Shown here: positions 1-64,000 of the stretch, piece after piece
Position numbering within the stretch: position 1 is the first letter of the stretch
How the letters are laid out: every line of letters starts with the position of its first letter
NCBI RefSeq assembly: GCF_022899935.1
Contig: NZ_JALJCJ010000006.1
Coordinates: 310,001 to 374,000, forward strand
Origin: Shinella curvata
Lineage (GTDB): Bacteria > Pseudomonadota > Alphaproteobacteria > Rhizobiales > Rhizobiaceae
Direction: 5' to 3'
Length of the DNA: 64,000 bases
The notes under the pieces: generated by a model
The model's input: the letters and a program-made list of their open reading frames with translations, nothing else
What the model was told of the DNA's origin: nothing
The model's database searches: none
Translations under genes and position numbers: made by a program

Positions 1-402
1 GAGGTGAAGGCGAGCCACGAATACGCCTCCTCCATCATGAACTCAGTCTGGACGGGCGAACCCTCGGTCATCTACGGCAATGTGCGCAACAACGGCTGCA
101 TCACCTCGCTGCCGGACAACTGCGCCGTGGAAGTGCCCTGTCTCGTCGATGCCTCCGGCATACAGCCGACGCATATCGGCGCGCTGCCACCGCAACTGAC
201 GGCACTGATGCGCACCAACATCAACGTACAGGAGTTGACCGTGGCTGCACTGATGACGGAAAACCGCGACCACCTCTACCACGCCGCCATGCTGGATCCG
301 CACACCGCCGCCGAACTCGACCTTGACCAGATCTGGGCCCTGATGGACGATCTCCTGATCGCCCATCACGCGTGGATCCCCGAATGGGCGCGTATCGGGT
401 AG
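1..402 (+). CDS. melA: GH4 alpha-galactosidase, C-terminal part (5' end outside window)
   Basis: The frame is open from base 1 and ends at TAG 400-402, so only the last 133 residues are visible. They resemble the C-terminal domain of family GH4 alpha-galactosidases (NAD- and metal-dependent, cytoplasmic), with the conserved stretch around ENRDHLYHAAMLDPHTAAEL and the tail WIPEW. GH4 enzymes cleave alpha-galactosides such as melibiose by an oxidation/elimination route, but the NAD and Mn sites lie upstream of the window. It precedes a LacI gene and a sugar ABC operon with a GH2 enzyme, so it probably belongs to the same galactoside regulon. The exact substrate cannot be read from this fragment. 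Confidence 0.72.
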   Translation, partial: EVKASHEYASSIMNSVWTGEPSVIYGNVRNNGCITSLPDNCAVEVPCLVDASGIQPTHIGALPPQLTALMRTNINVQELTVAALMTENRDHLYHAAMLDPHTAAELDLDQIWALMDDLLIAHHAWIPEWARIG

Positions 403-436
403 GACGGTTTTTTACCGGGCATTTTACTTCGAACGG

Positions 437-502
437 CCACTTGGCCATTCCTGAGACGATCCCCAGACCCCGCTTGAGAAGATTTTACCACTTGGCTATA
501 CC
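437..502. repeat. Direct repeat pair between melA and the LacI gene
   Basis: CCACTTGGCCATTCC at 437-451 and CCACTTGGCTATACC at 488-502 match at 13 of 15 positions, 51 bp apart (about five helical turns). Each has a TTTTAC motif just upstream. The 235-base gap 403-637 otherwise holds only the palindrome at 565-578. The pair could be a regulator site; this is inference. Confidence 0.35.
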
Positions 503-564
503 GGCAACATACGGCATTCACGCCGTAATCGCCGTTCGGGCGGGGTTTGCGCGCGTCACGCTGA

Positions 565-578
565 AGTAAAAATTTACT
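565..578. promoter_or_regulatory. Palindromic operator upstream of the LacI gene
   Basis: AGTAAAAATTTACT is a perfect AGTAAA-N2-TTTACT palindrome, 60 bases before the LacI start codon. A near copy, AATAAATATTTACT, lies at 1711-1724 just before the binding-protein operon. Two matching palindromes, one in front of the regulator and one in front of its presumed target, suggest autoregulation plus operon control by the LacI protein. The centre is AA/TA instead of the CG common in LacI operators, so the assignment is tentative. Confidence 0.5.
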
Positions 579-637
579 GAAAGCGATTTCGATTTTCCCA
601 AATCCGTGTCACATTGCGGCGGGCAAGGAATGTCGGA

Positions 638-1684
638 ATGGTGACGATCAAGGAAATCGCCAAGGCCGTTGGGGTCTCCTCCGCGACGGTCTCTCGCGTT
701 TTGAACTACGACCCGGCTTTGTCGATCTCGCCCGTCAAGCGGCAGGCGATCATCGAGACGGCCGAGGCGCTCAATTACGAGACGCCGCGCAACCGCAACA
801 AGGCGAGCGGCCCCGTCGCGCCGAGCCTGCTCACCAAACTCGTCATCGTGCATTTCCTGGAGCCGTCTGACGAGATCTCCGACCCCTACTATGTCGGCGT
901 GCGCCTCGGCATTGAAACGCGCTGCCGTGATCTCAAGACGGAGATCGTGAAGGTCTTCCATTCCGATGACCTGCCGGAGGCTTCGCTGCTCGAAAGCGCC
1001 GCCGGGGTCATCGTTATCGGCAAACATTCCGATCATGAAATCGCCTGGCTGCGGCAGCATGCCCGCCACGTCGTCTTCGCCGATTTCGACCCCAAGAGCG
1101 ACCACCTCGACAGCGTCTTCTCCGATGTCGGACTTGCCACACAAAAGATCCTGGATTCCCTGAAATCCAGCGGCTACAAGCGCGTCGGCTTCATCGGTAG
1201 CCATGAGAGCCTGAACGGTAGCGTCCAGCATTTCGCAGAAAAACGCTGCGTCGCCTTCATCGAATGGCAGAAGAGGAACGGCACCTTCGATCCGGACCTT
1301 CTGGTGCTCGCCGACTGTTCCAATGGCCAGAGCCTGCGGCTCGACACGGGCTACCGCCTCGCCCGGGATCTTCTTGCGCTGGCGGAACGACCCGACGTCA
1401 TTGTCACCTCGAACGACAACATGGCGATCGGCGCCTACCGGGCGCTGCAGGAAGCTGGCCTCTCGATCCCCAAGGACATAGCCGTCATCTCCTTCAACGA
1501 CATCCCCGTCGCGCAATTCCTCACTCCGCCACTCACCACCGTGCGCATTCACGGCGAGCATATCGGCGAGACGGCGGTCGATCTTCTCTTGGAGCGCCTT
1601 TCCGGGCGAAGCTACGGCAAGCAGGTGCGCATCGCCACCGAACTGATCTGGCGCGACAGTTGCCGCAAGCCATTGGATTTGTAG
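638..1684 (+). CDS. LacI-family transcriptional regulator of the galactoside operon
   Basis: 348 residues. The N-terminal helix-turn-helix reads TIKEIAKAVGVSSATVSRVL, followed by a periplasmic-binding-protein-like effector domain with the family's late motif AVISFNDIPVAQFLTPPLTT. The opening, including YDPALSISPVKRQAI, resembles the EbgR/MsmR branch that controls galactosidase operons. I chose ATG 638 because AAGGA at 625-629 is well spaced and the helix-turn-helix begins at the next residues; an in-frame TTG at 614 would add eight residues with no ribosome site. It lies directly upstream of a sugar ABC operon and is expected to repress it until a galactoside-derived inducer binds. Confidence 0.88.
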   Translation: MVTIKEIAKAVGVSSATVSRVLNYDPALSISPVKRQAIIETAEALNYETPRNRNKASGPVAPSLLTKLVIVHFLEPSDEISDPYYVGVRLGIETRCRDLKTEIVKVFHSDDLPEASLLESAAGVIVIGKHSDHEIAWLRQHARHVVFADFDPKSDHLDSVFSDVGLATQKILDSLKSSGYKRVGFIGSHESLNGSVQHFAEKRCVAFIEWQKRNGTFDPDLLVLADCSNGQSLRLDTGYRLARDLLALAERPDVIVTSNDNMAIGAYRALQEAGLSIPKDIAVISFNDIPVAQFLTPPLTTVRIHGEHIGETAVDLLLERLSGRSYGKQVRIATELIWRDSCRKPLDL

Positions 1685-1710
1685 TACTTTTAAAACACCT
1701 TCGCAGACGC

Positions 1711-1724
1711 AATAAATATTTACT
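1711..1724. promoter_or_regulatory. Second copy of the LacI-type palindrome, before the binding-protein gene
   Basis: AATAAATATTTACT differs from the 565-578 palindrome at two positions and lies 95 bases before the binding-protein start codon. A looser half site, GGTAAAT, follows at 1754-1760. It is the likely operator of the galactoside transport operon. Confidence 0.48.
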
Positions 1725-1818
1725 AAATTTTCCTTGCGCGTTTCCTGAAATTCGGTAAATCTTCCCTCCGACGGCAGGAGAGGAGATCCCTGCCGCATAG
1801 GTTTCTTGGGAGGAAACG

Positions 1819-3084
1819 ATGAACAAGATGATTCTGTCGCGCCTTGCCGCCGGCCTGTTTGCCGGTGCGAGCCTCTTGGCATCCACGGCCGCCTTCGCCG
1901 GCGAAGTCACCGTCTGGTGCTGGGACCCGAACTTCAACGTCGCCATCATGAAGGAAGCCGCAGCGCGCTACACCGCAAAGCACCCGGAAACGACCTTCAA
2001 CATCGTCGATTTCGCCAAGGCCGACGTCGAGCAGAAGCTCCAGACGGGCCTGTCTTCCGGCACCACGGACGCACTGCCGGATATCGTGCTGATTGAAGAC
2101 TACGGCGCGCAGAAATACCTCCAGTCCTTCCCCGGCGCCTTTGCCGAACTGTCGAGCAAGATCGATTTCTCGGGCTTCGCGCCCTACAAGGTCGAACTGA
2201 TGACGCTCGACGGCGCCGTCTACGGCATGCCCTTCGATTCCGGCGTCACCGGCCTCTACTACCGCAAGGACTATCTCGAACAGGCCGGCTTCAAGCCCGA
2301 GGACATGCAGGACCTGACCTGGGACCGCTTCATCGAGATCGGCAAGGAAGTGGAAGCCAAGACCGGCAAGAAGATGCTCGGCCTCGACATCAACGATGCC
2401 GGCTTCATCCGCATCCTGATGCAGTCGGCCGGCGGCTGGTATTTCGACAAGGACGGCAACCTCTCGATTGCCGACAACGCCGCGCTGAAGGCAGCGCTCG
2501 AGACCACGCAAAAAATCCTTCAGGCCAATGTCCACAAGCCGTCCGCCGGCTGGACGGAATGGGTCAACGCCTTCACCTCGGGCGATGTCGCGACGGTCAC
2601 GACGGGTGTCTGGATCACCGGCACGGTCAAGGCACAGGCCGATCAGAGCGGCAAGTGGGGCGTCGCCCCCATCCCGAAACTCAGCATCGAGGGTGCGGGC
2701 CACGCCTCCAACCTCGGCGGTTCCAGCTGGTATGTTACGGCAAACTCGGCGGAAAAGGACGAGGCCATCGACTTCCTCAACGAGGTCTATGCCAAGGACG
2801 TCGATTTCTATCAGAAGATCCTGGCGGACCGTGGTGCCGTCGGTTCGCTGCTCGCCGCCCGCACAGGGGCTGCCTATTCCGAGGCCGACGCCTTCTTCGG
2901 CGGCGAAAAGGTCTGGCAGAACTTCTCCGACTGGCTCGCAAAGGTTCCGGCCGTCAACTATGGCGTCTTCACCAACGAGGTAGACACCGCCGTCACGGCA
3001 CATCTGCCGTCGCTCGGCCAGGGCGCCAATGTCGATGAGGTCCTGAAGGCCATCGACAGCCAGGCACAGGGCCAGATCCAGTAA
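1819..3084 (+). CDS. Sugar ABC transporter, extracellular solute-binding protein (family 1)
   Basis: 421 residues with a Sec signal peptide, likely cut after residue 27 (motif AFA-GE). The mature protein begins EVTVWCWDPNFN, typical of family 1 carbohydrate-binding proteins (MalE/UgpB type), and ends in the usual lobe with SAEKDEAIDFLNEVYAKD. It would capture an oligosaccharide, probably a galactoside, in the periplasm and deliver it to the two permeases downstream. GGGAGGAAACG precedes ATG 1819, an excellent ribosome site. A 98-base gap with two strong hairpins separates it from the first permease, which suits the higher expression binding proteins need. Confidence 0.9.
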   Translation: MNKMILSRLAAGLFAGASLLASTAAFAGEVTVWCWDPNFNVAIMKEAAARYTAKHPETTFNIVDFAKADVEQKLQTGLSSGTTDALPDIVLIEDYGAQKYLQSFPGAFAELSSKIDFSGFAPYKVELMTLDGAVYGMPFDSGVTGLYYRKDYLEQAGFKPEDMQDLTWDRFIEIGKEVEAKTGKKMLGLDINDAGFIRILMQSAGGWYFDKDGNLSIADNAALKAALETTQKILQANVHKPSAGWTEWVNAFTSGDVATVTTGVWITGTVKAQADQSGKWGVAPIPKLSIEGAGHASNLGGSSWYVTANSAEKDEAIDFLNEVYAKDVDFYQKILADRGAVGSLLAARTGAAYSEADAFFGGEKVWQNFSDWLAKVPAVNYGVFTNEVDTAVTAHLPSLGQGANVDEVLKAIDSQAQGQIQ

Positions 3085-3093
3085 GATCCTCCC

Positions 3094-3153
3094 GGCGGGC
3101 GCTTGCGCCCGCCCCACTGCCGGACCCTTCCTGCCTTCGGGCGGGAGGTCCGG
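3094..3153 (+). other. Two intercistronic hairpins after the binding-protein gene
   Basis: GGCGGGCG (3094-3101) pairs perfectly with CGCCCGCC (3106-3113) around a CTTG loop. CCGGACC (3120-3126) pairs with GGTCCGG (3147-3153). No T-run follows either, so they look like 3'-end protectors or partial attenuators that raise binding protein over permease. Confidence 0.6.
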
Positions 3154-3182
3154 TCCTTGTTCCTTGCACTGAAGGTCGTCCC

Positions 3183-4079
3183 ATGGCTTCCGGCAAAACA
3201 GGCGGATTGAAGCGCTATCACGATCTGAACGGCTGGCTGTTCATCGCCCCGTCCGTCGCACTGATCGGCGTCTTCCTCGTCTATCCGATCTTCCGCTCGC
3301 TCTATCTGTCCTTCTTCTCCGGCAAGGGCATGATGATGAAGTTCGCGGGCTTCGGAAACGTCGTCCGTCTCTGGAACGACCCGGTCTTCATCCAGGCGCT
3401 GACCAACACCGTCACCTTCTTCGTGGTGCAGGTGCCGATCATGATCCTGCTGGCGCTGATGCTGGCAGCCGTGCTCAACAACGAAAAGCTGAAGTTCATC
3501 GGCTTCTTCCGCACCGCGATCTTCCTGCCCTGCGTCGCCTCGCTGGTCGCCTATTCCGTCCTGTTCAAAAGCATGTTTTCCGTCGATGGCGTGGTGAACC
3601 AGGCGCTGATGGCGATCGGCCTTATCGGCTCGCCGATCGGCTGGCTGACGGAGCCCTTCTGGGCGAAAGTGCTCGTCATCCTCGCCATCACCTGGCGCTG
3701 GACCGGCTACAACATGATCTTCTATCTCGCCGCCCTGCAAAACATCGACAAGTCGATCTATGAAGCCGCGAAGATCGACGGTGTGCCGGCCTGGGCACGG
3801 TTCTTCTACATCACCGTCCCCATGCTGAAGCCCGTGATCCTCTTCACGACGATCATCTCGACAATCGGCACGATCCAGCTGTTCGACGAGGTTTATAACC
3901 TGACCGAAGGCAAGGGCGGCCCGGCGAATTCGACCATCACGCTGTCGCTCTACATCTACAACCTCACCTTCCGCTTCATGCCGAGCTTCGGTTACGCGGC
4001 GACGATCTCCTACGTGATCGTCATCATGGTGGCGCTGTTCTCCTTCCTCCAGTTCTATGCCGCGAGGGACCGGTCATGA
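3183..4079 (+). CDS. Sugar ABC transporter permease (MalF-like)
   Basis: 298 residues with about six membrane segments. The conserved cytoplasmic EAA loop appears as YEAAKIDGVPAWARFFYITV, the contact site for the ATPase. This is the first of two permeases in a family 1 (CUT1) importer and typically the one with the longer N-terminus. It starts at ATG 3183 and its end overlaps the next permease by ATGA (4076-4079), showing translational coupling. With the binding protein, second permease and the ATPase at 7159 it forms a complete importer. Confidence 0.9.
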   Translation: MASGKTGGLKRYHDLNGWLFIAPSVALIGVFLVYPIFRSLYLSFFSGKGMMMKFAGFGNVVRLWNDPVFIQALTNTVTFFVVQVPIMILLALMLAAVLNNEKLKFIGFFRTAIFLPCVASLVAYSVLFKSMFSVDGVVNQALMAIGLIGSPIGWLTEPFWAKVLVILAITWRWTGYNMIFYLAALQNIDKSIYEAAKIDGVPAWARFFYITVPMLKPVILFTTIISTIGTIQLFDEVYNLTEGKGGPANSTITLSLYIYNLTFRFMPSFGYAATISYVIVIMVALFSFLQFYAARDRS

Positions 4080-4891
4080 ACGCCTCGCGTCTCTTCGGAA
4101 CGGCGCTGCAATATGCCTTTCTCGGCCTTGCCGCCTTCCTCTCGATCTTCCCGTTCTTCTGGATGCTGATCAGCGCTTCGAACACGTCGATCGACATTAT
4201 CGGCGGCAAGACCAGCTTCGGCGACGCCTTCGCCACCAACGTGACGAACTTCTTCACGCAGGTCGACGTGCCCCTGGTGTTCTGGAACTCGACCAAGGTC
4301 GCGGTGCTCGCCACCGTGCTCACCATCGTTGTCTCGTCGCTTGCCGGATACGGCTTCGAGATGTTCAAGTCGAAGGCGCGCGAGCGCGTCTATTCGCTGG
4401 TGCTCTTGACGCTGATGATCCCCTTCGGCGCGCTGATGATCCCGCTCTTCATGATGATGGCGAAGACCGGGCTCATCAACACGCATATCGCGATCATGCT
4501 GCCCACCATCGCGTCGGCTTTCATCATCTTCTACTTCCGCCAGTCGACGAAAGCCTTCCCGACGGAGTTGCGCGACGCCGCCAAGGTCGACGGACTGAAG
4601 GAATGGCAAATCTTCTTCTACATCTACATGCCGGTGATGCGGTCCACCTATGCGGCCGCCTTCGTCATCGTCTTCATGACGAACTGGAACAACTATCTCT
4701 GGCCGCTCATCGTTCTCCAGTCGAACGAGACCAAGACGATCACCCTCGTCGTCTCCTCGCTCGCCTCCGCCTACTATCCCGATTACGGCGTGGTCATGAT
4801 CGGCACGATCCTCGCCACGCTCCCCACCCTTTTCGTCTTCTTCGTCATGCAGCGCCAGTTCGTGCAGGGCATGCTCGGCTCGGTCAAATAG
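4076..4891 (+). CDS. Sugar ABC transporter permease (MalG-like)
   Basis: 271 residues, six predicted membrane helices, with the EAA-type loop ELRDAAKVDGLKEWQIFFYI. It is the MalG-type partner of the permease ending at 4079 and overlaps it by four bases. It ends ten bases before the GH2 start, so transport and hydrolysis genes share a transcript. The C-terminal VMQRQFVQGMLGSVK is the typical end of this family. Confidence 0.9.
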   Translation: MNASRLFGTALQYAFLGLAAFLSIFPFFWMLISASNTSIDIIGGKTSFGDAFATNVTNFFTQVDVPLVFWNSTKVAVLATVLTIVVSSLAGYGFEMFKSKARERVYSLVLLTLMIPFGALMIPLFMMMAKTGLINTHIAIMLPTIASAFIIFYFRQSTKAFPTELRDAAKVDGLKEWQIFFYIYMPVMRSTYAAAFVIVFMTNWNNYLWPLIVLQSNETKTITLVVSSLASAYYPDYGVVMIGTILATLPTLFVFFVMQRQFVQGMLGSVK

Positions 4892-4901
4892 GAATACCCC
4901 C

Positions 4902-7148
4902 ATGCGCATCACCGAAAACTTCAATGGCAACTGGCTCTTCCGCCACGGTTTCGACGCCGCCCGCGCGGGCGTGGTGCAGGAGGGCGAGACCGTGCGCCTG
5001 CCGCACAGCGCCATCGAGCTGCCCTACAATTATTTCGACGAGACGGAATACCAGAAGCCCTTCACCTACCAGAAGGTGCTCGACTGGCGCCCGGATTTCG
5101 AGGGCCGGGAAGTCTCGCTGGTCTTCGATGCCGCCATGGCCGACAGCGTGGTCTATCTCAACGGCCGCGAAATCATCGCTCACAAGGACGGCTACACGCC
5201 CTTCGAAGCACGCCTGACGCCGCATCTGAAGCAGGGTGAAAACCTGATCACGGTGAAGATCGACGGCTCCGAAAACCCGGAAATTCCGCCCTTCGGCGGC
5301 CAGATCGACTATCTCTGCTATGCAGGTATCTACCGCGACGTCTGGCTCAAGGTGACGAGCCCCGTCTCCATCGCCAATGTGAAGATCGAGACGCCGGATG
5401 CGCTGGCCGACGAAAAGACCGTCACCGCCCGCGTCTTCCTCGCCAATCCGCAGGGCCTTGCCGTGTCCGGCACGCTCGATGCGAAAATCCGTCGCAAGGG
5501 CGGCGGCGATGTCGCGGCCACCTCTATTGCCATCGATGGCAACGAGGCGATGCTGACCTTCTCCGGCCTCACCGGCCTGGACCTCTGGGATATCGATAAT
5601 CCCGCCCTCTACGCGCTTTCGCTGAAGCTCACGACCGATGGCGGCGACGACGTGCTGACGCAGCGCTTCGGCTTCCGCACCGCGCAATTCACGCCGGATG
5701 GTTTCCTGCTCAACGGCCGGCCGCTGAAGCTGCGCGGCCTCAACCGCCACCAGGCCTGGCCGCATACCGGCTACGCCATGGGCCGGCGCGCGCAGGAGAA
5801 GGATGCCGACATCCTGAAATACGACCTCGCCTGCAACATCGTGCGCACGTCACATTATCCGCAGTCGAAATGGTTCATCGAGCGCTGCGACGAGATCGGC
5901 CTGCTCTGCTTCGAGGAAATCCCCGGCTGGCAGCATATCGGCGGCGAGACCTGGCAACAGGAGTCCATCGAAAACGTGCGCCGGATGATCGAGCGCGACT
6001 GGAACCATCCGTCGATCATCATCTGGGGCGTGCGCATCAACGAGAGCCAGGACAACCACGACTTCTACGCCGAGACGAACCGCCTCGCCCGCGAGCTCGA
6101 CCCGACGCGCCAGACAGGCGGCGTGCGCTTCATCACCAATTCGGAGATGCTCGAAGACGTCTACACGATGAACGACTTCATCCTGGGCCAGGAGGAAATG
6201 CCCGGCAACAATCGCGGCCGCGTCGTGCTGCGCGACCGGGTGGAGACGACCGGCATCACCAAGCCCATCCCCTACATGATCACCGAATATAACGGCCACA
6301 TGTACCCGACCAAGCGCTTCGACCAGGAACAGCGCCAGGCCGAGCACGTCACGCGCCACCTCTTGATCCTCAACGCAGTTGCCGGCGACAGCGACATTTC
6401 CGGCTCCACCGGCTGGTGCATGTTCGACTATAACACGCACAAGGATTTCGGCTCCGGCGACCGCGTCTGCTATCACGGCGTGCTCGACATGTACCGCATC
6501 CCGAAATTCGCGGCCTATGTCTATGCCTCGCAGGGCGATCCGGCGGACAAGGTCGTCATGCAGCCCGTGACCTTCTGGGCGCGCGGCGAGCGCAATATCG
6601 GTGGCGTGCTGCCACTGATCATTCTCACCAACTGCGACTATGTCGAGGTGAAGTTCGGCGAATGGCCGGCCAAGCGCGTCTATCCGGACAAGGAGAACTA
6701 TCCGCATCTGGCGCACCCGCCCGTCGTGCTCGATTTGCGCTCCGTCACGCCGGAGGAATTCGGCACCTGGGGCCGCGTCTGGCGCGAAGGCACCTTCACC
6801 GGCTATGTCGACGGCAAGGCGGTGACCACCATGACGCTGCCGGCCGATCCGGTGCCGACAACGCTCGAAGTCGTGGCCGACGACACGGCGCTGCGCGCCG
6901 GCGAGAAGGATGCGGTGCGCGTCGTCGTGCGCGTGCTCGACCAGTGCGGCAATCTTCTGGCCTATTTCGAGGAGCCCGTATCGCTTGTGCTCTCGGGCCC
7001 CGGCCGTATCATCGGCCCGGTCGAACACACGCTGAAGGGCGGCGCGACCGGCTTTTGGGTGGAGGCCGGCGACGAGAAGGGCAAGCTCTACCTGACCGCC
7101 TCGACCCGTCGCCTGCTGCCGCAGTCCATCACCTTCACCGTCAGCTGA
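4902..7148 (+). CDS. GH2 beta-galactosidase-type glycoside hydrolase
   Basis: 748 residues, no signal peptide, so cytoplasmic. The order is an N-terminal sugar-binding domain, an immunoglobulin-like domain, then the TIM barrel, followed by about 200 residues of C-terminal beta domains. The acid/base glutamate is E381 in VRINES and the likely nucleophile is E462 in MITEYNGH, both in GH2 positions. The barrel entry LRGLNRHQAWPHTG is a GH2 hallmark. It probably hydrolyses the galactoside imported by the neighbouring ABC system; other GH2 activities (beta-glucuronidase, beta-mannosidase) cannot be excluded. No neighbour codes for a second beta-galactosidase. Confidence 0.83.
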   Translation: MRITENFNGNWLFRHGFDAARAGVVQEGETVRLPHSAIELPYNYFDETEYQKPFTYQKVLDWRPDFEGREVSLVFDAAMADSVVYLNGREIIAHKDGYTPFEARLTPHLKQGENLITVKIDGSENPEIPPFGGQIDYLCYAGIYRDVWLKVTSPVSIANVKIETPDALADEKTVTARVFLANPQGLAVSGTLDAKIRRKGGGDVAATSIAIDGNEAMLTFSGLTGLDLWDIDNPALYALSLKLTTDGGDDVLTQRFGFRTAQFTPDGFLLNGRPLKLRGLNRHQAWPHTGYAMGRRAQEKDADILKYDLACNIVRTSHYPQSKWFIERCDEIGLLCFEEIPGWQHIGGETWQQESIENVRRMIERDWNHPSIIIWGVRINESQDNHDFYAETNRLARELDPTRQTGGVRFITNSEMLEDVYTMNDFILGQEEMPGNNRGRVVLRDRVETTGITKPIPYMITEYNGHMYPTKRFDQEQRQAEHVTRHLLILNAVAGDSDISGSTGWCMFDYNTHKDFGSGDRVCYHGVLDMYRIPKFAAYVYASQGDPADKVVMQPVTFWARGERNIGGVLPLIILTNCDYVEVKFGEWPAKRVYPDKENYPHLAHPPVVLDLRSVTPEEFGTWGRVWREGTFTGYVDGKAVTTMTLPADPVPTTLEVVADDTALRAGEKDAVRVVVRVLDQCGNLLAYFEEPVSLVLSGPGRIIGPVEHTLKGGATGFWVEAGDEKGKLYLTASTRRLLPQSITFTVS

Positions 7149-7158
7149 GGTTTAGCCC

Positions 7159-8247
7159 ATGGCCGATGTTCGCCTCACCGATATTCGCAAGCGTTTCGGC
7201 TCCCTTGAGATCATCAAGGGCGTCGACCTCTCGATCACGACGGGTGAATTCGTCGTTTTCGTCGGCCCCTCGGGCTGCGGAAAATCGACGCTGCTGCGCA
7301 TGATCGCCGGCCTGGAGGATATTTCTTCAGGCGAACTCACGATCGGCGGCACGGTCATGAACGATGTCGATCCGTCGAAGCGCGGCATCGCCATGGTGTT
7401 CCAGTCCTATGCGCTCTATCCGCATATGACCGTGCGCGAGAACATGGGCTTCGCGCTGAAATTCGCCGGCATGGCGAAGGAAGAGATCGAGCGGCGCGTC
7501 AATGACGCCGCCCGTATCCTCGAACTCGGCCCGCTGATGGAGCGCAAGCCGAAAGCCCTCTCCGGCGGCCAGCGCCAGCGCGTCGCCATCGGCCGCGCCA
7601 TCGTACGCAATCCCGATGTCTTCCTCTTCGACGAGCCATTGTCGAACCTCGACGCGGAGCTGCGCGTGCACATGCGCGTCGAGATCGCCAAGCTGCACAA
7701 GGCGCTGAAATCGACCATCATCTACGTGACGCACGATCAGGTCGAGGCGATGACACTCGCCGACAAGATCGTCGTGCTGCGCGCCGGCATCGTCGAGCAG
7801 GTCGGCGCTCCGCTCGATCTCTACGACGACCCCAACAATACATTCGTCGCAGGCTTCATCGGCTCGCCGCGCATGAACTTTTTGAACGCCCGCGTGATCT
7901 CCAGTGAGGCGGGATACATCACGGTCGCCTTGGCCAGCCAGCCCGACGTGAAACTCAGCCTCTCCGCCCAGTCGAGCGCGGCAAAGCCCGGTGACGAGGT
8001 AAGCCTCGGCGTTCGCCCGGAGCATTTCCGGCCTGCCGGCCAGGGCGATGCGGATCTCGTTCTCGATGTCGACGTGGCCGAACATCTCGGCAATACGAGC
8101 TATGTCTACGCCAATGTCTCGCCCGACGAGCGCATCATCGTCGAGCACGAGGGTTTTCGCAGTGCCGACAGCCGCGACCGGCTCACCGTCGGCGTGTCCG
8201 CCGGCTCATCCTTCCTCTTCGACAGCGCGGGCGTTCGCATCCGCTGA
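7159..8247 (+). CDS. Sugar ABC transporter ATPase (UgpC/MsmK-like)
   Basis: 362 residues. Walker A GPSGCGKST is at residues 36-44, the signature is LSGGQRQRV, Walker B is VFLFDEPLSNLD, and the H-loop is YVTHDQVEAM. The C-terminal OB-fold regulatory domain (SLGVRPEHFRP) is typical of CUT1 ATPases such as MalK and UgpC. It starts ten bases after the GH2 gene and closes the galactoside operon. Such ATPases often serve several CUT1 transporters, so it may also energise systems elsewhere. Confidence 0.92.
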   Translation: MADVRLTDIRKRFGSLEIIKGVDLSITTGEFVVFVGPSGCGKSTLLRMIAGLEDISSGELTIGGTVMNDVDPSKRGIAMVFQSYALYPHMTVRENMGFALKFAGMAKEEIERRVNDAARILELGPLMERKPKALSGGQRQRVAIGRAIVRNPDVFLFDEPLSNLDAELRVHMRVEIAKLHKALKSTIIYVTHDQVEAMTLADKIVVLRAGIVEQVGAPLDLYDDPNNTFVAGFIGSPRMNFLNARVISSEAGYITVALASQPDVKLSLSAQSSAAKPGDEVSLGVRPEHFRPAGQGDADLVLDVDVAEHLGNTSYVYANVSPDERIIVEHEGFRSADSRDRLTVGVSAGSSFLFDSAGVRIR

Positions 8248-8285
8248 CGCCTGCGACAGGACGCCACGCCGCATCGCCGGCTTGT

Positions 8286-8299
8286 TTGACCAAAGTCAA
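8286..8299. promoter_or_regulatory. FNR/NnrR-type box upstream of pseudoazurin
   Basis: TTGACCAAAGTCAA has perfect TTGAC and GTCAA half sites around a four-base spacer, the layout of FNR, FixK, NnrR and Dnr sites. It lies 70 bases before the pseudoazurin start codon. This indicates control by low oxygen or nitric oxide, in keeping with a denitrification electron carrier. Confidence 0.72.
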
Positions 8300-8369
8300 A
8301 GAAGGAGGCCCCTCGCGGGCCTATCTCTTGCGCATGAACGATTGACGTTCGTCAGCAAGGAGAATTCCA

Positions 8370-8816
8370 GTGCGTATCATGGCAAAGAGCATCGTCGGCG
8401 CAGCAGCAGTCCTTTTCGCGCTCGCCCTTCCCGCCGGTGCGGCAGATTTTGAAGTGCACATGCTCAACAAGGGTGCCGAGGGCGCCATGGTGTTTGAGCC
8501 CGCCTTCGTGAAGGTTGCCCCCGGCGACACCGTCACCTTCATCCCCACCGACAAGGGTCACAATGTCGAGACGATCAAGGACTTCATTCCCGAGGGTGCG
8601 GAAGCCTTCAAGAGCAAGATGAACGAGACATACAAGGCCACCTTCGACAAGCCCGGCGCCTATGGCATCAAGTGCACGCCGCATGTCGGCATGGGCATGG
8701 TGGGCGTCGTGGTCGTCGGCGATGCGCCGGCCAATCTCGATGCGGTCAAGACCGGCAAGCTGCCGAAAAAGGCCCGCGAGCGCATGGACGCCGCCATCAC
8801 GGCCGCAGGCCTCTAG
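8370..8816 (+). CDS. Pseudoazurin (blue copper electron carrier)
   Basis: 148 residues with a Sec signal peptide ending near PAGAA (residue 25). The type 1 copper ligands are all present and correctly spaced: H64, C102, H105 and M110 in CTPHVGMGM. Pseudoazurin is a periplasmic electron donor to copper nitrite reductase and nitrous oxide reductase. AAGGAG at 8357-8362 is ideally spaced for GTG 8370, whereas ATG 8379 is too far, so GTG is preferred. No nir or nos genes are in the window; the FNR-type box upstream gives the functional link. Its stop overlaps the stop of the convergent thioesterase. Confidence 0.93.
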
Positions 8817-9229
8817 GCAGGCTCGACCAGATTGCCGGCCGCACCAACGATTGTGGCCGGCAACGCCAGGGACTGCCGTGCGGCAAGGTCGAAATAGACC
8901 GAAACCGCGAGAAGTTCCGCGCAGAGCGTTCCATCCGCCTTGTTCGTGAGCCTGTGCCTTGTGGTGAGCGACGTGCGCCCCACCTTGACCACGCAAGAAT
9001 GGATCTCGAACAGGCTGCCGACCGGCAATTCCTGGCGGAAATCTATCTCGTAGCGACGGTCTGCCCAGCCTTCCTTCCGATCCTTGATCCACTCCGCCGA
9101 ATAGCCGGCCGCAGCCATCAGATGCCAGAGCGACTGGTCGAAAGCGGCGATGTAATATTGCACGTTCATGTGCCCCATCGCATCGCATTGCGCGGGATAG
9201 ACAACACCCTGATAGGTCAGAAGCGGCAC
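8813..9229 (-). CDS. Hotdog-fold acyl-CoA thioesterase
   Basis: 138 residues from a GTG start at 9229, chosen because AAAGGAGG lies six bases upstream; a longer frame to 9301 has no such site. The sequence [20 protein letters not shown] is the 4-hydroxybenzoyl-CoA thioesterase-type active-site helix with the catalytic Asp in CDAMGHMN. It resembles betainyl-CoA thioesterases of carnitine catabolism, which act after a BKACE enzyme; a BKACE gene lies 2.6 kb away (11798-12727). It is divergent from the LysR gene at 9313, sharing an 83-base promoter gap, so that regulator probably controls it. The substrate is unproven. Confidence 0.75.
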
Positions 9230-9312
9230 GGCAAACCTCCTTTGTCCGTCGCGGGACTTTGATATGGAATCATGCCGTGCAATAGCTCCCCTCCGAAACA
9301 TAGTTTTGGGGA

Positions 9313-10275
9313 ATGATGAGCATGGCCCGGCAAAGACGGCGTTTCGTCTGGGAAATCGACTGGAACCTGTTGCGCACCTTCATGGTCATCGTGCAGGAGC
9401 GCGGACTGACGGCAGCGGGCGAAAAACTCTCGCTCAAGCAGCCGACCGTCAGCAACACGCTGAAGCGGCTCGAAACCCATATGGGGTGCCGGCTCGTCGA
9501 GCGGAACGCCTCGCATTTTGCAGTGACGCCCGCCGGCCAGCGGCTCTACAGCGAATGCGTCGCGTTGTTCGACATCGTCTCCGGCCTGCCGCAGCATATG
9601 GAGGAGCAGCCCGGCGACCTCACCGGCCATATCGAGATCGCGCTGGCGAGCCACGTCGTTTGCCCGTTCCTCGACGAGGCGCTTGCCGCTTTCCACAGCG
9701 CCTTCCCGCAGGTCACACTTTCGCTCTCCGTCGCCTCCAGCAACGATGTCGTGGCGGCGGTGCTGAATCGCGACGCCTGTTTCGGCATCTGCCTGATGCA
9801 GGAGCGCCATCCGAGGCTCGAATATGATGTGCTCTTCCGCGAAAGTTTCGGCTATTTCTGCGGCGCCCGGCATCCGCTGTTCGGCGTGAAGGATCTGCCG
9901 ATCTCGGCACTGCGCCAGGAACCCTATGTCTCCTTCAAGACGGACCAGATGTCCGGCGCGCTCTGGCCGGTCGCGCTGCTGCGCCAGCAGGAAGGGTTCG
10001 AGGGCCAGACGGTCGGCACATCTTCGCATCTCGAAGAGGTCAAGCGCCTGATCATCGCCGGCTTCGGCTTCGGACCGCTGCCGATCCACGTCGTGGAAGA
10101 AGACGTTCGGGCAGGCCGTCTCTGGCGTCTGCCGCCCTATGAGAATGCGCCTGTCATCGACGTGCATGTCATCTATGACGGTTCTGCTCGCCGCAGCCGG
10201 GCGGAAAGCCTGCTGCTTGCGGAACTGCACCAGGCAATCGCCGCGATCCCCTTCGAGCAACGGACCTATCCCTGA
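9313..10275 (+). CDS. LysR-family transcriptional regulator
   Basis: 320 residues. The winged helix-turn-helix reads RGLTAAGEKLSLKQPTVSNT and the effector-binding domain fills the remainder. GGGGAA precedes ATG 9313; ATG 9316 and 9322 are alternatives. It diverges from the thioesterase and overlaps the convergent deacetylase gene by ten bases at the 3' ends. By position it is the natural regulator of the thioesterase and of the aminotransferase/BKACE operon; that is inference from layout. Confidence 0.85.
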   Translation: MMSMARQRRRFVWEIDWNLLRTFMVIVQERGLTAAGEKLSLKQPTVSNTLKRLETHMGCRLVERNASHFAVTPAGQRLYSECVALFDIVSGLPQHMEEQPGDLTGHIEIALASHVVCPFLDEALAAFHSAFPQVTLSLSVASSNDVVAAVLNRDACFGICLMQERHPRLEYDVLFRESFGYFCGARHPLFGVKDLPISALRQEPYVSFKTDQMSGALWPVALLRQQEGFEGQTVGTSSHLEEVKRLIIAGFGFGPLPIHVVEEDVRAGRLWRLPPYENAPVIDVHVIYDGSARRSRAESLLLAELHQAIAAIPFEQRTYP

Positions 10276-11297
10276 GCGCTCGCGCCAAAACCCGTGAGGA
10301 AAGCCGTCAGGTTGTCGCCGAGTGCGTCGCTGAGATATCCACCCTCCTGCACGATGACCGTCGGCAACTGAAGCTTGGCAATGGCTTCGGCGATGCGCGC
10401 AAAACCAGGGGTCGAAACCGAGAGGCCGCCGAACGGATCCTTCTCGAACGCGTCGAGGCCGAGTGCCACGACCAGCGCATCCGGCGAAAACGCCTCGATG
10501 CGGCGGATCGCGGCGGCGAGCGCTTCGAGATAGATAGCATCGCCGGATTTGCGGGCGAGCGGCAGGTTGAGATTGTAGCCGAGACCAAGCCCCTCGCCGC
10601 GCTCGTCCGCGTGGCCCCAGAAGAAGGGATAGAAGCGCACCGGGTCGGCGTGGATGGAGACGGTCAGCACGTCGGCGCGCTCGTAGAACATGCCCTGCGT
10701 GCCGTTCCCGTGGTGCAGATCGACATCGAGGATGGCGACGCGTCTTGCCTGTTGCAGCAGGTGCTGCGCGGCGACGCCGGAATTGTTGAAGAAGCAGAAG
10801 CCACCGGCGACATCGCGGAAGGCATGGTGGCCCGGCGGGCGGCAAAGCGCGTAGGACCAGGCATCGCCCGCCATGACGGCTTCGGTAGCCGAGACGGCGG
10901 TCGAGGCGCTCCAGCAGGCGCTTTCCCAAGTGTGCTCGGAGATCGGGCAGGACGTATCGGCCATATGGTAACCGGCCTGGCCAACGGCGGAGGCCGGATA
11001 GCTTCCGTTGCGGGCGAGCGGATGAATGTTCGGGATAACTTCTGCGGAAGCCCCCTCGATGCGCTGCCAGCGTTCGTAGATGCGGCGCAGGAAGTCGAGA
11101 TATTCCGGCGTGTGCACGGCCGAAACCGGACCGAGGCCGTGGTCTTTCGGCCGCAGGATTTCCGTGCCGGCCGCCTTGGCGCCGGCGAGCAGGCGCTCGA
11201 CGCGCTCAGGCTGTTCCGGGTTCGGCTGCGGCGCGCCGCTCGACAGGAAGAAGCTCGGGTCGTGGCGCTTCTGTTCTTCGGCAAAAAAGGTCTTCAT
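10266..11297 (-). CDS. Acetylpolyamine amidohydrolase / class II histone deacetylase-like enzyme
   Basis: 343 residues, the normal size of bacterial acetylpolyamine amidohydrolases. Active-site motifs are CRPPGHHAF (tandem His charge relay), GFCFFNNSGVAA, and LDVDLHHGNGTQ with the zinc-binding Asp and His. The family removes acetyl groups from N-acetylputrescine, N-acetylcadaverine and related amines. It is the last gene of an operon with a polar amino acid/amine transporter, class III aminotransferase and BKACE enzyme, and its start overlaps the GNAT gene by four bases. The likely role is releasing a free amine for transamination. Confidence 0.85.
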   Translation of the reverse strand: MKTFFAEEQKRHDPSFFLSSGAPQPNPEQPERVERLLAGAKAAGTEILRPKDHGLGPVSAVHTPEYLDFLRRIYERWQRIEGASAEVIPNIHPLARNGSYPASAVGQAGYHMADTSCPISEHTWESACWSASTAVSATEAVMAGDAWSYALCRPPGHHAFRDVAGGFCFFNNSGVAAQHLLQQARRVAILDVDLHHGNGTQGMFYERADVLTVSIHADPVRFYPFFWGHADERGEGLGLGYNLNLPLARKSGDAIYLEALAAAIRRIEAFSPDALVVALGLDAFEKDPFGGLSVSTPGFARIAEAIAKLQLPTVIVQEGGYLSDALGDNLTAFLTGFGASAQG

Positions 11298-11788
11298 ATC
11301 ATGTCCTTAGCGGCGAAGGCGTCGAAATCCGCGCCCTTGATCATATGGATCAGCTCATCACGTGAATGGCGGATGCCGATCCGGTCGTAGAAGGCCTGTG
11401 CCCTCGGGTTCTCGACATCCACCGAGAGGCGCATGTAGCGCGCGCCCTTTTCCCGGCCGCGCCGAGCCACTGCATGCAGAAGCCGCTCTCCGATGCGCCG
11501 GCTGCGAAAGGCATCCACGACGAACAGGTCCTGCACATAGATGCCGGGCGTACCCATCCAGGTCGAAAAACTCGAAAATGTCAGGCAGAGGCCGGCGAAA
11601 GTATTCCCCGCTTCCGCTATAAGCACCTCAAAGGCCGGATCAGCACCAAAGCCGTGATGCCTGATATCCTCGACCGTCGAAACGAATTTCGGCCCGGCTT
11701 TCATGCCCGCGGCCATGTCCTTCAGCGCCGTATGAATGGTTTCGGCATCGGCAATGACGGCGGGCCGGATCCGGATATCGTCCTGCAT
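11294..11788 (-). CDS. GNAT-family N-acetyltransferase
   Basis: 164 residues. The acetyl-CoA-binding loop is RSRRIGERLLHAVARRG (motif A), with preceding strand IYVQDLFVVDAF and a C-terminal FYDRIGIRH. GAGGAGATACC before ATG 11788 is a good ribosome site. GNAT enzymes of this diamine/phosphinothricin-like branch acetylate amines. It is translationally coupled to the deacetylase, an apparently opposing activity in the same operon, so the two probably act on different substrates or at different steps. Confidence 0.8.
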   Translation of the reverse strand: MQDDIRIRPAVIADAETIHTALKDMAAGMKAGPKFVSTVEDIRHHGFGADPAFEVLIAEAGNTFAGLCLTFSSFSTWMGTPGIYVQDLFVVDAFRSRRIGERLLHAVARRGREKGARYMRLSVDVENPRAQAFYDRIGIRHSRDELIHMIKGADFDAFAAKDMI

Positions 11789-11797
11789 GGTATCTCC

Positions 11798-12727
11798 TCA
11801 GAATGCGACGCGATCGCCGCCCTTGAGGCCGAGCATAGCGCGCGCCTCATCGGGCGTCGCGACTTCGAGCGAAAGACCTTCGAGAACCGCGCGGATGCGG
11901 TGCACCTGTGCGGCATTGGAGGTGGCAAGCTCGCGACCGTCGAACAGGCTGTCCTCCAGCCCGACGCGCACGCTGCCACCCAAGGTCGCGGCCATGGTGA
12001 TCATCGGTGTCTGCTTGCGGCCTGCGGCCAGCACCGAGAAGCGGTAGTCGTCGCCGAACAGCTTGTCGGCGATGCGCTTCATATGCATCAGGTTCTCGGG
12101 ATCGGCCCCGATGCCGCCGAGAATGCCGAGCACGAACTGGATGAAGGGCGTGCCTGGTATCAGGCCGCGATCACGGAAATGCGCGAGCGTGTAGAGGTGC
12201 CCGACATCGTAGCATTCGAATTCGAAGCGCGTGCCGCAGCCCTCGCCGAGCCGCTTCAGGATCGTCTCGATATCGCCGAACGTGTTGCGGAAGATCGTGT
12301 TGCGCGTCGCCTCCAGCAGCTCCGGCTCCCAAGTGTGTTGCCATTCGCGCGGGCGGTCGAGCATGGGGTAGAGGCCGAAATTCATCGAGCCCATGTTGAG
12401 CGAGCACATTTCCGGCTCGGCCGCGAGTGCCGCGGCCATACGGTCTTCCAGCGTCATCAGTGAAGAGCCGCCGGTGGTGATGTTGATCACCGCATCGCTC
12501 GCCTGCTTGATGACGGGCAGGAAACGCATGAAGATTTTCGGATCGGCCGTCGGGCGGCCGTTTTCCGGGTCACGGGCATGCAGATGCAGGATCGAGGCGC
12601 CGGCCTCGGCCGCCTCGATGGCCTGTGCGGCAATGTCTTCCGGCGTGTAGGGCAGATGCGGCGACATGGAGGGCGTGTGCACCGAGCCCGTCACGGCACA
12701 GGTGATGATAACCTTCTTGGATTTCAT
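11798..12727 (-). CDS. Beta-keto acid cleavage enzyme (BKACE, DUF849)
   Basis: 309 residues from ATG 12727; the extra in-frame residues upstream lie in the intergenic gap. The zinc-binding HLHARDP motif and N-terminal VIITCAVTGSVHTPSMSPHL are diagnostic of BKACE. These TIM-barrel enzymes condense a beta-keto acid with acetyl-CoA and split it into acetoacetate and a new acyl-CoA; the founding member cleaves 3-keto-5-aminohexanoate and another acts on dehydrocarnitine. The class III aminotransferase ten bases upstream could make the keto acid. The exact substrate is unknown. Confidence 0.88.
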   Translation of the reverse strand: MKSKKVIITCAVTGSVHTPSMSPHLPYTPEDIAAQAIEAAEAGASILHLHARDPENGRPTADPKIFMRFLPVIKQASDAVINITTGGSSLMTLEDRMAAALAAEPEMCSLNMGSMNFGLYPMLDRPREWQHTWEPELLEATRNTIFRNTFGDIETILKRLGEGCGTRFEFECYDVGHLYTLAHFRDRGLIPGTPFIQFVLGILGGIGADPENLMHMKRIADKLFGDDYRFSVLAAGRKQTPMITMAATLGGSVRVGLEDSLFDGRELATSNAAQVHRIRAVLEGLSLEVATPDEARAMLGLKGGDRVAF

Positions 12728-12737
12728 GACCCACCCC

Positions 12738-14108
12738 TTACTTCCGAACCGGCAGCGACAGCTCGCCGGCAAGCTGCGCCAGCGTCGCGTCGAGGATCGT
12801 GACGATCTCGCCGACCTGCTCCTCCGTCGTGATCATCGGCGGGCAAACGAGGAAATGGTCGCCCTCCACACCGCCGCGCGTGCGGCGGGAATAGATGATC
12901 AGGCCGCGTTCGTAGGCGATATCGACGACGCGCTGGTGGGCGTCGAGCACCTTGGGGAGCGGCGCCATGGTTTCGCGATCCGAGACGAATTCGGCGGCGA
13001 GCAGCAGGCCCTTGCCGCGCACATCGCCGATGAAGGGGTAACGCTCCGCCAGTCCTTCCAGTTCGACCTTCATAAGGTCGCCGATACGGGTGGCGTTGCC
13101 GAGCAGATCCTGCCGCTCGATCTCGTCGAGCACGGCAAGCCCGGCAGCGCAGGCGAGCGGATTGCCGGCATAGGTATAGCCGTGGGCGAAGCCGCCACGG
13201 TCGAGCACCGGCTTGACGAGCTTCGAATGAGCGATCATCGCGCCGAGCGGGCAATAACCGGCACCGAGGCCCTTGGAGAGCGCGATGATGTCAGGCCGGC
13301 AGTTCCAGTGATCGCCGCCGAGATAACGGCCGGTGCGCCCCGCCCCACTCATCACCTCATCATGGATCAGCAGGATGCCGTATTTGTCGCAGATCTCGCG
13401 GATGCGCGGATAGTAGCTGTCGGGCGCGACGAGCGCGCCGGTGGAGGCGCCGCCGATCGGCTCCATGATGAAGGCGAGCACGCTTTCGGCCCCCTCCTCC
13501 AGGATCTTCTCCTCCAGCATATCGGCATAACGAAGCCCGCGCTCTTCCATCGAAAAATTGTCGCGGTCGAGATAGGCGGTCGGCGCCTTGATGTGCGGCA
13601 TGTCGCGCAGCATCGGCAGGAAAGGCTTTTTCAGCGCGTCGTAGCCGGTGACCGCGAGCGCGCCGAGCGTCGAGCCATGGTAGGAAGGGAAGCGCGATAT
13701 GACCTTCCAGCGCTGCGGCTGATCGGTTGCGAGCGCCCATTGCCGGGCAAGCTTCAGGCAGGATTCCACGGCTTCCGAACCGCCGGAGACGAAGAAAACC
13801 CGATCGAGACCTTCGGGCATATGGCCGGCAAGACGGCGCGCCAGATCTTCCGCCGGCTGGTTTTCGAAATGCAGGCGATAGGCGAAGGTCGCCTTGTCCA
13901 TCTGCCGCTTCATGGCATCGAGCACGTTGCGGTTGGAATGGCCGATATTGACGACCATGGCGCCGCTGGAGCCGTCGATGACCTTCCGGCCATGCTCGTC
14001 CCAGATATAGATGCCTTCGGCGCGGTCGGCGAGCGGCCGGCGCATGCGGGACTGGTAGAAGAGATGCGATGCCGGGCGTTCACCGGGCGCAGTCGATTGC
14101 TGGCTCAT
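12738..14108 (-). CDS. Class III pyridoxal phosphate aminotransferase
   Basis: 456 residues. The cofactor lysine is in IIALSKGLGAGY, with LLIHDEVMSGAGRTG carrying the ring-stacking Asp, and VSGGSEAVESCLKLARQW for the phosphate-binding region. The class covers omega-amino acid, beta-amino acid and diamine transaminases. Between an amine/amino acid transporter and a BKACE enzyme, the best guess is conversion of a beta-amino acid or diamine to a keto acid or aldehyde. ATG 14108 is followed by a clean N-terminus without signal peptide. Confidence 0.88.
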   Translation of the reverse strand: MSQQSTAPGERPASHLFYQSRMRRPLADRAEGIYIWDEHGRKVIDGSSGAMVVNIGHSNRNVLDAMKRQMDKATFAYRLHFENQPAEDLARRLAGHMPEGLDRVFFVSGGSEAVESCLKLARQWALATDQPQRWKVISRFPSYHGSTLGALAVTGYDALKKPFLPMLRDMPHIKAPTAYLDRDNFSMEERGLRYADMLEEKILEEGAESVLAFIMEPIGGASTGALVAPDSYYPRIREICDKYGILLIHDEVMSGAGRTGRYLGGDHWNCRPDIIALSKGLGAGYCPLGAMIAHSKLVKPVLDRGGFAHGYTYAGNPLACAAGLAVLDEIERQDLLGNATRIGDLMKVELEGLAERYPFIGDVRGKGLLLAAEFVSDRETMAPLPKVLDAHQRVVDIAYERGLIIYSRRTRGGVEGDHFLVCPPMITTEEQVGEIVTILDATLAQLAGELSLPVRK

Positions 14109-14152
14109 GATCGATCCATTGAAGAAGACAAAATTGAGCGGCCGGATGTAGT

Positions 14153-14917
14153 CTAGCCGTTGAGGAACTTCTTGAGGAAGCTGCGGGTGCGTTCCTGCAC
14201 CGGATTTCGGAAGAGATCGTCGGGCTTGCCCTCCTCGACGACCGCACCGTCCGCCATGAAGATCACCCGGTCGGCGACCTCGGCGGCAAAGCGCATTTCG
14301 TGGGTGACGATCACCATGGTCATGTGCTCGGCCGCGAGCTGCTTCATGACGAGGTTCACCTCGTCCACAAGCTCCGGGTCGAGTGCCGAGGTCGCCTCGT
14401 CGAACAGCATGACTTTCGGCTGCATGGCGAGCGCGCGGGCAATGGCGACACGCTGCTTCTGGCCGCCGGAAAGGCGGGCCGGGAAGGCGTCGATCTTGTC
14501 GGCAAGGCCGACCTTGTCGAGCATCTTCAGGGCCAAAGCACGGGCGTCGGCCTTCGCCATGCCCTTCAGCTTCATCGGGGCGATGGTAATGTTTTCCGCC
14601 ACGCTCAGATGCGGGAAGAGATTGAAGTGCTGGAACACCATGCCCATCTGCTGGCGCACGCTGTTGATATGCCTTTCAAAGGGCCGGCGGGCGAGCGTCT
14701 GGTTGACCTGCACGCCATCCAGCCACACCTCGCCACCATCGAGCGTTTCCAGATGGTTGATCGAACGCAGCAGCGTGCTCTTGCCCGAACCGCTCGGGCC
14801 GATCACGGCGACGATCTGGCCGCGCGCCACGCTGAAATCGATGCCCTTCAGCACCTCCAGCGGCCCGAAGAATTTGCGCGCGCCGCGCACCTCGATCATC
14901 GGACGGACATCGGTCAT
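14153..14917 (-). CDS. Polar amino acid ABC transporter ATPase
   Basis: 254 residues. Walker [10 protein letters not shown], signature [15 protein letters not shown] and Walker [17 protein letters not shown] are those of the GlnQ/HisP family. Its start overlaps the upstream permease stop by four bases (14914-14917). It powers the importer formed with the two permeases and the binding protein at 16303. Confidence 0.93.
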
Positions 14918-15573
14918 CGCGAAAGCTCCACTTTCCGTTCGATCCCCCTAAGGACCGCTTCGAGAATGAGATTGAGGACGTAATAGAGGGCGGCGGCCGT
15001 CAGGTAGAATTCGAAGGGCCGGTAGGTCTCGCTGATCACGAGCTGGGCGCTGTGAACGAGCTCGGCAATGCCGATCATCGAGACGATCGAGCTTTCCTTG
15101 AGCAGCGCGATCATCATGTTGCCGACGGCCGGCACCGTGTTGCGCAGGGCCTGCGGCACGACGATATAGAGCCGCGTCTGCCAGGCGCCGAAGCCGAGCG
15201 AGCGCGCCGCCTCCGTCTGCCCCTTGTCGAGCGAGGCGATGCCCGCGCGAAAAATGTCGGCATTGTAGACGGCGAAATGCAGGCTGAGGCCGATGATGCC
15301 GGACCAGAGGGCCGGAATGTCGATGCCGATCTGGACGAGGCCGAAATAGATCAGGAACAGCTGCAGGAGCAGCGGCGTGCCCATGAAAAGCCACATAAAC
15401 AGACGCACGGGATAGCGCACCACGGGCGACGCATAGAGCACGATGAGGGCAAACCCCATGCCGGCGACGATGCTGAAAAGGGCGGAGATGACGGAGATGA
15501 CGACCGTCCACCACAGGCCCTTGCCGATCAGTGGCAGGTATTCCGGAACGATGCTGAAATCGAGACCCTGCAT
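14914..15573 (-). CDS. Polar amino acid ABC transporter permease
   Basis: 219 residues, HisM/GlnP type with about five membrane helices. The EAA loop is [20 protein letters not shown]. It lies three bases after its sister permease and overlaps the ATPase. Size and loop are typical of polar amino acid permeases. Confidence 0.92.
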
Positions 15574-15576
15574 GGC

Positions 15577-16227
15577 TTACGCCTCCTCGGCATAGGCGCG
15601 GTCGAGCCGGTCGATGACGAGCGTCAGGCCGTAGACCATGATCATGTAGAGCACCGCCGTCACCGCGAAAATCTCGAAGGGTTTGTAGGTGGAGCCGATG
15701 AAGCGCTGCGCCGTATAGGTGAGCTCGACGACCGAGATGGTGGCGACGAGCGCCGTACCCTTGACCAGCGCCACGGCATTGACGCCGAGCGGGCGGATCA
15801 TCAGCTTGGCGGCCTGTGGCAGCACGATCCAGCGCATGGACTGGCCCTCGCCGAAGCCGAGCGAGCGCGCCGCTTCCATCTGCCCGCGATCCACCGACAG
15901 CACGCCGCCCCGGATCGATTCCGCCATATAGGCGCCGATGTTGAGGCCGAGCGCGATGGCGCCCGCCGCAAAGGGTTCGAGTTGGATGCCGAGCTGCGGA
16001 CCGCCGAAATAGAGCAGGAAGATCTGCAGAAGCGCCGGTGTGCCGCGGAAGACGCTGACATAGGCAGCCCCGATGAAGCGCAGAACCGCCAGATGCGAAA
16101 GCCGCAGACCCGCAATCAGCGCCGCCACGGCAAGGCCGAGCACAAGCGAGAGCAGCGAAATCTGAACGGTCGTCCAGGCCGCCTGGACGAAGACAGGGAT
16201 GATGCGGCCGATGAGAGCGATGTCCAT
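15577..16227 (-). CDS. Polar amino acid ABC transporter permease
   Basis: 216 residues, paralogous to the next gene, with EAA loop [20 protein letters not shown]. The two permeases form the membrane heterodimer. A 75-base gap with a strong hairpin separates it from the binding-protein gene upstream. Confidence 0.92.
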   Translation of the reverse strand: MDIALIGRIIPVFVQAAWTTVQISLLSLVLGLAVAALIAGLRLSHLAVLRFIGAAYVSVFRGTPALLQIFLLYFGGPQLGIQLEPFAAGAIALGLNIGAYMAESIRGGVLSVDRGQMEAARSLGFGEGQSMRWIVLPQAAKLMIRPLGVNAVALVKGTALVATISVVELTYTAQRFIGSTYKPFEIFAVTAVLYMIMVYGLTLVIDRLDRAYAEEA

Positions 16228-16255
16228 TCCCGGATCCTCGGCAGTCGGTCAGGCC

Positions 16256-16277
16256 ACCGGCGGGTTTTCCCGCCGGT
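16256..16277 (-). other. Intercistronic hairpin after the amino acid binding-protein gene
   Basis: ACCGGCGGG (16256-16264) pairs perfectly with CCCGCCGGT (16269-16277) around a four-base loop. It sits between the binding-protein stop and the first permease on the transcribed minus strand and lacks a proper terminator T-run downstream. It probably stabilises the upstream message or partly attenuates. Confidence 0.6.
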
Positions 16278-16302
16278 CAGCCGTCTCAGGATGCGAAAAC
16301 GA

Positions 16303-17088
16303 TCAGCGGATGTCCGAGCCGATCCACTTCATGGCGATGGCCTCGTAGGTGCCGTCGGCCATCATGTCGTCGAGCGCCTTCTGCATGGCGGCCTTCAGCT
16401 CGGGATTGCCCTTGCGGATGGCGATGCCGATCTTGTCTTCGGTGCCCGCGAATTCCGGCACATCGAGCTTGGTGAACTTCTCGCCGGTTTCCTTGATGGC
16501 GATCGACACTGGAACGGCATCGACGATCATCGCCTGGATACGGCCTGCCTTCAGCTCGAGGAAGAGCTCCGGCAGACCCTTGTAGGTGCGGATTTCCCAG
16601 CCGCCGCGCTCGCGCGCCCATTTCTCGTGGGTTTCGCCGAGCGTCACGCCGATGGTCTTGTCCTTGAGGTCGTCGATCGACTTGACCTCGGAGCCATCCA
16701 GCACGAAGACGCCGCGGCCGGACTTATAATAGGGACCGACGAAATCGACGGCCTTTTCACGCTCGGGCGTGATGGTCATGCTGCCGATGACCGAGTCGTA
16801 TTTGCCGGCAAGCAGGCCGGCGATGATGCCGTCCCAGGCGGTGCTGAGGCCGGTGCCCTTCACGCCGAGGCGCTTGGCGATCTCGTTGCCGATATCGACG
16901 TCGAAACCGACGGTCTGGTTGCTGTCGTCGACGAAGCTGAAGGGCGGGTAGGCGCCGCTGTTGGCGAACTTGAATTCACCCGCTGCCTTGATCGTTTCCA
17001 GATCGTCCGCGCTCGCCGTAAAGGGCGTCGCGAGAACCGAGAAGGCAAGGCCGGCAGCCATGGCGCAGGATAGAATGCTTTTGAACAT
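16303..17088 (-). CDS. Polar amino acid/amine ABC transporter, solute-binding protein (family 3)
   Basis: 261 residues from ATG 17088 with GGGGAACGATC upstream. A Sec signal peptide ends near ASA-DDL (residue 27). Family 3 signatures are YPPFSFVDD, VGFDVDIGNEIAKRLG and DSVIGSMTITPEREKAVDF. The protein delivers its ligand to the permeases at 14914-16227. The operon enzymes suggest an amine or an unusual (beta- or acetylated) amino acid, not a standard one. First gene of an eight-gene operon running down to 10266. Confidence 0.9.
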   Translation of the reverse strand: MFKSILSCAMAAGLAFSVLATPFTASADDLETIKAAGEFKFANSGAYPPFSFVDDSNQTVGFDVDIGNEIAKRLGVKGTGLSTAWDGIIAGLLAGKYDSVIGSMTITPEREKAVDFVGPYYKSGRGVFVLDGSEVKSIDDLKDKTIGVTLGETHEKWARERGGWEIRTYKGLPELFLELKAGRIQAMIVDAVPVSIAIKETGEKFTKLDVPEFAGTEDKIGIAIRKGNPELKAAMQKALDDMMADGTYEAIAMKWIGSDIR

Positions 17089-17183
17089 GATCGTTCCCCT
17101 TGTTAGCTGGCGGTGAAGATCAGCCATGCCCATGCATTACACAAATAGATAGTCAAAATACCAAACATTCCAGAAAGGAATGA

Positions 17184-18104
17184 TCAGTCCGCCCATTCCG
17201 GATCGGTGGTAAAGGCGATGGTAAGCCAGCGATCCGGGCCTTCATCGCCGATTGCAATACCGATTTCATCGCGAATCGCATCCCAATCCTGCAATTTCCG
17301 CGGTGGAAAATTGTCGGGGACAATGAAATAGAGCTCGATCTGCCGGCCCCGGCCGACACGCGCGACATAGGCGCGATAGGAGAGAAAGCCGTGTTTCTCG
17401 ACGATCGCCTTGGCGATCGTGTCGACATGGCCCTTCAGGTCCGAGGGCGTGACGAGCAGGATGTCGGCAAGCGCCTGGCGAATGGTGCCGGCGGGGATTG
17501 GAATGATGACAAGGCAGACGACTGCCAGCGCGACCGGGTCGATGTAAGGCGAAAGCCACTCATGCTGCGTCCCCTGGATGAAATAGCCGATGACGAAGGC
17601 GACGAACAGCGCGCTGGTCAGCCCCGCCGACATGATCCAGGCCTTGGCGTCGAGTGCCACGAAGTCCGACTGGATGGTGCGGTTCGCCCGCGTGCCTATG
17701 ATCGCCATGGTAACGGTGACCGCTATCGTCACGACAGCGTAGATGATCGCCTGATCGAAATCGAGCGCCCGCCCGCCATCCATGATGGAACCGATGGCGT
17801 TGATCAGCGCGTAGATGGCCGCCCCTGTCAGCATTATACCGTTGAGGCCAAGCACCATCGGCTCCAGATGCCAGAAGCCCATGGTGAAATGCTTGACGAA
17901 ACGCCCCTTGCCGCTGCCGGAGGCCGAGGCGGCGATGAGGTTCGAGACAAGAAGGGCGACGACGGTCATGACGGCGTCCGTCAAGGCATAGACGCCATCG
18001 AAAACGATGGCGAAGGAACCCGAGAGGATACCGAAGAGAATGCCGACTCCCGCCAGCACGACCGTGACCGCAATGGAAATGCGCAGAAGTCCCTGCTCCG
18101 TCAT
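17184..18104 (-). CDS. Divergent cation diffusion facilitator-family transporter
   Basis: 306 residues, five or six membrane helices and a C-terminal cytoplasmic domain, the shape of CDF metal/H+ antiporters. The canonical zinc site is not conserved: the helix 2 motif reads FDGVYALTDAV, with Tyr where zinc transporters have His, and the helix 5 motif reads LDAKAWIMSAG, with Ala and Ser where His and Asp are expected. It may transport another ion or have lost site A. It stands alone between the amine operon and the ankyrin gene, transcribed away from the latter. Confidence 0.75.
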   Translation of the reverse strand: MTEQGLLRISIAVTVVLAGVGILFGILSGSFAIVFDGVYALTDAVMTVVALLVSNLIAASASGSGKGRFVKHFTMGFWHLEPMVLGLNGIMLTGAAIYALINAIGSIMDGGRALDFDQAIIYAVVTIAVTVTMAIIGTRANRTIQSDFVALDAKAWIMSAGLTSALFVAFVIGYFIQGTQHEWLSPYIDPVALAVVCLVIIPIPAGTIRQALADILLVTPSDLKGHVDTIAKAIVEKHGFLSYRAYVARVGRGRQIELYFIVPDNFPPRKLQDWDAIRDEIGIAIGDEGPDRWLTIAFTTDPEWAD

Positions 18105-18252
18105 GGCCCGGTCCTTTCCCTGTTCGACATTCCCGGATTTATAGCCAAATGCCCGCCGAATTCCATCTTCTGAATGATATTGATTTGCACATTTAATTTT
18201 CTAATGGGATGCCCCCCTGCTAGGTTCAGAATGACATTCAACGGGACGGCAC

Positions 18253-18921
18253 ATGCTGAAACTCTCCCTGCTCTCTGCCTGGCTCTTCCTCGCAGCCCTC
18301 GCCTCCCCCCTTTCTGCTGCCGGTGACACCATGGATATCCAATTGCACAAAGCGGCCGCCGCAAATGACGCAGCCGCCATCGTTTCCCTCATCGACAAGG
18401 GCGCGAAGATCGACGCGCGGAACGGCAGCGGCGCGACCGCGCTGCTCGTCGCCACTCATGCCAACAAGGTGGAGGCCGCCCGCGCGCTGATCGAGGCGGG
18501 CGCCGACGTCAACGCCAAGGACAATATCGAGGACAGCCCCTATCTCTATGCCGGCGCCCGCGGCCATCTCGAAATCCTCAGGCTGACGCTGGCGAACGGC
18601 GCGGATCTCACGAGCATCAATCGCTATGGCGGCACGGCGCTCATTCCTGCCTCCGAGCGCGGCCATGTCGAGACCGTCGATACGCTCATCAAGGCCGGTG
18701 TCGATGTCGACCACGTCAACAGGCTCGGCTGGACCGCGCTGATCGAGGCTGTCATCCTCGGCGATGGCGGGCCTCGCCATGTCAAGATCGTTGACCTGCT
18801 GCTCAAGGCCGGCGCGGATGCAGATCTTGCCGACAATGACGGCGTGACACCGCTCCAGCATGCGCGCGGACGCGGCTATGGCGAGATCGCCGCCCTGCTG
18901 GAAAAAGCCGGGGCGAAATGA
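18253..18921 (+). CDS. Secreted ankyrin-repeat protein
   Basis: 222 residues. A Sec signal peptide (hydrophobic core LSLLSAWLFLAALASPL, cut near residue 23) is followed by about five or six ankyrin repeats, for instance NGSGATALLVATHANKVEAA and DNDGVTPLQHARGRGYGEIA. No catalytic domain is present. Such small periplasmic ankyrin proteins occur near catalase genes in some bacteria, but no such neighbour is here, so the binding partner is unknown. GGGACGGCAC lies before ATG 18253. Confidence 0.82.
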   Translation: MLKLSLLSAWLFLAALASPLSAAGDTMDIQLHKAAAANDAAAIVSLIDKGAKIDARNGSGATALLVATHANKVEAARALIEAGADVNAKDNIEDSPYLYAGARGHLEILRLTLANGADLTSINRYGGTALIPASERGHVETVDTLIKAGVDVDHVNRLGWTALIEAVILGDGGPRHVKIVDLLLKAGADADLADNDGVTPLQHARGRGYGEIAALLEKAGAK

Positions 18922-19019
18922 CGCGTCGCGCCGGCGCATAGATCCATTCAAGGAACGGGCCGCAGCAGATGCGGACGCCGAAAAAGACCGGAAACACACA
19001 CAGCAAAGGGCTTGAGACG

Positions 19020-19856
19020 ATGCAACGCAGCTACTATTCCTCCCTCGGCGGCCATCCGCCGCAAAGCGACCTCCTAACCGGTCGCGCGGTCTTTACCGAG
19101 GCCTATGCGGTGATCCCCAAGGGGGTGATGCAGGACATCGTGACCAGCTTCCTGCCCTTCTGGGACAACACGCGGCTCTGGGTGATCGCCCGCCCGCTTT
19201 CCGGCTTTGCCGAGACCTTCTCGCAATATGTCATGGAAGTGGCGCCGGGCGGCGGCAGCGACAATCCGGAACAGGATGCCGAGGCCGAAGGTGTGCTCTT
19301 CGTCGTCGACGGCGAGGTCGAACTGACGATCCCGACCGGCAAACACACGCTGCAGCCGGGCGGCTACGCCTTCCTGCCGCCGGGCCTGAAATGGTCGCTG
19401 CGCAACCGCTCGGGCGCCCATGCGCGCTTCCACTGGATCCGCAAGGCCTACGAGGCCGTCGAGGGCCTGCCGCATCCCGAGCCGCTGATCCTCAACGAAA
19501 AGGATATCAAGCCTTCGGAAATGCCCGGTACGAACGGCGGCTGGGCGACGACGCGCTTCGTCGATCCCAACGACCTGCGCCACGACATGCATGTGACCAT
19601 CGTCACGCTGATGCCGGGCGCCGTCATTCCCTTCGCCGAAACCCATGTCATGGAACACGGCCTCTACGTGCTTCAGGGCAAGGCGGTCTATCGCCTCAAC
19701 CAGGATTGGGTGGAAGTGGAAGCGGGCGACTTCATGTGGTTGCGCGCCTTCTGCCCGCAGGCCTGCTATGCCGGCGGCCCGGAACCGTTCCGCTACCTGC
19801 TCTACAAGGATGTCAACCGGCACGCGGCGTTGCGCCCTCTGGGTGGCCGTCGCTAA
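19020..19856 (+). CDS. allE: (S)-ureidoglycine aminohydrolase
   Basis: 278 residues with two cupin domains. The C-terminal cupin carries the metal-binding set ETHVMEHG plus the Gln in CPQACY, as in E. coli AllE, and QGKAVYRLNQDWVEVEAGD aligns with the same region. The enzyme releases ammonia from (S)-ureidoglycine to give ureidoglycolate in allantoin breakdown. I chose ATG 19020 because the match to AllE starts there; ATG 18969 would add 17 residues. No other allantoin gene is adjacent. Its transcript probably ends at the terminator 19960-19987. Confidence 0.85.
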   Translation: MQRSYYSSLGGHPPQSDLLTGRAVFTEAYAVIPKGVMQDIVTSFLPFWDNTRLWVIARPLSGFAETFSQYVMEVAPGGGSDNPEQDAEAEGVLFVVDGEVELTIPTGKHTLQPGGYAFLPPGLKWSLRNRSGAHARFHWIRKAYEAVEGLPHPEPLILNEKDIKPSEMPGTNGGWATTRFVDPNDLRHDMHVTIVTLMPGAVIPFAETHVMEHGLYVLQGKAVYRLNQDWVEVEAGDFMWLRAFCPQACYAGGPEPFRYLLYKDVNRHAALRPLGGRR

Positions 19857-19959
19857 TTTCGCCAGCGGCTGCCCATTCCTGCTCCGTCATGATCCGGTTT
19901 GCACCGAGGATGGCGGAGAAGAAGCCGGGAGGACTTGTCCGCCCCGACATACTGACAAC

Positions 19960-19987
19960 CCGCGCTCCACCGGGGCGCGGTTTTTTT
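19960..19987 (+). terminator. Rho-independent terminator downstream of allE
   Basis: CCGCGCT (19960-19966) pairs with GGCGCGG (19974-19980) with one T-G wobble and a seven-base loop, followed at once by seven Ts (19981-19987). The polarity fits the plus strand, ending allE just before the stop codon of the convergent MFS gene. Confidence 0.75.
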
Positions 19988-19990
19988 CTT

Positions 19991-21178
19991 TCAGCCGGCC
20001 GAAGGCATTGCCTGCGGGTAGGAGCGCGGATCGAAGCGCAGATAGAGCAACGCGGTCACCAGCACGCAGCCGAGATGCATCATCCAGCCGGCGGCAAAGC
20101 CCCCGGTCCAGTCGTGCAGCAGCGCCACGGTATAGGGGCCGAGCGCCGCGACGAGGAAGCCGCCACCCTGCATGAGCGCGGCCAGCGCGCCGGCTTGCTC
20201 CGGTCGCGGCAGATGATCGAGCGCGGTCACGAGGGCAAGCGCGAAACTGCCGCCAAGACCCGCACCGCAAAGCCCCGCCCAGACCACGGGGGCGGCTGCT
20301 GGCAAATTGGCGAGCCCATAGAAGCCGATGGCCTGGAACGCGATGGTCAGCCAGAGCCAGCGGCGGCGATCGACATTGCCGCGCGCCAGAATCGGCAGAC
20401 CCAGCGCAGCCACCGCCTGGCAGGCGGCCATGACCGCGACGAGGCTGCTGCTGTCGGCACTGGTCCAGCCCTGCGCCTGATAATAGGGCGCCAGCCACGC
20501 GATCATCGACGAATATCCTGCATTGACGAGCCCGAAGGCGGCCATCAGCACCCAGGTGCGCGGTCGCGCCAGCAGCCTGCGCGTCAACGTGCCGTCGGGA
20601 CGGTTCGCCTGCACATCGGAAAGGATGCGCCAGGCGGCGGCAAGCGCGACGGCGACCGGGACGGCCAACCACGCAAGGGCCGCTCGCCAGGAATAGCCGG
20701 CATGGACAAAGGCCGGCATCAGCCGCGCGCCAAAGGCGCCACCCGCCATGATCATCGCCGAATAGAGCCCGGTGACGACGGGGACGCTCGTCGGGAAGCG
20801 CGCCTTGATGATGCCGGGAAAGACCGCCTGGATAAAGGCGACACCGATGCCGCAGAGGGCCGCCGTCGCAATGAGCACGATACCGGTCTGCGCAAAAAGG
20901 CGCAGCGCCGACCCCGCCAGAAGGATGGCAAGGGCCACAAGCAGGCCGCGCCGTGTGCCGATGCGCACCTGCAGCCCCGGTGCAACGAAGGCGCCAACCC
21001 CCATCAGGAGCATCGGCAGCAGCGTCAGAAGCGCCACGCCGCCGAGCCCCAGGCCGGTATCCGCCACAATCTCGCTGAGAATGGGCGCGGGGGCGGCGAG
21101 GAAGGGCCGGAGGTTCAGCCCGACAAGGACGACCAGCCCGAGCATTGCCCAATCGCGAGCGGGACGCGTATCTGCCAT
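19991..21178 (-). CDS. MFS transporter of the CynX/NimT family
   Basis: 395 residues with about twelve membrane helices. The N-terminal LNLRPFLAAPAPIL matches the CynX family signature, and the A-loop VRIGTRRGLLVALA follows helix 2. Members export or import cyanate, 2-nitroimidazole and other small molecules; the substrate here is unknown. It diverges from the LysR gene at 21312 with 133 bases between, the classic regulator-target arrangement. Confidence 0.85.
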   Translation of the reverse strand: MADTRPARDWAMLGLVVLVGLNLRPFLAAPAPILSEIVADTGLGLGGVALLTLLPMLLMGVGAFVAPGLQVRIGTRRGLLVALAILLAGSALRLFAQTGIVLIATAALCGIGVAFIQAVFPGIIKARFPTSVPVVTGLYSAMIMAGGAFGARLMPAFVHAGYSWRAALAWLAVPVAVALAAAWRILSDVQANRPDGTLTRRLLARPRTWVLMAAFGLVNAGYSSMIAWLAPYYQAQGWTSADSSSLVAVMAACQAVAALGLPILARGNVDRRRWLWLTIAFQAIGFYGLANLPAAAPVVWAGLCGAGLGGSFALALVTALDHLPRPEQAGALAALMQGGGFLVAALGPYTVALLHDWTGGFAAGWMMHLGCVLVTALLYLRFDPRSYPQAMPSAG

Positions 21179-21311
21179 GATTCAACTTTCTGCTGCCATG
21201 TGGTGGCGCGCGGGCGCGTGCCACCTTGCTATCTTATCGCTACCATCCGCTTGAATCATGCGCAAATTACATGTTTAGATACCCACCATTCCGATTTTCA
21301 ATGGAGATATC

Positions 21312-22169
21312 GTGCTCGATCCGCGCCTGCTCCGGGCTTTCGTGGCGATCGCCGATGCGGGCAGCTTCACCGCCGCCGCCGACCGACTGCACATGACCCA
21401 ATCGACGATGAGCCAGCAGATCGCCCGCCTCGAGGAGGCGGTCGGGCGCGACCTCATCGATCGCGCCGCTCGCCCGGTGCGCCTGACGGTAACGGGCGAA
21501 CGCCTGCTCGGCCACGCCCGCCGCATCCTCGCCTTGCAGAGCGAAGCGCTGGCGCTGGTGGCCGAAACCTCCGGCACCACCTCGGTGCGCATCGGCATGC
21601 CGGACGATATCGCGACGCCCGAGATGGCCCGCGTCTTCGCCGCCTTCACCAAGCGTCACAAGGAAGCCCGGCTCGACGTCACGACAGGATTGCGCTCGGA
21701 CCTGACGCGGCGCTACCGCGCCGGAGAACTCGATATCGTCGTGCTGAAGGAAGATGCGCCGAACGCCGACGCCTGGGCGAGTTTCGAGGAGCCCATCGCC
21801 TGGTTCACCGCGGTGGACGCCGCCGCCGACCTTCCCGATCCCGTGCCGCTCGTCACCTTCCCGCCTGGAGGTCTCTATCGCGACGCGATGTTCGAGCGGC
21901 TGGAGCGAGAGCGACGACGCTGGTACGTCGCCTTCACCTCCGCCAGCCTGCGCAACGTGCTGATGGCCATCGAGGCCGGACTCGGCCTCTCCATGCTGCC
22001 GATCGACGCCGCCAGGGGCTGGCGGGTCAAGCCGCTTGCCGAATTCGCGCCGGAGCCACCTGTCGTCGCCTCGCTCTATTCCTGGGAGCGCGGCGGCATT
22101 GTCGGCGAACTCGCAACCGAGGTTCTCGACATTCTTCGAAAGCACTTCGCCTATGATCAGGCCTTGTAG
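21312..22169 (+). CDS. LysR-family transcriptional regulator
   Basis: 285 residues from GTG 21312, with GGAGA upstream. The helix-turn-helix AGSFTAAADRLHMTQSTMSQ is canonical. It diverges from the MFS gene and probably controls it; it also overlaps the convergent malonyl-CoA synthetase gene by 13 bases at the 3' end. Confidence 0.87.
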   Translation: MLDPRLLRAFVAIADAGSFTAAADRLHMTQSTMSQQIARLEEAVGRDLIDRAARPVRLTVTGERLLGHARRILALQSEALALVAETSGTTSVRIGMPDDIATPEMARVFAAFTKRHKEARLDVTTGLRSDLTRRYRAGELDIVVLKEDAPNADAWASFEEPIAWFTAVDAAADLPDPVPLVTFPPGGLYRDAMFERLERERRRWYVAFTSASLRNVLMAIEAGLGLSMLPIDAARGWRVKPLAEFAPEPPVVASLYSWERGGIVGELATEVLDILRKHFAYDQAL

Positions 22170-23668
22170 AGATCCTCATAGGTCTGGCGCAGCACGTTCT
22201 TTTGCACCTTTCCCATCGTGTTGCGCGGCAGGTCTTCGACGAAGAGCACGCGTTTGGGCTGCTTGTAGCGGGCCAGCCGGTCCTTGAGGCCATCGAGCAC
22301 CGCCGTCTCGTCGAGTGCAGTCCCCTTCGCGCGCACCACCACGGCCGTCACGCCCTCGCCGAAATCCGGATGCGGCAGGCCGATGACCGCGCTTTCGACG
22401 ACATCGGGCATGGCATCGATCTCGGTCTCGACTTCCTTCGGATAGATGTTGTAGCCCCCGGAAATCACGAGATCCTTGCCGCGGCCGACGATATGCACAT
22501 AACCGCGCTCATCGATCTTGCCGAGATCGCCGGTGATGAAGAAGCCATCGGCGCGAAACTCCGCCGCCGTCTTCTCCGGCATGCGCCAGTAGCCCCTGAA
22601 GACGTTTGGCCCCTTCACCTCGATCATGCCCGTCTCGCCATCTGGCACCGGCCGGCCGCTCTCCGGTTCGGCGATCCGCAGCGAGACCCCCGGCAGCGGC
22701 AAACCCACCGTGCCGGCAATCCGGTCGCCGTCATAGGGATTGGACGTGTTCATGTTGGTCTCGGTCATACCGTAGCGCTCGAGAAGCGCGTGTCCGGTCT
22801 TCTCCGAGAAAGCGCGGTGGGTTTCCGCCAGAAGCGGCGCGGACCCGGAGACGAAGAGCCGCATTTTCGCGGTCGCCGCACGGGTGAGGCCGGGATGCTG
22901 CACGAGCCGGACATAGAAGGTCGGCACCCCCATCATGACGGTCGCCGTATCCATCAGCTTCAGAGCTTCGTCGGCATCGAATTTTGCGAGCAGATACATC
23001 GACGCACCGGAAAGCAGCGTGACGTTCGACGCCACGAAGAGACCGTGCGTGTGAAAGATCGGCAGGGCATGGATCAACCGGTCACCACTCGTGAAGCGCC
23101 AGTGGTCGCGTAGCGTCAGCGCATTCGAAAGCAGATTGTCATGCGTCAGCATGGCGCCCTTGGAGCGGCCGGTCGTGCCCGAGGTATAGAGGATCGCCGC
23201 CAGATCGTCCGGGCCACGCTCGACGTCAGCGACATCAGGGTCTTCGTCCGCCGCCCGCTCGACGAGGCTGCCATGGCCCGCGGCATCGAGCGTCTCGACG
23301 CGGCTGCCGTGAGCCTTGGCGATCGCCTCGACACCCTCGCGGGCTTTCGGTCCGACGACGACAAGCGCCGGCTCGGCGTCGCCGATGAAATAATCGAGCT
23401 CGGCCAGCGTGTAGGCCGTGTTCAGCGGCAGGTAGACGGCGCCCACCCGAAGGCACCCCAGATAGAGCATCAGCGCCTCGGAGCTCTTTTCGACCTGCAC
23501 CGCGACCCGATCGCCGGCACGCACGCCAAGCGTCCGAAGCGCTGCCGCCAGCCGCCCGGAGAGCGCGATCATGTCGCCGTAGGTCCATTGCCTGCCATCG
23601 GCGGTTTCGATGAAGACCGCTTCCGGCGCAGCAGCAACCCGGATCGCGTCGAAAAGATGATTGCCCAT
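22157..23668 (-). CDS. matB: Malonyl-CoA synthetase
   Basis: 503 residues, the usual MatB length. The AMP-forming ligase motifs are ILYTSGTTGRSKGAMLTHDN (P-loop), GRGKDLVISGGYNIYPKEVE (hinge) and the catalytic lysine region RNTMGKVQKNVLRQTYEDLY, which is characteristic of MatB. It makes malonyl-CoA from malonate, CoA and ATP. GGAGAGGAG precedes ATG 23668. The usual partner malonyl-CoA decarboxylase (matA) and malonate carrier are not adjacent. Other short-chain acyl-CoA ligase activities remain possible. Confidence 0.82.
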   Translation of the reverse strand: MGNHLFDAIRVAAAPEAVFIETADGRQWTYGDMIALSGRLAAALRTLGVRAGDRVAVQVEKSSEALMLYLGCLRVGAVYLPLNTAYTLAELDYFIGDAEPALVVVGPKAREGVEAIAKAHGSRVETLDAAGHGSLVERAADEDPDVADVERGPDDLAAILYTSGTTGRSKGAMLTHDNLLSNALTLRDHWRFTSGDRLIHALPIFHTHGLFVASNVTLLSGASMYLLAKFDADEALKLMDTATVMMGVPTFYVRLVQHPGLTRAATAKMRLFVSGSAPLLAETHRAFSEKTGHALLERYGMTETNMNTSNPYDGDRIAGTVGLPLPGVSLRIAEPESGRPVPDGETGMIEVKGPNVFRGYWRMPEKTAAEFRADGFFITGDLGKIDERGYVHIVGRGKDLVISGGYNIYPKEVETEIDAMPDVVESAVIGLPHPDFGEGVTAVVVRAKGTALDETAVLDGLKDRLARYKQPKRVLFVEDLPRNTMGKVQKNVLRQTYEDLYKA

Positions 23669-23834
23669 GGGTGAACTCCTCTCCTGCCATGCGCACCTTG
23701 TCACATCGTCTGCGGGGAGCGCCAGCGGGAACCGCGGCATCGAAAGGACCATCCCCAAAGTCCGGAGAACCATTTGGAACAAAACAGGAGCATCTGCGTT
23801 TAGGAGCGGGCTTTACTCGCATCTTCTGGGCTTT

Positions 23835-26435
23835 ATGACATCTCTCCACTCGACCTACCGCCTGCAGTTTCGCAATGGCATGGACTTCGCGCGCGCGCGC
23901 CAACTGGTCCCATATCTTAAGCAGCTGGGGATCAGCCACCTCTATGCCTCTCCCCTCACGACCGCCGTCGGCGGCTCGACGCATGGCTATGATGTCATCC
24001 GCGCAGACGAGATCGATCCCGCCCTCGGCGGCCTGAATGGACTGCGGCTGCTGGCGAAGGATCTCCACATGCACGGCATGGGCCTTCTCCTCGACATCGT
24101 GCCCAACCACATGGCCGCAAGCCTTGAAAATCCATGGTGGCGCAGTGTCGTTACCTGGGGCGCCGAAAGTGTCTTTGCCCGTCATTTCGACATCGACTGG
24201 TCGCAAAAACTGACCCTGCCCTTTCTTGGCAAGAGTTTTGCGGCGGAACTGGCCGATGGCACCATCCGGCTCGCCATCGACGCTCGGCACGATGCCCTTG
24301 CCCTCGCCTACCACGACACCTTCTATCCGCTGCATCCCCGGACCTGTGAGGCATTGCTGGCAGAAGCGGGCATATTCACCGGCATGCCCAATCCGGAAGA
24401 GGATCCACAGGGCTGTGCGGTTCACTCCGCCGCGTTGTCTGCGTCGGGCTCTCGCGACGCCCTGCAAAAACACCTAGAAACGCTCTCGGCAGACCTCGAA
24501 CGAATCATCGCCATCCATGCAGCGCAGCCCTGGCAACTCACGGACTGGAAGACGGCGAGCCGGCACCTCAGCTACCGTCGCTTTTTCGAGATCGCCGGCC
24601 TTGCGGGGCTGCGGATCGAGGATCCCACAGTCTTCGACGACTACCACCGGCTGATCCTCGATCTCGTGCACGACGGCATCATCGATGGCCTGCGCATCGA
24701 CCATATCGACGGGCTTGCCGATCCGGCGGGCTACCTGGAACGCCTGCGTGCCGCCGTCGGGCCCGACGTTTACATCGTCGTGGAAAAGATCCTTGAGAAG
24801 CACGAGCCGTTTGTGCCGGAATGGCCGGTTGCGGGAACGACGGGCTACGAATTCATCACCGCGCTCGCCGATGCATTCGCCGACGAACAGGAAGGCGGGC
24901 GGCTTGCCGACGCCTTCCGCCCTCTGAAGAACGAAGAGCATCGGGGCACCTACGCCGAGGAGGCGAAAGCCGGCAAACGGCAGATGCTCACCGACAATTT
25001 CGAAGGCGAGGTCCACCGTCTGGCAACGCTGGCGAGCGGCATGGCAGACCTTGCCAATGCCGACCTTTCGCGCAGCCTCCTGACCGAGGCGGTACGCGCG
25101 ATCATCATCGCCCTGCCCGTCTACCGGACCTACATGACCTCGGCCGGCGTCATGGAACGGGACCGTCAACGGCTTGCGACCGCTCGGCAAACCGCACAGG
25201 AGAGCGCCTCGCCGGAGGTGTGCGAGGCTATCGATTTCGTCTGGGAACTGCTTGCCGACGACCGTGTCGCCGACACATTGAAGGATTGCGCCGAATTCCG
25301 CAGCCGCTTCCAGCAGGTGAGCGGCCCGATCATGGCCAAGGCACTGGAGGATACGCTCTTCTATCGGGAAAACGCCTTCATCGCGCTGAACGAGGTCGGC
25401 GGCGATCCGGGCGATGTCACCGGTGGCCCGGCCGCCTTCCATGCCGCCATGCAGGGACGATGTGAGACCATGCCGCACGGTCTCTCGGCGACGTCGACCC
25501 ACGACACCAAACGCGGCGAGGATGCCCGGGCGCGGCTTTATACTCTCAGCGAAGCGCCGGAACGCTGGATCGACGCCGTGGAGCGCTGGGCCGGCCTCAA
25601 TTCCCGTTTCCGCCGCCTGCACAATGGACGCGTGGTGCCGGAGCCCGACGTGGAGTGGCTGATCTATCAGGCGCTGGCCGGCATCTGGCCGGAATACGGC
25701 AACGCGGATATCGGCAGACGTATGGTGCCCTACATGATGAAGGCGCTGCGCGAGGCCAAGATCCGCTCGAACTGGAGCGCGCCCGATGCCGGCTATGAGC
25801 AAAACGTCACCGACTTCGTCGAGGATATTCTCGGCCACAGCGCTTTTCTGAACGACTTCGCCGAAACGCTTTCGCCCTTCATCGAGGCCGGCCTGGCGAA
25901 CGCTCTGGCGCAGACGCTGGTCAAGTTGACGGCACCGGGCATTCCCGATTTTTACCAAGGCAGCGAGCGCGGCGATTTTTCGCTGGTCGATCCCGACAAC
26001 CGCCCCCTTCTGAACGTGGCACCGCTGATCGTGCCCGCCCACCCACGCCCCATCCGTGAAAACTTCGCCGACTACAAGCAATGGCTCATCGCGACTACGC
26101 TTGCGGCGCGAAACGACGAGCCCCGCCCGTTTCGCGGGCCTTATCGCCCGTTGCAGCTTTCCGATAGCTCGCGGCAGGCGCTCGCCTTTCTGCGCGGCAC
26201 GCCCGAGGCGTTTGCAATCACGGTCGTTCCGCGTCTCGTCTTCGGCAAGACCCGGCCGGATACGCTCCACCTGACCGAGGCAGCGTTGCAGAACGTTTCA
26301 TTGGCCATTCCTGCCGGTTTTGCCGGCCGTACCGTGCGGTCCGTGCTCGATGACCGTGAGATCATGCTCGGCAATGCCATTCCGCTTTCGGAACTGCTCT
26401 GTGCCGAACCTGTCGCACTGCTGCTCAGCCGCTAG
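23835..26435 (+). CDS. treY: Malto-oligosyltrehalose synthase
   Basis: 866 residues, family GH13. TreY hallmarks are TYRLQFRNGMDFARARQLVP at the start, GLRIDHIDGLADP (nucleophile Asp), IVVEKILEKHE (acid/base Glu) and TSTHDTKRGEDARARL (transition-state Asp). It rearranges the reducing end of maltodextrin into a trehalose unit that TreZ would then release. ATG 23835 is chosen by alignment to family starts; the upstream open frame crosses the matB promoter. No treZ, glgX or glgB is adjacent. Its stop overlaps the stop of the convergent kinase gene by four bases. Confidence 0.9.
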   Translation: MTSLHSTYRLQFRNGMDFARARQLVPYLKQLGISHLYASPLTTAVGGSTHGYDVIRADEIDPALGGLNGLRLLAKDLHMHGMGLLLDIVPNHMAASLENPWWRSVVTWGAESVFARHFDIDWSQKLTLPFLGKSFAAELADGTIRLAIDARHDALALAYHDTFYPLHPRTCEALLAEAGIFTGMPNPEEDPQGCAVHSAALSASGSRDALQKHLETLSADLERIIAIHAAQPWQLTDWKTASRHLSYRRFFEIAGLAGLRIEDPTVFDDYHRLILDLVHDGIIDGLRIDHIDGLADPAGYLERLRAAVGPDVYIVVEKILEKHEPFVPEWPVAGTTGYEFITALADAFADEQEGGRLADAFRPLKNEEHRGTYAEEAKAGKRQMLTDNFEGEVHRLATLASGMADLANADLSRSLLTEAVRAIIIALPVYRTYMTSAGVMERDRQRLATARQTAQESASPEVCEAIDFVWELLADDRVADTLKDCAEFRSRFQQVSGPIMAKALEDTLFYRENAFIALNEVGGDPGDVTGGPAAFHAAMQGRCETMPHGLSATSTHDTKRGEDARARLYTLSEAPERWIDAVERWAGLNSRFRRLHNGRVVPEPDVEWLIYQALAGIWPEYGNADIGRRMVPYMMKALREAKIRSNWSAPDAGYEQNVTDFVEDILGHSAFLNDFAETLSPFIEAGLANALAQTLVKLTAPGIPDFYQGSERGDFSLVDPDNRPLLNVAPLIVPAHPRPIRENFADYKQWLIATTLAARNDEPRPFRGPYRPLQLSDSSRQALAFLRGTPEAFAITVVPRLVFGKTRPDTLHLTEAALQNVSLAIPAGFAGRTVRSVLDDREIMLGNAIPLSELLCAEPVALLLSR

Positions 26436-28063
26436 CGGATGTCGCGTGCCACGGCTTGCAGGCGCTGGAAGGCTGTGTAGCGCCTGGCATGCAAGGCAAG
26501 GGTCTCGCCGCCGGCAGGCTCGTAGGCGCGGTCGGTTGCCGAAAGTGCCGCCATGGCGGCACGCACATCCGGAAAGGCTCCGCCGGCGACGCTGCCAAGG
26601 ATGGCCGCGCCGAGCAGAACGGGTTCCTCCGCGCGTGTTGCGAGCAGGGGCCTGCCCGTCGCATCGGCCAGAAGCTGGCGCACGAGATCGAGTTGCCCGG
26701 CACCGCCACTGATGACGATCTTGTCGATTGGCGCGCCGGCCATGGCCTGCGCATCGATGATCTGGCGCAGGCCATAACCGATGCCGCAGAGGCCGGCGAT
26801 ATAGAGCGCGACGAGATTGTCGAGGTCGCGCTCCATGCCGAGGCCGACAATGGCGGCGCGGGCATGGGGATCGGCGAAGGGCGCGCGGTTGCCGAGGAAC
26901 TCCGGCACGACATGCAGCCCATCCGCCAACGATGCTACGTCGGACAGCGTGCCCGCCTTCTCCGAAGCCAGTTCCGCCAACAGCACCGGCAAGGAGAGCC
27001 CGCGCGTCTTTGCCAGCGCCGCAGCTTCGCTTGAAGCCGGGTGGAAGGAAAGAAGCTGTTCGATGGCGGCTCCAGCCGCCGACTGGCCGCCCTCGTTCAG
27101 CCACATGCCCGGTACCATTGCGGAGAAATACGGCCCCCAGACACCCGGCACGAAGACCGGTTCGTGGGTCGAGGTCATGGTGCAGGAAGAGGTGCCGAAG
27201 ACATAACCGAGATTGTTTTCCGGCGGGCCATCGACGCCGACCGTGCCGATACCGCCCGCATGGGCATCGATCATGCCAGCGCCAACCGGGATGCCGGCGA
27301 CAAGGCCGAGTTCGGCCGCCGCCGTCTCGGTCAGGCCCTCGCCAAGCGGCGTACCGGGTTCGACGACGCGCTGGCCGATGCGCGCGAAATCCTCGTCTGC
27401 AAGAACACCGAGGCCGATGCCGTGGAAATAGCCGGGATCCCAGCGCTTTTCATGCGCGAGATACGTCCATTTGCAGGTCACGGTGCAGGTCGAGCGGGCA
27501 AGATCGCCCGTCGCGCGCCAGGTCAAAAAATCGGCGAGATCGAAGAACTGCCAGGCGGCATCGAAGACCGCGGGTCGGTTTTCCTTCAGCCACAGCAGTT
27601 TCGGCGTTTCCATCTCCGGCGAGATGATACCGCCGACATAGCGCAGCACATCATATCCGCCGGCATTGATACGCTCGACCTGATCCACGGCGCGGTGATC
27701 CATCCAGACGATGATGTCGCGTTCGGGGTTTTCCGAGGGGCCGACGGGCAGCGGCTTGCCCCCGTCCCCGAGCACAACCAGCGAGCAGGTCGCATCGAAG
27801 CCGATGCCAGCGACGCTTTCCGGTGCGATCCCCGCCTTCTCGACCGCCTCGCGCACCGACGCGCAGACAGCAGCCCAGATTTCCGTGCTCGACTGCTCGA
27901 CCATCGCGCCCGGCTCGCGAAACAGCGAAATGTCGCGTTTTCCCGAAGCCAACATGCGGCCGGAGAGATCGAAGAGGCCGGCTCTGGCGCTGCCCGTGCC
28001 GACATCGACGCCGACAAAGTAGCGTTCGCCGCCCGGGGGCTGCGCGGAGGAAGGAGTGCTCAT
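26432..28063 (-). CDS. FGGY-family D-ribulokinase
   Basis: 543 residues. Motifs: FVGVDVGTGSARAGLFD (phosphate loop), VWMDHRAVDQ, GAGMIDAHAGGIG with the catalytic Asp, and VISGGAGQLDLVRQLLADAT. It belongs to the ribulokinase/pentulose kinase branch. The adjacent gene is a clear ribitol 2-dehydrogenase, whose product is D-ribulose, so phosphorylation to D-ribulose 5-phosphate is the best call. ATG 28063 is preferred over TTG 28099. Last gene of the ribitol operon. Confidence 0.85.
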   Translation of the reverse strand: MSTPSSAQPPGGERYFVGVDVGTGSARAGLFDLSGRMLASGKRDISLFREPGAMVEQSSTEIWAAVCASVREAVEKAGIAPESVAGIGFDATCSLVVLGDGGKPLPVGPSENPERDIIVWMDHRAVDQVERINAGGYDVLRYVGGIISPEMETPKLLWLKENRPAVFDAAWQFFDLADFLTWRATGDLARSTCTVTCKWTYLAHEKRWDPGYFHGIGLGVLADEDFARIGQRVVEPGTPLGEGLTETAAAELGLVAGIPVGAGMIDAHAGGIGTVGVDGPPENNLGYVFGTSSCTMTSTHEPVFVPGVWGPYFSAMVPGMWLNEGGQSAAGAAIEQLLSFHPASSEAAALAKTRGLSLPVLLAELASEKAGTLSDVASLADGLHVVPEFLGNRAPFADPHARAAIVGLGMERDLDNLVALYIAGLCGIGYGLRQIIDAQAMAGAPIDKIVISGGAGQLDLVRQLLADATGRPLLATRAEEPVLLGAAILGSVAGGAFPDVRAAMAALSATDRAYEPAGGETLALHARRYTAFQRLQAVARDIR

Positions 28064-28125
28064 GGGTCTACCGCCTGCAATCAGGAATTTTTCGGGCAAG
28101 CGGCGTCATGCCGCTTGCCACTCGC

Positions 28126-28854
28126 TTAGAGATCGACGCTGTTGGGCAGGATGACGAGGTCGCGGATCGTGATGTTGCGCGGCCGCGTCAGCATGAAGAG
28201 CACGGCATCGGCCACTTCCTTCGGCTGCATCAGGCTGCCATTGGCAAGCGCCTCGTCCATCTTCTCCTTCGGCCAGTCGTCGAGCAGCGCCGTTACAACC
28301 GGGCCAGGCAGGACCGCACCGACGCGCACGCCATGCTGCGCCACCTGCCGGCGCGTCGAATGCACGAAGGCCTGCACGGCGAATTTCGAGGCCGTATAGA
28401 TCGGCTCCCAGATGACGGGCACGACACCGGCGATCGACGAAGTGAACAGGATGTCGCCCGTCTTCTTCTCGATCATGTAGGGCAGCACAGCATGAACCGA
28501 GCGGAAGGCCGCGTTGATGTTGAGGTTCAGCATGCGGTCCCAGGCATCGGGATCGCCTTCCGCCACCGGACCGCCGATATAAGCGCCGGCATTGGCGTGG
28601 AAGACATCCAGTCCGCCGGCAATCTCGAGGATGCGCGGCAGCATGCCGGAGACATCGGATGGCGTCAGCAGGTCCACGACGAGCGGCAGGGCGTTCGGCC
28701 CGAGCTCCTTGCAGAGCTGTTCTAGCTTGTCCTTGGCGCGATCGACGAGCACCACCTTCGCGCCTTCGGCCAGAAGCGTCTTGGCACATTCGAGGCCGAT
28801 GCCGGAGGCGGCACCGGTGATGGCGGCGATCTTGCCTTTCATGAGGTCAGTCAT
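28126..28854 (-). CDS. rbtD: Ribitol 2-dehydrogenase (SDR family)
   Basis: 242 residues. The sequence tracks the Klebsiella ribitol dehydrogenase almost segment by segment: [19 protein letters not shown] (NAD site), [39 protein letters not shown] (catalytic Tyr and Lys) and the ending [10 protein letters not shown]. It oxidises ribitol to D-ribulose with NAD. With the kinase downstream and the ABC importer upstream it completes ribitol (adonitol) use. Confidence 0.92.
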
Positions 28855-28880
28855 GATCTAAAACTCCATTCCAATATGCG

Positions 28881-30125
28881 TTAGGCGCGGCCGTGGCTGA
28901 CGCGGGAGCGACGGGCGAGCGAGTCGACGATGACGGCGATGGCAAGAACGCCACCCGTAATCATGTAGCGCAGCGAGGACGACAGGTTGAGCAGCGTCAG
29001 GCCGTTCGAGATCGCCTGAATGACGATGATGCCGAGCAGGGCCGAATAGGCGCTTCCGCGTCCGCCGAAGAGGCTGGTGCCGCCGATGACGGCTGCGGCG
29101 ATAGCGTTGAGGTTGACGTCGCCCGTGCCGGCCTGCTGGCTGGAAGAGGCAAGACGCGAGGCCGAGAGGATGCCGCCGAGGGCCGCCAGCGTCGAGCAGA
29201 GCATGAAGGCGCTCATATAGATGCGGCGCACATTGATGCCCGAGCGGCGCGCCGCCTCCTTGTTGCCGCCGACGGCGAACATCGAGCGACCCCATTGCGT
29301 GCGCGTCAGCGCGTAGTTGAGGATGACGGCAAGCGCGATGAAGAGCGCAAACATCCAGGGCATGCCGCGGCCGAGATTGAGATAGAAGACCGCGGCCTCC
29401 AGCGCCACCGTCAGAACGGCGGCCTTGAGGATCAGCGCACGCATAGGCTGGGCCGAGAGGTTGGCGGCGAGGCGCTGGTTGCGGGTCCGCAAACCACGAC
29501 CGATCATCACGAGGCCGGGCAGTAGCGCAAGCGTGTGGGACAGCCAGTCAGGCATGATCAGGATCTGGCCGAAGCGCACCAGTGACGAGGCATAGGGCAG
29601 ATTGATCGAACCGGTCGGGCCGAGAATGTAGAGCTGCATGCCGAGCAGCGCGAGCAGGCCGGCGAGCGTGGCGACGAAGCTCGGCATGCCCAGACGGTTA
29701 TAGAGCGTCGCATAGAGCAGACCGACGCCTGCACCGACGACGAGGGCGGCCAGAATAGCACCAGCAATCGGCCAGCCCTGATTGACCCAGAGCACGCCGA
29801 CCATGGCCGAGGCGAGACCGCTCATCGAACCGACCGACAAGTCGATTTCGCCAAGTACCAGCACGCAGACGATGCCGAGCGAGATGACGCCAACCGTAGC
29901 GCAGTCGAATAGCAGGTTCACGAGGTTGTTCGGCGCCAGGAAGATCGGGTTCAGCGCGGAAAACACGATGGAGATGACGACGAGGCCGACGGCGACGGGC
30001 AACATGCCGAGATCGCCGGAGCGCACGCGGTCGATAAAACCCTTGGCCACGGCGGCAAGGCTGTCATCGTGGCGCACGCGCTCGTCGCTGCGGTCCAGCA
30101 TGGGCTGGGATGGATTCTGGCTCAT
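28881..30125 (-). CDS. Ribitol-operon ABC transporter permease (RbsC/XylH type)
   Basis: 414 residues with about ten membrane helices. GEIDLSVGSMSGLASAMVGV is the family signature (CUT2), and INVRRIYMSAFMLCSTLAAL and AAAVIGGTSLFGGRGS the usual C-terminal blocks. At 414 residues it is longer than RbsC (about 320), like XylH. The start overlaps the ATPase stop by ATGA (30122-30125). Confidence 0.9.
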   Translation of the reverse strand: MSQNPSQPMLDRSDERVRHDDSLAAVAKGFIDRVRSGDLGMLPVAVGLVVISIVFSALNPIFLAPNNLVNLLFDCATVGVISLGIVCVLVLGEIDLSVGSMSGLASAMVGVLWVNQGWPIAGAILAALVVGAGVGLLYATLYNRLGMPSFVATLAGLLALLGMQLYILGPTGSINLPYASSLVRFGQILIMPDWLSHTLALLPGLVMIGRGLRTRNQRLAANLSAQPMRALILKAAVLTVALEAAVFYLNLGRGMPWMFALFIALAVILNYALTRTQWGRSMFAVGGNKEAARRSGINVRRIYMSAFMLCSTLAALGGILSASRLASSSQQAGTGDVNLNAIAAAVIGGTSLFGGRGSAYSALLGIIVIQAISNGLTLLNLSSSLRYMITGGVLAIAVIVDSLARRSRVSHGRA

Positions 30126-30940
30126 GCTGCACCCCCGTTGTGTTCCTGGGCTTCGCCGGCCTTACGGTCGGCACGGCGCGAAACGGAATTGTCCGTGGCG
30201 CCTGTAATGGCGGAAATGAGGTCCTGATTGGAGGATTTGGGCGTGAAGACGCCGTTGTTCTTGCCGAGGCGCAGCACGACGATCCGGTCCGCCACGGCGC
30301 GCACGTCCTCCATGTTGTGGCTGATGATGATGACGCCGAGGCCGCGATCGCGCACGCGCTCGATGAGGTTCAGCACCTCGGCCGTCTGCGCAACGCCAAG
30401 TGCCGCCGTTGGCTCGTCCAGCATGATGAGCTTGGGGTTGAGCAGCAGCGAGCGGGCGATGGCCACCGTCTGGCGCTGACCGCCGGAAAGCGAGGCGATG
30501 GGTTCGCGGACAGACGGGATGCGGGCGGCAAGCTCGCGTAGCAACGTCCAGGCGCGCACTTCCATCGCCACTTCATCGAGCGCCCAAGGCGACATTTCGT
30601 GACCGAGGAAGAGATTGGCGACGACGTCGAGGTTTTCGCAGAGCGCAAGGTCCTGGAAGACGGTGGCGATGCCCATGTCCAGCGCCTTGGCGGGCGTGTC
30701 GAGCGAAACCTGCTGGCCGCAGAATTCGATCGTGCCTGACGAGGGCTGGTGCACGCCGGCAAGCACCTTGACCAGCGTCGACTTGCCGGCACCGTTATCG
30801 CCGACCAACGCGACGACCTCGCCCGCCTTCACGTCGAGTTCGATATCCGTCAGCGCGGAGACGGCGCCGAAATTCTTGGATACGCCGCTGAGACGTATGA
30901 CCGATTGCCCCTTGGCGGGAAGACTTAACGTGGCTGTCAT
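30122..30940 (-). CDS. Ribitol-operon ABC transporter ATPase (single-domain)
   Basis: 272 residues with one nucleotide-binding domain: Walker A GDNGAGKST, signature LSGGQRQTVAIAR, Walker B LIMLDEPTAALG. Most CUT2 ATPases (RbsA, XylG) are fused double domains of about 500 residues; this half-size form resembles the FrcA type and must act as a homodimer. A hairpin-bearing 82-base gap separates it from the binding-protein gene. Confidence 0.9.
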   Translation of the reverse strand: MTATLSLPAKGQSVIRLSGVSKNFGAVSALTDIELDVKAGEVVALVGDNGAGKSTLVKVLAGVHQPSSGTIEFCGQQVSLDTPAKALDMGIATVFQDLALCENLDVVANLFLGHEMSPWALDEVAMEVRAWTLLRELAARIPSVREPIASLSGGQRQTVAIARSLLLNPKLIMLDEPTAALGVAQTAEVLNLIERVRDRGLGVIIISHNMEDVRAVADRIVVLRLGKNNGVFTPKSSNQDLISAITGATDNSVSRRADRKAGEAQEHNGGAA

Positions 30941-30980
30941 GGCCCCAGAACCTTCAGAAAGACCTTGCGACTGATCGAGA

Positions 30981-31010
30981 TGTCCGGCCGCGGGAGGCCA
31001 CGGCCGGACA
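30981..31010 (-). other. Intercistronic hairpin after the ribitol binding-protein gene
   Basis: TGTCCGGCCG (30981-30990) pairs perfectly over ten bases with CGGCCGGACA (31001-31010), loop of ten. It lies just past the binding-protein stop (31023) on the minus strand, before the ATPase start. No T-run follows, so read-through into the ATPase gene is expected, with the hairpin favouring upstream message. Confidence 0.62.
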
Positions 31011-31022
31011 CGATGGGCTCAA

Positions 31023-32069
31023 TTAGTTGATGATGCCGAGTTTGCGGCAACCTTCAACATATTCGCCCGTGCAGACTTCTTCCGGCTTGTTGATGCCCTT
31101 GTCGAAGATCTCGGCCTTGATGTTTTCAGCCGTCACGACCGCCGGAACGAACAGCTGCGAAGGCGTTTCGTAGAGCTTGTGGGTGGCTTCCGGGGTCTCG
31201 CCCTTCAGAAGCTTGACGGCAACACCGGCGGCAGCGGCAGCCACGATTTCCGAAGGCTTGGAGATCGTGTTGTACTGGTCGCCGGAGATGATGAGCTGGA
31301 GGGCGGCAATCGTCGCGTCGTTGCCGGTCACCGGCGGCATTTCCTTAACGCCGGCAGCCTTGAGAGCCGCGATCGCGCCGCCGCCCGTGCCGTCATTGGC
31401 AGCCACGATGCCCTTGATCTCGTCGCCGAAGCGGGTGATCTGGCCGGCGGCCCATTCCTGTGCCTTCGGCGGCGCCCATTCCGGCGTATCGAATTCGGCG
31501 AGCGTCTTGTAGGGCGAAGCCGAGAGCGCTTCGTGGATGCCGTCGCGGATCAGGCCGGCGGCCGCATCGGTCGGTGAGCCGTTGATCTCCAGCACGCCGG
31601 CGCCATCCGGAACGCCCTTGGCCTTCAGGTGATCGACCAGCGACTGGGCGATAGCCTTGCCGATACCCTGGTTGTCGAAGGAGACGTAGTAGTCAGCCGG
31701 CTTGTCGGGGATCGGGCGGTCATAGGCGATGACCTTGACGTCCTGCGACTGGGCGATTTCGACCAGTGCGGCAGCCGCAGCGGAATCGACCGGGTCGAGC
31801 ACGATGACCTTGGCGCCCTGCGCGATCACCGAGTTGAACTGCTGCTGCTGGAGTGCGACGTCAGCATTGGCGTTCTGATAGATCACCGTGCAGGTGGCGC
31901 AGAGTTTTTCCATTTCGGCCTTGAAGCCGGGATAGTCGTGCTGCTCGTAGCGGGTCGAGGCCTGGTCGGGCATCAGGAAGGCGACGGTCGCGTTTTCCTG
32001 GGCAAGGGCGGCGCTGCCGAGCGACAGGGCAAGGCCGGTCGAGGCGAGCAGGATGGTAAGCGTCTTCAT
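31023..32069 (-). CDS. Ribitol-operon ABC transporter, sugar-binding protein (family 2)
   Basis: 348 residues from ATG 32069 with GGAGGAACCCC directly upstream. Sec signal peptide ending ALA-QEN (residue 23). The fold is RbsB/XylF-like: ATVAFLMPDQASTRYEQHDY, DPVDSAAAAALVEIAQSQDV and GIVAANDGTGGGAIAALKAA. First gene of the ribitol operon, so ribitol or a related pentitol is the likely ligand. Confidence 0.9.
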   Translation of the reverse strand: MKTLTILLASTGLALSLGSAALAQENATVAFLMPDQASTRYEQHDYPGFKAEMEKLCATCTVIYQNANADVALQQQQFNSVIAQGAKVIVLDPVDSAAAAALVEIAQSQDVKVIAYDRPIPDKPADYYVSFDNQGIGKAIAQSLVDHLKAKGVPDGAGVLEINGSPTDAAAGLIRDGIHEALSASPYKTLAEFDTPEWAPPKAQEWAAGQITRFGDEIKGIVAANDGTGGGAIAALKAAGVKEMPPVTGNDATIAALQLIISGDQYNTISKPSEIVAAAAAGVAVKLLKGETPEATHKLYETPSQLFVPAVVTAENIKAEIFDKGINKPEEVCTGEYVEGCRKLGIIN

Positions 32070-32256
32070 GGGGTTCCTCCACAGTTGATGTTCAGTTCGT
32101 TCGCCGGCGACCTCAAGCCGCCAAGGGCGACAAAGCCGGACCGCCTCCACACGCCGAAAGCGCGCAGATCATCGTTCGCTGCAGCGACGCCGCAACGTCC
32201 GGTTCGTCGATGCTCCGTCTGACTCCTCCCTTGGGTCAGCCTTGCTGTTCAGGCAA

Positions 32257-32292
32257 CTTCATCGATGGAGCATATCTGCTCAATCGATGAAG
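32257..32292. promoter_or_regulatory. Paired LacI-type operators of the ribitol operon
   Basis: CTTCATCGATGGAG (32257-32270) and CTCAATCGATGAAG (32279-32292) are mirror-related palindromes centred on CG, 22 bp apart centre to centre, so both face the same side of the helix. They sit in the 281-base gap between the divergent binding-protein gene and the LacI gene. No other signal is evident in that gap. Confidence 0.65.
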
Positions 32293-32350
32293 CAAGAATT
32301 GTCACCAAACGCTAATGGTGTCAAGGTGGCTTTCGAAATGGAGATGACAT

Positions 32351-33370
32351 GTGAATCGCACGACGCCCGCCAAAAGGACGACCATCTATGATCTGGCGGA
32401 GCTGGCAGGAACATCCGCCAGCGCCGTGAGCGCCGTTCTCAACGGCAACTGGAAGAAGCGGCGCATCAGCGCCAAGCTTGCGGAAAAGATCACGAAACTG
32501 GCCGAAGAACAGGGCTATGCGGTCAACATGCAGGCGAGCGTGCTGCGCCGCGACCGTTCGAAAATCATCGGCATGATCGTGCCGAAATACGACAACCGCT
32601 ATTTCGGTTCGATCGTCGAGCAGTTCGAGGCACTCGCCCGCGCGCGCGGCCTCTTCCCGATCATCACCTGCACGATGCGTGACCCGGCGCTGGAGCTGGA
32701 AGCGGCGCGCACCATGCTGTCCTATCAGGTCGATTGCCTGGTTGCGACCGGCGCCACGGACCCCGACCGCGTCATGGATCTGTGCGCCGCCGCCGGCGTG
32801 CGCACCATCAATCTCGATCTCCCCGGCTCCCGCGCTCCATCCGTCATTTCCGACAACTATGGCGGAGCGCTGGAGCTGACGCGCCGGGTGCTCGCCAATT
32901 GCGAGCGGGAATATGGCGAAAAGGCCCCCCTCCTCTTCATCGGCGGCCGCGGTACAGATCACAACACGATGGAGCGCGTTCGCGGTTTTCGCGATGCCCA
33001 TGCGGAAGCCGGCGTTCCCGTCGACGAGATGCTGGTGCAAACCTGCGGCTACGCACCGGAGAAGGCGGAAAGCGCCATGAGGCAACTCGCAGAACGGACA
33101 AGCGATCTGCCGCGCGGCATGTTCGTCAACTCGACGATCTCACTGGAAGGCGTGATGCGCTGGATCCGCCGTTCCGGTCACTATGCCGAGCGCATGCCGC
33201 ATCTCGGCTGCTTCGACTGGGATCCCTTCGTCGCCATGCTCGGCGACCATATCGAAATGGTGCGGCAGGACGTGCCGAGAATGCTGGAGGCCGTCTTCGG
33301 CATCATCGATTCCGGCGCGACGGACATCACCGTGGTGCAGGTGCCGCCGATCATGGAAAAAGCCGGCTGA
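32351..33370 (+). CDS. LacI-family regulator of the ribitol operon
   Basis: 339 residues from GTG 32351 with GGAGATGACAT upstream. The helix-turn-helix TIYDLAELAGTSASAVSAVL is a LacI variant; the hinge and a PBP-like effector domain (IIGMIVPKYDNRYFGSIVEQ) follow. Divergent from the ribitol transport operon and next to paired operator-like palindromes, so it most likely represses that operon and itself until a pentitol or its product is present. Confidence 0.87.
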   Translation: MNRTTPAKRTTIYDLAELAGTSASAVSAVLNGNWKKRRISAKLAEKITKLAEEQGYAVNMQASVLRRDRSKIIGMIVPKYDNRYFGSIVEQFEALARARGLFPIITCTMRDPALELEAARTMLSYQVDCLVATGATDPDRVMDLCAAAGVRTINLDLPGSRAPSVISDNYGGALELTRRVLANCEREYGEKAPLLFIGGRGTDHNTMERVRGFRDAHAEAGVPVDEMLVQTCGYAPEKAESAMRQLAERTSDLPRGMFVNSTISLEGVMRWIRRSGHYAERMPHLGCFDWDPFVAMLGDHIEMVRQDVPRMLEAVFGIIDSGATDITVVQVPPIMEKAG

Positions 33371-33415
33371 GCCTGTACTCCGCCGGCACCCGCCATCCAC
33401 GGACACGCTCGCCGC

Positions 33416-36109
33416 TCATTTCGCCTTGCCGGGCCTTGCGGTCTCGCCCGCAGGAAAGCGGATGACGACGCGCGTGCCACGCTTCTTCACCGCCGGGCTT
33501 TCGGCATGAACCTTGCCGCCCATCGCCTCGACGAAGCCGCGGGCGATGGAGAGGCCGAGACCCGTGCCGGGCGAGCGGCCGTCCGGCTTGCCGCGCCGGT
33601 AGAATTTTTCGAATATGCGGTCGATTTCTGCGGGTGCAACACCCTTGCCGAGATCGGTGACGGAGATCAGCACGTCCTGCCCGTCGCGCCGCGCGTAAAC
33701 ATTGACCGGCTCCTCACCGCCGAACTTCACGGCATTGTCCAGCAGGTTGAAGAGCACCTGACCGAGCAGCACCGCGTCACCCTCGATCATCGGCAGGTCC
33801 GGCGCGATGCCCGTTTCGATCGTGGTTCCCGGGAAATATTTTCGCGCGCGCTCGACGGCGGCGTGAATAACGTCGGAGACGTCGATCCCCTCGCGCCTTG
33901 GCTTCAGCGTGCCCGCTTCGATACGCGTCATGTCAAGCAGATTGGAGACGAAGAGGCTCATGCGGCCTCCTTCCTCCTCGATGGACAGGAGGAGATCGTC
34001 TCGGCCTCGCGCTTCCATCTCGTCACCGGCCTGACGGAGGCTGGCGGCGGCGCTCATGATGGTAGATAGCGGGGTGCGCAGATCGTTCGAGATCGACGAC
34101 AGCAGGGCTTCGCGATAGCGCTCGCCCTCCAGCCGCGCCGCCTGCCGCACGCTTTCCTCCGACAACCGTGCACGGTCGAGCGCAATGGCCGTCTGGTCGA
34201 GAATGGCCGAAAGCGCCCGCTCGGCATTCGGTCCCAATTGCTCTTCGCTCACCTGGATGCCGCAAACGCCGACGAGGCCGTGCGGTCCCATCAACGGGCG
34301 GAATTCAAAGCGGCTGTTCGGCAGCGTACCGGTTCCCGCGCCCGCCACCTCCTGCTTGTCTCGGGTCCATCGTGCCGCCGTAAAATCGGTGACGTCGAGC
34401 TCGGTATCCGGCGGCCAGACGGCGGAAACCTTGAGATCGGTCTTGTCGGGCATCAACAGCACGATGTTGCGCTTGAGGCTGGCCTGGAGATGGGAGACCG
34501 CAAGCCAGATCGCATCGTCCGCCTTGTCCGCCGTCGAAAGCTTTCGCGAGAACTCGTAGAGCGATTGCAGCGCGGTGGCGCGCACGCGGGCGACCTCCGC
34601 CTGTTCCTTGATGCGCGAGGCAAAACCACCGGCGATGATCGCCACCGACAGGAAGACGACCAGCGCAAACACCTCGTGCGGCGCCGTTATCGTGAAGGTG
34701 TGCAGCGGATCGATGAAAAGGAAGTTATAGGCGAGCGCCGAAAGAACCGCCGAAATGAACGCAGAGACATAGCCCCCAAGCACGGCGGAGCCGAGAACGG
34801 CGAGCAGGAAGAGCAGTGAAATGTTCGGCAATTCAGCGAACACGAAGACCAGCTTGCCGACAAGCGCGGTCGCACCGGTGAGCGCTGCGGCAATCAGCGC
34901 CGACTGCCTGTAGGAGGCAATGCCCGGCAGCGCTAAACGCGCTGGCGCGGGTGGCTTTTCCTTCTTCTCCGGGGTCACGAAATAGACGCCGAGGCCGGCG
35001 GCCCGGCGCGACAGCGCATCGGGCAGCGACGGCAGGAGAAATTTACGCCAGCCGCGGTTGCCTCGCGCGCCGATGACGATCTGGGTCGCATGTTCGCGGC
35101 GGGCAAGTTTCAGGATTTCCTCGACGAAATCGGTGCCGACGATCCGGCGCGTCTCTGCTCCAAGCTGTTCGGCGAGCCTAAACAGCGCTTCCATGCGCTG
35201 CAGACGCGCGGTCGTCTCGGACTCCCGGTCGGCCCGTTCGATGGAAACGACGATCCAGGGAGCATTGAGGCCGGAGGCAAGTCGGCTTGCCACGCGCAGG
35301 ACCTTTTCCGAAAGATCGTCCGGCCCGATACAGACGAGAAGCCGCTCGCCGCTCGCCCAGGGGCCTTCGATGGCGTTCTGCTTGAGGTAATCGACCACCT
35401 GTTCATCCACCCGGTCGGCGGTGCGGCGCAGGGCAAGCTCGCGCAGCGCCGTCAGGTTGCCGAGGCGGAAAAAGCGATCGACGGCGCGGCTGGCGCTCTC
35501 GGGCAGGTATACCTTGCCGTCCTTGAGGCGGTCGATCAACTCGGTCGGCGGCAAATCCACGAGTAGAACCTCATCGGCCTTCTTCAACACCACGTCGGGA
35601 ACGCGTTCGCGCACCGTCACGCCGGTGATCTGCGCCACGACGTCGGACAAACTTTCCAGATGCTGGATGTTGAGCGCGGTCCAAACGTCGATGCCCGCCG
35701 CGATCAGCTCCTCGATATCCTGATAGCGCTTCGGATGGCGGCTGCCTTCCGTATTGGAATGGGCCAGTTCATCGACAAGAACAATTTTCGGACGCCGCGC
35801 AAGCGCACCGTCGAGATCGAACTCCTCCAGCGTCCTGCCGCGATGTTCGACAAGCGCACGCGGCAACACTTCCAGACCTTCGACAAGAGCTGCCGTCTCG
35901 CCCCGCCCGTGGGTCTCCACGAGACCGACGACAACATCCACGCCCTCGGCCTTCAGGCGCCCGGCGCGTGTCAGCATGGCGTAGGTCTTGCCCACACCCG
36001 GCGCAGCCCCGAGGAAAACGGTCAACTTGCCCCTGCGGTCCTTCTCCGCCAGGGCCAGCAATGCATCGGGATCGGGCCTCAGACCGTCGTCGCGCTCGTT
36101 GTCCGTCAT
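33416..36109 (-). CDS. KdpD-like sensor protein with Asn in place of the phospho-acceptor His
   Basis: 897 residues. Order: KdpD domain with Walker A GAAPGVGKT (residues 34-42); universal-stress-like domain (LLVCIGPDDLSEKVLRVASR); four membrane helices (DUF4118) near 400-500; GAF-like segment; dimerisation helix; HATPase domain with N-box NLLDNAVKFG and GTGLGLSIARGF. The H-box reads SSISNDLRTPLS: codon AAC (34085-34087) gives Asn675 where His (E. coli His673) is phosphorylated. No kdpE, kdpF, kdpA, kdpB or kdpC is adjacent. ATG 36109 is preferred over 36121, whose ribosome site falls in a hairpin (36125-36143). It may be signalling-dead, or act by nucleotide binding or partner kinases. Confidence 0.85.
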   Translation of the reverse strand: MTDNERDDGLRPDPDALLALAEKDRRGKLTVFLGAAPGVGKTYAMLTRAGRLKAEGVDVVVGLVETHGRGETAALVEGLEVLPRALVEHRGRTLEEFDLDGALARRPKIVLVDELAHSNTEGSRHPKRYQDIEELIAAGIDVWTALNIQHLESLSDVVAQITGVTVRERVPDVVLKKADEVLLVDLPPTELIDRLKDGKVYLPESASRAVDRFFRLGNLTALRELALRRTADRVDEQVVDYLKQNAIEGPWASGERLLVCIGPDDLSEKVLRVASRLASGLNAPWIVVSIERADRESETTARLQRMEALFRLAEQLGAETRRIVGTDFVEEILKLARREHATQIVIGARGNRGWRKFLLPSLPDALSRRAAGLGVYFVTPEKKEKPPAPARLALPGIASYRQSALIAAALTGATALVGKLVFVFAELPNISLLFLLAVLGSAVLGGYVSAFISAVLSALAYNFLFIDPLHTFTITAPHEVFALVVFLSVAIIAGGFASRIKEQAEVARVRATALQSLYEFSRKLSTADKADDAIWLAVSHLQASLKRNIVLLMPDKTDLKVSAVWPPDTELDVTDFTAARWTRDKQEVAGAGTGTLPNSRFEFRPLMGPHGLVGVCGIQVSEEQLGPNAERALSAILDQTAIALDRARLSEESVRQAARLEGERYREALLSSISNDLRTPLSTIMSAAASLRQAGDEMEARGRDDLLLSIEEEGGRMSLFVSNLLDMTRIEAGTLKPRREGIDVSDVIHAAVERARKYFPGTTIETGIAPDLPMIEGDAVLLGQVLFNLLDNAVKFGGEEPVNVYARRDGQDVLISVTDLGKGVAPAEIDRIFEKFYRRGKPDGRSPGTGLGLSIARGFVEAMGGKVHAESPAVKKRGTRVVIRFPAGETARPGKAK

Positions 36110-36447
36110 ACTCACTCTCATGGTCCGCGCGTAGAGAGCGCGGGGTTTAGCTTCAATATGTCCACCGGCCATTGACCGATGGCTCCCAAAGGACGGCTTT
36201 CTATCGATTTTCGGTACGGTCCGCCATCTCCGTTTCTGCGGCCTCCGTCGCCTTCGCGGCCCACTCGTCCGCAGGCGCGCAAAAAGCCGTGGAGCGCGAG
36301 GAGAGGTGCAGGATACCGCGGCAGCATTACAGGTCTCGAGGGAGATCGTGGAGGGGGCCGCTCAGGAACAAGGGAAGGAAAGCAGACAGCCTGCCGGTCA
36401 GGTCGGGGTCGTGGCGACCGCGTCCCGTTCACCGATGCATGCCGGCA
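36110..36447. other. 338-base gap without a gene
   Basis: No convincing coding frame, kdp remnant or repeat is seen. The only structure is a hairpin CCGCGC/GCGCGG at 36125-36143, just upstream of the KdpD-like start. The gap must contain the promoter of that gene. Confidence 0.4.
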
Positions 36448-37395
36448 TCACCGTTCGGAAGAAGGCGATGGCGACCCGTGCGCCCACGCGACGTCAGCGA
36501 CGACCGAGAGGGCGAGCGCACGCGAATCCCTTGCCTTGTCAAAGATGCCGATCGGCGCCCTGACGCGGGCAAGAGCCGTCTCGCCATGACCGCGTTGCCG
36601 AAGCGCTTCGCAGCGTTTCGCATGGGTTCGGCGGCTGCCAAGGGCGCCGATATAGAAGACAGGAGAGGCGAGCGCGGCCTCCAGCAGCGGCAATTCGCGG
36701 TCGAGGTCATGAAAGAGGAGCGCGACGGCGGTATCGGCATCGAGTTCGACCGGCGACAGCGCCCGGCCATGTTCGATGGTCGAGACAGCATAGCCGGAGG
36801 CGGCCGCGACCCGCGCCACGGCGCCGGCCTCCATGGGAGTACCGGCAAGCAGAAGACGCGGCTTCGGACGGTAGCTGCGAACGAATGCGTCCCCCTGCCA
36901 GCCGCTGGCCCCCTCGCCGGCTTCGAAAGAAAGAGCCTGCATGCCGGGATGGTATAGCAAGCGCACGGCTAACCTTTGTCGAAGCCCGGCCAGGGCGCTG
37001 CGCAGCGACGAGGCGTCACGCAGGACATGAATGGCAAGGGTGATCCCGCCTCCGCAGGGCAGGACGATATCGAAGAAGGGCGAGCCTTCGCCAAGGCGTA
37101 GGTTGCGATCCAAGCCCCTGTCGAGAGCGATCATCGCGTCGGCGGCGACCGTGGCCTCGGTGCATCCGCCGGATACGAAGCCGCAGTAAAGACCGTCCTC
37201 TCGCACCGCCATCTGTGCGCCGAGGGCGCGGGCGGCACCGCCGCGGATCTCGACGAGGGTAATGAGCGCGGTGCGGACACCCTCTTCAAACGATTGCGCG
37301 GCAAAGGAGAGAATGTCGATCGCGTCGTCAGACAGGAAGGCCGCGCGAGGTTCCGGCGGCAGCATTTCCAGGTCAGGAGCGATCCGGACGACCAT
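36448..37395 (-). CDS. XdhC-family molybdenum hydroxylase maturation factor
   Basis: 315 residues from ATG 37395, with AAGGAGGGG upstream. The N-terminal XdhC/CoxI domain has LITLVEIRGGAARALGAQMA and GLYCGFVSGGCTEATVAADA, and a C-terminal Rossmann domain follows with FYIGALGSRRTHAKRCEALR. XdhC proteins bind molybdenum cofactor, promote its sulfuration and insert it into xanthine dehydrogenase-type enzymes. It is the last gene of the amidohydrolase-UbiD-UbiX operon, one base after ubiX, which ties this operon to the molybdenum hydroxylase at 42909-46554. Confidence 0.85.
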   Translation of the reverse strand: MVVRIAPDLEMLPPEPRAAFLSDDAIDILSFAAQSFEEGVRTALITLVEIRGGAARALGAQMAVREDGLYCGFVSGGCTEATVAADAMIALDRGLDRNLRLGEGSPFFDIVLPCGGGITLAIHVLRDASSLRSALAGLRQRLAVRLLYHPGMQALSFEAGEGASGWQGDAFVRSYRPKPRLLLAGTPMEAGAVARVAAASGYAVSTIEHGRALSPVELDADTAVALLFHDLDRELPLLEAALASPVFYIGALGSRRTHAKRCEALRQRGHGETALARVRAPIGIFDKARDSRALALSVVADVAWAHGSPSPSSER

Positions 37396-37396
37396 G

Positions 37397-37978
37397 TCAT
37401 TCCCCTCCTTGCGTTCCTTCCCAGCGGCGCACAATGCCGGGGTCGAGGTCGAACAGGTCGAGCACGCGGCCGACGGTATGGTCGACCATTTCCTCAAGGC
37501 TTTTCGGCTTGGCGTAGAAAGCCGGCACGGGCGGATAGATGATGCCGCCCATTTCCGTAACCTGCGCCATATTCCTGATATGGCCGAGATGCAGCGGCGT
37601 TTCGCGCAGCATGAGCACGAGGCGGCGGCGCTCCTTCAACACCACGTCGGCGGCGCGTGAGAGCAGGTTGTCCGTCGTGCCCGTTGCGATTTCGGCCATG
37701 GTCTTCACCGAACAGGGCGCGACGATCATGCCGAGCGTCTTGTAGGAACCGGAGGAACAGACCGCGCCGATATCCTTGTTGGAATAGGTGGTCGTCGCCA
37801 GCGCTTCCAGGTCCTGTTTGGTGAAATCCGCCTCGGCCGCGAGCGTGATGCAGGCGGCGCGCGACATGATCAGGTGCGTCTCGATTTCGAGGTCGCGCAG
37901 CACTTCGAGGATGCGCTTGCCGTAGATGACCCCGGACGCCCCCGAAATGCCGACGATCATGCGTCTTGGCCGCGTCAT
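37397..37978 (-). CDS. UbiX-family flavin prenyltransferase
   Basis: 193 residues. IVGISGASGVIYGKRILEVL (FMN-binding), the SSGSYKTLGMIVAPCSVKTM segment, and LVLMLRETPLHLGHIRNM are diagnostic. It attaches a dimethylallyl unit to FMN to make prenylated FMN, the cofactor of UbiD decarboxylases. It lies five bases after the UbiD-family gene, so the pair is a dedicated decarboxylase and its cofactor supplier, separate from ubiquinone synthesis. Confidence 0.92.
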   Translation of the reverse strand: MTRPRRMIVGISGASGVIYGKRILEVLRDLEIETHLIMSRAACITLAAEADFTKQDLEALATTTYSNKDIGAVCSSGSYKTLGMIVAPCSVKTMAEIATGTTDNLLSRAADVVLKERRRLVLMLRETPLHLGHIRNMAQVTEMGGIIYPPVPAFYAKPKSLEEMVDHTVGRVLDLFDLDPGIVRRWEGTQGGE

Positions 37979-37983
37979 GACCT

Positions 37984-39357
37984 TTATCCCGCTGATTTGA
38001 GAAGGGCTGCGGCACGGGCGGACGCTTCATCGCTGATACGCGCGCGCACACCATGGAAGTTCGGCCCGCGCGTGGCGTCTAACCCCATGCGCGAGGTCGT
38101 GCCGATGCCGCTCGCCGAAGGATCGAGCGCATTGCCCGGCAGGCCCTCGATGATGACAACATCCTTGTGCGGCTGGAAGTGGGTGGCGAGCGCCCAGAGC
38201 ACTTCCGAATCCTTGGTGATATCGACGTCGGCATCCACCACCACGACATTCTTCAGATACTGGTCCCAGCCGAGAAGGCCGAGCATGACCTGCCGCGCCT
38301 CGCCCTCGCGGGTCTGGTTCATCGCGATATAGGCATGGAAATGCGTGCCCGACGACGGGTAGTGCACGGCGGTGATCGAGGGGAAGCGGGCCTTCAGCTT
38401 CTCCACCACCTCGGCCTCGCGCGGCACGCGGCCGAGGTTGAGGTGCTCGGCCGAATTGCCGCCCGCGACGGAGACGAGCATGGCATCGCGCCTGCGCATG
38501 ATGGTTTCGACATTGAAGAGGTTGTTGGTCGAGCGGTCGGAGGAATAGCCGGTGAACTCGCCGAACGGCCCCTCCTCGACATGAGCCTCGGGATCGATCA
38601 CGCCTTCCAGCACGATCTCGGCATGAGCAGGAACGCGGATGCCGTATTTCGGCGTGCGCACGACCTGCAAGGGTTCGCCCATCAGGCCGCCAGCGACATC
38701 GCGCTCGTCCTCGCCGAAGGCCAGACGGGCGGAGGCGGCGATCATGAACAGCGGATGGCCACCGATCACCATGGCGACCGGCATTGGCTTGCCCTTCTCC
38801 TTCGCCATGTTCATCAGGCGCCAGAGATGGCCGCGCGAATGGAGCGACGTTGCCAGCGAATTCTTCGAATGAATCATCGCGCGGTGATAGCTGAGATTGC
38901 CCGCGCCGGTTTCCGGGTGCTCGCCGATGATGATGCCCGACGTGATGTATTTCGCGCGGTCGGTGTCGAAGTGCTTCAGCATCGGCAGCGTGTTGAGATC
39001 CACATCGTCGCCGGAGATGATGACTTCGGTGATCGGGCCGCTTTCCAGCAGTTCCGGCGTGAAGGGTTTGTTCGAGCGGGTCTGATAGGCCTCGTGCAGC
39101 TTGTCGGCGGTCGAGCCGAGCAGGTGGGCGATACGATCGCGCGAGGCGAAGATATTGCAGACGACTTCGGCACCGATGCCGCTGACATTCTTCAGGTGCA
39201 ACATCTGGTGCTGGCCCTTGTCCGCGAGGTTCCAGATCAGCGCCGTGGCGTCCTGATCGTCCGAGACCGGCCGGTCGATGGTGATGACGTCCTCGGGATG
39301 CTCCGCCTGGTAATCGGCCAGGAAACGGCGGACGTCTTGCTTGTGGTACTGGCTCAT
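37984..39357 (-). CDS. UbiD-family prenylated-FMN decarboxylase
   Basis: 457 residues from ATG 39357. The catalytic Glu pair is in HVEEGPFGEFTGYSS, and the FMN/metal region in SYHRAMIHSKNSLATSLHSR. UbiD enzymes reversibly decarboxylate aromatic, heteroaromatic or alpha,beta-unsaturated acids. The operon context (two amidohydrolase 2 proteins, UbiX, XdhC) argues for a dedicated catabolic decarboxylase of an unknown aromatic or N-heteroaromatic acid. Confidence 0.9.
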   Translation of the reverse strand: MSQYHKQDVRRFLADYQAEHPEDVITIDRPVSDDQDATALIWNLADKGQHQMLHLKNVSGIGAEVVCNIFASRDRIAHLLGSTADKLHEAYQTRSNKPFTPELLESGPITEVIISGDDVDLNTLPMLKHFDTDRAKYITSGIIIGEHPETGAGNLSYHRAMIHSKNSLATSLHSRGHLWRLMNMAKEKGKPMPVAMVIGGHPLFMIAASARLAFGEDERDVAGGLMGEPLQVVRTPKYGIRVPAHAEIVLEGVIDPEAHVEEGPFGEFTGYSSDRSTNNLFNVETIMRRRDAMLVSVAGGNSAEHLNLGRVPREAEVVEKLKARFPSITAVHYPSSGTHFHAYIAMNQTREGEARQVMLGLLGWDQYLKNVVVVDADVDITKDSEVLWALATHFQPHKDVVIIEGLPGNALDPSASGIGTTSRMGLDATRGPNFHGVRARISDEASARAAALLKSAG

Positions 39358-39411
39358 CTCTCGGCCTCGGTGTTCGGGGTTGGCGGCGCGTTGGGCCGCC
39401 CGATAGGCAAA

Positions 39412-39435
39412 GCCCGCCGCCTTTCGACGGCGGGC
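39412..39435 (-). other. Hairpin between amidohydrolase and ubiD genes
   Basis: GCCCGCCG (39412-39419) pairs perfectly with CGGCGGGC (39428-39435), loop of eight. It is in the 86-base gap of the operon and has no terminator T-run in the minus direction. It could modulate expression of the downstream ubiD-ubiX-xdhC part. Confidence 0.5.
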
Positions 39436-39443
39436 GTCATTCG

Positions 39444-40391
39444 TCAGGCCGGCTGCAGCAGGTGCTTGCCGGTGGCGCGGTCGACGCCGGCATAGCTGTC
39501 CGTCAGGCGGGCCTGAGCGTCCTGCAGGTTGCGCGGCGGCGGCGACGGGTCGATGCCGACGAGCTTGGCGATGTTGTTGCCGAGATAGCCTTCCAGATCG
39601 TCCTCGGAGAGGTTGATGCCGTGCGGCGGATCCTTGCAGAGCACTTCCAGCTCGCGCAGCCACATGCCCGGATCGTTCGGCGGGCTGTCCGTACCGAAGA
39701 CGATCTTGTTCTTCGGCAGCTGCTGGGCGAACTCCACGATGCGAGACTGGAAGCACCAGCCGGATTCGCAGTAGACGTTCGGCGTATCCATCGCCATCCA
39801 GAAGGATTCGAACGAGTAGTTGCCGCCCGTCTGGATGCCGAAGTGACCGATGATGAAGTTGACCATCGGGAACTCGCGGATGATCGGGTAGAACATCGTC
39901 GGGATCGTGTAGGGGCCGTCGCCGGTGTGGATGAGGACGACGACGCCGAGTTCGGCGCACTTCTTCATCGCCGGACGCAGCCATTCCAGCGCGCGGTCGG
40001 GACGGTAGCCGTGCATGTTGGCATGCAGCTTCAGCATCTTGAAGCCGTATTCCTTGACGTGGAATTCCAGCTCAGCAGCGCCGTTTTCAGGCCCCCAGCG
40101 CGGGTTGTAGTTGAAGTTGCCGATGAAGCGGTCCGGATACTTTTCGCACAGCTCGGCGATATAGGCCATGTAGTCGCGAATGCCTTCGCGGCCCTTGCGG
40201 TTGCCGTCACGGTAGCCGGTGTTGCCCGGCGGCGGCTGGATGAAGCCCATGTCGATACGGCGCGGCTTGCCGTTGATCATGTAGGGACCGTCCATCAGCT
40301 TGAGCATGCGCTCACCGGTGAAGGGCGTACCCGTATGGCGCCACGCCTCGTCGACGAGGTTGGTCGGGTGAAGATGGGTATCGATGATCAT
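39444..40391 (-). CDS. Amidohydrolase 2-family protein with intact metal site
   Basis: 315 residues, TIM-barrel amidohydrolase of the ACMSD/LigW/resorcylate decarboxylase group. Metal ligands are present: H6 and H8 in IIDTHLHP, the His in LIHTGDGPYTIP, the His in IGHFGIQTGG and the Asp in VFGTDSPPND. The family includes non-oxidative decarboxylases and C-C or C-O hydrolases of ring-cleavage products. It starts 16 bases after a close paralogue that lacks the first two ligands. The substrate is unknown. Confidence 0.83.
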   Translation of the reverse strand: MIIDTHLHPTNLVDEAWRHTGTPFTGERMLKLMDGPYMINGKPRRIDMGFIQPPPGNTGYRDGNRKGREGIRDYMAYIAELCEKYPDRFIGNFNYNPRWGPENGAAELEFHVKEYGFKMLKLHANMHGYRPDRALEWLRPAMKKCAELGVVVLIHTGDGPYTIPTMFYPIIREFPMVNFIIGHFGIQTGGNYSFESFWMAMDTPNVYCESGWCFQSRIVEFAQQLPKNKIVFGTDSPPNDPGMWLRELEVLCKDPPHGINLSEDDLEGYLGNNIAKLVGIDPSPPPRNLQDAQARLTDSYAGVDRATGKHLLQPA

Positions 40392-40407
40392 TGTTCACTC
40401 CGTTCGT

Positions 40408-41331
40408 TTACGCGGCGAGCGAGATGCCGTGCTGGCGCAGATACGCCTCGGCCTCTTCGACGCTTGCCGGGGCCTTTGTCGGCTCGAGGCCGATCATGCG
40501 GGCGACATTGTTGCCGAGGTAATCTTCCAGATCGTCCTCGGAGAGGTTCAGGCCCTGCGGCGGCTCGTGGCAGAGCACTTCCAGAAGGTTGATCCACATG
40601 CCCGGCTCGTTCGGCGGCGTATCGGAGCCGAAGAGGATCTTGTGCTTGGGCAGGACCTTGGCGAATTCGACGATGCGCGACTGGAGGCACCAGCCGGATT
40701 CGACGTAGACGCTCGGCGTGTCCAACGCCATCTGCATCGGCTCGAACACATAGACGCCGCCCGTCTGGACGCCGAAGTGGGCGAGGATGAAGTTGACTTC
40801 CGGGAACTCGCGGATGATCGGGTAGAATTCGGTCGGGATCGAGTACGGACCGTCGCCGGTATGCACCTTCACCATCAGGCCGAGCTCGGCGCACTTCTTC
40901 ATGGCCGGACGCAGCCAGTCGAGCGCGCGGTCCGGGCGGTAGGCGTGCATGTTCGCCTGCAGCTGGACCATCTTGAAATCGAATTCCTTGGCGTAGCGTT
41001 CGATTTCGTCGACGCCGTTCTGCACGCCGTAACGCGGATTATAGACGAAGCAGCCGAGGAAACGGTCGGGATGCTCGGTCACCATCTTTTCCGTGTAGCC
41101 CATGTACTGGCGGATGGCGGCCTTGCCTTCCAGGTCCATGATCTCATGGGTGTAAATGGTGTTGCCCTGCGGCGGCTGGATGAAGGCCTTGTCCACACGG
41201 CGCGGCTTGCCGTTCACGTAGTACGGGCCGTCCATCATCTTCAAAAGCTTGTCGCCGGTGAAGGGCGGTCCATCGTGGCGCCAAGCCAGGTCCACCAGAT
41301 CGGTGGGGTAGCAGCTTAGGTCGATTATCAT
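40408..41331 (-). CDS. Amidohydrolase 2-family paralogue lacking the HxH metal motif
   Basis: 307 residues from ATG 41331, with AGGAG upstream. It aligns with the next gene along its whole length (for example MKKCAELG, HTGDGPY, HFGVQTGG, FGSDTPPNEPG), but the opening reads IIDLSCYP: Ser6 and Tyr8 replace both His ligands. The later His and Asp positions remain. The frame is open and the ribosome site good, so it is not a simple pseudogene. It may be a non-catalytic partner of the intact paralogue or an enzyme with an altered metal site. First gene of the operon. Confidence 0.8.
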   Translation of the reverse strand: MIIDLSCYPTDLVDLAWRHDGPPFTGDKLLKMMDGPYYVNGKPRRVDKAFIQPPQGNTIYTHEIMDLEGKAAIRQYMGYTEKMVTEHPDRFLGCFVYNPRYGVQNGVDEIERYAKEFDFKMVQLQANMHAYRPDRALDWLRPAMKKCAELGLMVKVHTGDGPYSIPTEFYPIIREFPEVNFILAHFGVQTGGVYVFEPMQMALDTPSVYVESGWCLQSRIVEFAKVLPKHKILFGSDTPPNEPGMWINLLEVLCHEPPQGLNLSEDDLEDYLGNNVARMIGLEPTKAPASVEEAEAYLRQHGISLAA

Positions 41332-41650
41332 TCCTGTTCTCCTGTCGTAGAGGGTCCGGTCGATGCGGGGCCGCGCGATGAACGCCATGCCGGCTGGTGC
41401 CGGGCGTGGATCCGCGAACTCAGGAAACGCCGATGACGGAGAAGAACGGCCGGGGCCCGAAACGGGGCACAAACGGCGGGTGTTCCTTTCGTAGTCAGCA
41501 TCGACATCGCAGCCTCATCTTCCAACAGACGGTGAGCAATTGTCGGTGCTTATACTCGACGCCAAAAAGACCATGACGGCGGCTTTATGTCAATAAAAAT
41601 ATCAATCTAAGCCATTATTTTTAATAGATATTTTTAGAAAAATGCCAACG
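41332..41650. promoter_or_regulatory. AT-rich promoter region of the amidohydrolase-ubiD operon
   Basis: Within this gap the stretch 41585-41645 is strongly AT-rich against a GC-rich background. AAAAATATC (41595-41603) and GATATTTTT (41627-41635) form a perfect nine-base inverted repeat with a 23-base spacer, a candidate operator. A TTGACA-like hexamer occurs nearby on the minus strand (41589-41594). The start point cannot be fixed from sequence alone. Confidence 0.45.
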
Positions 41651-41682
41651 ACCGCCCGCGCGCTGGAGGGTGCGCGGGCGGT
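41651..41682 (-). terminator. Strong hairpin downstream of the CobW gene
   Basis: ACCGCCCGCGC (41651-41661) pairs perfectly over 11 bases with GCGCGGGCGGT (41672-41682). On the minus strand it follows the CobW stop by 48 bases and a T-run (41638-41644 region) follows eight to ten bases later. It probably ends or weakens the transcript of the hydroxylase operon before the amidohydrolase promoter. Confidence 0.58.
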
Positions 41683-41730
41683 TCAGACAGAAGGTCTTGA
41701 GCTAGGCTCCAGGCGGCAGGAGAAGCGCCG

Positions 41731-42912
41731 CTAGGCGGCCAGGCATGCGCGCAAGTTTCTGTCGATGCCGTCACGGTCGAGGTTGCGGCCGATGAAGACG
41801 AATTTCGACTTCGGCGTATCCTCGCCCCAGGCGTGATCCGGGCGGAAATCGACCAGCTTGTGCACCGCCTGGAGCACGAAGAACCGGTCGTCGTTCGCCA
41901 CCGAGACGATGCCCTTGGTGCGGAAGATGTCGTCGCCGTGTTCGCCGAGGTAGTCCTTCAGGAAGCCCGCCAGCTTCTCGCCGTCGAAGGACTGCGGATA
42001 GACGAAGGAATGGGACTTCACCGTCGCATCGTGGCGGTGCGGGCGCAGGGCCGTTACCGGTGCATGATCATGCTTGTCGCCATGATCATGGTGATGGTCC
42101 GGGTTGTCGCAGGCCGCATCGTGGCATTCGATGTGATGCCCATGATCGTGGTCCGGGTGGCCGCACGCCGCATCATGGCATTCGTGGCTGTGATGGCCGT
42201 GCGCATCGCGATCGTCATCCATGTCGATGTCGAGGATTTCCGCGCGCTCGCGCACGTAGGACGGGCGAAAACCTTTGACGCCGAGGATGTTGGACAGATC
42301 CACCTGCCCATAAGTCGAGCGCAGGATCGGCGCCGTCTGGTTGAGCTTGCGCAGCGAGCCCTCCAGCTCACCGAGGCCTTCCTCGGAGGCAAGGTCGACC
42401 TTGTTGACGAGAATGCGGTCGGCCGCAACGATCTGGTTGACCGCCTGGTTGTCGCTGCCATCAAGCACGGGATCATAGAGGTGCTGGTCGATATGCATGG
42501 CATCGACCAGCGTCACGATAGCGTCGAGTTCCACCTCGTCGGCGACGCTGCGGTCGACGAAGAAGGCGGTGGCGACGGGGGTCGGATCGGCGAGGCCCGA
42601 GGTCTCGACGATGATGTGGTCGAACTTGTCCCTGTGGCTAAGCAGCTTCTTCATCACGTCGATGAGGTCGTTGCGCACGTCGACGAAGCAGCAGATGCAG
42701 CCGTTCTGCATCTGGAAAATTTCCTCGTCGGAGGCGAGCACCAGATCGCTGTCGACGTCCACTTCGCCGAACTCGTTTTCGATGACGGCGATGCGGTGGC
42801 CGTGACGCTCGGTGAGGATATAGTTGAGCAGCGTCGTTTTTCCCGATCCGAGGAAGCCGGTGAGGATCGTGATCGGGAGTTTTTTCGTGGCTGGTTCAAT
42901 ATGCATGTTCAT
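41731..42912 (-). CDS. CobW/COG0523 metallochaperone GTPase with His-rich insert
   Basis: 393 residues. Walker A GFLGSGKTT at 19-27, metal motif GCICC at 71-75, the GTPase ETSGLADP, and NKVD at 170-173. Between the GTPase and the CobW C-terminal domain, residues 238-294 form a His/Cys-rich insert in which ECHDAAC occurs twice, at 244-250 and 262-268, an 18-residue repeat. Such proteins deliver zinc or another metal to target enzymes. ATG 42912 overlaps the hydroxylase stop (ATGA), so the likely client is an enzyme of this cluster, possibly the amidohydrolases. Confidence 0.87.
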   Translation of the reverse strand: MNMHIEPATKKLPITILTGFLGSGKTTLLNYILTERHGHRIAVIENEFGEVDVDSDLVLASDEEIFQMQNGCICCFVDVRNDLIDVMKKLLSHRDKFDHIIVETSGLADPTPVATAFFVDRSVADEVELDAIVTLVDAMHIDQHLYDPVLDGSDNQAVNQIVAADRILVNKVDLASEEGLGELEGSLRKLNQTAPILRSTYGQVDLSNILGVKGFRPSYVRERAEILDIDMDDDRDAHGHHSHECHDAACGHPDHDHGHHIECHDAACDNPDHHHDHGDKHDHAPVTALRPHRHDATVKSHSFVYPQSFDGEKLAGFLKDYLGEHGDDIFRTKGIVSVANDDRFFVLQAVHKLVDFRPDHAWGEDTPKSKFVFIGRNLDRDGIDRNLRACLAA

Positions 42913-45215
42913 GCGCCCTTCTCCCTCAAGGCTTTCAGAATGTCTTCCGGAGTGATCGGATAGTGGTGGAAGCGGACGCCGATGGCGTCGTAGATGGCAT
43001 TGGCGATCGACGGGCCGATAGCGATGATCGGGTCTTCGCCGACGCCCTTGGCGCCCCAGGGACCGCCCGGATCGGGTGCGGCTTCCAGGATGATCGTCTC
43101 GATGTCGGGCATGTCCATGGAGAGCGGCATCTTGTAGTCGACGAGGCCGGCATTGAGCGAACGGCCGGTCTTCTTGTCGATGATATAGTCCTCGGTCAGC
43201 GTATGGCCGATGCCCTGCTGGATGCCGCCCTCGATCTGGCCCTGCGCGGCGATCGGGTGGATGACCCGGCCGATATCGTGCACCGGCACGACGCGCTTGA
43301 CCTCGACGATGCCCGTTTCCATATCGACATCCACTTCGGTGAAGTGGGCGGCGAAGGAATAGGACTTCGTCGGCTCGTAGGTGCCGTTCGCCACGATGTT
43401 GGCGGCGGGAATACCGCGGGACGGCCCCATGGCTTCCGCGACCGACATGAAGCGACCCGGCTCGGCCGTGACGAAGACCTGGCCGTCGGTGAGGTCGAGT
43501 TCCTCGGCCTTGACCTGAAGTTTCATCGCGGCGCGTTCGAGAACGGACGCACGAACCTTGGTCGCGGCCATCTTGGCGGCGGTGCCGACAAGATAGGTCG
43601 TGTGGCTGGCGAAAGCGCCGATATCCCACGGCACGACGTCCGTATCGCCATGAATGACGCCGACATCCTCGAAGCGCACGCCGAGTTCCTCGGCGACGAT
43701 CTGTGCTAGCGCGGTATGTGCGCCGGTGCCGAGGCCAGCAGCGCCCGTGAGCAGCGTCACGGTGCCGTCCTCGTTGACCTTCACCGTGGCGTTGCCCTGC
43801 TCCTTGATGCCCGGATAGGCGGAGGAGCCGTGCATTTCGCAGCCGGTACCCCAGCCCTTGCGGATATGCGGGCGCTTCGGGTCCGGCGTGCGGTCGCGGT
43901 TGCGGATCGATTTCCAGTCGAGCACGTCAATGCCGTGCTGGAGGCAAATTTCCAGGCCGTGGCCGACGATCGGGTGGCCTGAGGGCGCGATGTCGCCGGC
44001 CCGCACCACGTTCTTCAGCTTCAATTCCGCCGGATCCATGCCGAGCCGTTCAGCGGCTTCGTCCATCTGGATGTCCAGCGGATAATAGCTCTGCACCACG
44101 CCATAGCCGCGGAAGGCCCCGTTGATCGGCGTATTGGTATAGAGGCAGCGGCCTTCCAGCCGGACGTTCTCGCAGCGGTACAGCGAGGTCGCGGCGGTCG
44201 TTCCGACGATGGTGACGCCCGGGCCGTGCGAACCATAGGCGCCGGAATCGTAGACCAGCTTCATGTCGCGCGCGACGAGGGTACCGTCGTTCTTAAAACC
44301 CTGCTTGAGCCAGATTCTGCAGGGATGGCGCGCGCGGCCTGCGACGAAGGTCTCGTGGCGGGTGAACTCCATCTTCACCGGCCGGCGCGTTTCCTTCGCC
44401 AACAGTGCGCAGAGGAATTCGTGCTGGAAACAATCCTGCTTGGCGCCGAAGCCACCGCCCATGTGATCGACCAGCACGCGCACCTTGGTCAGCGGCAGGC
44501 CGAGCACTTCGGCCAGGATGCCGCGCACCATGAAGGAGGATTGCGTCGAGGTCCAGAAGGTCAGCTTATTGGAGCCATCCCAGTCGGCGATGCAAACATT
44601 CGGCTCCATATAGGCCGGATGCGGACGGCCGCCGGAGAAGGTGCCCTCAAGGATGAAATCCGCCTGGGCGAAACCGGCCTCGACGTCACCGCGGTTGACG
44701 CGCACCGGATCGAGCACGAGATTGCCGCCGGGGCCGACATCGTGGATGAGCGGCGCGCCCGGAAGGGCGGCGTCCTCGGGTTCGAAAACGGCCGGCAGGG
44801 CCTCGTATTCGACCTCGATCAGGTCGAGCGCCTCATCGGCGATCTCTTCGCTAGTGGCGGCGATGGCAGCGACGCCCTCGCCCCAGAAGCGCACCTTGTC
44901 ATCGAGGATGTACTGGTCCTTGGTACAGGAGGCCGAGCGCGGATGCGGCGAGCCGTAGTGCAGCACACGCGGCACGTTTTCATGGGTCAGCACGGCCTTG
45001 ACGCCGGGATAGGCCAGCGCCTTGCTGACATCGATGCTCTTGATGCGGGCATGGGCGATCGCGGCGCGCTTGATCTTGCCGTGCAGCATGCCGGCCAGCT
45101 TGACGTCGCCGGTATATTCGGCCTCGCCCGTCACCTTTTCCAGCACGTCGTCGCGCTTGACGCTCTTGCCGACGATCTTGAATTCGCGCTCTTCGATAGG
45201 GGTGTTGATGTTCAT
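42909..45215 (-). CDS. Xanthine dehydrogenase-family molybdenum hydroxylase, large subunit
   Basis: 768 residues from ATG 45215 with GGAGG upstream. Molybdopterin-binding motifs: HMGGGFGAKQDCFQHE, NGAFRGYGVVQSYYPLDIQ, TGAAGLGTGAHTALAQIVAE, and the active-site Glu in GPWGAKGVGEDP. It hydroxylates a carbon of an aromatic N-heterocycle or aldehyde using water. The pattern is nearer to generic CoxL/nicotinate/carbon-hydroxylating families than to classic XdhB, so substrate is open. Overlaps both neighbours by four bases. Confidence 0.88.
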   Translation of the reverse strand: MNINTPIEEREFKIVGKSVKRDDVLEKVTGEAEYTGDVKLAGMLHGKIKRAAIAHARIKSIDVSKALAYPGVKAVLTHENVPRVLHYGSPHPRSASCTKDQYILDDKVRFWGEGVAAIAATSEEIADEALDLIEVEYEALPAVFEPEDAALPGAPLIHDVGPGGNLVLDPVRVNRGDVEAGFAQADFILEGTFSGGRPHPAYMEPNVCIADWDGSNKLTFWTSTQSSFMVRGILAEVLGLPLTKVRVLVDHMGGGFGAKQDCFQHEFLCALLAKETRRPVKMEFTRHETFVAGRARHPCRIWLKQGFKNDGTLVARDMKLVYDSGAYGSHGPGVTIVGTTAATSLYRCENVRLEGRCLYTNTPINGAFRGYGVVQSYYPLDIQMDEAAERLGMDPAELKLKNVVRAGDIAPSGHPIVGHGLEICLQHGIDVLDWKSIRNRDRTPDPKRPHIRKGWGTGCEMHGSSAYPGIKEQGNATVKVNEDGTVTLLTGAAGLGTGAHTALAQIVAEELGVRFEDVGVIHGDTDVVPWDIGAFASHTTYLVGTAAKMAATKVRASVLERAAMKLQVKAEELDLTDGQVFVTAEPGRFMSVAEAMGPSRGIPAANIVANGTYEPTKSYSFAAHFTEVDVDMETGIVEVKRVVPVHDIGRVIHPIAAQGQIEGGIQQGIGHTLTEDYIIDKKTGRSLNAGLVDYKMPLSMDMPDIETIILEAAPDPGGPWGAKGVGEDPIIAIGPSIANAIYDAIGVRFHHYPITPEDILKALREKGA

Positions 45216-45694
45216 GATCTTGCAGCCTCCATCTCGAGCGCGGCGGATTTGATCGCATCGAAAATCTTGGTGTAACCGGTGCAGCGGCAGATATTGCCGC
45301 TCAGGCCGAAACGGATGTCCTCGTCGGTCGGGCGCGGATTGTCGTCGAGCAGCTTCTTGGCCATCATCAGGATGCCCGGCGTGCAGAAGCCGCATTGCGA
45401 GGCGCCGTGGCGCATGAAGGCATCCTGCAGCGGATGCAGCACATCGACGCCCGGCTGAAGCCCCTCGATCGTCTCGACCGTGCGGCCCTCGGCCTCGACG
45501 GCGAGCATCAGACAGGCATTGACCGGCTGGCCGTCGACGATGACGGTGCAGGCGCCGCAGTCGCCGACGTCGCAGCCCTTCTTCGTGCCGGTGAGGCCGA
45601 CATCGTCGCGCAGGGCGTCGAGCAGCGAGCAGCAAGTCTCGACCGTCATGTCGCGCGGTTCGCCGTTGATGGTGAGTTCGACGATCCGTTTCAT
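45212..45694 (-). CDS. Molybdenum hydroxylase, [2Fe-2S] small subunit
   Basis: 160 residues from ATG 45694. The plant-ferredoxin-type cluster ligands are in KKGCDVGDCGACTVIVDG with a further Cys in VNACLML; the second cluster is in QCGFCTPGILMMAKKLL and GNICRCTGYTKIFDAI. It passes electrons from the molybdenum site to the FAD subunit. ATGA overlaps on both sides make the three subunits translationally coupled. Confidence 0.93.
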   Translation of the reverse strand: MKRIVELTINGEPRDMTVETCCSLLDALRDDVGLTGTKKGCDVGDCGACTVIVDGQPVNACLMLAVEAEGRTVETIEGLQPGVDVLHPLQDAFMRHGASQCGFCTPGILMMAKKLLDDNPRPTDEDIRFGLSGNICRCTGYTKIFDAIKSAALEMEAARS

Positions 45695-46554
45695 GCTGAT
45701 GCCTCCAGTGCCTGGTTGATCGCGCGGCCGGTCAGAACGCCGACCATGTCGCGGCGGTAATCGGCGCTGGCGCGCACGTTGCTGATCGGCGTGCATTCCT
45801 CCATTGCCTTGTCCGCGGCGCTCTTGACGGTCGCCGCGTCGAGCCTCGTGCCGCGCAGCATCGCTTCCGCTGCCGGTGCCCGCAGGACGGTCGCACCGAC
45901 GGCGCCGAGCGCGATGCGAATATCGCTGCACACGCCGTCATCCATGGAGAGGCTGACGGCGACGCCGACGGTGGAAAGCTCCATCGCCTTGCGGCGGCCG
46001 TGCTTGATATAGGCCTTGCCGGAATTGTCGCCGGCCGGCGGCACGGTGATGCCGGTGACGATCTCGCCCTTGGCAAGCACGGTCTTGCCGGGACCGGTGA
46101 AGAATTCGGCGAGCGGCACGACCCGCATGTTCGTGCGGCTGTAGATATGGATGAAGGCGCCGTCCGCGATCAGCGGCGGGATCGTATCGGCCGATGGCGA
46201 GGCGCGACAGACATTGCCGACGACGGTCGCGCGGTTGCGCACCTGGATGGAGCCGAGCGAGGCAAGTGCATCGCGGAGGTTGGGATAACGCTCGCGCACC
46301 AGCGCAAGGCGCTCCAGCCGCCCGACAGTCACCAGCGCACCAAAAGTCAGGCCGCGGGTTTCGTCATAGATGATATCGGAGAGGCCGGGGATGCCCTTGA
46401 TATCGACGACGTTGCGCACGCGGCGCAGCCGCTCGCGGATCTCGACCAGGAGGTCCGTGCCGCCATTGAACAGGAAGGTGTCGTCGCCGAGATCGGTGAG
46501 AAGGCGGGAGGCCTGTTCCAGCGTGTCCGCCCGGTGATAGTCAAAGCGCCTCAT
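45691..46554 (-). CDS. Molybdenum hydroxylase, FAD-binding subunit
   Basis: 287 residues. The FAD-binding motif appears as FLFNGGTDLLVEIRERL and VRNRATVVGNVCRASPSADT, as in CoxM/XdhB-like medium subunits. It transfers electrons to NAD or a quinone/cytochrome carrier. It is the first hydroxylase subunit gene after the permease, separated by a 91-base gap with two hairpins. Confidence 0.9.
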   Translation of the reverse strand: MRRFDYHRADTLEQASRLLTDLGDDTFLFNGGTDLLVEIRERLRRVRNVVDIKGIPGLSDIIYDETRGLTFGALVTVGRLERLALVRERYPNLRDALASLGSIQVRNRATVVGNVCRASPSADTIPPLIADGAFIHIYSRTNMRVVPLAEFFTGPGKTVLAKGEIVTGITVPPAGDNSGKAYIKHGRRKAMELSTVGVAVSLSMDDGVCSDIRIALGAVGATVLRAPAAEAMLRGTRLDAATVKSAADKAMEECTPISNVRASADYRRDMVGVLTGRAINQALEASA

Positions 46555-46574
46555 GGCGTTCCTCTTGGATTCTG

Positions 46575-46629
46575 GCTTCCGGACGCTTTGGCCGGAAGCT
46601 CTGGGCTCCGGCGGCGCATCGCCGCCGGA
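46575..46629 (-). other. Two hairpins between the permease and hydroxylase genes
   Basis: GCTTCCGG/CCGGAAGC (46575-46582 and 46592-46599) and TCCGGCGGCG/CGCCGCCGGA (46607-46616 and 46620-46629) are perfect stems. Neither has a terminator T-run in the minus direction. They may stabilise the permease message or act as a partial attenuator within the operon. Confidence 0.55.
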
Positions 46630-46645
46630 CTAATAGGTTTTGTGT

Positions 46646-48040
46646 TCAGGCTAGGTCGGCGGCGGCAGGCACACCCTGCCGGTCCTCGGCCTCCTCAGGC
46701 TCTTTCGCGGGCACGCCGTTGAAGAGGATGTTGAGGAGTGCCGCCGCGAAGGTGCCGACCAGCACGCCGCTGTGCAGGAACTTGCCGGCGGCGGCGGGCA
46801 GCTGATCGAAGATGTTGTCGGCGACAACAGGCACCATGGCGAGGCCGACGCTGACCGCGACGATGTAGAGGTTGCAGCGGTTGGTGGAGAAATCGACCTT
46901 CGACAGGATTTTCACGCCGGTCGCCGAAACCATGCCGAACATCACGATGGCGGCACCGCCGACGACATAGCTCGGGATCGACGCGCTGATGAAGGCCACC
47001 TTCGGTAGCACGCCGAGCAGAATCAGGATGCCGCCGCCGGCTGCGACCACGAAACGGCTCAGCACACCGGTGATCTGGAGCAGGCCGACATTCTGCGCAT
47101 AGGTCGTGTAGGTGAAGGTGTTGAGCAGGCCGCCGATGATATTGCCGACACCATCGGTGCGCAGGCCGCGGGTAAGATCACGCTGGGTGATCTTGCGGCC
47201 CGCCATGTCGCCGACCGCCAGGAACTGCCCGGTCGATTCGATCATCATGACCACCATGACCGCACAGAGCGACAGGATGGACCAGAATTCGAAGACCGGC
47301 CAGCCGAAGGCGAGCGGGTGGATGACACGCAGCCAGTCGGCATCCGCCACGCCATGGAAATCCACCTTGCCGGCGGCAATGGCGATGGCAAAACCGATGC
47401 CGATGCCCATCAGCACCGCGAGATTGGAGAGAAAGCCCTTGAGAACGCGGGTGAGCAGCAGGATCGACAGGAGTACAATGGCCGCGACGGCAAGTCCGAA
47501 GGGTGCGCCATAGGCCGGGTTCGGGATCATACCCTCAGGGGCCTTGATCATCGGCTGGCCACCGGCCGCCCAGTTGACGCCAACGCGCATCAGCGAAAGG
47601 CCGATGATCAGCATGACCGTGCCGGTGACGACGGGCGGGAAAAAGCGAACCCATCGGCCGAAGAACGGTGCGACGAGAAGGACGAAGATACCGGATCCGA
47701 TGACCGCGCCGATAACACCGGGCATGCCCAAGTCCGGATTGGTACCGGTCGCGATGATCGAGGGCACGGCGGTGAAGGAGACGCCCATCATGATGGGCAG
47801 GCGAATGCCGATTTTCCAGATGCCAAGCGCCTGGATGATAGTGACGATGCCACAGGCGAACAGGTCGGCGCTGACGAGAAACGCGATCTGCTCCTTGGGC
47901 AGGTGAAGCGCCGTGCCGACGATCAGCGGCACCGCGACCGCGCCGGCATACATGACGAGAACGTGTTGCAGACCGAGCGCGAAAAGGCTCGGCACGGGAT
48001 ACTTCTTCTCGACGGGATCCGTCGTATCGGGATTGGACAT
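46646..48040 (-). CDS. NCS2-family nucleobase:cation symporter
   Basis: 464 residues from ATG 48040, with GGGAGGAAAGCGA upstream; fourteen membrane segments expected. The NAT signature is QNVGLLQITGV, and helix 1/8 motifs are ALGLQHVLVMYAGAVAVPLI and MMIESTGQFLAVGDM. The branch includes xanthine and urate carriers (XanQ, UacT, PucJ). It probably imports the substrate of the hydroxylase encoded next. Divergent from the LysR gene at 48203. Confidence 0.88.
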   Translation of the reverse strand: MSNPDTTDPVEKKYPVPSLFALGLQHVLVMYAGAVAVPLIVGTALHLPKEQIAFLVSADLFACGIVTIIQALGIWKIGIRLPIMMGVSFTAVPSIIATGTNPDLGMPGVIGAVIGSGIFVLLVAPFFGRWVRFFPPVVTGTVMLIIGLSLMRVGVNWAAGGQPMIKAPEGMIPNPAYGAPFGLAVAAIVLLSILLLTRVLKGFLSNLAVLMGIGIGFAIAIAAGKVDFHGVADADWLRVIHPLAFGWPVFEFWSILSLCAVMVVMMIESTGQFLAVGDMAGRKITQRDLTRGLRTDGVGNIIGGLLNTFTYTTYAQNVGLLQITGVLSRFVVAAGGGILILLGVLPKVAFISASIPSYVVGGAAIVMFGMVSATGVKILSKVDFSTNRCNLYIVAVSVGLAMVPVVADNIFDQLPAAAGKFLHSGVLVGTFAAALLNILFNGVPAKEPEEAEDRQGVPAAADLA

Positions 48041-48202
48041 TCGCTTTCCTCCCAGCGAACAGTGTTCCGGCGCGGTGGGGGGCATCTTGGCCTCATGTTG
48101 TGTCACCGCACGCCGTACAAGGCCGATCATGCTGTTGACCAAATCAGCAAACAATCGGCATAATTAGATTTATTCATCTGGTTATTGAATGAATTGGACG
48201 AC

Positions 48203-49099
48203 ATGGACATCACGCTGAAACAGCTTCGCGCCTTCGTCACCGTGGCCAATCTCGGGCAATTCACGCTTGCCGCCGACAAGCTCGGCTCCTCGCAATCGGC
48301 GGTCAGCACGCTGGTGCGCCAGCTGGAGACGAACCTCAATCTGCGTCTGTTCGACCGGCATACGCGGCTGCTGCGCCTCACCCAGGCGGGCATGGACATC
48401 CTGCCGATCGCGGCGCGCGCCGTCGCCGATATCGAGGGCATGGTGGAAAGTTCACAGGAGCTGACGGCGCTGCGCCGCGGCAAGGTCACCATGGCGGCCG
48501 GCACCGTGCAGGCGGCGCTGATGCTGCCGCAGCTCGTGCACGGCTTCACCAAGCTCTATCCGGAAATCGCGGTCGCGCTGCATGACGTGGCGGAGAAGAG
48601 CGTTCTGGAGCAGGTGGCGAACGGTTCCGTCGATCTCGGCCTCGGCACGGTGCCGGAGGATGATCCCGAGCTCGTCGGCACGCGGCTCACCACGGACGAA
48701 TTCCTCGTCGTGCTCCATCCCGACGATCCGCTGGTCAAACGCTCCGAACTGCGCTGGACGGACCTTGTCGATTGCAAGCTGATCGGCCCACAGCGCGGCA
48801 ATCCGATCCGCGACCGGCTGGAGAACGAGCTGGCGCGTAACGGCATCATCCTGCCGCTCGACAAGTCGATGCAGGAGGTGGCGCTGCCGCTAACCATCAT
48901 CGGCATGGTCGAAGGCGGCCTCGGCGTCGCGATCATGACCTCGGCCGTCACGCGGCTTGCCACCTCGATGGGCCTCGTCGTGCGCACGCCGAAGGAACCG
49001 CACATCAAGCGCGAGGTCAGCCTGATCCAGAAACGCGGCCGTTCGCTATCGCCGGCTGCGCGGCGCTTTCGCGATTTCCTGCTGAAGTCGGTCCATTGA
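48203..49099 (+). CDS. LysR-family regulator, divergent from the NCS2-hydroxylase operon
   Basis: 298 residues from ATG 48203 (a TTG at 48185 would add six). Helix-turn-helix GQFTLAADKLGSSQSAVSTL. It closely resembles the LysR at 56447 (shared ITLxQLRAF, SAVS, RLFDRHTR), so the two arose by duplication. By position it controls the permease-hydroxylase operon and perhaps the aldolase downstream. A perfect CCGGAA-N4-TTCCGG palindrome (49101-49116) follows its stop. Confidence 0.87.
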   Translation: MDITLKQLRAFVTVANLGQFTLAADKLGSSQSAVSTLVRQLETNLNLRLFDRHTRLLRLTQAGMDILPIAARAVADIEGMVESSQELTALRRGKVTMAAGTVQAALMLPQLVHGFTKLYPEIAVALHDVAEKSVLEQVANGSVDLGLGTVPEDDPELVGTRLTTDEFLVVLHPDDPLVKRSELRWTDLVDCKLIGPQRGNPIRDRLENELARNGIILPLDKSMQEVALPLTIIGMVEGGLGVAIMTSAVTRLATSMGLVVRTPKEPHIKREVSLIQKRGRSLSPAARRFRDFLLKSVH

Positions 49100-49254
49100 C
49101 CCGGAAAAAATTCCGGCGTTATCTGATGGCGCTGCTGGACCGCGCCAGGCGCGGGCAGGCAGGGCGTAGCGGCTCGACGCTGCGCGCGGAGGCCGGCGCA
49201 TGATGCGCCTTCCGGCCCGCCGCCGCTCCCAGCCACGCCAGACCAGGAGCACCC

Positions 49255-50055
49255 ATGGCTCATTCCCTGAACGACCGCGCCGCCAATTCCGGCGAGACCA
49301 CAAGGTCGAATCGCCCCGACCTTTCCACCGATGCCATCCGCACGGCGAAAGAAGAACTCGCCGCCTGTTTCCGCATGGCGGCGCGCAACGGCTTCGAGGA
49401 GGGTATCTGCAATCACTTCTCCGCCGTCGTGCCCGGCCATGACGATCTCTTCCTCGTCAATCCCTACGGCTACGCGTTCCGGGAACTCACCGCCTCCAAG
49501 CTGCTGATCTGCGATTTCAACGGCGGCGTCATCGACGGCGACGGCGCGCCCGAGGCGACCGCCTTCTACATCCATGCCGAAATCCACCGCCGCCTGCCGC
49601 GCGCCAAGGTCGCCTTCCACACGCACATGCCCTATGCAACGGCGCTCTCCATGACGGACGGGCCGCCGATGATCTGGGCCGGACAGACCGCTCTCAAATT
49701 CTACGGCCGCACCGCCGTCGACGAGAACTACAACGGCCTGGCGCTCGACTATGCCGAGGGCGCGCGCATCGCCGGCACGGTCGGCGATGCCGACATCGTC
49801 TTCCTGAAACACCATGGCGTGCTGGTGCTCGCCCCCACCATCGCGGAGGCTTGGGACGACCTCTACTATCTCGAGCGCGCCGCCGAGGTGCAGGTGCTCG
49901 CCATGTCGACCGGCCGCACGGTCTCGCCGGTCGACCCCGCCATCGCGGAAGCCGCCTACCGGCAGATGCGCGAAGGCGATCCGAAGTCCGCCAGGGCCCA
50001 TCTTGCAGCCATTCGCCGGCAATTGGACGCGGAAGAACCACAATATCGGCATTGA
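49255..50055 (+). CDS. Class II aldolase/adducin-family protein
   Basis: 266 residues. Zinc-site motifs: AFYIHAEIHRRLP, AFHTHMPYATALSM and FLKHHGVLVLAPT. The family includes L-fuculose-phosphate aldolase, ribulose-phosphate 4-epimerase and various decarboxylases or aldolases of unphosphorylated substrates. With no sugar kinase nearby, action on a keto or hydroxy acid from ring cleavage is possible but unproven. It follows a LysR gene and precedes the amidohydrolase-BMP transporter operon. Confidence 0.83.
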   Translation: MAHSLNDRAANSGETTRSNRPDLSTDAIRTAKEELAACFRMAARNGFEEGICNHFSAVVPGHDDLFLVNPYGYAFRELTASKLLICDFNGGVIDGDGAPEATAFYIHAEIHRRLPRAKVAFHTHMPYATALSMTDGPPMIWAGQTALKFYGRTAVDENYNGLALDYAEGARIAGTVGDADIVFLKHHGVLVLAPTIAEAWDDLYYLERAAEVQVLAMSTGRTVSPVDPAIAEAAYRQMREGDPKSARAHLAAIRRQLDAEEPQYRH

Positions 50056-50196
50056 ATTTCTGAAGAATGGCCGCCATTGCATCGAGTGCCAGCGGCTACT
50101 CTTCGAGACAGCAATGCGTTGATTTTCTGTGTTTTTCTTCGAACGATTTTGCGAATGCGAGAGAACTTAGCACCTGCGATTAGTGCTGATATTTTA

Positions 50197-50226
50197 TCAA
50201 ACAATTGAAATAATGAATTTGTTTGA
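50197..50226. promoter_or_regulatory. Inverted repeat upstream of the amidohydrolase-BMP transporter operon
   Basis: TCAAACAA (50197-50204) and TTGTTTGA (50219-50226) are a perfect eight-base inverted repeat with a 14-base AT-rich spacer, 49 bases before the amidohydrolase start. It is in the most AT-rich part of the 219-base gap and is a likely operator, perhaps for one of the two related LysR proteins. Confidence 0.55.
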
Positions 50227-50274
50227 ACTAATCGCCCGTGCTTTGTTTTCACCACAACAAGAAGGTGGGAACGA

Positions 50275-51570
50275 ATGGTACGAGACACTGCAACAGCGTC
50301 GCTCGCAAATCTTGCCGCCGGTCGGTCCTTTGCGCTTACGGGTGGAACCGTCATTCTGGACGACGGCTCGCAGTCGGCCAGCGACATCCTTGTGGGAGCG
50401 GACGGGCGCATCCTTGCGGTCGAGCCCTATCTCGACCCCTCGGCCTGCGGCGCCTGCGTCGATATCACCGGCATGCTGGTGACCGCCGGTTTCCTCGATG
50501 CCCATCAGCATCTCGACAAGACCGGCGTGCTGCGCTTCACGCCCAATCCGTCCGGCACGCTGCAGGGCGCACGCGACGCCTTCGCCAAATATGCCCGCAC
50601 CGCCGGCCCCGACGACATTCACAAGCGCGCCACGCGCACCGTCGAGCGATGTCTCTCCCGCGGCACGACGGGCATCCGCAGCCATATCAACGTCGACAAG
50701 GATGCCGGCTTCCACGGCATCGAAACGCTGGCCGGTATCCGCGATGCCGAAAAGGACCGCATCACCCTCCAGCTCGTCGCCTTCATGACGCCCCATCCGG
50801 GCCAGGATTTCGACTGGCTCGGCAAGAATATCGATGGCGCGGTGGCGCTGGCCGATGCCGTCGGCGGAACGCCGGCCGTTTCGGAAGACCCGCCGCGCTA
50901 CCTCGACATCCTGTTCTCCGCCGCCGTGAAGGCCGGCAAGCCGATCGACCTGCATCTCGATGAGCACCTCAAGGCCGACGTCCACCTGCTGGATGCCGCC
51001 CTCGAACGGATCGAACGCTTCGGCATGCAGGGCCGCACCGTATTCAGCCACGTCTCGGTGCTGAGTGCCCTACCCCGCCAGGAATTCCAACGCATCGCCG
51101 AACGCCTGCTGGCGCTCGATGTCGGCGTCGTGACATTGCCGGCAGCAAACCTCTACCTGCAAGGGCGCGATGCCGAGATGCTGCCGCCGCGCGGTTTAAC
51201 GCGCGTCGCCGAGCTCTACCGTGCCGGCGTCACCATCGCGACCGCTTCCGACAATATCCAGGACCCGTTCGTGCCGACCGGCTCCGGCGACATGCTGGAA
51301 ATCGCGCGCTGGACGCTGCTGGCCGGTCATCTGCGCGGCGACGAGCTGGCCGCCGCCCATCGCATGATCACGACGGCCCCTGCCCGCCTGATGGGCCTAG
51401 GCAAGGAGCACGGTCTTAAGGCCGGCGCGCGCGCCGATTTCGTCGTCACCGATTGCATCGACACGGACACGCTGGTTGCCGGCGGACCGGACCGCGCCTT
51501 CGTCTTCTCGAAGGGCCGTCTCGTCTCGCAGAGCACCACTGAAAATATCCACCTTAGGGAGAACGCATAA
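50275..51570 (+). CDS. Cytosine deaminase-like amidohydrolase
   Basis: 431 residues. Metal site: FLDAHQHLDKTG (HxH), IDLHLDEHL, VFSHVSVLS and ATASDNIQDPFVPTG with the catalytic Asp, followed by GSGDMLEIARW. This layout matches cytosine deaminase and N-isopropylammelide amidohydrolase (AtzC) relatives, which hydrolyse an amine from a ring or an amide. It heads an operon with a nucleoside-type ABC transporter, so it likely deaminates the imported compound. AAGGTGGG precedes ATG 50275. It has a second-family relative at 60046. Confidence 0.85.
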   Translation: MVRDTATASLANLAAGRSFALTGGTVILDDGSQSASDILVGADGRILAVEPYLDPSACGACVDITGMLVTAGFLDAHQHLDKTGVLRFTPNPSGTLQGARDAFAKYARTAGPDDIHKRATRTVERCLSRGTTGIRSHINVDKDAGFHGIETLAGIRDAEKDRITLQLVAFMTPHPGQDFDWLGKNIDGAVALADAVGGTPAVSEDPPRYLDILFSAAVKAGKPIDLHLDEHLKADVHLLDAALERIERFGMQGRTVFSHVSVLSALPRQEFQRIAERLLALDVGVVTLPAANLYLQGRDAEMLPPRGLTRVAELYRAGVTIATASDNIQDPFVPTGSGDMLEIARWTLLAGHLRGDELAAAHRMITTAPARLMGLGKEHGLKAGARADFVVTDCIDTDTLVAGGPDRAFVFSKGRLVSQSTTENIHLRENA

Positions 51571-51621
51571 GGGAACGGCGCTCCGAGGGGGATTGGGTAT
51601 CAATCTAATGGGAGGAATGAA

Positions 51622-52614
51622 ATGAAGAAGACTGAAATTTCACGTCGTTCGCTGCTTGCATCCGCTGTTGGACTGGCCCTTGTCGGGATGACCTGGCAGG
51701 ACCCTGCATATGCCGACGACTTCAAGATGGGCCTTCTCGTGCCCGGCAGCGTCTCGGAAGAGGGCTGGAACCGTATCGGCTTCAACGCGCTGAAGGGCGT
51801 GGAAAGCCAGCTTGGCGCCAAGATCAGCTATGTCGAGCTGCAGCAGAACCCCGCCTCGTTCGAAAAGGCGTTTCGCGATTATGCGAGCCAGGGCTACAAG
51901 GTCATTCTCGGCCATGGCTTCGAGTTCCAGGATGCGGCGCTGGAGGTCGCGCTCGACTATCCCGACACCTACTTCCTGATTTCGTCGAGCAGCATCCATG
52001 AAGGCAACGTCATCGGCCTCAACACCGATACCAGCCAACCCTTCTACCTGATGGGGGTGATCGCGGCGAAGCTGGGCAAGAAGGCCGGCCTCGTCGGCGG
52101 CATGGAAATCCCGCCGATCCAGCAGGCCTTTACCGGTTTCAAGAATGGCGCCAAGAGCGTCAACCCGGATTTCCCGATCAGCGAGGCCTATATCGGCAAC
52201 TTCACCGATACGACGGCGGCCAAGGAAGCGGCGCTGAGCATGATCTCGCAGGGCGCGGATTTCGTCGTGCCCAACGCGTCGGGCGCGACCGTCGGCGGCT
52301 ATCAGGCGATTGCCGAATCCGGCAAGGACGTCCGCTCATTCTCGATCTTCAGCGATTTCACGCCGGTCGCGCCCAACAATATTCTCGGCCTCTATGTCGC
52401 CGATTATGCGCAGGGCGTGGTGCAGGTCGTGCAATCGATCAAGGACGGCAGCCCGCCGGCCGAAAACGTCGTCTTCGGCCTCAAGGACCCGAAGGTCATC
52501 TCGTTTACCTTCCGCGACGACGGCCCGGTCTCCGTGCCGGAAGACATCCGCGCGGAAGTGAAGGCGATCAGCGAAAAGATCGCGGCTGGCGAGATCAAGA
52601 CCGGCGGCGAATAA
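51622..52614 (+). CDS. BMP/PnrA-family ABC transporter binding protein with Tat-like signal
   Basis: 330 residues. The leader has a twin-arginine motif, SRRSLLASA, and ends near AYADDF (residue 32), suggesting Tat export. The mature protein matches the Bmp/PnrA nucleoside-binding family: VPGSVSEEGWNRIGFNALKG, GHGFEFQDAALEVA and GADFVVPNASGATVGGYQA. It would bind a purine, nucleoside or similar heterocycle. A hairpin in the gap after it precedes the permease. Confidence 0.88.
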   Translation: MKKTEISRRSLLASAVGLALVGMTWQDPAYADDFKMGLLVPGSVSEEGWNRIGFNALKGVESQLGAKISYVELQQNPASFEKAFRDYASQGYKVILGHGFEFQDAALEVALDYPDTYFLISSSSIHEGNVIGLNTDTSQPFYLMGVIAAKLGKKAGLVGGMEIPPIQQAFTGFKNGAKSVNPDFPISEAYIGNFTDTTAAKEAALSMISQGADFVVPNASGATVGGYQAIAESGKDVRSFSIFSDFTPVAPNNILGLYVADYAQGVVQVVQSIKDGSPPAENVVFGLKDPKVISFTFRDDGPVSVPEDIRAEVKAISEKIAAGEIKTGGE

Positions 52615-52623
52615 CGGCCTCGC

Positions 52624-52649
52624 GCTGCGGTCGGCTGTCCGGCCGCAGC
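52624..52649 (+). other. Intercistronic hairpin after the BMP-family gene
   Basis: GCTGCGG (52624-52630) pairs with CCGCAGC (52643-52649) around a GC-rich 12-base loop that can pair further. Only a short T-run (CTTTTCC) follows, so it would be a weak terminator or message stabiliser between the binding protein and permease genes. Confidence 0.55.
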
Positions 52650-52684
52650 ACTTTTCCGCGTCCCATCAACATCCGGAACGATCC

Positions 52685-53779
52685 ATGGCACAGGTAAACC
52701 AGGGAGTGCGCGAGACCGTGTATCCTCAAGCAGCCCAGCCCCTCTACCGGACGCTCTCGCAGATCGCGATCAGCGCCGTGACTCCGATCGCGGCGGTCCT
52801 CGTCGCCCTTGCATGCGGCGCAGCCCTTCTGTGGCTCAACGGCTTCAACGGCAGCGATATCGTCACCGTCATGATCTTCGGATCGTTTCAGGACATGCGT
52901 TCCGTCGGCGAGATCCTGCTGAAAGCAACGCCGCTGATCCTCATCGGCGCCGGCCTTTGCGTCGCCTTCCGCTGTTCGATCTGGAACATCGGGGCCGAGG
53001 GCCAGCTCTATGTCGGTGCGATTGCAGCGACTCTAGTCGGCACGAATTTCGACGGCCTGTCCGTCTGGGTGCATGCGCCGCTCGTCATGCTGGCCGGCGC
53101 GCTGGCGGGTGCCGCCTGGGCCGGCATTGCCGGCTATCTGAAGGTGCGCTTCCAGGCGAGCGAGATCGTCACAACGATCATGCTCAACTATATCGCGCTG
53201 ATCCTGACGAGCTATCTCGTCACCGGCCCGATGCGCGATGCGAGTGCGGCCTATCCGCAATCCGCCCGCCTGATCCGGGAAGCCTGGACGCCGCGCATCG
53301 TCTCCGACATGCGCCTGCATATCGGCATCCTCGTCGCCATTGTGCTGGCCGTCGCACTCTACATCTTCCTGCAAAGGAGCAGCCGCGGTTTTGCGCTGCG
53401 CGTGGTCGGCCTCAATCCGCATGCCGCCCGCTATGCCGGCATGCAGGTTGCCCGCAACGTAATGATCGCCATGTGCATTTCGGGTGCCATGGCCGGCCTT
53501 GCCGGCGCCTTCGAGGTGGCAGGCGTGACGCATCGGCTCTACCAGAACATCTCGCCCGGCTACGGCTTCGAGGGCATCGCCGTCGCACTGCTCGCCGGCA
53601 ACAATCCGCTGGCGGCGATCGTCTCGGGCGGGCTCTTCGCGACGCTGCGCTCCGGCTCCGAAGTGCTGCAGATCACCTCGCAGGTGCCGCAGGTCCTCGT
53701 GCTGGTCATCCAGGGCATTGTCATCCTCTCGGTCGTCGCCTTCGCCAAGCTGCGCGACATCCTCAGGATCGTGGCTTGA
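52685..53779 (+). CDS. Nucleoside-type ABC transporter permease
   Basis: 364 residues, about ten helices, YufP/NupB type. Typical blocks are CVAFRCSIWNIGAEGQLYVG, EIVTTIMLNYIALILTSYLV and GFEGIAVALLAGNNPL. It pairs with the shorter permease at 53919. A 139-base gap with a hairpin and a mosaic-repeat fragment separates the two. Confidence 0.9.
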   Translation: MAQVNQGVRETVYPQAAQPLYRTLSQIAISAVTPIAAVLVALACGAALLWLNGFNGSDIVTVMIFGSFQDMRSVGEILLKATPLILIGAGLCVAFRCSIWNIGAEGQLYVGAIAATLVGTNFDGLSVWVHAPLVMLAGALAGAAWAGIAGYLKVRFQASEIVTTIMLNYIALILTSYLVTGPMRDASAAYPQSARLIREAWTPRIVSDMRLHIGILVAIVLAVALYIFLQRSSRGFALRVVGLNPHAARYAGMQVARNVMIAMCISGAMAGLAGAFEVAGVTHRLYQNISPGYGFEGIAVALLAGNNPLAAIVSGGLFATLRSGSEVLQITSQVPQVLVLVIQGIVILSVVAFAKLRDILRIVA

Positions 53780-53792
53780 AAGAATGGAAACT

Positions 53793-53816
53793 CCCGTGGG
53801 GCGCCCGCCCCTCGGG
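53793..53816 (+). other. Hairpin after the first permease
   Basis: CCCG-T-GGGGC pairs with GCCCC-T-CGGG with one T-T mismatch, followed by four As. It is intercistronic and may be part of a degraded mosaic repeat next to it. Confidence 0.45.
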
Positions 53817-53827
53817 AAAACAAAACC

Positions 53828-53876
53828 TTAGAGCATTTGCCCCGCGCAATTCCGGACAAGAACCGCTCGAGAGCGG
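53828..53876. repeat. Fragment resembling a Rhizobium intergenic mosaic element
   Basis: TTAGAGCATTTGCCCCGCGC, AATTCCGGAC and GAACCGCT occur in the order and spacing of RIME-type palindromic repeats of Rhizobiaceae, followed by CCGCTC-GA-GAGCGG (53863-53876). It looks truncated. It sits inside an ABC operon between the two permease genes, an unusual place for such elements. Confidence 0.5.
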
Positions 53877-53918
53877 CTACCGGACCTGCCGCAGGCGACC
53901 TTCCTGAAGGGTACCCCC

Positions 53919-54851
53919 ATGGACGACATGATGTTTCTCACCTTCCTCGCGACGCTCGTCGGCGCCGCCTGGCGGCTTGCGACGCCCCTCATCTTCGCCT
54001 CGATCGGCGAGGTGTTTTCCGAACGGGCGGGCGTGCTCAATATCGGGCTGGAAGGCACCATGCTGGTTGGCGCCTTCTGTGGCTTCGCGGCGGCCTTCGC
54101 CACCGGCAGCGTGCCGCTTGGGCTCCTGGCCGGCATCGCCGGCGGCATGCTGTTCGGATTGGTCTTCGCCGTCTTCACGATCACCATCAAGGCGGACCAG
54201 ATCGTCGTGGGCGCGGCACTGAACCTGCTCGGCATGGGCCTCACAGCCTTCCTGTTCCGCACCTATTATGTCTCGACCGGCAAGGGCATCGAGATCGCCC
54301 AGCCCGTGCTCATCCCTTTCCTGAGCGATATCCCCTTCCTCGGCGAGGCGTTCTTCCGGCAGAACCTCATCGTCTATTCGACAGTTCTCGTCGCCGTGCT
54401 CGCCAGCCTCGTTCTGTTTCGCACCTCCTTCGGGCTTACGCTGCGGGCCGTCGGTGAACATCCGAAGGCTGTCGATGTCGCCGGCCGCAATGTCGCGGCC
54501 TATCGCTACGGCGCAGTCATGGTCGGAACCGGACTTGCCGGCCTCGGTGGCGCCTTCCTGACGCTCGGCCATTCAAACCAGTTCGTCGAGGGGATCACGT
54601 CAGGCCGGGGCTTCATCGTGCTGGCCGTGGTTGTCTTCGCACGATGGTCGCCGATCGGCGCCTTCTTCGTCTCGCTGCTCTTCGGCCTGTTCTATGCCTT
54701 GCAGCTCATGCTCCAGGCGCAGGCGTCCATCATTGTGCCCTACCAGGTCCTGCAGGCGCTTCCCTACATCATGACGATCATCACGCTCGTCGTGCTCCGC
54801 GGCAAAGGCGCTGCTCCCAGCAAGCTCGGCCAGCCCTACGAGATGAGGTAA
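53919..54851 (+). CDS. Nucleoside-type ABC transporter permease (second)
   Basis: 310 residues, YufQ/NupC type. GVLNIGLEGTMLVGAFCGFA and KADQIVVGAALNLLGMGLTA are family signatures, and LGHSNQFVEGITSGRGFIVL lies near the end. With the permease at 52685 it makes the heterodimeric channel of the BMP-family importer. It is followed five bases later by the ATPase gene. Confidence 0.91.
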   Translation: MDDMMFLTFLATLVGAAWRLATPLIFASIGEVFSERAGVLNIGLEGTMLVGAFCGFAAAFATGSVPLGLLAGIAGGMLFGLVFAVFTITIKADQIVVGAALNLLGMGLTAFLFRTYYVSTGKGIEIAQPVLIPFLSDIPFLGEAFFRQNLIVYSTVLVAVLASLVLFRTSFGLTLRAVGEHPKAVDVAGRNVAAYRYGAVMVGTGLAGLGGAFLTLGHSNQFVEGITSGRGFIVLAVVVFARWSPIGAFFVSLLFGLFYALQLMLQAQASIIVPYQVLQALPYIMTIITLVVLRGKGAAPSKLGQPYEMR

Positions 54852-54856
54852 CGGAC

Positions 54857-56389
54857 ATGTCCCAGAAACCCTTCCTGCGCATCGACAATATCCGCAAGCG
54901 CTTCGGCCCGATCATCGCCAGCGACGGCGTCTCGCTTGAGATCGAAGAGGGCGAGATCCACTCGCTGCTCGGCGAGAACGGTGCGGGCAAGAGCGTGCTG
55001 ATGAGCATGATCTGCGGCATGGTTCGGCCCGACGAGGGCGAAATCGTCTTCAAGGGCCAGTCCGTGCGATTCAACAGCCCGCGCGAGGCGATCCGCCAGC
55101 GCATCGGCATGGTTCACCAGCACTTCATGCTCGTGCCGAATCTCACGGTCGCGGAGAACTACATCCTCGGCCAGGGCTCGGCGCTGCGGGTCATCAACGA
55201 CATGGACAAGGTCCATGCGAGGATCCGCGAACTCTCCGACCGCTACGCCCTCGACGTTCGGCCGGACGCCATCATCGAGGACCTCTCGGTCGGCGAGCAG
55301 CAGCGCGTCGAAATCCTGAAAGTGCTCTTCCACGGCATCGACCTGCTCATCCTCGACGAGCCGACCGCGGTGCTCACGCCGCAGGAGACCGACCGGCTGC
55401 TCTCGCTGATGGGCGACCTCGTAAAGGACGGCAAGACCGTCGTCTTCATCTCGCACAAGCTGGACGAGGTGATGCGCGTCAGCAACCGCATCAGCGTCAT
55501 GCGCGACGGCCGCGTGGTGCACACCGTCAATGTCGGCGAGACCAATGCCCGCGAACTTGCCCGCATGATGGTCGGCCGCGACGTTCGCATGGAACTGCCG
55601 CGCAGTCCCGAGCCGCCCGGCCGCATCGTGCTGTCGGTCGAAAACATGACCTGCCGCGCGGAGACCGGCCTTCCCGCCGTGCGCCGCGTGAGCCTCGATG
55701 TGCGGGCCGGCGAGATCGTCGGCATTGCCGGCGTCTCCGGCAACGGCCAGACGGAGCTGTCGCTGGCGCTTGCCGGCCTGCTTCCGGTCGACAGTGGCCG
55801 CGTGATGCTGAACGGCAAGGATATCACCGGCCTCGACCCCGCCCGTATCAATGCCAGCAGCTTTTCCCACATCCCGGAGGACCGGCATAAACACGGCATC
55901 GTCGTCTCGATGTCGCTCAGCGAAAATACCGTTCTCCAACGCTACGACCAGAAACCCTTCGCCAGCCGCGGCATGCTGAACCGCCGGGTGATCGGCGAGC
56001 ATACCCGCGACCTTATCAAACGCTTCCGCGTAAAGAGCCGGGACGAGAACCAGGCGATCGGCGCACTTTCCGGCGGCAACCAGCAGAAGCTGGTCGTGGC
56101 GCGCGAACTTGCCCGCAACCCGGATTTCATTCTCGTCAACCAGCTCGCCCGCGGCATCGACATCGGCGCCATGGAGTTCGTTATGGAGGAGATGCTGAAA
56201 CAGCGGGACAGCGGCCGCGCCATCCTGCTCATCTCGACGGAACTCGAAGAGCTCTTCGCGATCTGCGACCGTATTCTCGTGATGTTTCATGGCGAAATCC
56301 TCGGAGACTTGCCACCGGACCGCACCCGCCTCGACGAGCTCGGATTGCTGATGGCCGGCCAGACAGAACAACCAGCACTTGCCGGCTAG
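54857..56389 (+). CDS. Nucleoside-type ABC transporter ATPase (two nucleotide-binding domains)
   Basis: 510 residues from ATG 54857. First domain: Walker A GENGAGKS, signature LSVGEQQRVEILKVL, Walker B LLILDEPTAVLTPQ. Second: GVSGNGQTELS (degenerate Walker A typical of the family), signature LSGGNQQKLVVARELA, and FILVNQLARGIDIGAM, where the usual DEPT/QPTRGLD block reads NQLARGID. This is YufO/RbsA-type architecture and closes the operon. Confidence 0.92.
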   Translation: MSQKPFLRIDNIRKRFGPIIASDGVSLEIEEGEIHSLLGENGAGKSVLMSMICGMVRPDEGEIVFKGQSVRFNSPREAIRQRIGMVHQHFMLVPNLTVAENYILGQGSALRVINDMDKVHARIRELSDRYALDVRPDAIIEDLSVGEQQRVEILKVLFHGIDLLILDEPTAVLTPQETDRLLSLMGDLVKDGKTVVFISHKLDEVMRVSNRISVMRDGRVVHTVNVGETNARELARMMVGRDVRMELPRSPEPPGRIVLSVENMTCRAETGLPAVRRVSLDVRAGEIVGIAGVSGNGQTELSLALAGLLPVDSGRVMLNGKDITGLDPARINASSFSHIPEDRHKHGIVVSMSLSENTVLQRYDQKPFASRGMLNRRVIGEHTRDLIKRFRVKSRDENQAIGALSGGNQQKLVVARELARNPDFILVNQLARGIDIGAMEFVMEEMLKQRDSGRAILLISTELEELFAICDRILVMFHGEILGDLPPDRTRLDELGLLMAGQTEQPALAG

Positions 56390-56446
56390 ACAGGATAGAA
56401 GCGGCAGGGTTTGATGAAGACCGCATAACAGGAGGGCCGCGTGTCC

Positions 56447-57352
56447 ATGAACATCACTCTGCGGCAACTCCGGGCCTTCATCGCAGTGGCCGAACTCGGC
56501 CAGTTCAATCTTGCCGCCCGCAACCTTCACCTCACCCAGTCGGCGGTCAGCATCCTGATCCGCGACCTGGAATCGGAGATCGGCGTGCGCCTGTTCGACC
56601 GGCACACACGCATGGTCTCGCTCACCCTCGTCGGTCAGGAATTCCTGCCGCAGGCACGAAAGATCCTGAAAGATCTGGAGCTTGCCGTCGGCGATGTGCG
56701 CGACAACGCCTCTCTGAAACGCGGCCAGGTGACGATTGCCGCCGCCATCGTGCTCGCCGCCACCATCGTGCCGCCGATCATCGCGCGGTTCCTGCGCATG
56801 TATCCGGAAATCTCCGTCAACATTCGCGACATGCCGGAAGAGCAGATAAGCCCCGCACTGAAGCGCAACGAAGTGGACATGGCCATCGGCACGCTGTCGG
56901 AGGACGATCCCGAGATCGCGGCAACCCCGCTTCTTCGCGACAAGCTGATGCTCTTTTGCCGCGAGGACCATCGGTTTGCCAAACGCAAATCCGTGCGCTG
57001 GAGCGAGTTGCAGGACGAAAACCTGATCACGCTCGCCGCCGCCAATCCGCTGCGCAACATTGTTGAGCACAACCTGCTGCGCGTCGTGCCGAACTATCGG
57101 CCGAAATACGAGGTTCGCTTCTCGACCACCGCCATCAGCATGATCGCCGCCGGAATGGGCGTCGCCGTGCTTCCGGAGAATTCCAGCCAGCTTGCTTCCG
57201 CCGTGCGGGTCACGACCGTGGATCTCGCCGACCCCCACGTCATGCGCGACGTTTCGCTTCTACAACGCCTTCACCACAGTCTTTCCCCGGCCGCCGAGCA
57301 CCTCAAGGCGGTTTTCATCGCCAGCGCCGTCGAACGAACCAGCCCGCCATGA
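56447..57352 (+). CDS. LysR-family regulator, paralogue of the one at 48203
   Basis: 301 residues from ATG 56447; GTG 56441 is an alternative five bases after the AGGAGG site. Helix-turn-helix GQFNLAARNLHLTQSAVSIL. It follows the BMP-transporter operon in the same direction and is the likely regulator of that operon. Its transcript ends at the strong terminator 57450-57478. Confidence 0.86.
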   Translation: MNITLRQLRAFIAVAELGQFNLAARNLHLTQSAVSILIRDLESEIGVRLFDRHTRMVSLTLVGQEFLPQARKILKDLELAVGDVRDNASLKRGQVTIAAAIVLAATIVPPIIARFLRMYPEISVNIRDMPEEQISPALKRNEVDMAIGTLSEDDPEIAATPLLRDKLMLFCREDHRFAKRKSVRWSELQDENLITLAAANPLRNIVEHNLLRVVPNYRPKYEVRFSTTAISMIAAGMGVAVLPENSSQLASAVRVTTVDLADPHVMRDVSLLQRLHHSLSPAAEHLKAVFIASAVERTSPP

Positions 57353-57446
57353 GGTTCCTCTTCCGCTTCACGAGCGCCTCCCCCCACGCATAGCGGTCCG
57401 AGAGAACCGGCGCACGGTCGGTCTTGATCATGTCATTCGTTTTCGT

Positions 57447-58745
57447 CTAGCGGCCTGCTTTCAGCGGGCCGCCTTTTTCGGCCACCATTGCGACGAGCCG
57501 TTCGAAAACCCCGCCGGATTGGCGGATGCCGTCATGCTCGAATTCGTTGGTGATCCAGACGTCGACATTGCCGACGGCACGGGACGTCTCGAGCGACAGG
57601 CCCGCATCGACATACATGTCGTCATGATAGACGATCGCCGAAACCGGCACGGCATTTCTGGCAAGGCGGGCCTTGTCATAGAGATAGCTGTGGCGCGGGC
57701 GGCGGGCGAGCGCCTCAGCGGCGGCGCGGAAAGGCTTCAACAGCGCGACCTCCTCGAACATCGAGGGATAGATCATCTCGCCGGTAAAGAGCAGCGGTCG
57801 CGCTCTGGCGTCGAATTCCGGGAACTCGGAAAGCAGCCGCTCGGCCGACCACGACGTCGCCCCCTCGCCTTGCCCGTAGATCGCCTCGTGGATCGCGGCA
57901 AACAGCGGATTGCCGCTATAGGCGGTCAGATGCATGAGCGTGCCGAGGAACTGGTCGGACAGGCGATCCGGCGCGGCGAAGGCCTCATCGAGCAGCCAAT
58001 GGACGTTTTCGAAACCCGGTCCCATACCGAAATCCAGGCCGAGGCTCTGGAATCGGCGAACCGAGAGGCGGTCGCCATCGGGCAGCGTCACCCGGTTGGC
58101 ATCGATGAAATCGGCGATGCGGGCAACCAGCGCCCTGTCGTCCGGATAGCGCTTGTAGAACAGGTCGTTCTTGGCACGAACGCGCGGATAGGTGCGACGG
58201 TAGACCGTATCGGCCGAGGGGTCGATGCTGGGAAGACCACCCGCAATGTAGCAGGCGGAAAGACCATCCGGCGCACGGCTGAGATAGGTCAGCGTCAGGA
58301 AGCCGCCATAGCTCTGGCCGAGCGTCTGCCAGCGCGCGTTGCCAAAGGCGGTCTTGCGCAGATGTTCGAGGTCGTCGACGATGGAATCAGCGCGGAAGCA
58401 TGCGAGATAGTCGGCGCCCGCCTCGCCATCGAAGCCCGCAATCGTCGCGGCGTCGACGGGTGTTGAGCGTCCGGTGCCGCGTTGGTCGGGCAGGATGATG
58501 CGATGGGTCTTCAGCGCCTTGGCGAGCCAGGGCGGGCTGTTTTTCGTCGGGCGCGGTGACTTACCGCCCGGCCCGCCCTGCAGGAAGCAGAGCAGCGGCA
58601 ACGCCTCGTCCTTGCGGACGGGATCGACGACCTCCCGAGCGAAGAACTCGATTGTCCTGCCTTCGGGGTTGCTCCAGTCGAGCGGCACGGTCACGATATG
58701 GTCGCGCACATGCAGGCCGGGGATGGTGTATTCGGAGACGATCAT
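57447..58745 (-). CDS. S33-type prolyl aminopeptidase / alpha-beta hydrolase
   Basis: 432 residues, alpha/beta hydrolase fold. Oxyanion motif CFLQGGPGGKSP, the DQRGTGRS block and the nucleophile elbow GQSYGGFLT are those of proline iminopeptidases of the larger type (about 430 residues). The catalytic Asp and His lie in the last third (VYHDDMYVD, NEFEHDG). No signal peptide. It cleaves N-terminal proline from peptides. It is next to a decayed dipeptide-type permease, suggesting it once belonged to a peptide uptake operon. The last ten codons overlap the LysR terminator. Confidence 0.83.
   Translation of the reverse strand: MIVSEYTIPGLHVRDHIVTVPLDWSNPEGRTIEFFAREVVDPVRKDEALPLLCFLQGGPGGKSPRPTKNSPPWLAKALKTHRIILPDQRGTGRSTPVDAATIAGFDGEAGADYLACFRADSIVDDLEHLRKTAFGNARWQTLGQSYGGFLTLTYLSRAPDGLSACYIAGGLPSIDPSADTVYRRTYPRVRAKNDLFYKRYPDDRALVARIADFIDANRVTLPDGDRLSVRRFQSLGLDFGMGPGFENVHWLLDEAFAAPDRLSDQFLGTLMHLTAYSGNPLFAAIHEAIYGQGEGATSWSAERLLSEFPEFDARARPLLFTGEMIYPSMFEEVALLKPFRAAAEALARRPRHSYLYDKARLARNAVPVSAIVYHDDMYVDAGLSLETSRAVGNVDVWITNEFEHDGIRQSGGVFERLVAMVAEKGGPLKAGR
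57450..57478 (+). terminator. Terminator of the LysR gene, inside the end of the convergent gene
   Basis: GCGGCCTGCT (57450-57459) and AGCGGGCCGC (57463-57472) form a ten-pair stem (one T-G) with a TTC loop, followed by CTTTTT (57473-57478). Polarity fits the plus strand. The stem codes for the last residues of the convergent hydrolase. Confidence 0.75.
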
Positions 58746-58754
58746 GGACTTTCC

Positions 58755-58990
58755 TCAACGGACTCGCGGGTCAAGCAGCACGTAAAGCAGGTCGAGCACG
58801 ATATTGGCAATGACAATGACGCCGCGCGCATGCCATGTTCCCAGGCCACCCGACGCTCCGAAAGCCGGTTGGCGCAGGCTGCTCAGATGCAGTCTTCGCG
58901 CATCACCTCCAGCATCTGACCACGCGTGAGGGCCGTCACGAGGACAACCGCGAAATAGTTTTCCAGGTCACTTCCGCAGACAATGTCGTG
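58755..58990 (-). pseudogene. Decayed DppB/OppB-family ABC permease
   Basis: Two pieces of a DppB-type permease survive. One (about 58826-58930) reads RGQMLEVMREDCI, a TGA stop at 58883-58885, then AACANRLSERRVAWEHGMR, matching RGEMLEVFRADFI and RARGLSDRAVYLTHALR of the intact permease at 62170. The other (58755-58826) reads VIVIANIVLDLLYVLLDPRVR before a normal stop, in a different frame. About 60 residues between them are deleted. Stop, deletion and frame change together show a dead gene. Upstream sequence to about 58990 is only weakly similar. Confidence 0.72.
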
Positions 58991-59039
58991 ACCGGTGATA
59001 TTCCCTGCGACCGACTGCAATTCCCGATCTGATGAGTGG

Positions 59040-60041
59040 TCAGACAACAGCGTAGCGATTGACCGGCGCGGCCATGGCCGCGCCTTGCGCTACAGCATGA
59101 CAGGCGACGTTCGAACCGTTCTCCACCACCTGCAATTCGGGCCGTACGGTCGAACAGACCTCCATGGCCAGCGGACAGCGCGGATGGAAGACGCAGCCCG
59201 ATGGCGGCTTCAGCGGGCTCGGCAGGTCCCCGGTCAGCGGCGCGCGGTCGCGTTTGGGGTTTTCCATGTCGGGGATCGTTTCGAGCAGAAGCTTCGTATA
59301 GGGGTGTTGCGGGGTGTCGAAAACAGCCTGCCCCGATCCCTCCTCCACCAGTCGTCCGAGATACATCACGCCGATGCGGTCGGTCAGGAAGCGCACGACG
59401 GAGAGGTTGTGACTGATGAAGAGATAGGTAAGGCCGAGCCGTTCCTGCAGATCCTTCAACAGGTTCAGCACCTGCGACTGCACGGAGACGTCAAGTGCCG
59501 AGGTCGGCTCGTCGAGCAGCAGAAGCTCGGCATCCGCCGCGAGCGCCCGGGCAATCGAGATCCGCTGGCGCTGGCCACCAGAAAATTCGTGGGGGTATTT
59601 TCCGGCATCGGCCGGCGCGAGCCCGACTGTCTTCAGCAACTCGCCAACGCGTTCACGTCGCGCGTTGCCATCCATCGTCCGATCCATCGGCTCGGCGATG
59701 CTGCGGCCGATGCGCCAGCGCGGGTTGAGGCTGCCGATCGGGTCCTGAAACACCATCTGCAGGCGCACCGGTGCGGCATCCGGCGTATTGAAGGCGATCT
59801 CGCCCGCTGTCGGCCGGTCGAGGCCGGCGACGAGACGGGTGATGGTCGACTTGCCGCAGCCGGACTCGCCGACGATCGAGAAGGTCGTGCCGCGCTCGAT
59901 GGAAAAGCTGACGCCGTCGACGGCGTTGACGATTTTGCGCCCAGAACGCGTGACGACGCGCTGCAGGAAGGGTTCGGAAACATCAAAGCTCTTGCCGAGA
60001 TTGACGACCTTGATCAATGCGGTGTCGGCGGCTTTCCCCAT
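59040..60041 (-). CDS. Dipeptide-type ABC transporter ATPase (DppF/OppF)
   Basis: 333 residues from ATG 60041. Walker A GESGCGKST, signature FSGGQRQRISIARALA, Walker B LLLLDEPTSALDVSVQ, and the C-terminal OppF zinc-like block GCVFHPRCPLAMEVC. DppF usually works with a second ATPase, DppD; none is found in this operon, where the slot is taken by an amidohydrolase. It follows that gene by four bases. Confidence 0.92.
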   Translation of the reverse strand: MGKAADTALIKVVNLGKSFDVSEPFLQRVVTRSGRKIVNAVDGVSFSIERGTTFSIVGESGCGKSTITRLVAGLDRPTAGEIAFNTPDAAPVRLQMVFQDPIGSLNPRWRIGRSIAEPMDRTMDGNARRERVGELLKTVGLAPADAGKYPHEFSGGQRQRISIARALAADAELLLLDEPTSALDVSVQSQVLNLLKDLQERLGLTYLFISHNLSVVRFLTDRIGVMYLGRLVEEGSGQAVFDTPQHPYTKLLLETIPDMENPKRDRAPLTGDLPSPLKPPSGCVFHPRCPLAMEVCSTVRPELQVVENGSNVACHAVAQGAAMAAPVNRYAVV

Positions 60042-60045
60042 GACA

Positions 60046-61233
60046 TCACTCCACCCAGGCGCCATCGCGCGCGACGATGCGGCCGCGTTTAACCACGAGG
60101 CTGCGCTTCGGCCGGTCAACGAGGATCTGCGCCCGGTTCTCACCCTCGATCAGCACCAGGCTACCCTCGCAACCGACATCAAGGCCATGGCCTTCGAGTT
60201 CCAGCAAAGCAGCGCCACGGCCGGTGCCCATGTCGAGAGCGGCGACCAGCTCCTCGTCGGTGCGGCAGTAGGACCGGTAGGAGAGCAACCAGCAGCGCTC
60301 CAGCATGTCGCCATTGCCGTGCGGGTTCCAGGTGTCGCGCAGGGAATCCGAGGCGACCGCGCAGCGCATGCCACGCTGCGCCAGTTCGAACATCGGCGGG
60401 AAATTGATCTCGCCCGGCACCGCCGAGATGATCCCGATACCCGCCTCGGCAAGCGTGTCGATCATCGCATCCACCTGGTCCGCCGGCCCGTCGCCGAGGC
60501 AGAAGGCGTGGCTGACGACGACGCGGTTCTGCATCCCCAATGCCTTGGTGCGTTCGGCGATCATCTTCAGCTCGGACAGGCCGAGTTCGCCCATTTCGTG
60601 CAGATGGATGTCGATCTTGGCGCCCTTGCGGTCGGCGATCGCGAAGATCGTGTCGAGATGCCCTTTCGGATCGCCGTCGATATTGGCCGGGTCGATGCCG
60701 CCGATGACGGAGGCGCCCTCGTCGAGCGCAGCCTCCATCAGATCGGCCGTACCGGGATCGATCATCATGCCGAGCTGCGGGAAGGCAACGAGCTCCAGGC
60801 CGACGGCATGCTTCGTCTTCTCCCAGGCCTTCAGCACGCCATGCAGGTTGTCGAGCTTGTAACCGGTGGAGATGTCGACATGGCTACGGATATGGGTCGA
60901 TCCCATGGCGACGCACTGGCGCATGAGATTGCCCGCACGCTCCTCGACATCCCAGGGCAGATTCTTGCGGATATCCACCTCGTTGTCGATCATGGCGCGC
61001 AGCGACGGCGGCACGTTGATACTGTGCCATGGCAGGCCCCAAAGGATCTTGTCGAGATGAACATGCGGCTCGACGAAAGGGGCGATGGCGACGGCATTGC
61101 GCCCGTCATGCACCGGGATCCCGGCCTCGCGCGGCAGGTTTTTCCCGATGGCGGCGATGCGGCCGGCCTTGATCAGGATATCGGCGGTTTGCCCGGCATC
61201 GGGGCGGACGTTTGTTACAAGCAGATCGGTCAT
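60046..61233 (-). CDS. Cytosine deaminase-like amidohydrolase (second)
   Basis: 395 residues. Metal site FVEPHVHLDKILWG (HxH), DIHLHEMGE, VVSHAFCLG and CAVASDSLRDTWNPHG, followed by GNGDMLERCW. It is of the cytosine deaminase/AtzC type, like the gene at 50275, but only distantly similar. It sits inside a Dpp-type ABC operon between permease and ATPase genes, so the importer probably carries its substrate, a ring amide or amine. Confidence 0.87.
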   Translation of the reverse strand: MTDLLVTNVRPDAGQTADILIKAGRIAAIGKNLPREAGIPVHDGRNAVAIAPFVEPHVHLDKILWGLPWHSINVPPSLRAMIDNEVDIRKNLPWDVEERAGNLMRQCVAMGSTHIRSHVDISTGYKLDNLHGVLKAWEKTKHAVGLELVAFPQLGMMIDPGTADLMEAALDEGASVIGGIDPANIDGDPKGHLDTIFAIADRKGAKIDIHLHEMGELGLSELKMIAERTKALGMQNRVVVSHAFCLGDGPADQVDAMIDTLAEAGIGIISAVPGEINFPPMFELAQRGMRCAVASDSLRDTWNPHGNGDMLERCWLLSYRSYCRTDEELVAALDMGTGRGAALLELEGHGLDVGCEGSLVLIEGENRAQILVDRPKRSLVVKRGRIVARDGAWVE

Positions 61234-61249
61234 CGAAACATTCCTGATA

Positions 61250-62173
61250 TCAGCGCAGGCGAGGGTTCAGAACATCGCGCAGCCAATCGCCGACCATGTT
61301 CACGGACAGGACAAGAAGGACGAGGGCAGCGCCGGGGAAGAGCGAAATCCACCACTCGCCTGAGAGCAGAAGGTCATTGCCGGCGCGGATGAGCGTGCCG
61401 AGAGAGGGTTGCGCCGGCGGCATGCCGAGGCCGAGGAAAGACAGGATGGCTTCCGTGAGAATCGCAACGCCGAGACCGAGCGTCGCCAGCACCAGTACCG
61501 GACCGATCGTGTTGGGCAGGATATGGGTGAGCACAATGCGCGCGCCGCCGACCTTGCTGATGCGGGCCGCCGCAACATAGTCCTTGCGTCGCTCCACCAT
61601 CGTGGACGCGCGCACGGTGCGGGCGAACTGCACCCAGTCGGCAACGCCGATGGCAAGGATCACGACGTAGAACCGCATCTCCTCACGCATGGCGACCGGC
61701 ATGACGATCTTGGCGACGCCGTCGATGAAGAAGGCGATCATGATCGTCGGGAAGCTCAGCTGGATATCGCCGAGACGCATGATGACCGCATCGACCCAGC
61801 CGCCGAAATAGCCGGCGGCAAGACCGAGCAGCACACCGATTGTCACCGAAAACAGCACCGCGGCAAGGCCGACCAGCAGCGAGATGCGCATGCCGTAGAA
61901 GATCGACGACAGGATATCGCGGCCCTGCTCGTCGGTGCCGAGCAGGTATTTTGCCGTTCCGCCGTCCGACCAGACCGGCGGCAGGCGCGAATCCATGATG
62001 TCGAGCGTGGCCGGATCGAAGGGGTTGTGCGGCGCGATCCAGTTGGCGGCCGCCGCGCAGAAGACCAGCGCCAGGAACACGACGGTCGCGAAAATCACCG
62101 GAGGCGAGGTACGGAAACGCCAGGCGAAATCGCTCGCCGCCCAGTCTTTGAGGAGTCCGGTCAATCGGGTCAT
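61250..62173 (-). CDS. Dipeptide-type ABC transporter permease (DppC)
   Basis: 307 residues from ATG 62173, six helices after an N-terminal extension. LLGTDEQGRDILSSIFYGMR and the EAA loop YVAAARISKVGGARIVLTHI are DppC hallmarks. Its start overlaps the DppB-type stop (ATGA). The preceding longer open frame runs into that permease and is not used. Confidence 0.92.
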   Translation of the reverse strand: MTRLTGLLKDWAASDFAWRFRTSPPVIFATVVFLALVFCAAAANWIAPHNPFDPATLDIMDSRLPPVWSDGGTAKYLLGTDEQGRDILSSIFYGMRISLLVGLAAVLFSVTIGVLLGLAAGYFGGWVDAVIMRLGDIQLSFPTIMIAFFIDGVAKIVMPVAMREEMRFYVVILAIGVADWVQFARTVRASTMVERRKDYVAAARISKVGGARIVLTHILPNTIGPVLVLATLGLGVAILTEAILSFLGLGMPPAQPSLGTLIRAGNDLLLSGEWWISLFPGAALVLLVLSVNMVGDWLRDVLNPRLR

Positions 62174-63135
62174 TTCACGCGCATCCTCGGATCGACGAGA
62201 AGATAGGTCATGTCGACGATCAGGTTGATCGTCACGAAACTGAAGCCAACGAAGGCGAGATAGGCGGCCATGACGGGGAAGTCCGCGAATTCGATCGCCT
62301 GCAGAATGAGAAGTCCCATGCCCGGCCATTGGAAGACGGCTTCAACCACGATGGCGAAGGCGATCAGCGAACCGACCTGCAGGCCGACGACCGTGATGAC
62401 GGGCAGCAGGCTGTTGCGCAGCGCATGCGTAAGATAGACCGCCCGGTCGGAAAGGCCGCGTGCGCGGGTGAACTTGATGAAATCGGCCCGGAACACCTCC
62501 AGCATCTCGCCACGGACGAGGCGCATGATCATGGAGATCTGGAAGACCGCGAGCGTGATCGTCGGCATGATCAGCGCCTTCAGCCCGCTCGTTGTCAGGA
62601 GTCCGGTCGTCCACCAGCCGATCTGCACCGTCTCCCCTCTCCCGAAGGCTGAAAGCCAGCGCAATTCCACCGAGAAGACGAGGATCAGCAGCATGCCGAT
62701 CAGAAACTGCGGCATGGAGATGCCGAGCAGGGAAACGAGCTGCACGACCCGGCTGAGCAGGCCCCTCGGACGAAGCGCCGTATAGATGCCCATGGGAATG
62801 CCGACGAGAAGCGCCGTCAGGGTGGCTGCCAGCACAAGCTCCAACGTGGCCGGCAGCCGCACCAGCATCAGGTCGATCACCGGCTGCCGGTTGCGATAGG
62901 AAACGCCGAAGTCACCGACAGCCGCCCGCTCGACGAAGCGCCAGAACTGCACGATCGTCGGCTGGTCGAGCCCGAGTGCGACGCGCAGCTCCTCGCGCTG
63001 TTCCAGCGTGGCGTTCACCCCGAGAATGTTGTTCACGGGATCGCCAAGGAAATTGAAAACACAGAATGACAGACCCGAGACGACCAGCATGACGAGAACG
63101 ACGCTGGTGAGCCGGGTGGCGAGCAAGGAAATCAT
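62170..63135 (-). CDS. Dipeptide-type ABC transporter permease (DppB)
   Basis: 321 residues, six helices. GDPVNNILGVNATLEQREEL in the periplasmic loop, GEMLEVFRADFIKFTRARGL in the EAA region and the ending FVTINLIVDMTYLLVDPRMR are typical. It is the intact relative of the pseudogene at 58755. A 57-base gap with a hairpin separates it from the binding-protein gene. Confidence 0.92.
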   Translation of the reverse strand: MISLLATRLTSVVLVMLVVSGLSFCVFNFLGDPVNNILGVNATLEQREELRVALGLDQPTIVQFWRFVERAAVGDFGVSYRNRQPVIDLMLVRLPATLELVLAATLTALLVGIPMGIYTALRPRGLLSRVVQLVSLLGISMPQFLIGMLLILVFSVELRWLSAFGRGETVQIGWWTTGLLTTSGLKALIMPTITLAVFQISMIMRLVRGEMLEVFRADFIKFTRARGLSDRAVYLTHALRNSLLPVITVVGLQVGSLIAFAIVVEAVFQWPGMGLLILQAIEFADFPVMAAYLAFVGFSFVTINLIVDMTYLLVDPRMRVK

Positions 63136-63158
63136 CGCAGCCTCTCGCGGAGAAGAGA

Positions 63159-63182
63159 GGACGGCGCGGGTCTGCGCCGTCC
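63159..63182 (-). other. Intercistronic hairpin after the family 5 binding-protein gene
   Basis: GGACGGCGC (63159-63167) pairs perfectly with GCGCCGTCC (63174-63182), loop of six. It is between the binding-protein stop (63193) and the DppB start on the minus strand and lacks a T-run. Confidence 0.62.
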
Positions 63183-63192
63183 AGCGGTGGCG

Positions 63193-64000
63193 TCACTTCA
63201 TCGTGTAGTACCAGAAGCGGGTGTACTCATCGGCCGGCACGATGGCATTGACCTTGTCGCTCATGCCCCAGGTCAGGAACTGCTGGTGCAGCATGATCTT
63301 GCCGACCTCGTCGCGATGGATCTTCACCACCTCCGAGATCATCTCCTGGCGCTTGGCCGGGTCGTATTCCGTGCCGATCTTCACGATCAGCTCGTCGACA
63401 TGCTTGTTGGAATAGCCCTTCGGGTTCCAGGCGCCGAGATCGCCAGTCGGCGTGTGGAAGGTCGCCGACATGATATTGTAGGCATCGATGGTCGGAAGAC
63501 CGGCCCAGCCGAGCATGTAGAAGGCATATTTGCCGGCCGGAAGTTCGGTGTCGAACTGAACGGGCGTATGCATGTTGAGCTGCGCCTTGATGCCGACCTT
63601 GGCCAGCATGCCGACCACCGCCTGGCAGATGCGCTCATCGTTGATGAACGAGCCCGCGGGGCAATCCATCGGCAGGTTGAAGCCGTCCTTGTAGCCTGCC
63701 TCCGCAAGGAGTGCTTTCGACGCTTCGATGTCGAAGGGGAAACGCTCGTCGAGGCTGGCATCATAGAAAGGCAGTTCGGGGGCCAGCGGCAGCGCCGTCG
63801 GGCGGCTGTTGCCGCGCATGATGGACCGCTTGATGCCCTCGATGTCGATGGCCTGGTAGATCGCCTTGCGCACACGCATGTCGGCGAGCGGATTGCCCTC
63901 CACACCGCTGCCTTCCAGCGTCTTGCTCTGCTGGTCCATGCCGAAGAAGATGTTGCGCAGGTGCGGCGCGCGCATCACCTTCATGCCCGGGGTCGCCTCG
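63193..64000 (-). CDS. ABC transporter solute-binding protein, family 5 (5' end outside window)
   Basis: The frame is open to base 64000, so only the last 268 residues are seen. Family 5 (DppA/OppA) motifs: NPLADMRVRKAIYQAIDIEG, SKALLAEAGYKDGFNLPMDC and VDELIVKIGTEYDPAKRQEM. It heads the Dpp-type operon with permeases, amidohydrolase and ATPase. The presence of the amidohydrolase suggests the ligand is not a simple peptide. The signal peptide lies outside the window. Confidence 0.9.
   Translation of the reverse strand, partial: EATPGMKVMRAPHLRNIFFGMDQQSKTLEGSGVEGNPLADMRVRKAIYQAIDIEGIKRSIMRGNSRPTALPLAPELPFYDASLDERFPFDIEASKALLAEAGYKDGFNLPMDCPAGSFINDERICQAVVGMLAKVGIKAQLNMHTPVQFDTELPAGKYAFYMLGWAGLPTIDAYNIMSATFHTPTGDLGAWNPKGYSNKHVDELIVKIGTEYDPAKRQEMISEVVKIHRDEVGKIMLHQQFLTWGMSDKVNAIVPADEYTRFWYYTMK

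Follow-up and report, generated by a model that had tools for sequence, protein, structure and literature searches.

The KdpD protein of E. coli has been described as a tandem serine/histidine kinase, and Silberberg et al. (2024; PMC11018627) reported atypical serine-kinase activity in its N-terminal domain, with Ser162 of KdpB as the residue phosphorylated at high K+. In E. coli, according to the same report, phosphorylation of KdpB persists with the H673A form of KdpD and also upon deletion of the DHp-CA region, and the serine kinase requires the Walker A motif, the Walker B residues D109 and E110, and W39/R190 (PMC11018627). KdpD proteins that lack the histidine-kinase domains are also described there, mostly from species that have no KdpE. 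Full-length KdpD proteins in which the phospho-acceptor histidine is replaced were not described among the literature matches listed, in a search that covered mostly literature outside subscription.

One KdpD of this latter kind is encoded in the window, by which we mean the whole 64-kb stretch of DNA that was analysed, and the features of its locus are summarized in Table 1. The original prediction, made from this sequence, was that the protein has Asn at the acceptor position, that its Walker A motif, stress-protein domain, membrane helices and ATPase boxes are intact, and that neither kdpE nor kdpFABC is adjacent; all of these statements hold. The H-box reads SSISNDLRTPLS, with residue 675 encoded by AAC (34087-34085, minus strand). 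The domains KdpD, Usp, DUF4118, HisKA and HATPase_c were detected by Pfam above the cut-off, in the order characteristic of the family, together with a sub-threshold match to GAF, and the Walker A, Walker B, N, G1 and G2 boxes are all intact. Hence, of the features of a working histidine kinase the three ATP boxes are present and the acceptor His is absent. The Walker motifs and R194 of the KdpD domain correspond in position to the serine-kinase residues of E. coli KdpD. An in-frame ATG at 36172, upstream of the start given in Table 1, would extend the protein to 918 aa. In tblastn searches of the whole 64-kb window at E 1e-3, kdpD was the only kdp gene detected, with no match for kdpF, A, B, C or E. 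A promoter scan, which says little for this organism, found none upstream of kdpD.

Table 1. Features of the kdpD locus, in window positions.
Feature	Position	Strand	Remarks
Orphan kdpD, 897 aa	33416..36109	(-)	Translation, ORF list, Pfam
Codon AAC, Asn675, phospho-acceptor position	34085..34087	(-)	Common to L003
KdpD domain, residues 25-234	35408..36037	(-)	Walker A 34-42; Walker B D113/E114; R194
DHp domain, residues 656-735	33905..34144	(-)	N675; near-invariant G686 and R719 changed
HATPase_c domain, residues 777-887	33449..33781	(-)	N, G1, G2 boxes intact
kdpC decayed 3' stump, approximate limits	36118..36275	(-)	DNA alignment with L003 and intact kdpC of L004

The acceptor residue was compared across 80 fetched species loci, where it is His in 78, Asn in one (Shinella sp. 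CPCC 101442, locus L003) and Gln in one (Ensifer sp. BR816, L072). The KdpD of L003 is 95% identical to that of the window and has the same Asn, encoded by the same AAC codon; thus N675 is common to a clade of two species, and the possibility raised in the original prediction that it could be a lone private change does not stand. The KdpD of Shinella sp. WSJ-2 (L004), which is 92% identical, has His and lies within an intact kdpFABCDE operon. At six of the 80 loci no kdpA, kdpB or kdpE was present within a flank of up to 8 kb, and both of the non-His proteins are among these six; at the remaining 74 loci the residue is His in all cases.

The window kdpD, which is nested in the tree among the KdpD proteins of the native Shinella Kdp system (type-1), is the leftover of a deleted native Shinella kdpFABCDE operon. 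The gap upstream of it contains a kdpC stump that was aligned at the DNA level to the 3' end of kdpC from WSJ-2. Such a stump remains in both of the genomes with Asn and its decay differs between the two: that of L003 was recognised by tblastn, in two frames, and that of the window gave no tblastn match at E 1e-3 because it is too decayed. The window genome also contains, on contig C14, a second and divergent kdpABCDE system (type-2), and with it the second kdpD beside a kdpE that the original prediction had envisaged. The KdpD of this system (43-44% identical) retains both histidine-kinase residues, including the His, and serine-kinase residues, and its KdpB carries a TGES motif. The only KdpE detected in the window genome at E 1e-45 or better is that of the second system, with 50% identity to the cognate type that was lost.

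In a sample of 21 genomes from the genus, including that of the window, 11 have the type-1 pump and no type-2 KdpD, and six have type-2 Kdp without the type-1 pump. Five of the latter keep an orphan type-1 KdpD, and in the sixth (G004) about the last 90 codons of type-1 kdpD were found. In another genome (S. fusca) an orphan KdpD is present without KdpA, and three have neither type. The two pumps are thus mutually exclusive in these Shinella genomes (11 with type-1, six with type-2 and four without KdpA), and the type-1 pump seems to have been replaced, with the old sensor left behind. In S. fusca and one further genome with an orphan KdpD (G362), no KdpA, KdpC or KdpE was found, the last of these at E 1e-45.

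Similar orphan KdpD proteins are found elsewhere in the Rhizobiaceae. We assembled 13 of them (six from Shinella, four from Ensifer/Sinorhizobium and three from one other Rhizobiaceae genus), and these stem from about 5-6 orphanings: six changes to the orphan state, at least five of them on well-supported branches, were observed in a tree built without the DHp columns, which is a quick tree with some long branches, and the count assumes that lost operons were never regained. The orphans were compared with 108 operon-linked KdpD sequences, consisting of 73 from the 80 species loci (six orphans and L052, which has an in-frame stop, were left out; L027, with kdpABC and no kdpE found, was kept) and 35 from plasmid and further-genome loci; 99 were left after removal of near-copies. 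Another 55 type-1 loci were not used, being mostly the same species twice, together with the frameshifted L183 and L186, the truncated L187 and the pump-linked L177 and L180. The H, D and T of the HDxxT motif are present in 48 of these 55, a number that includes broken or truncated KdpD proteins and duplicates of orphans in which His is present; the other seven duplicate the window, L003, L061 and L188 sequences. The frameshifts of L183 and L186 are apparent ones inside otherwise complete kdp operons, and an apparent frameshift was likewise observed in kdpB of Shinella sp. H4-D48 plasmid p1 (L031, 5350-7373), whose operon is otherwise complete. Additionally, a KdpD from a record named Roseateles sp. 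XES5 (Betaproteobacteria; NZ_CP084753.1) branched among those of Shinella, and this record is probably misnamed.

In each of the 13 orphans, the fraction of changed sites is higher in DHp than in any other domain. Of the 32 near-invariant DHp sites, 3-10 are changed in every orphan, in comparison to a mean of 0.24 and a maximum of 2 in the 99 operon-linked sequences (leave-one-out); when relatives of more than 80% identity were left out, the latter mean was 0.38 and the maximum 3, seen in two of the 99. For the 102 near-invariant sites of the KdpD domain, 0-3 are changed in the orphans, and the operon-linked mean is 0.61 (maximum 5). The CA domain shows 19 changes over the 13 orphans (mean 1.5, versus 0.35 when operon-linked), and changes at near-invariant sites of the TM domain are limited to the third group, with four in each of its three orphans. 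The His, Asp or Thr of HDxxT is altered in six of the 13 orphans (Asn twice, Gln once, D-to-E once and T-to-A twice), whereas all three are kept in 108 of 108 operon-linked proteins. R719, an Arg that E. coli KdpD and five type-2 KdpD proteins have as well, is replaced in nine of the 13, by Leu, Gln, Gly or His in different clades. The residues of the atypical serine kinase are conserved in all 13 orphans, viz. Walker A (G-X5-GKT), the Walker B DE pair, and the adenine pair formed by R190 and an aromatic residue, Tyr or Phe, at the position of E. coli W39. Changes on the stem branch leading to the Asn pair affected 8 of 80 residues in DHp and 11 of 788 in the rest of the protein (Fisher p 1.2e-4, a rough value as such tests count related sequences as independent), and after the split of the window and L003 lineages 2 of 80 DHp residues changed on each branch, with no excess; these counts omit 17 ambiguous sites, two of them in DHp. 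A burst of change that then gives way to constraint is more in keeping with altered function than with decay.

The window KdpD is very probably a maintained orphan that is unable to form phospho-histidine, and on chemical grounds its histidine-kinase activity would have been lost. The reading that we prefer goes further. Where a genome had (presumably by acquisition) a divergent second Kdp system, the first would have lost kdpFAB, kdpE and most of kdpC to deletion; loss of KdpE would have released the phosphotransfer function; and the burst of DHp changes, H675N and R719L included, would have abolished it. The remaining protein would have stayed under strong selection, with the serine-kinase half and the K+-sensing membrane part kept, and the orphan could serve as a trans-acting brake on the second-system KdpB, expressed separately from the operon of its target. 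We give about even chances to this chain as a whole, from operon loss and discarding of DHp to retention as a K+-controlled serine kinase, perhaps acting on the second-system KdpB; the serine-kinase activity, expression and substrate of the window protein are predictions from its sequence. The original prediction of a non-canonical role is partly supported, and a serine kinase is the more specific candidate. A decoy for the second KdpD, which was also suggested, is less likely: change was greatest in DHp, the domain that faces the response regulator, and S. fusca and G362 have no KdpA, KdpC or KdpE that could be found.

Several observations bear against the serine-kinase reading or narrow it. 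DHp is not the only changed domain, as changes occur also in CA and TM, and the window KdpD retains the ATP site of CA, for which a protein acting purely as a serine kinase would have no obvious need. The acceptor His itself is lost in only three of the 13 orphans, and hence the others might still act as kinases, now wired to a different regulator. For KdpB, the orphan would be redundant, because the second-system KdpD keeps the residues of both kinases. In S. fusca and G362, where neither a Kdp pump nor KdpE was found, KdpB is excluded as the target, and the orphan, if it is a serine kinase, must there have some other one. That orphan KdpD proteins in general are free-standing, K+-gated membrane serine kinases is rather doubtful; if it were true, KdpD would head a new, pump-independent pathway of serine phosphorylation that was reached repeatedly by shedding the histidine-kinase output.

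A somewhat unlikely alternative, and one compatible with the serine-kinase reading, is that the protein is a pseudo-histidine kinase of the DivL type, whose DHp-CA region no longer transfers phosphate and instead binds another protein and works allosterically; the partner may be PtsN, bound through the GAF domain, or else the second KdpD or a response regulator. Such a role is consistent with the replacement of His alongside intact kinase boxes and with the selection on CA (dN/dS 0.061 between the window and L003). Among solved chains, DivL (4q20) is the best phmmer match of the window DHp (76 aa), with E 2.5e-5, ahead of a KdpD chain (6lgq, E 1.8e-4), and the GAF domain of S. fredii KdpD is reported to bind PtsN1 (PMC9239096). 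However, docking would take place on DHp, and in every orphan this domain has changed more than the others; also, no neighbour gene within about 4.5 kb is common to the orphan clades; neighbours cluster within clades only, as judged by crude ORF picking (some antisense frames were taken) and inspection of ten neighbour proteins by eye. Binding of PtsN alone would also leave the retention of the Walker motifs, which rank with the best-kept parts, without an explanation. The PtsN-contact residue D517 of S. fredii likely corresponds, with uncertain placement, to Glu519 in the window, L003 and operon-linked L004 proteins alike, and it therefore does not discriminate. The specificity positions known for EnvZ (PMC2991266) were used as a lead only, with no claim built upon them.

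We consider it improbable that the protein serves as a phosphatase-only or sequestering modulator of the second-system KdpE. As N675 removes the kinase and D676 and T679 of HDxxT remain, both in the window and in L003, the protein could dephosphorylate or titrate KdpE, and the window genome does have one such regulator. Against this, T679 is lost in L166 and L188, D676 is changed in L061, the replacement of R719 extends to most orphans, and the two orphan genomes named above have no KdpE at E 1e-45.

The claim that a full-length KdpD is kept intact without its acceptor His is borne out by its evolution, for the two Asn proteins are under purifying selection. Between the window and L003 the values are dS 0.378, dN 0.0296 and dN/dS 0.079 (0.069 for the KdpD domain), in comparison to 0.081 for the type-2 KdpD proteins of the same two genomes and 0.067-0.133 for operon-linked Shinella pairs (n=7). 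About 27 nonsense changes would be expected at this dS under a crude neutral model, and none is present. For DHp alone, the two Asn proteins give dN/dS values of 0.139 and 0.174 against WSJ-2, and operon-linked pairs (n=3) give 0 to 0.070. It is thus very improbable that the gene is functionless and on its way to loss, not yet broken. The disappearance of kdpA, B and E, the reduction of kdpC to a stump and the kdpD fragment of G004 are what such decay would leave, and most other orphan pairs are less constrained than that of window and L003 (dN/dS 0.055-0.199: 0.129-0.155 in Ensifer; 0.148, 0.199 and 0.055 for three Shinella pairs); but the low dN/dS accumulated after fixation of Asn and a reading frame without stops in two species led us to reject ongoing decay. 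Lastly, a sequencing or assembly error behind Asn675, for which one base (C to A) would suffice, has a negligible probability and was rejected along with a private change, as the separately recorded L003 has AAC together with R719L and other common changes. Neither of the two outcomes that the original prediction named as refuting it came about.

Some variants elsewhere retain KdpE. At L187 (G170:C7, about 5000-7640), a KdpD that lacks its first ~250 residues, i.e., the serine-kinase domain, lies beside an intact kdpE and behind an integrase-like reading frame (by eye), and no KdpA or KdpC was found in G170. This is the mirror case of the window, in which the histidine-kinase half survived. 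In one Rhizobiaceae genus, kdpD-kdpE pairs without adjacent kdpFABC were observed at L176, L178, L181 and L182, in genomes where another KdpD and a single KdpA are encoded elsewhere; a short kdpC remnant lies at the pair of G168. The KdpD proteins of these four loci have 4-5 DHp changes, and they were kept apart from the orphans because their changes are spread over all domains and their H-box is the same in the pump-linked L177 and L180. A P-type ATPase, of heavy-metal type by eye, lies near L176 and L182. The P-type ATPases near these two loci and L187 were dropped as candidate targets of the serine kinase, since their motif is TGEP or TGET and not TGES.

The two kinases of KdpD, whose presence in a single chain was reported in 2024, seem to have been separated naturally in the orphans. 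The repeated pattern upon loss of KdpE, with DHp most changed and the serine-kinase half kept, provides independent evolutionary support for the serine kinase as the best-conserved role of the protein, and full-length KdpD proteins without the acceptor His offer material for studies of how K+ controls this kinase and of targets besides KdpB.

In comparison with the systems known, the window KdpD has the domain order and all of the serine-kinase residues of the E. coli tandem kinase (PMC11018627); Trp39 of the latter is Tyr in the window protein, as in 101 of the 108 operon-linked KdpD proteins. Unlike E. coli KdpD, it lacks the acceptor His and has no adjacent kdpE or kdpFABC. It resembles the short or C-terminally truncated serine-kinase-only KdpD proteins of the same report in that the histidine-kinase function is missing and the serine-kinase domain is kept. 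In contrast to them, its whole 897-residue chain is kept, with both DHp and CA present and under selection, a substitution removed the acceptor, the gene has no linkage to a pump, and another KdpE is present in the genome. With DivL of Caulobacter, also alphaproteobacterial (Tyr550; PMC4211667), it has in common a full histidine-kinase fold in which the acceptor His is replaced and the other boxes, including those of CA, are intact, whereas DivL has PAS domains, acts in cell-cycle control through DivK and has no link to K+.
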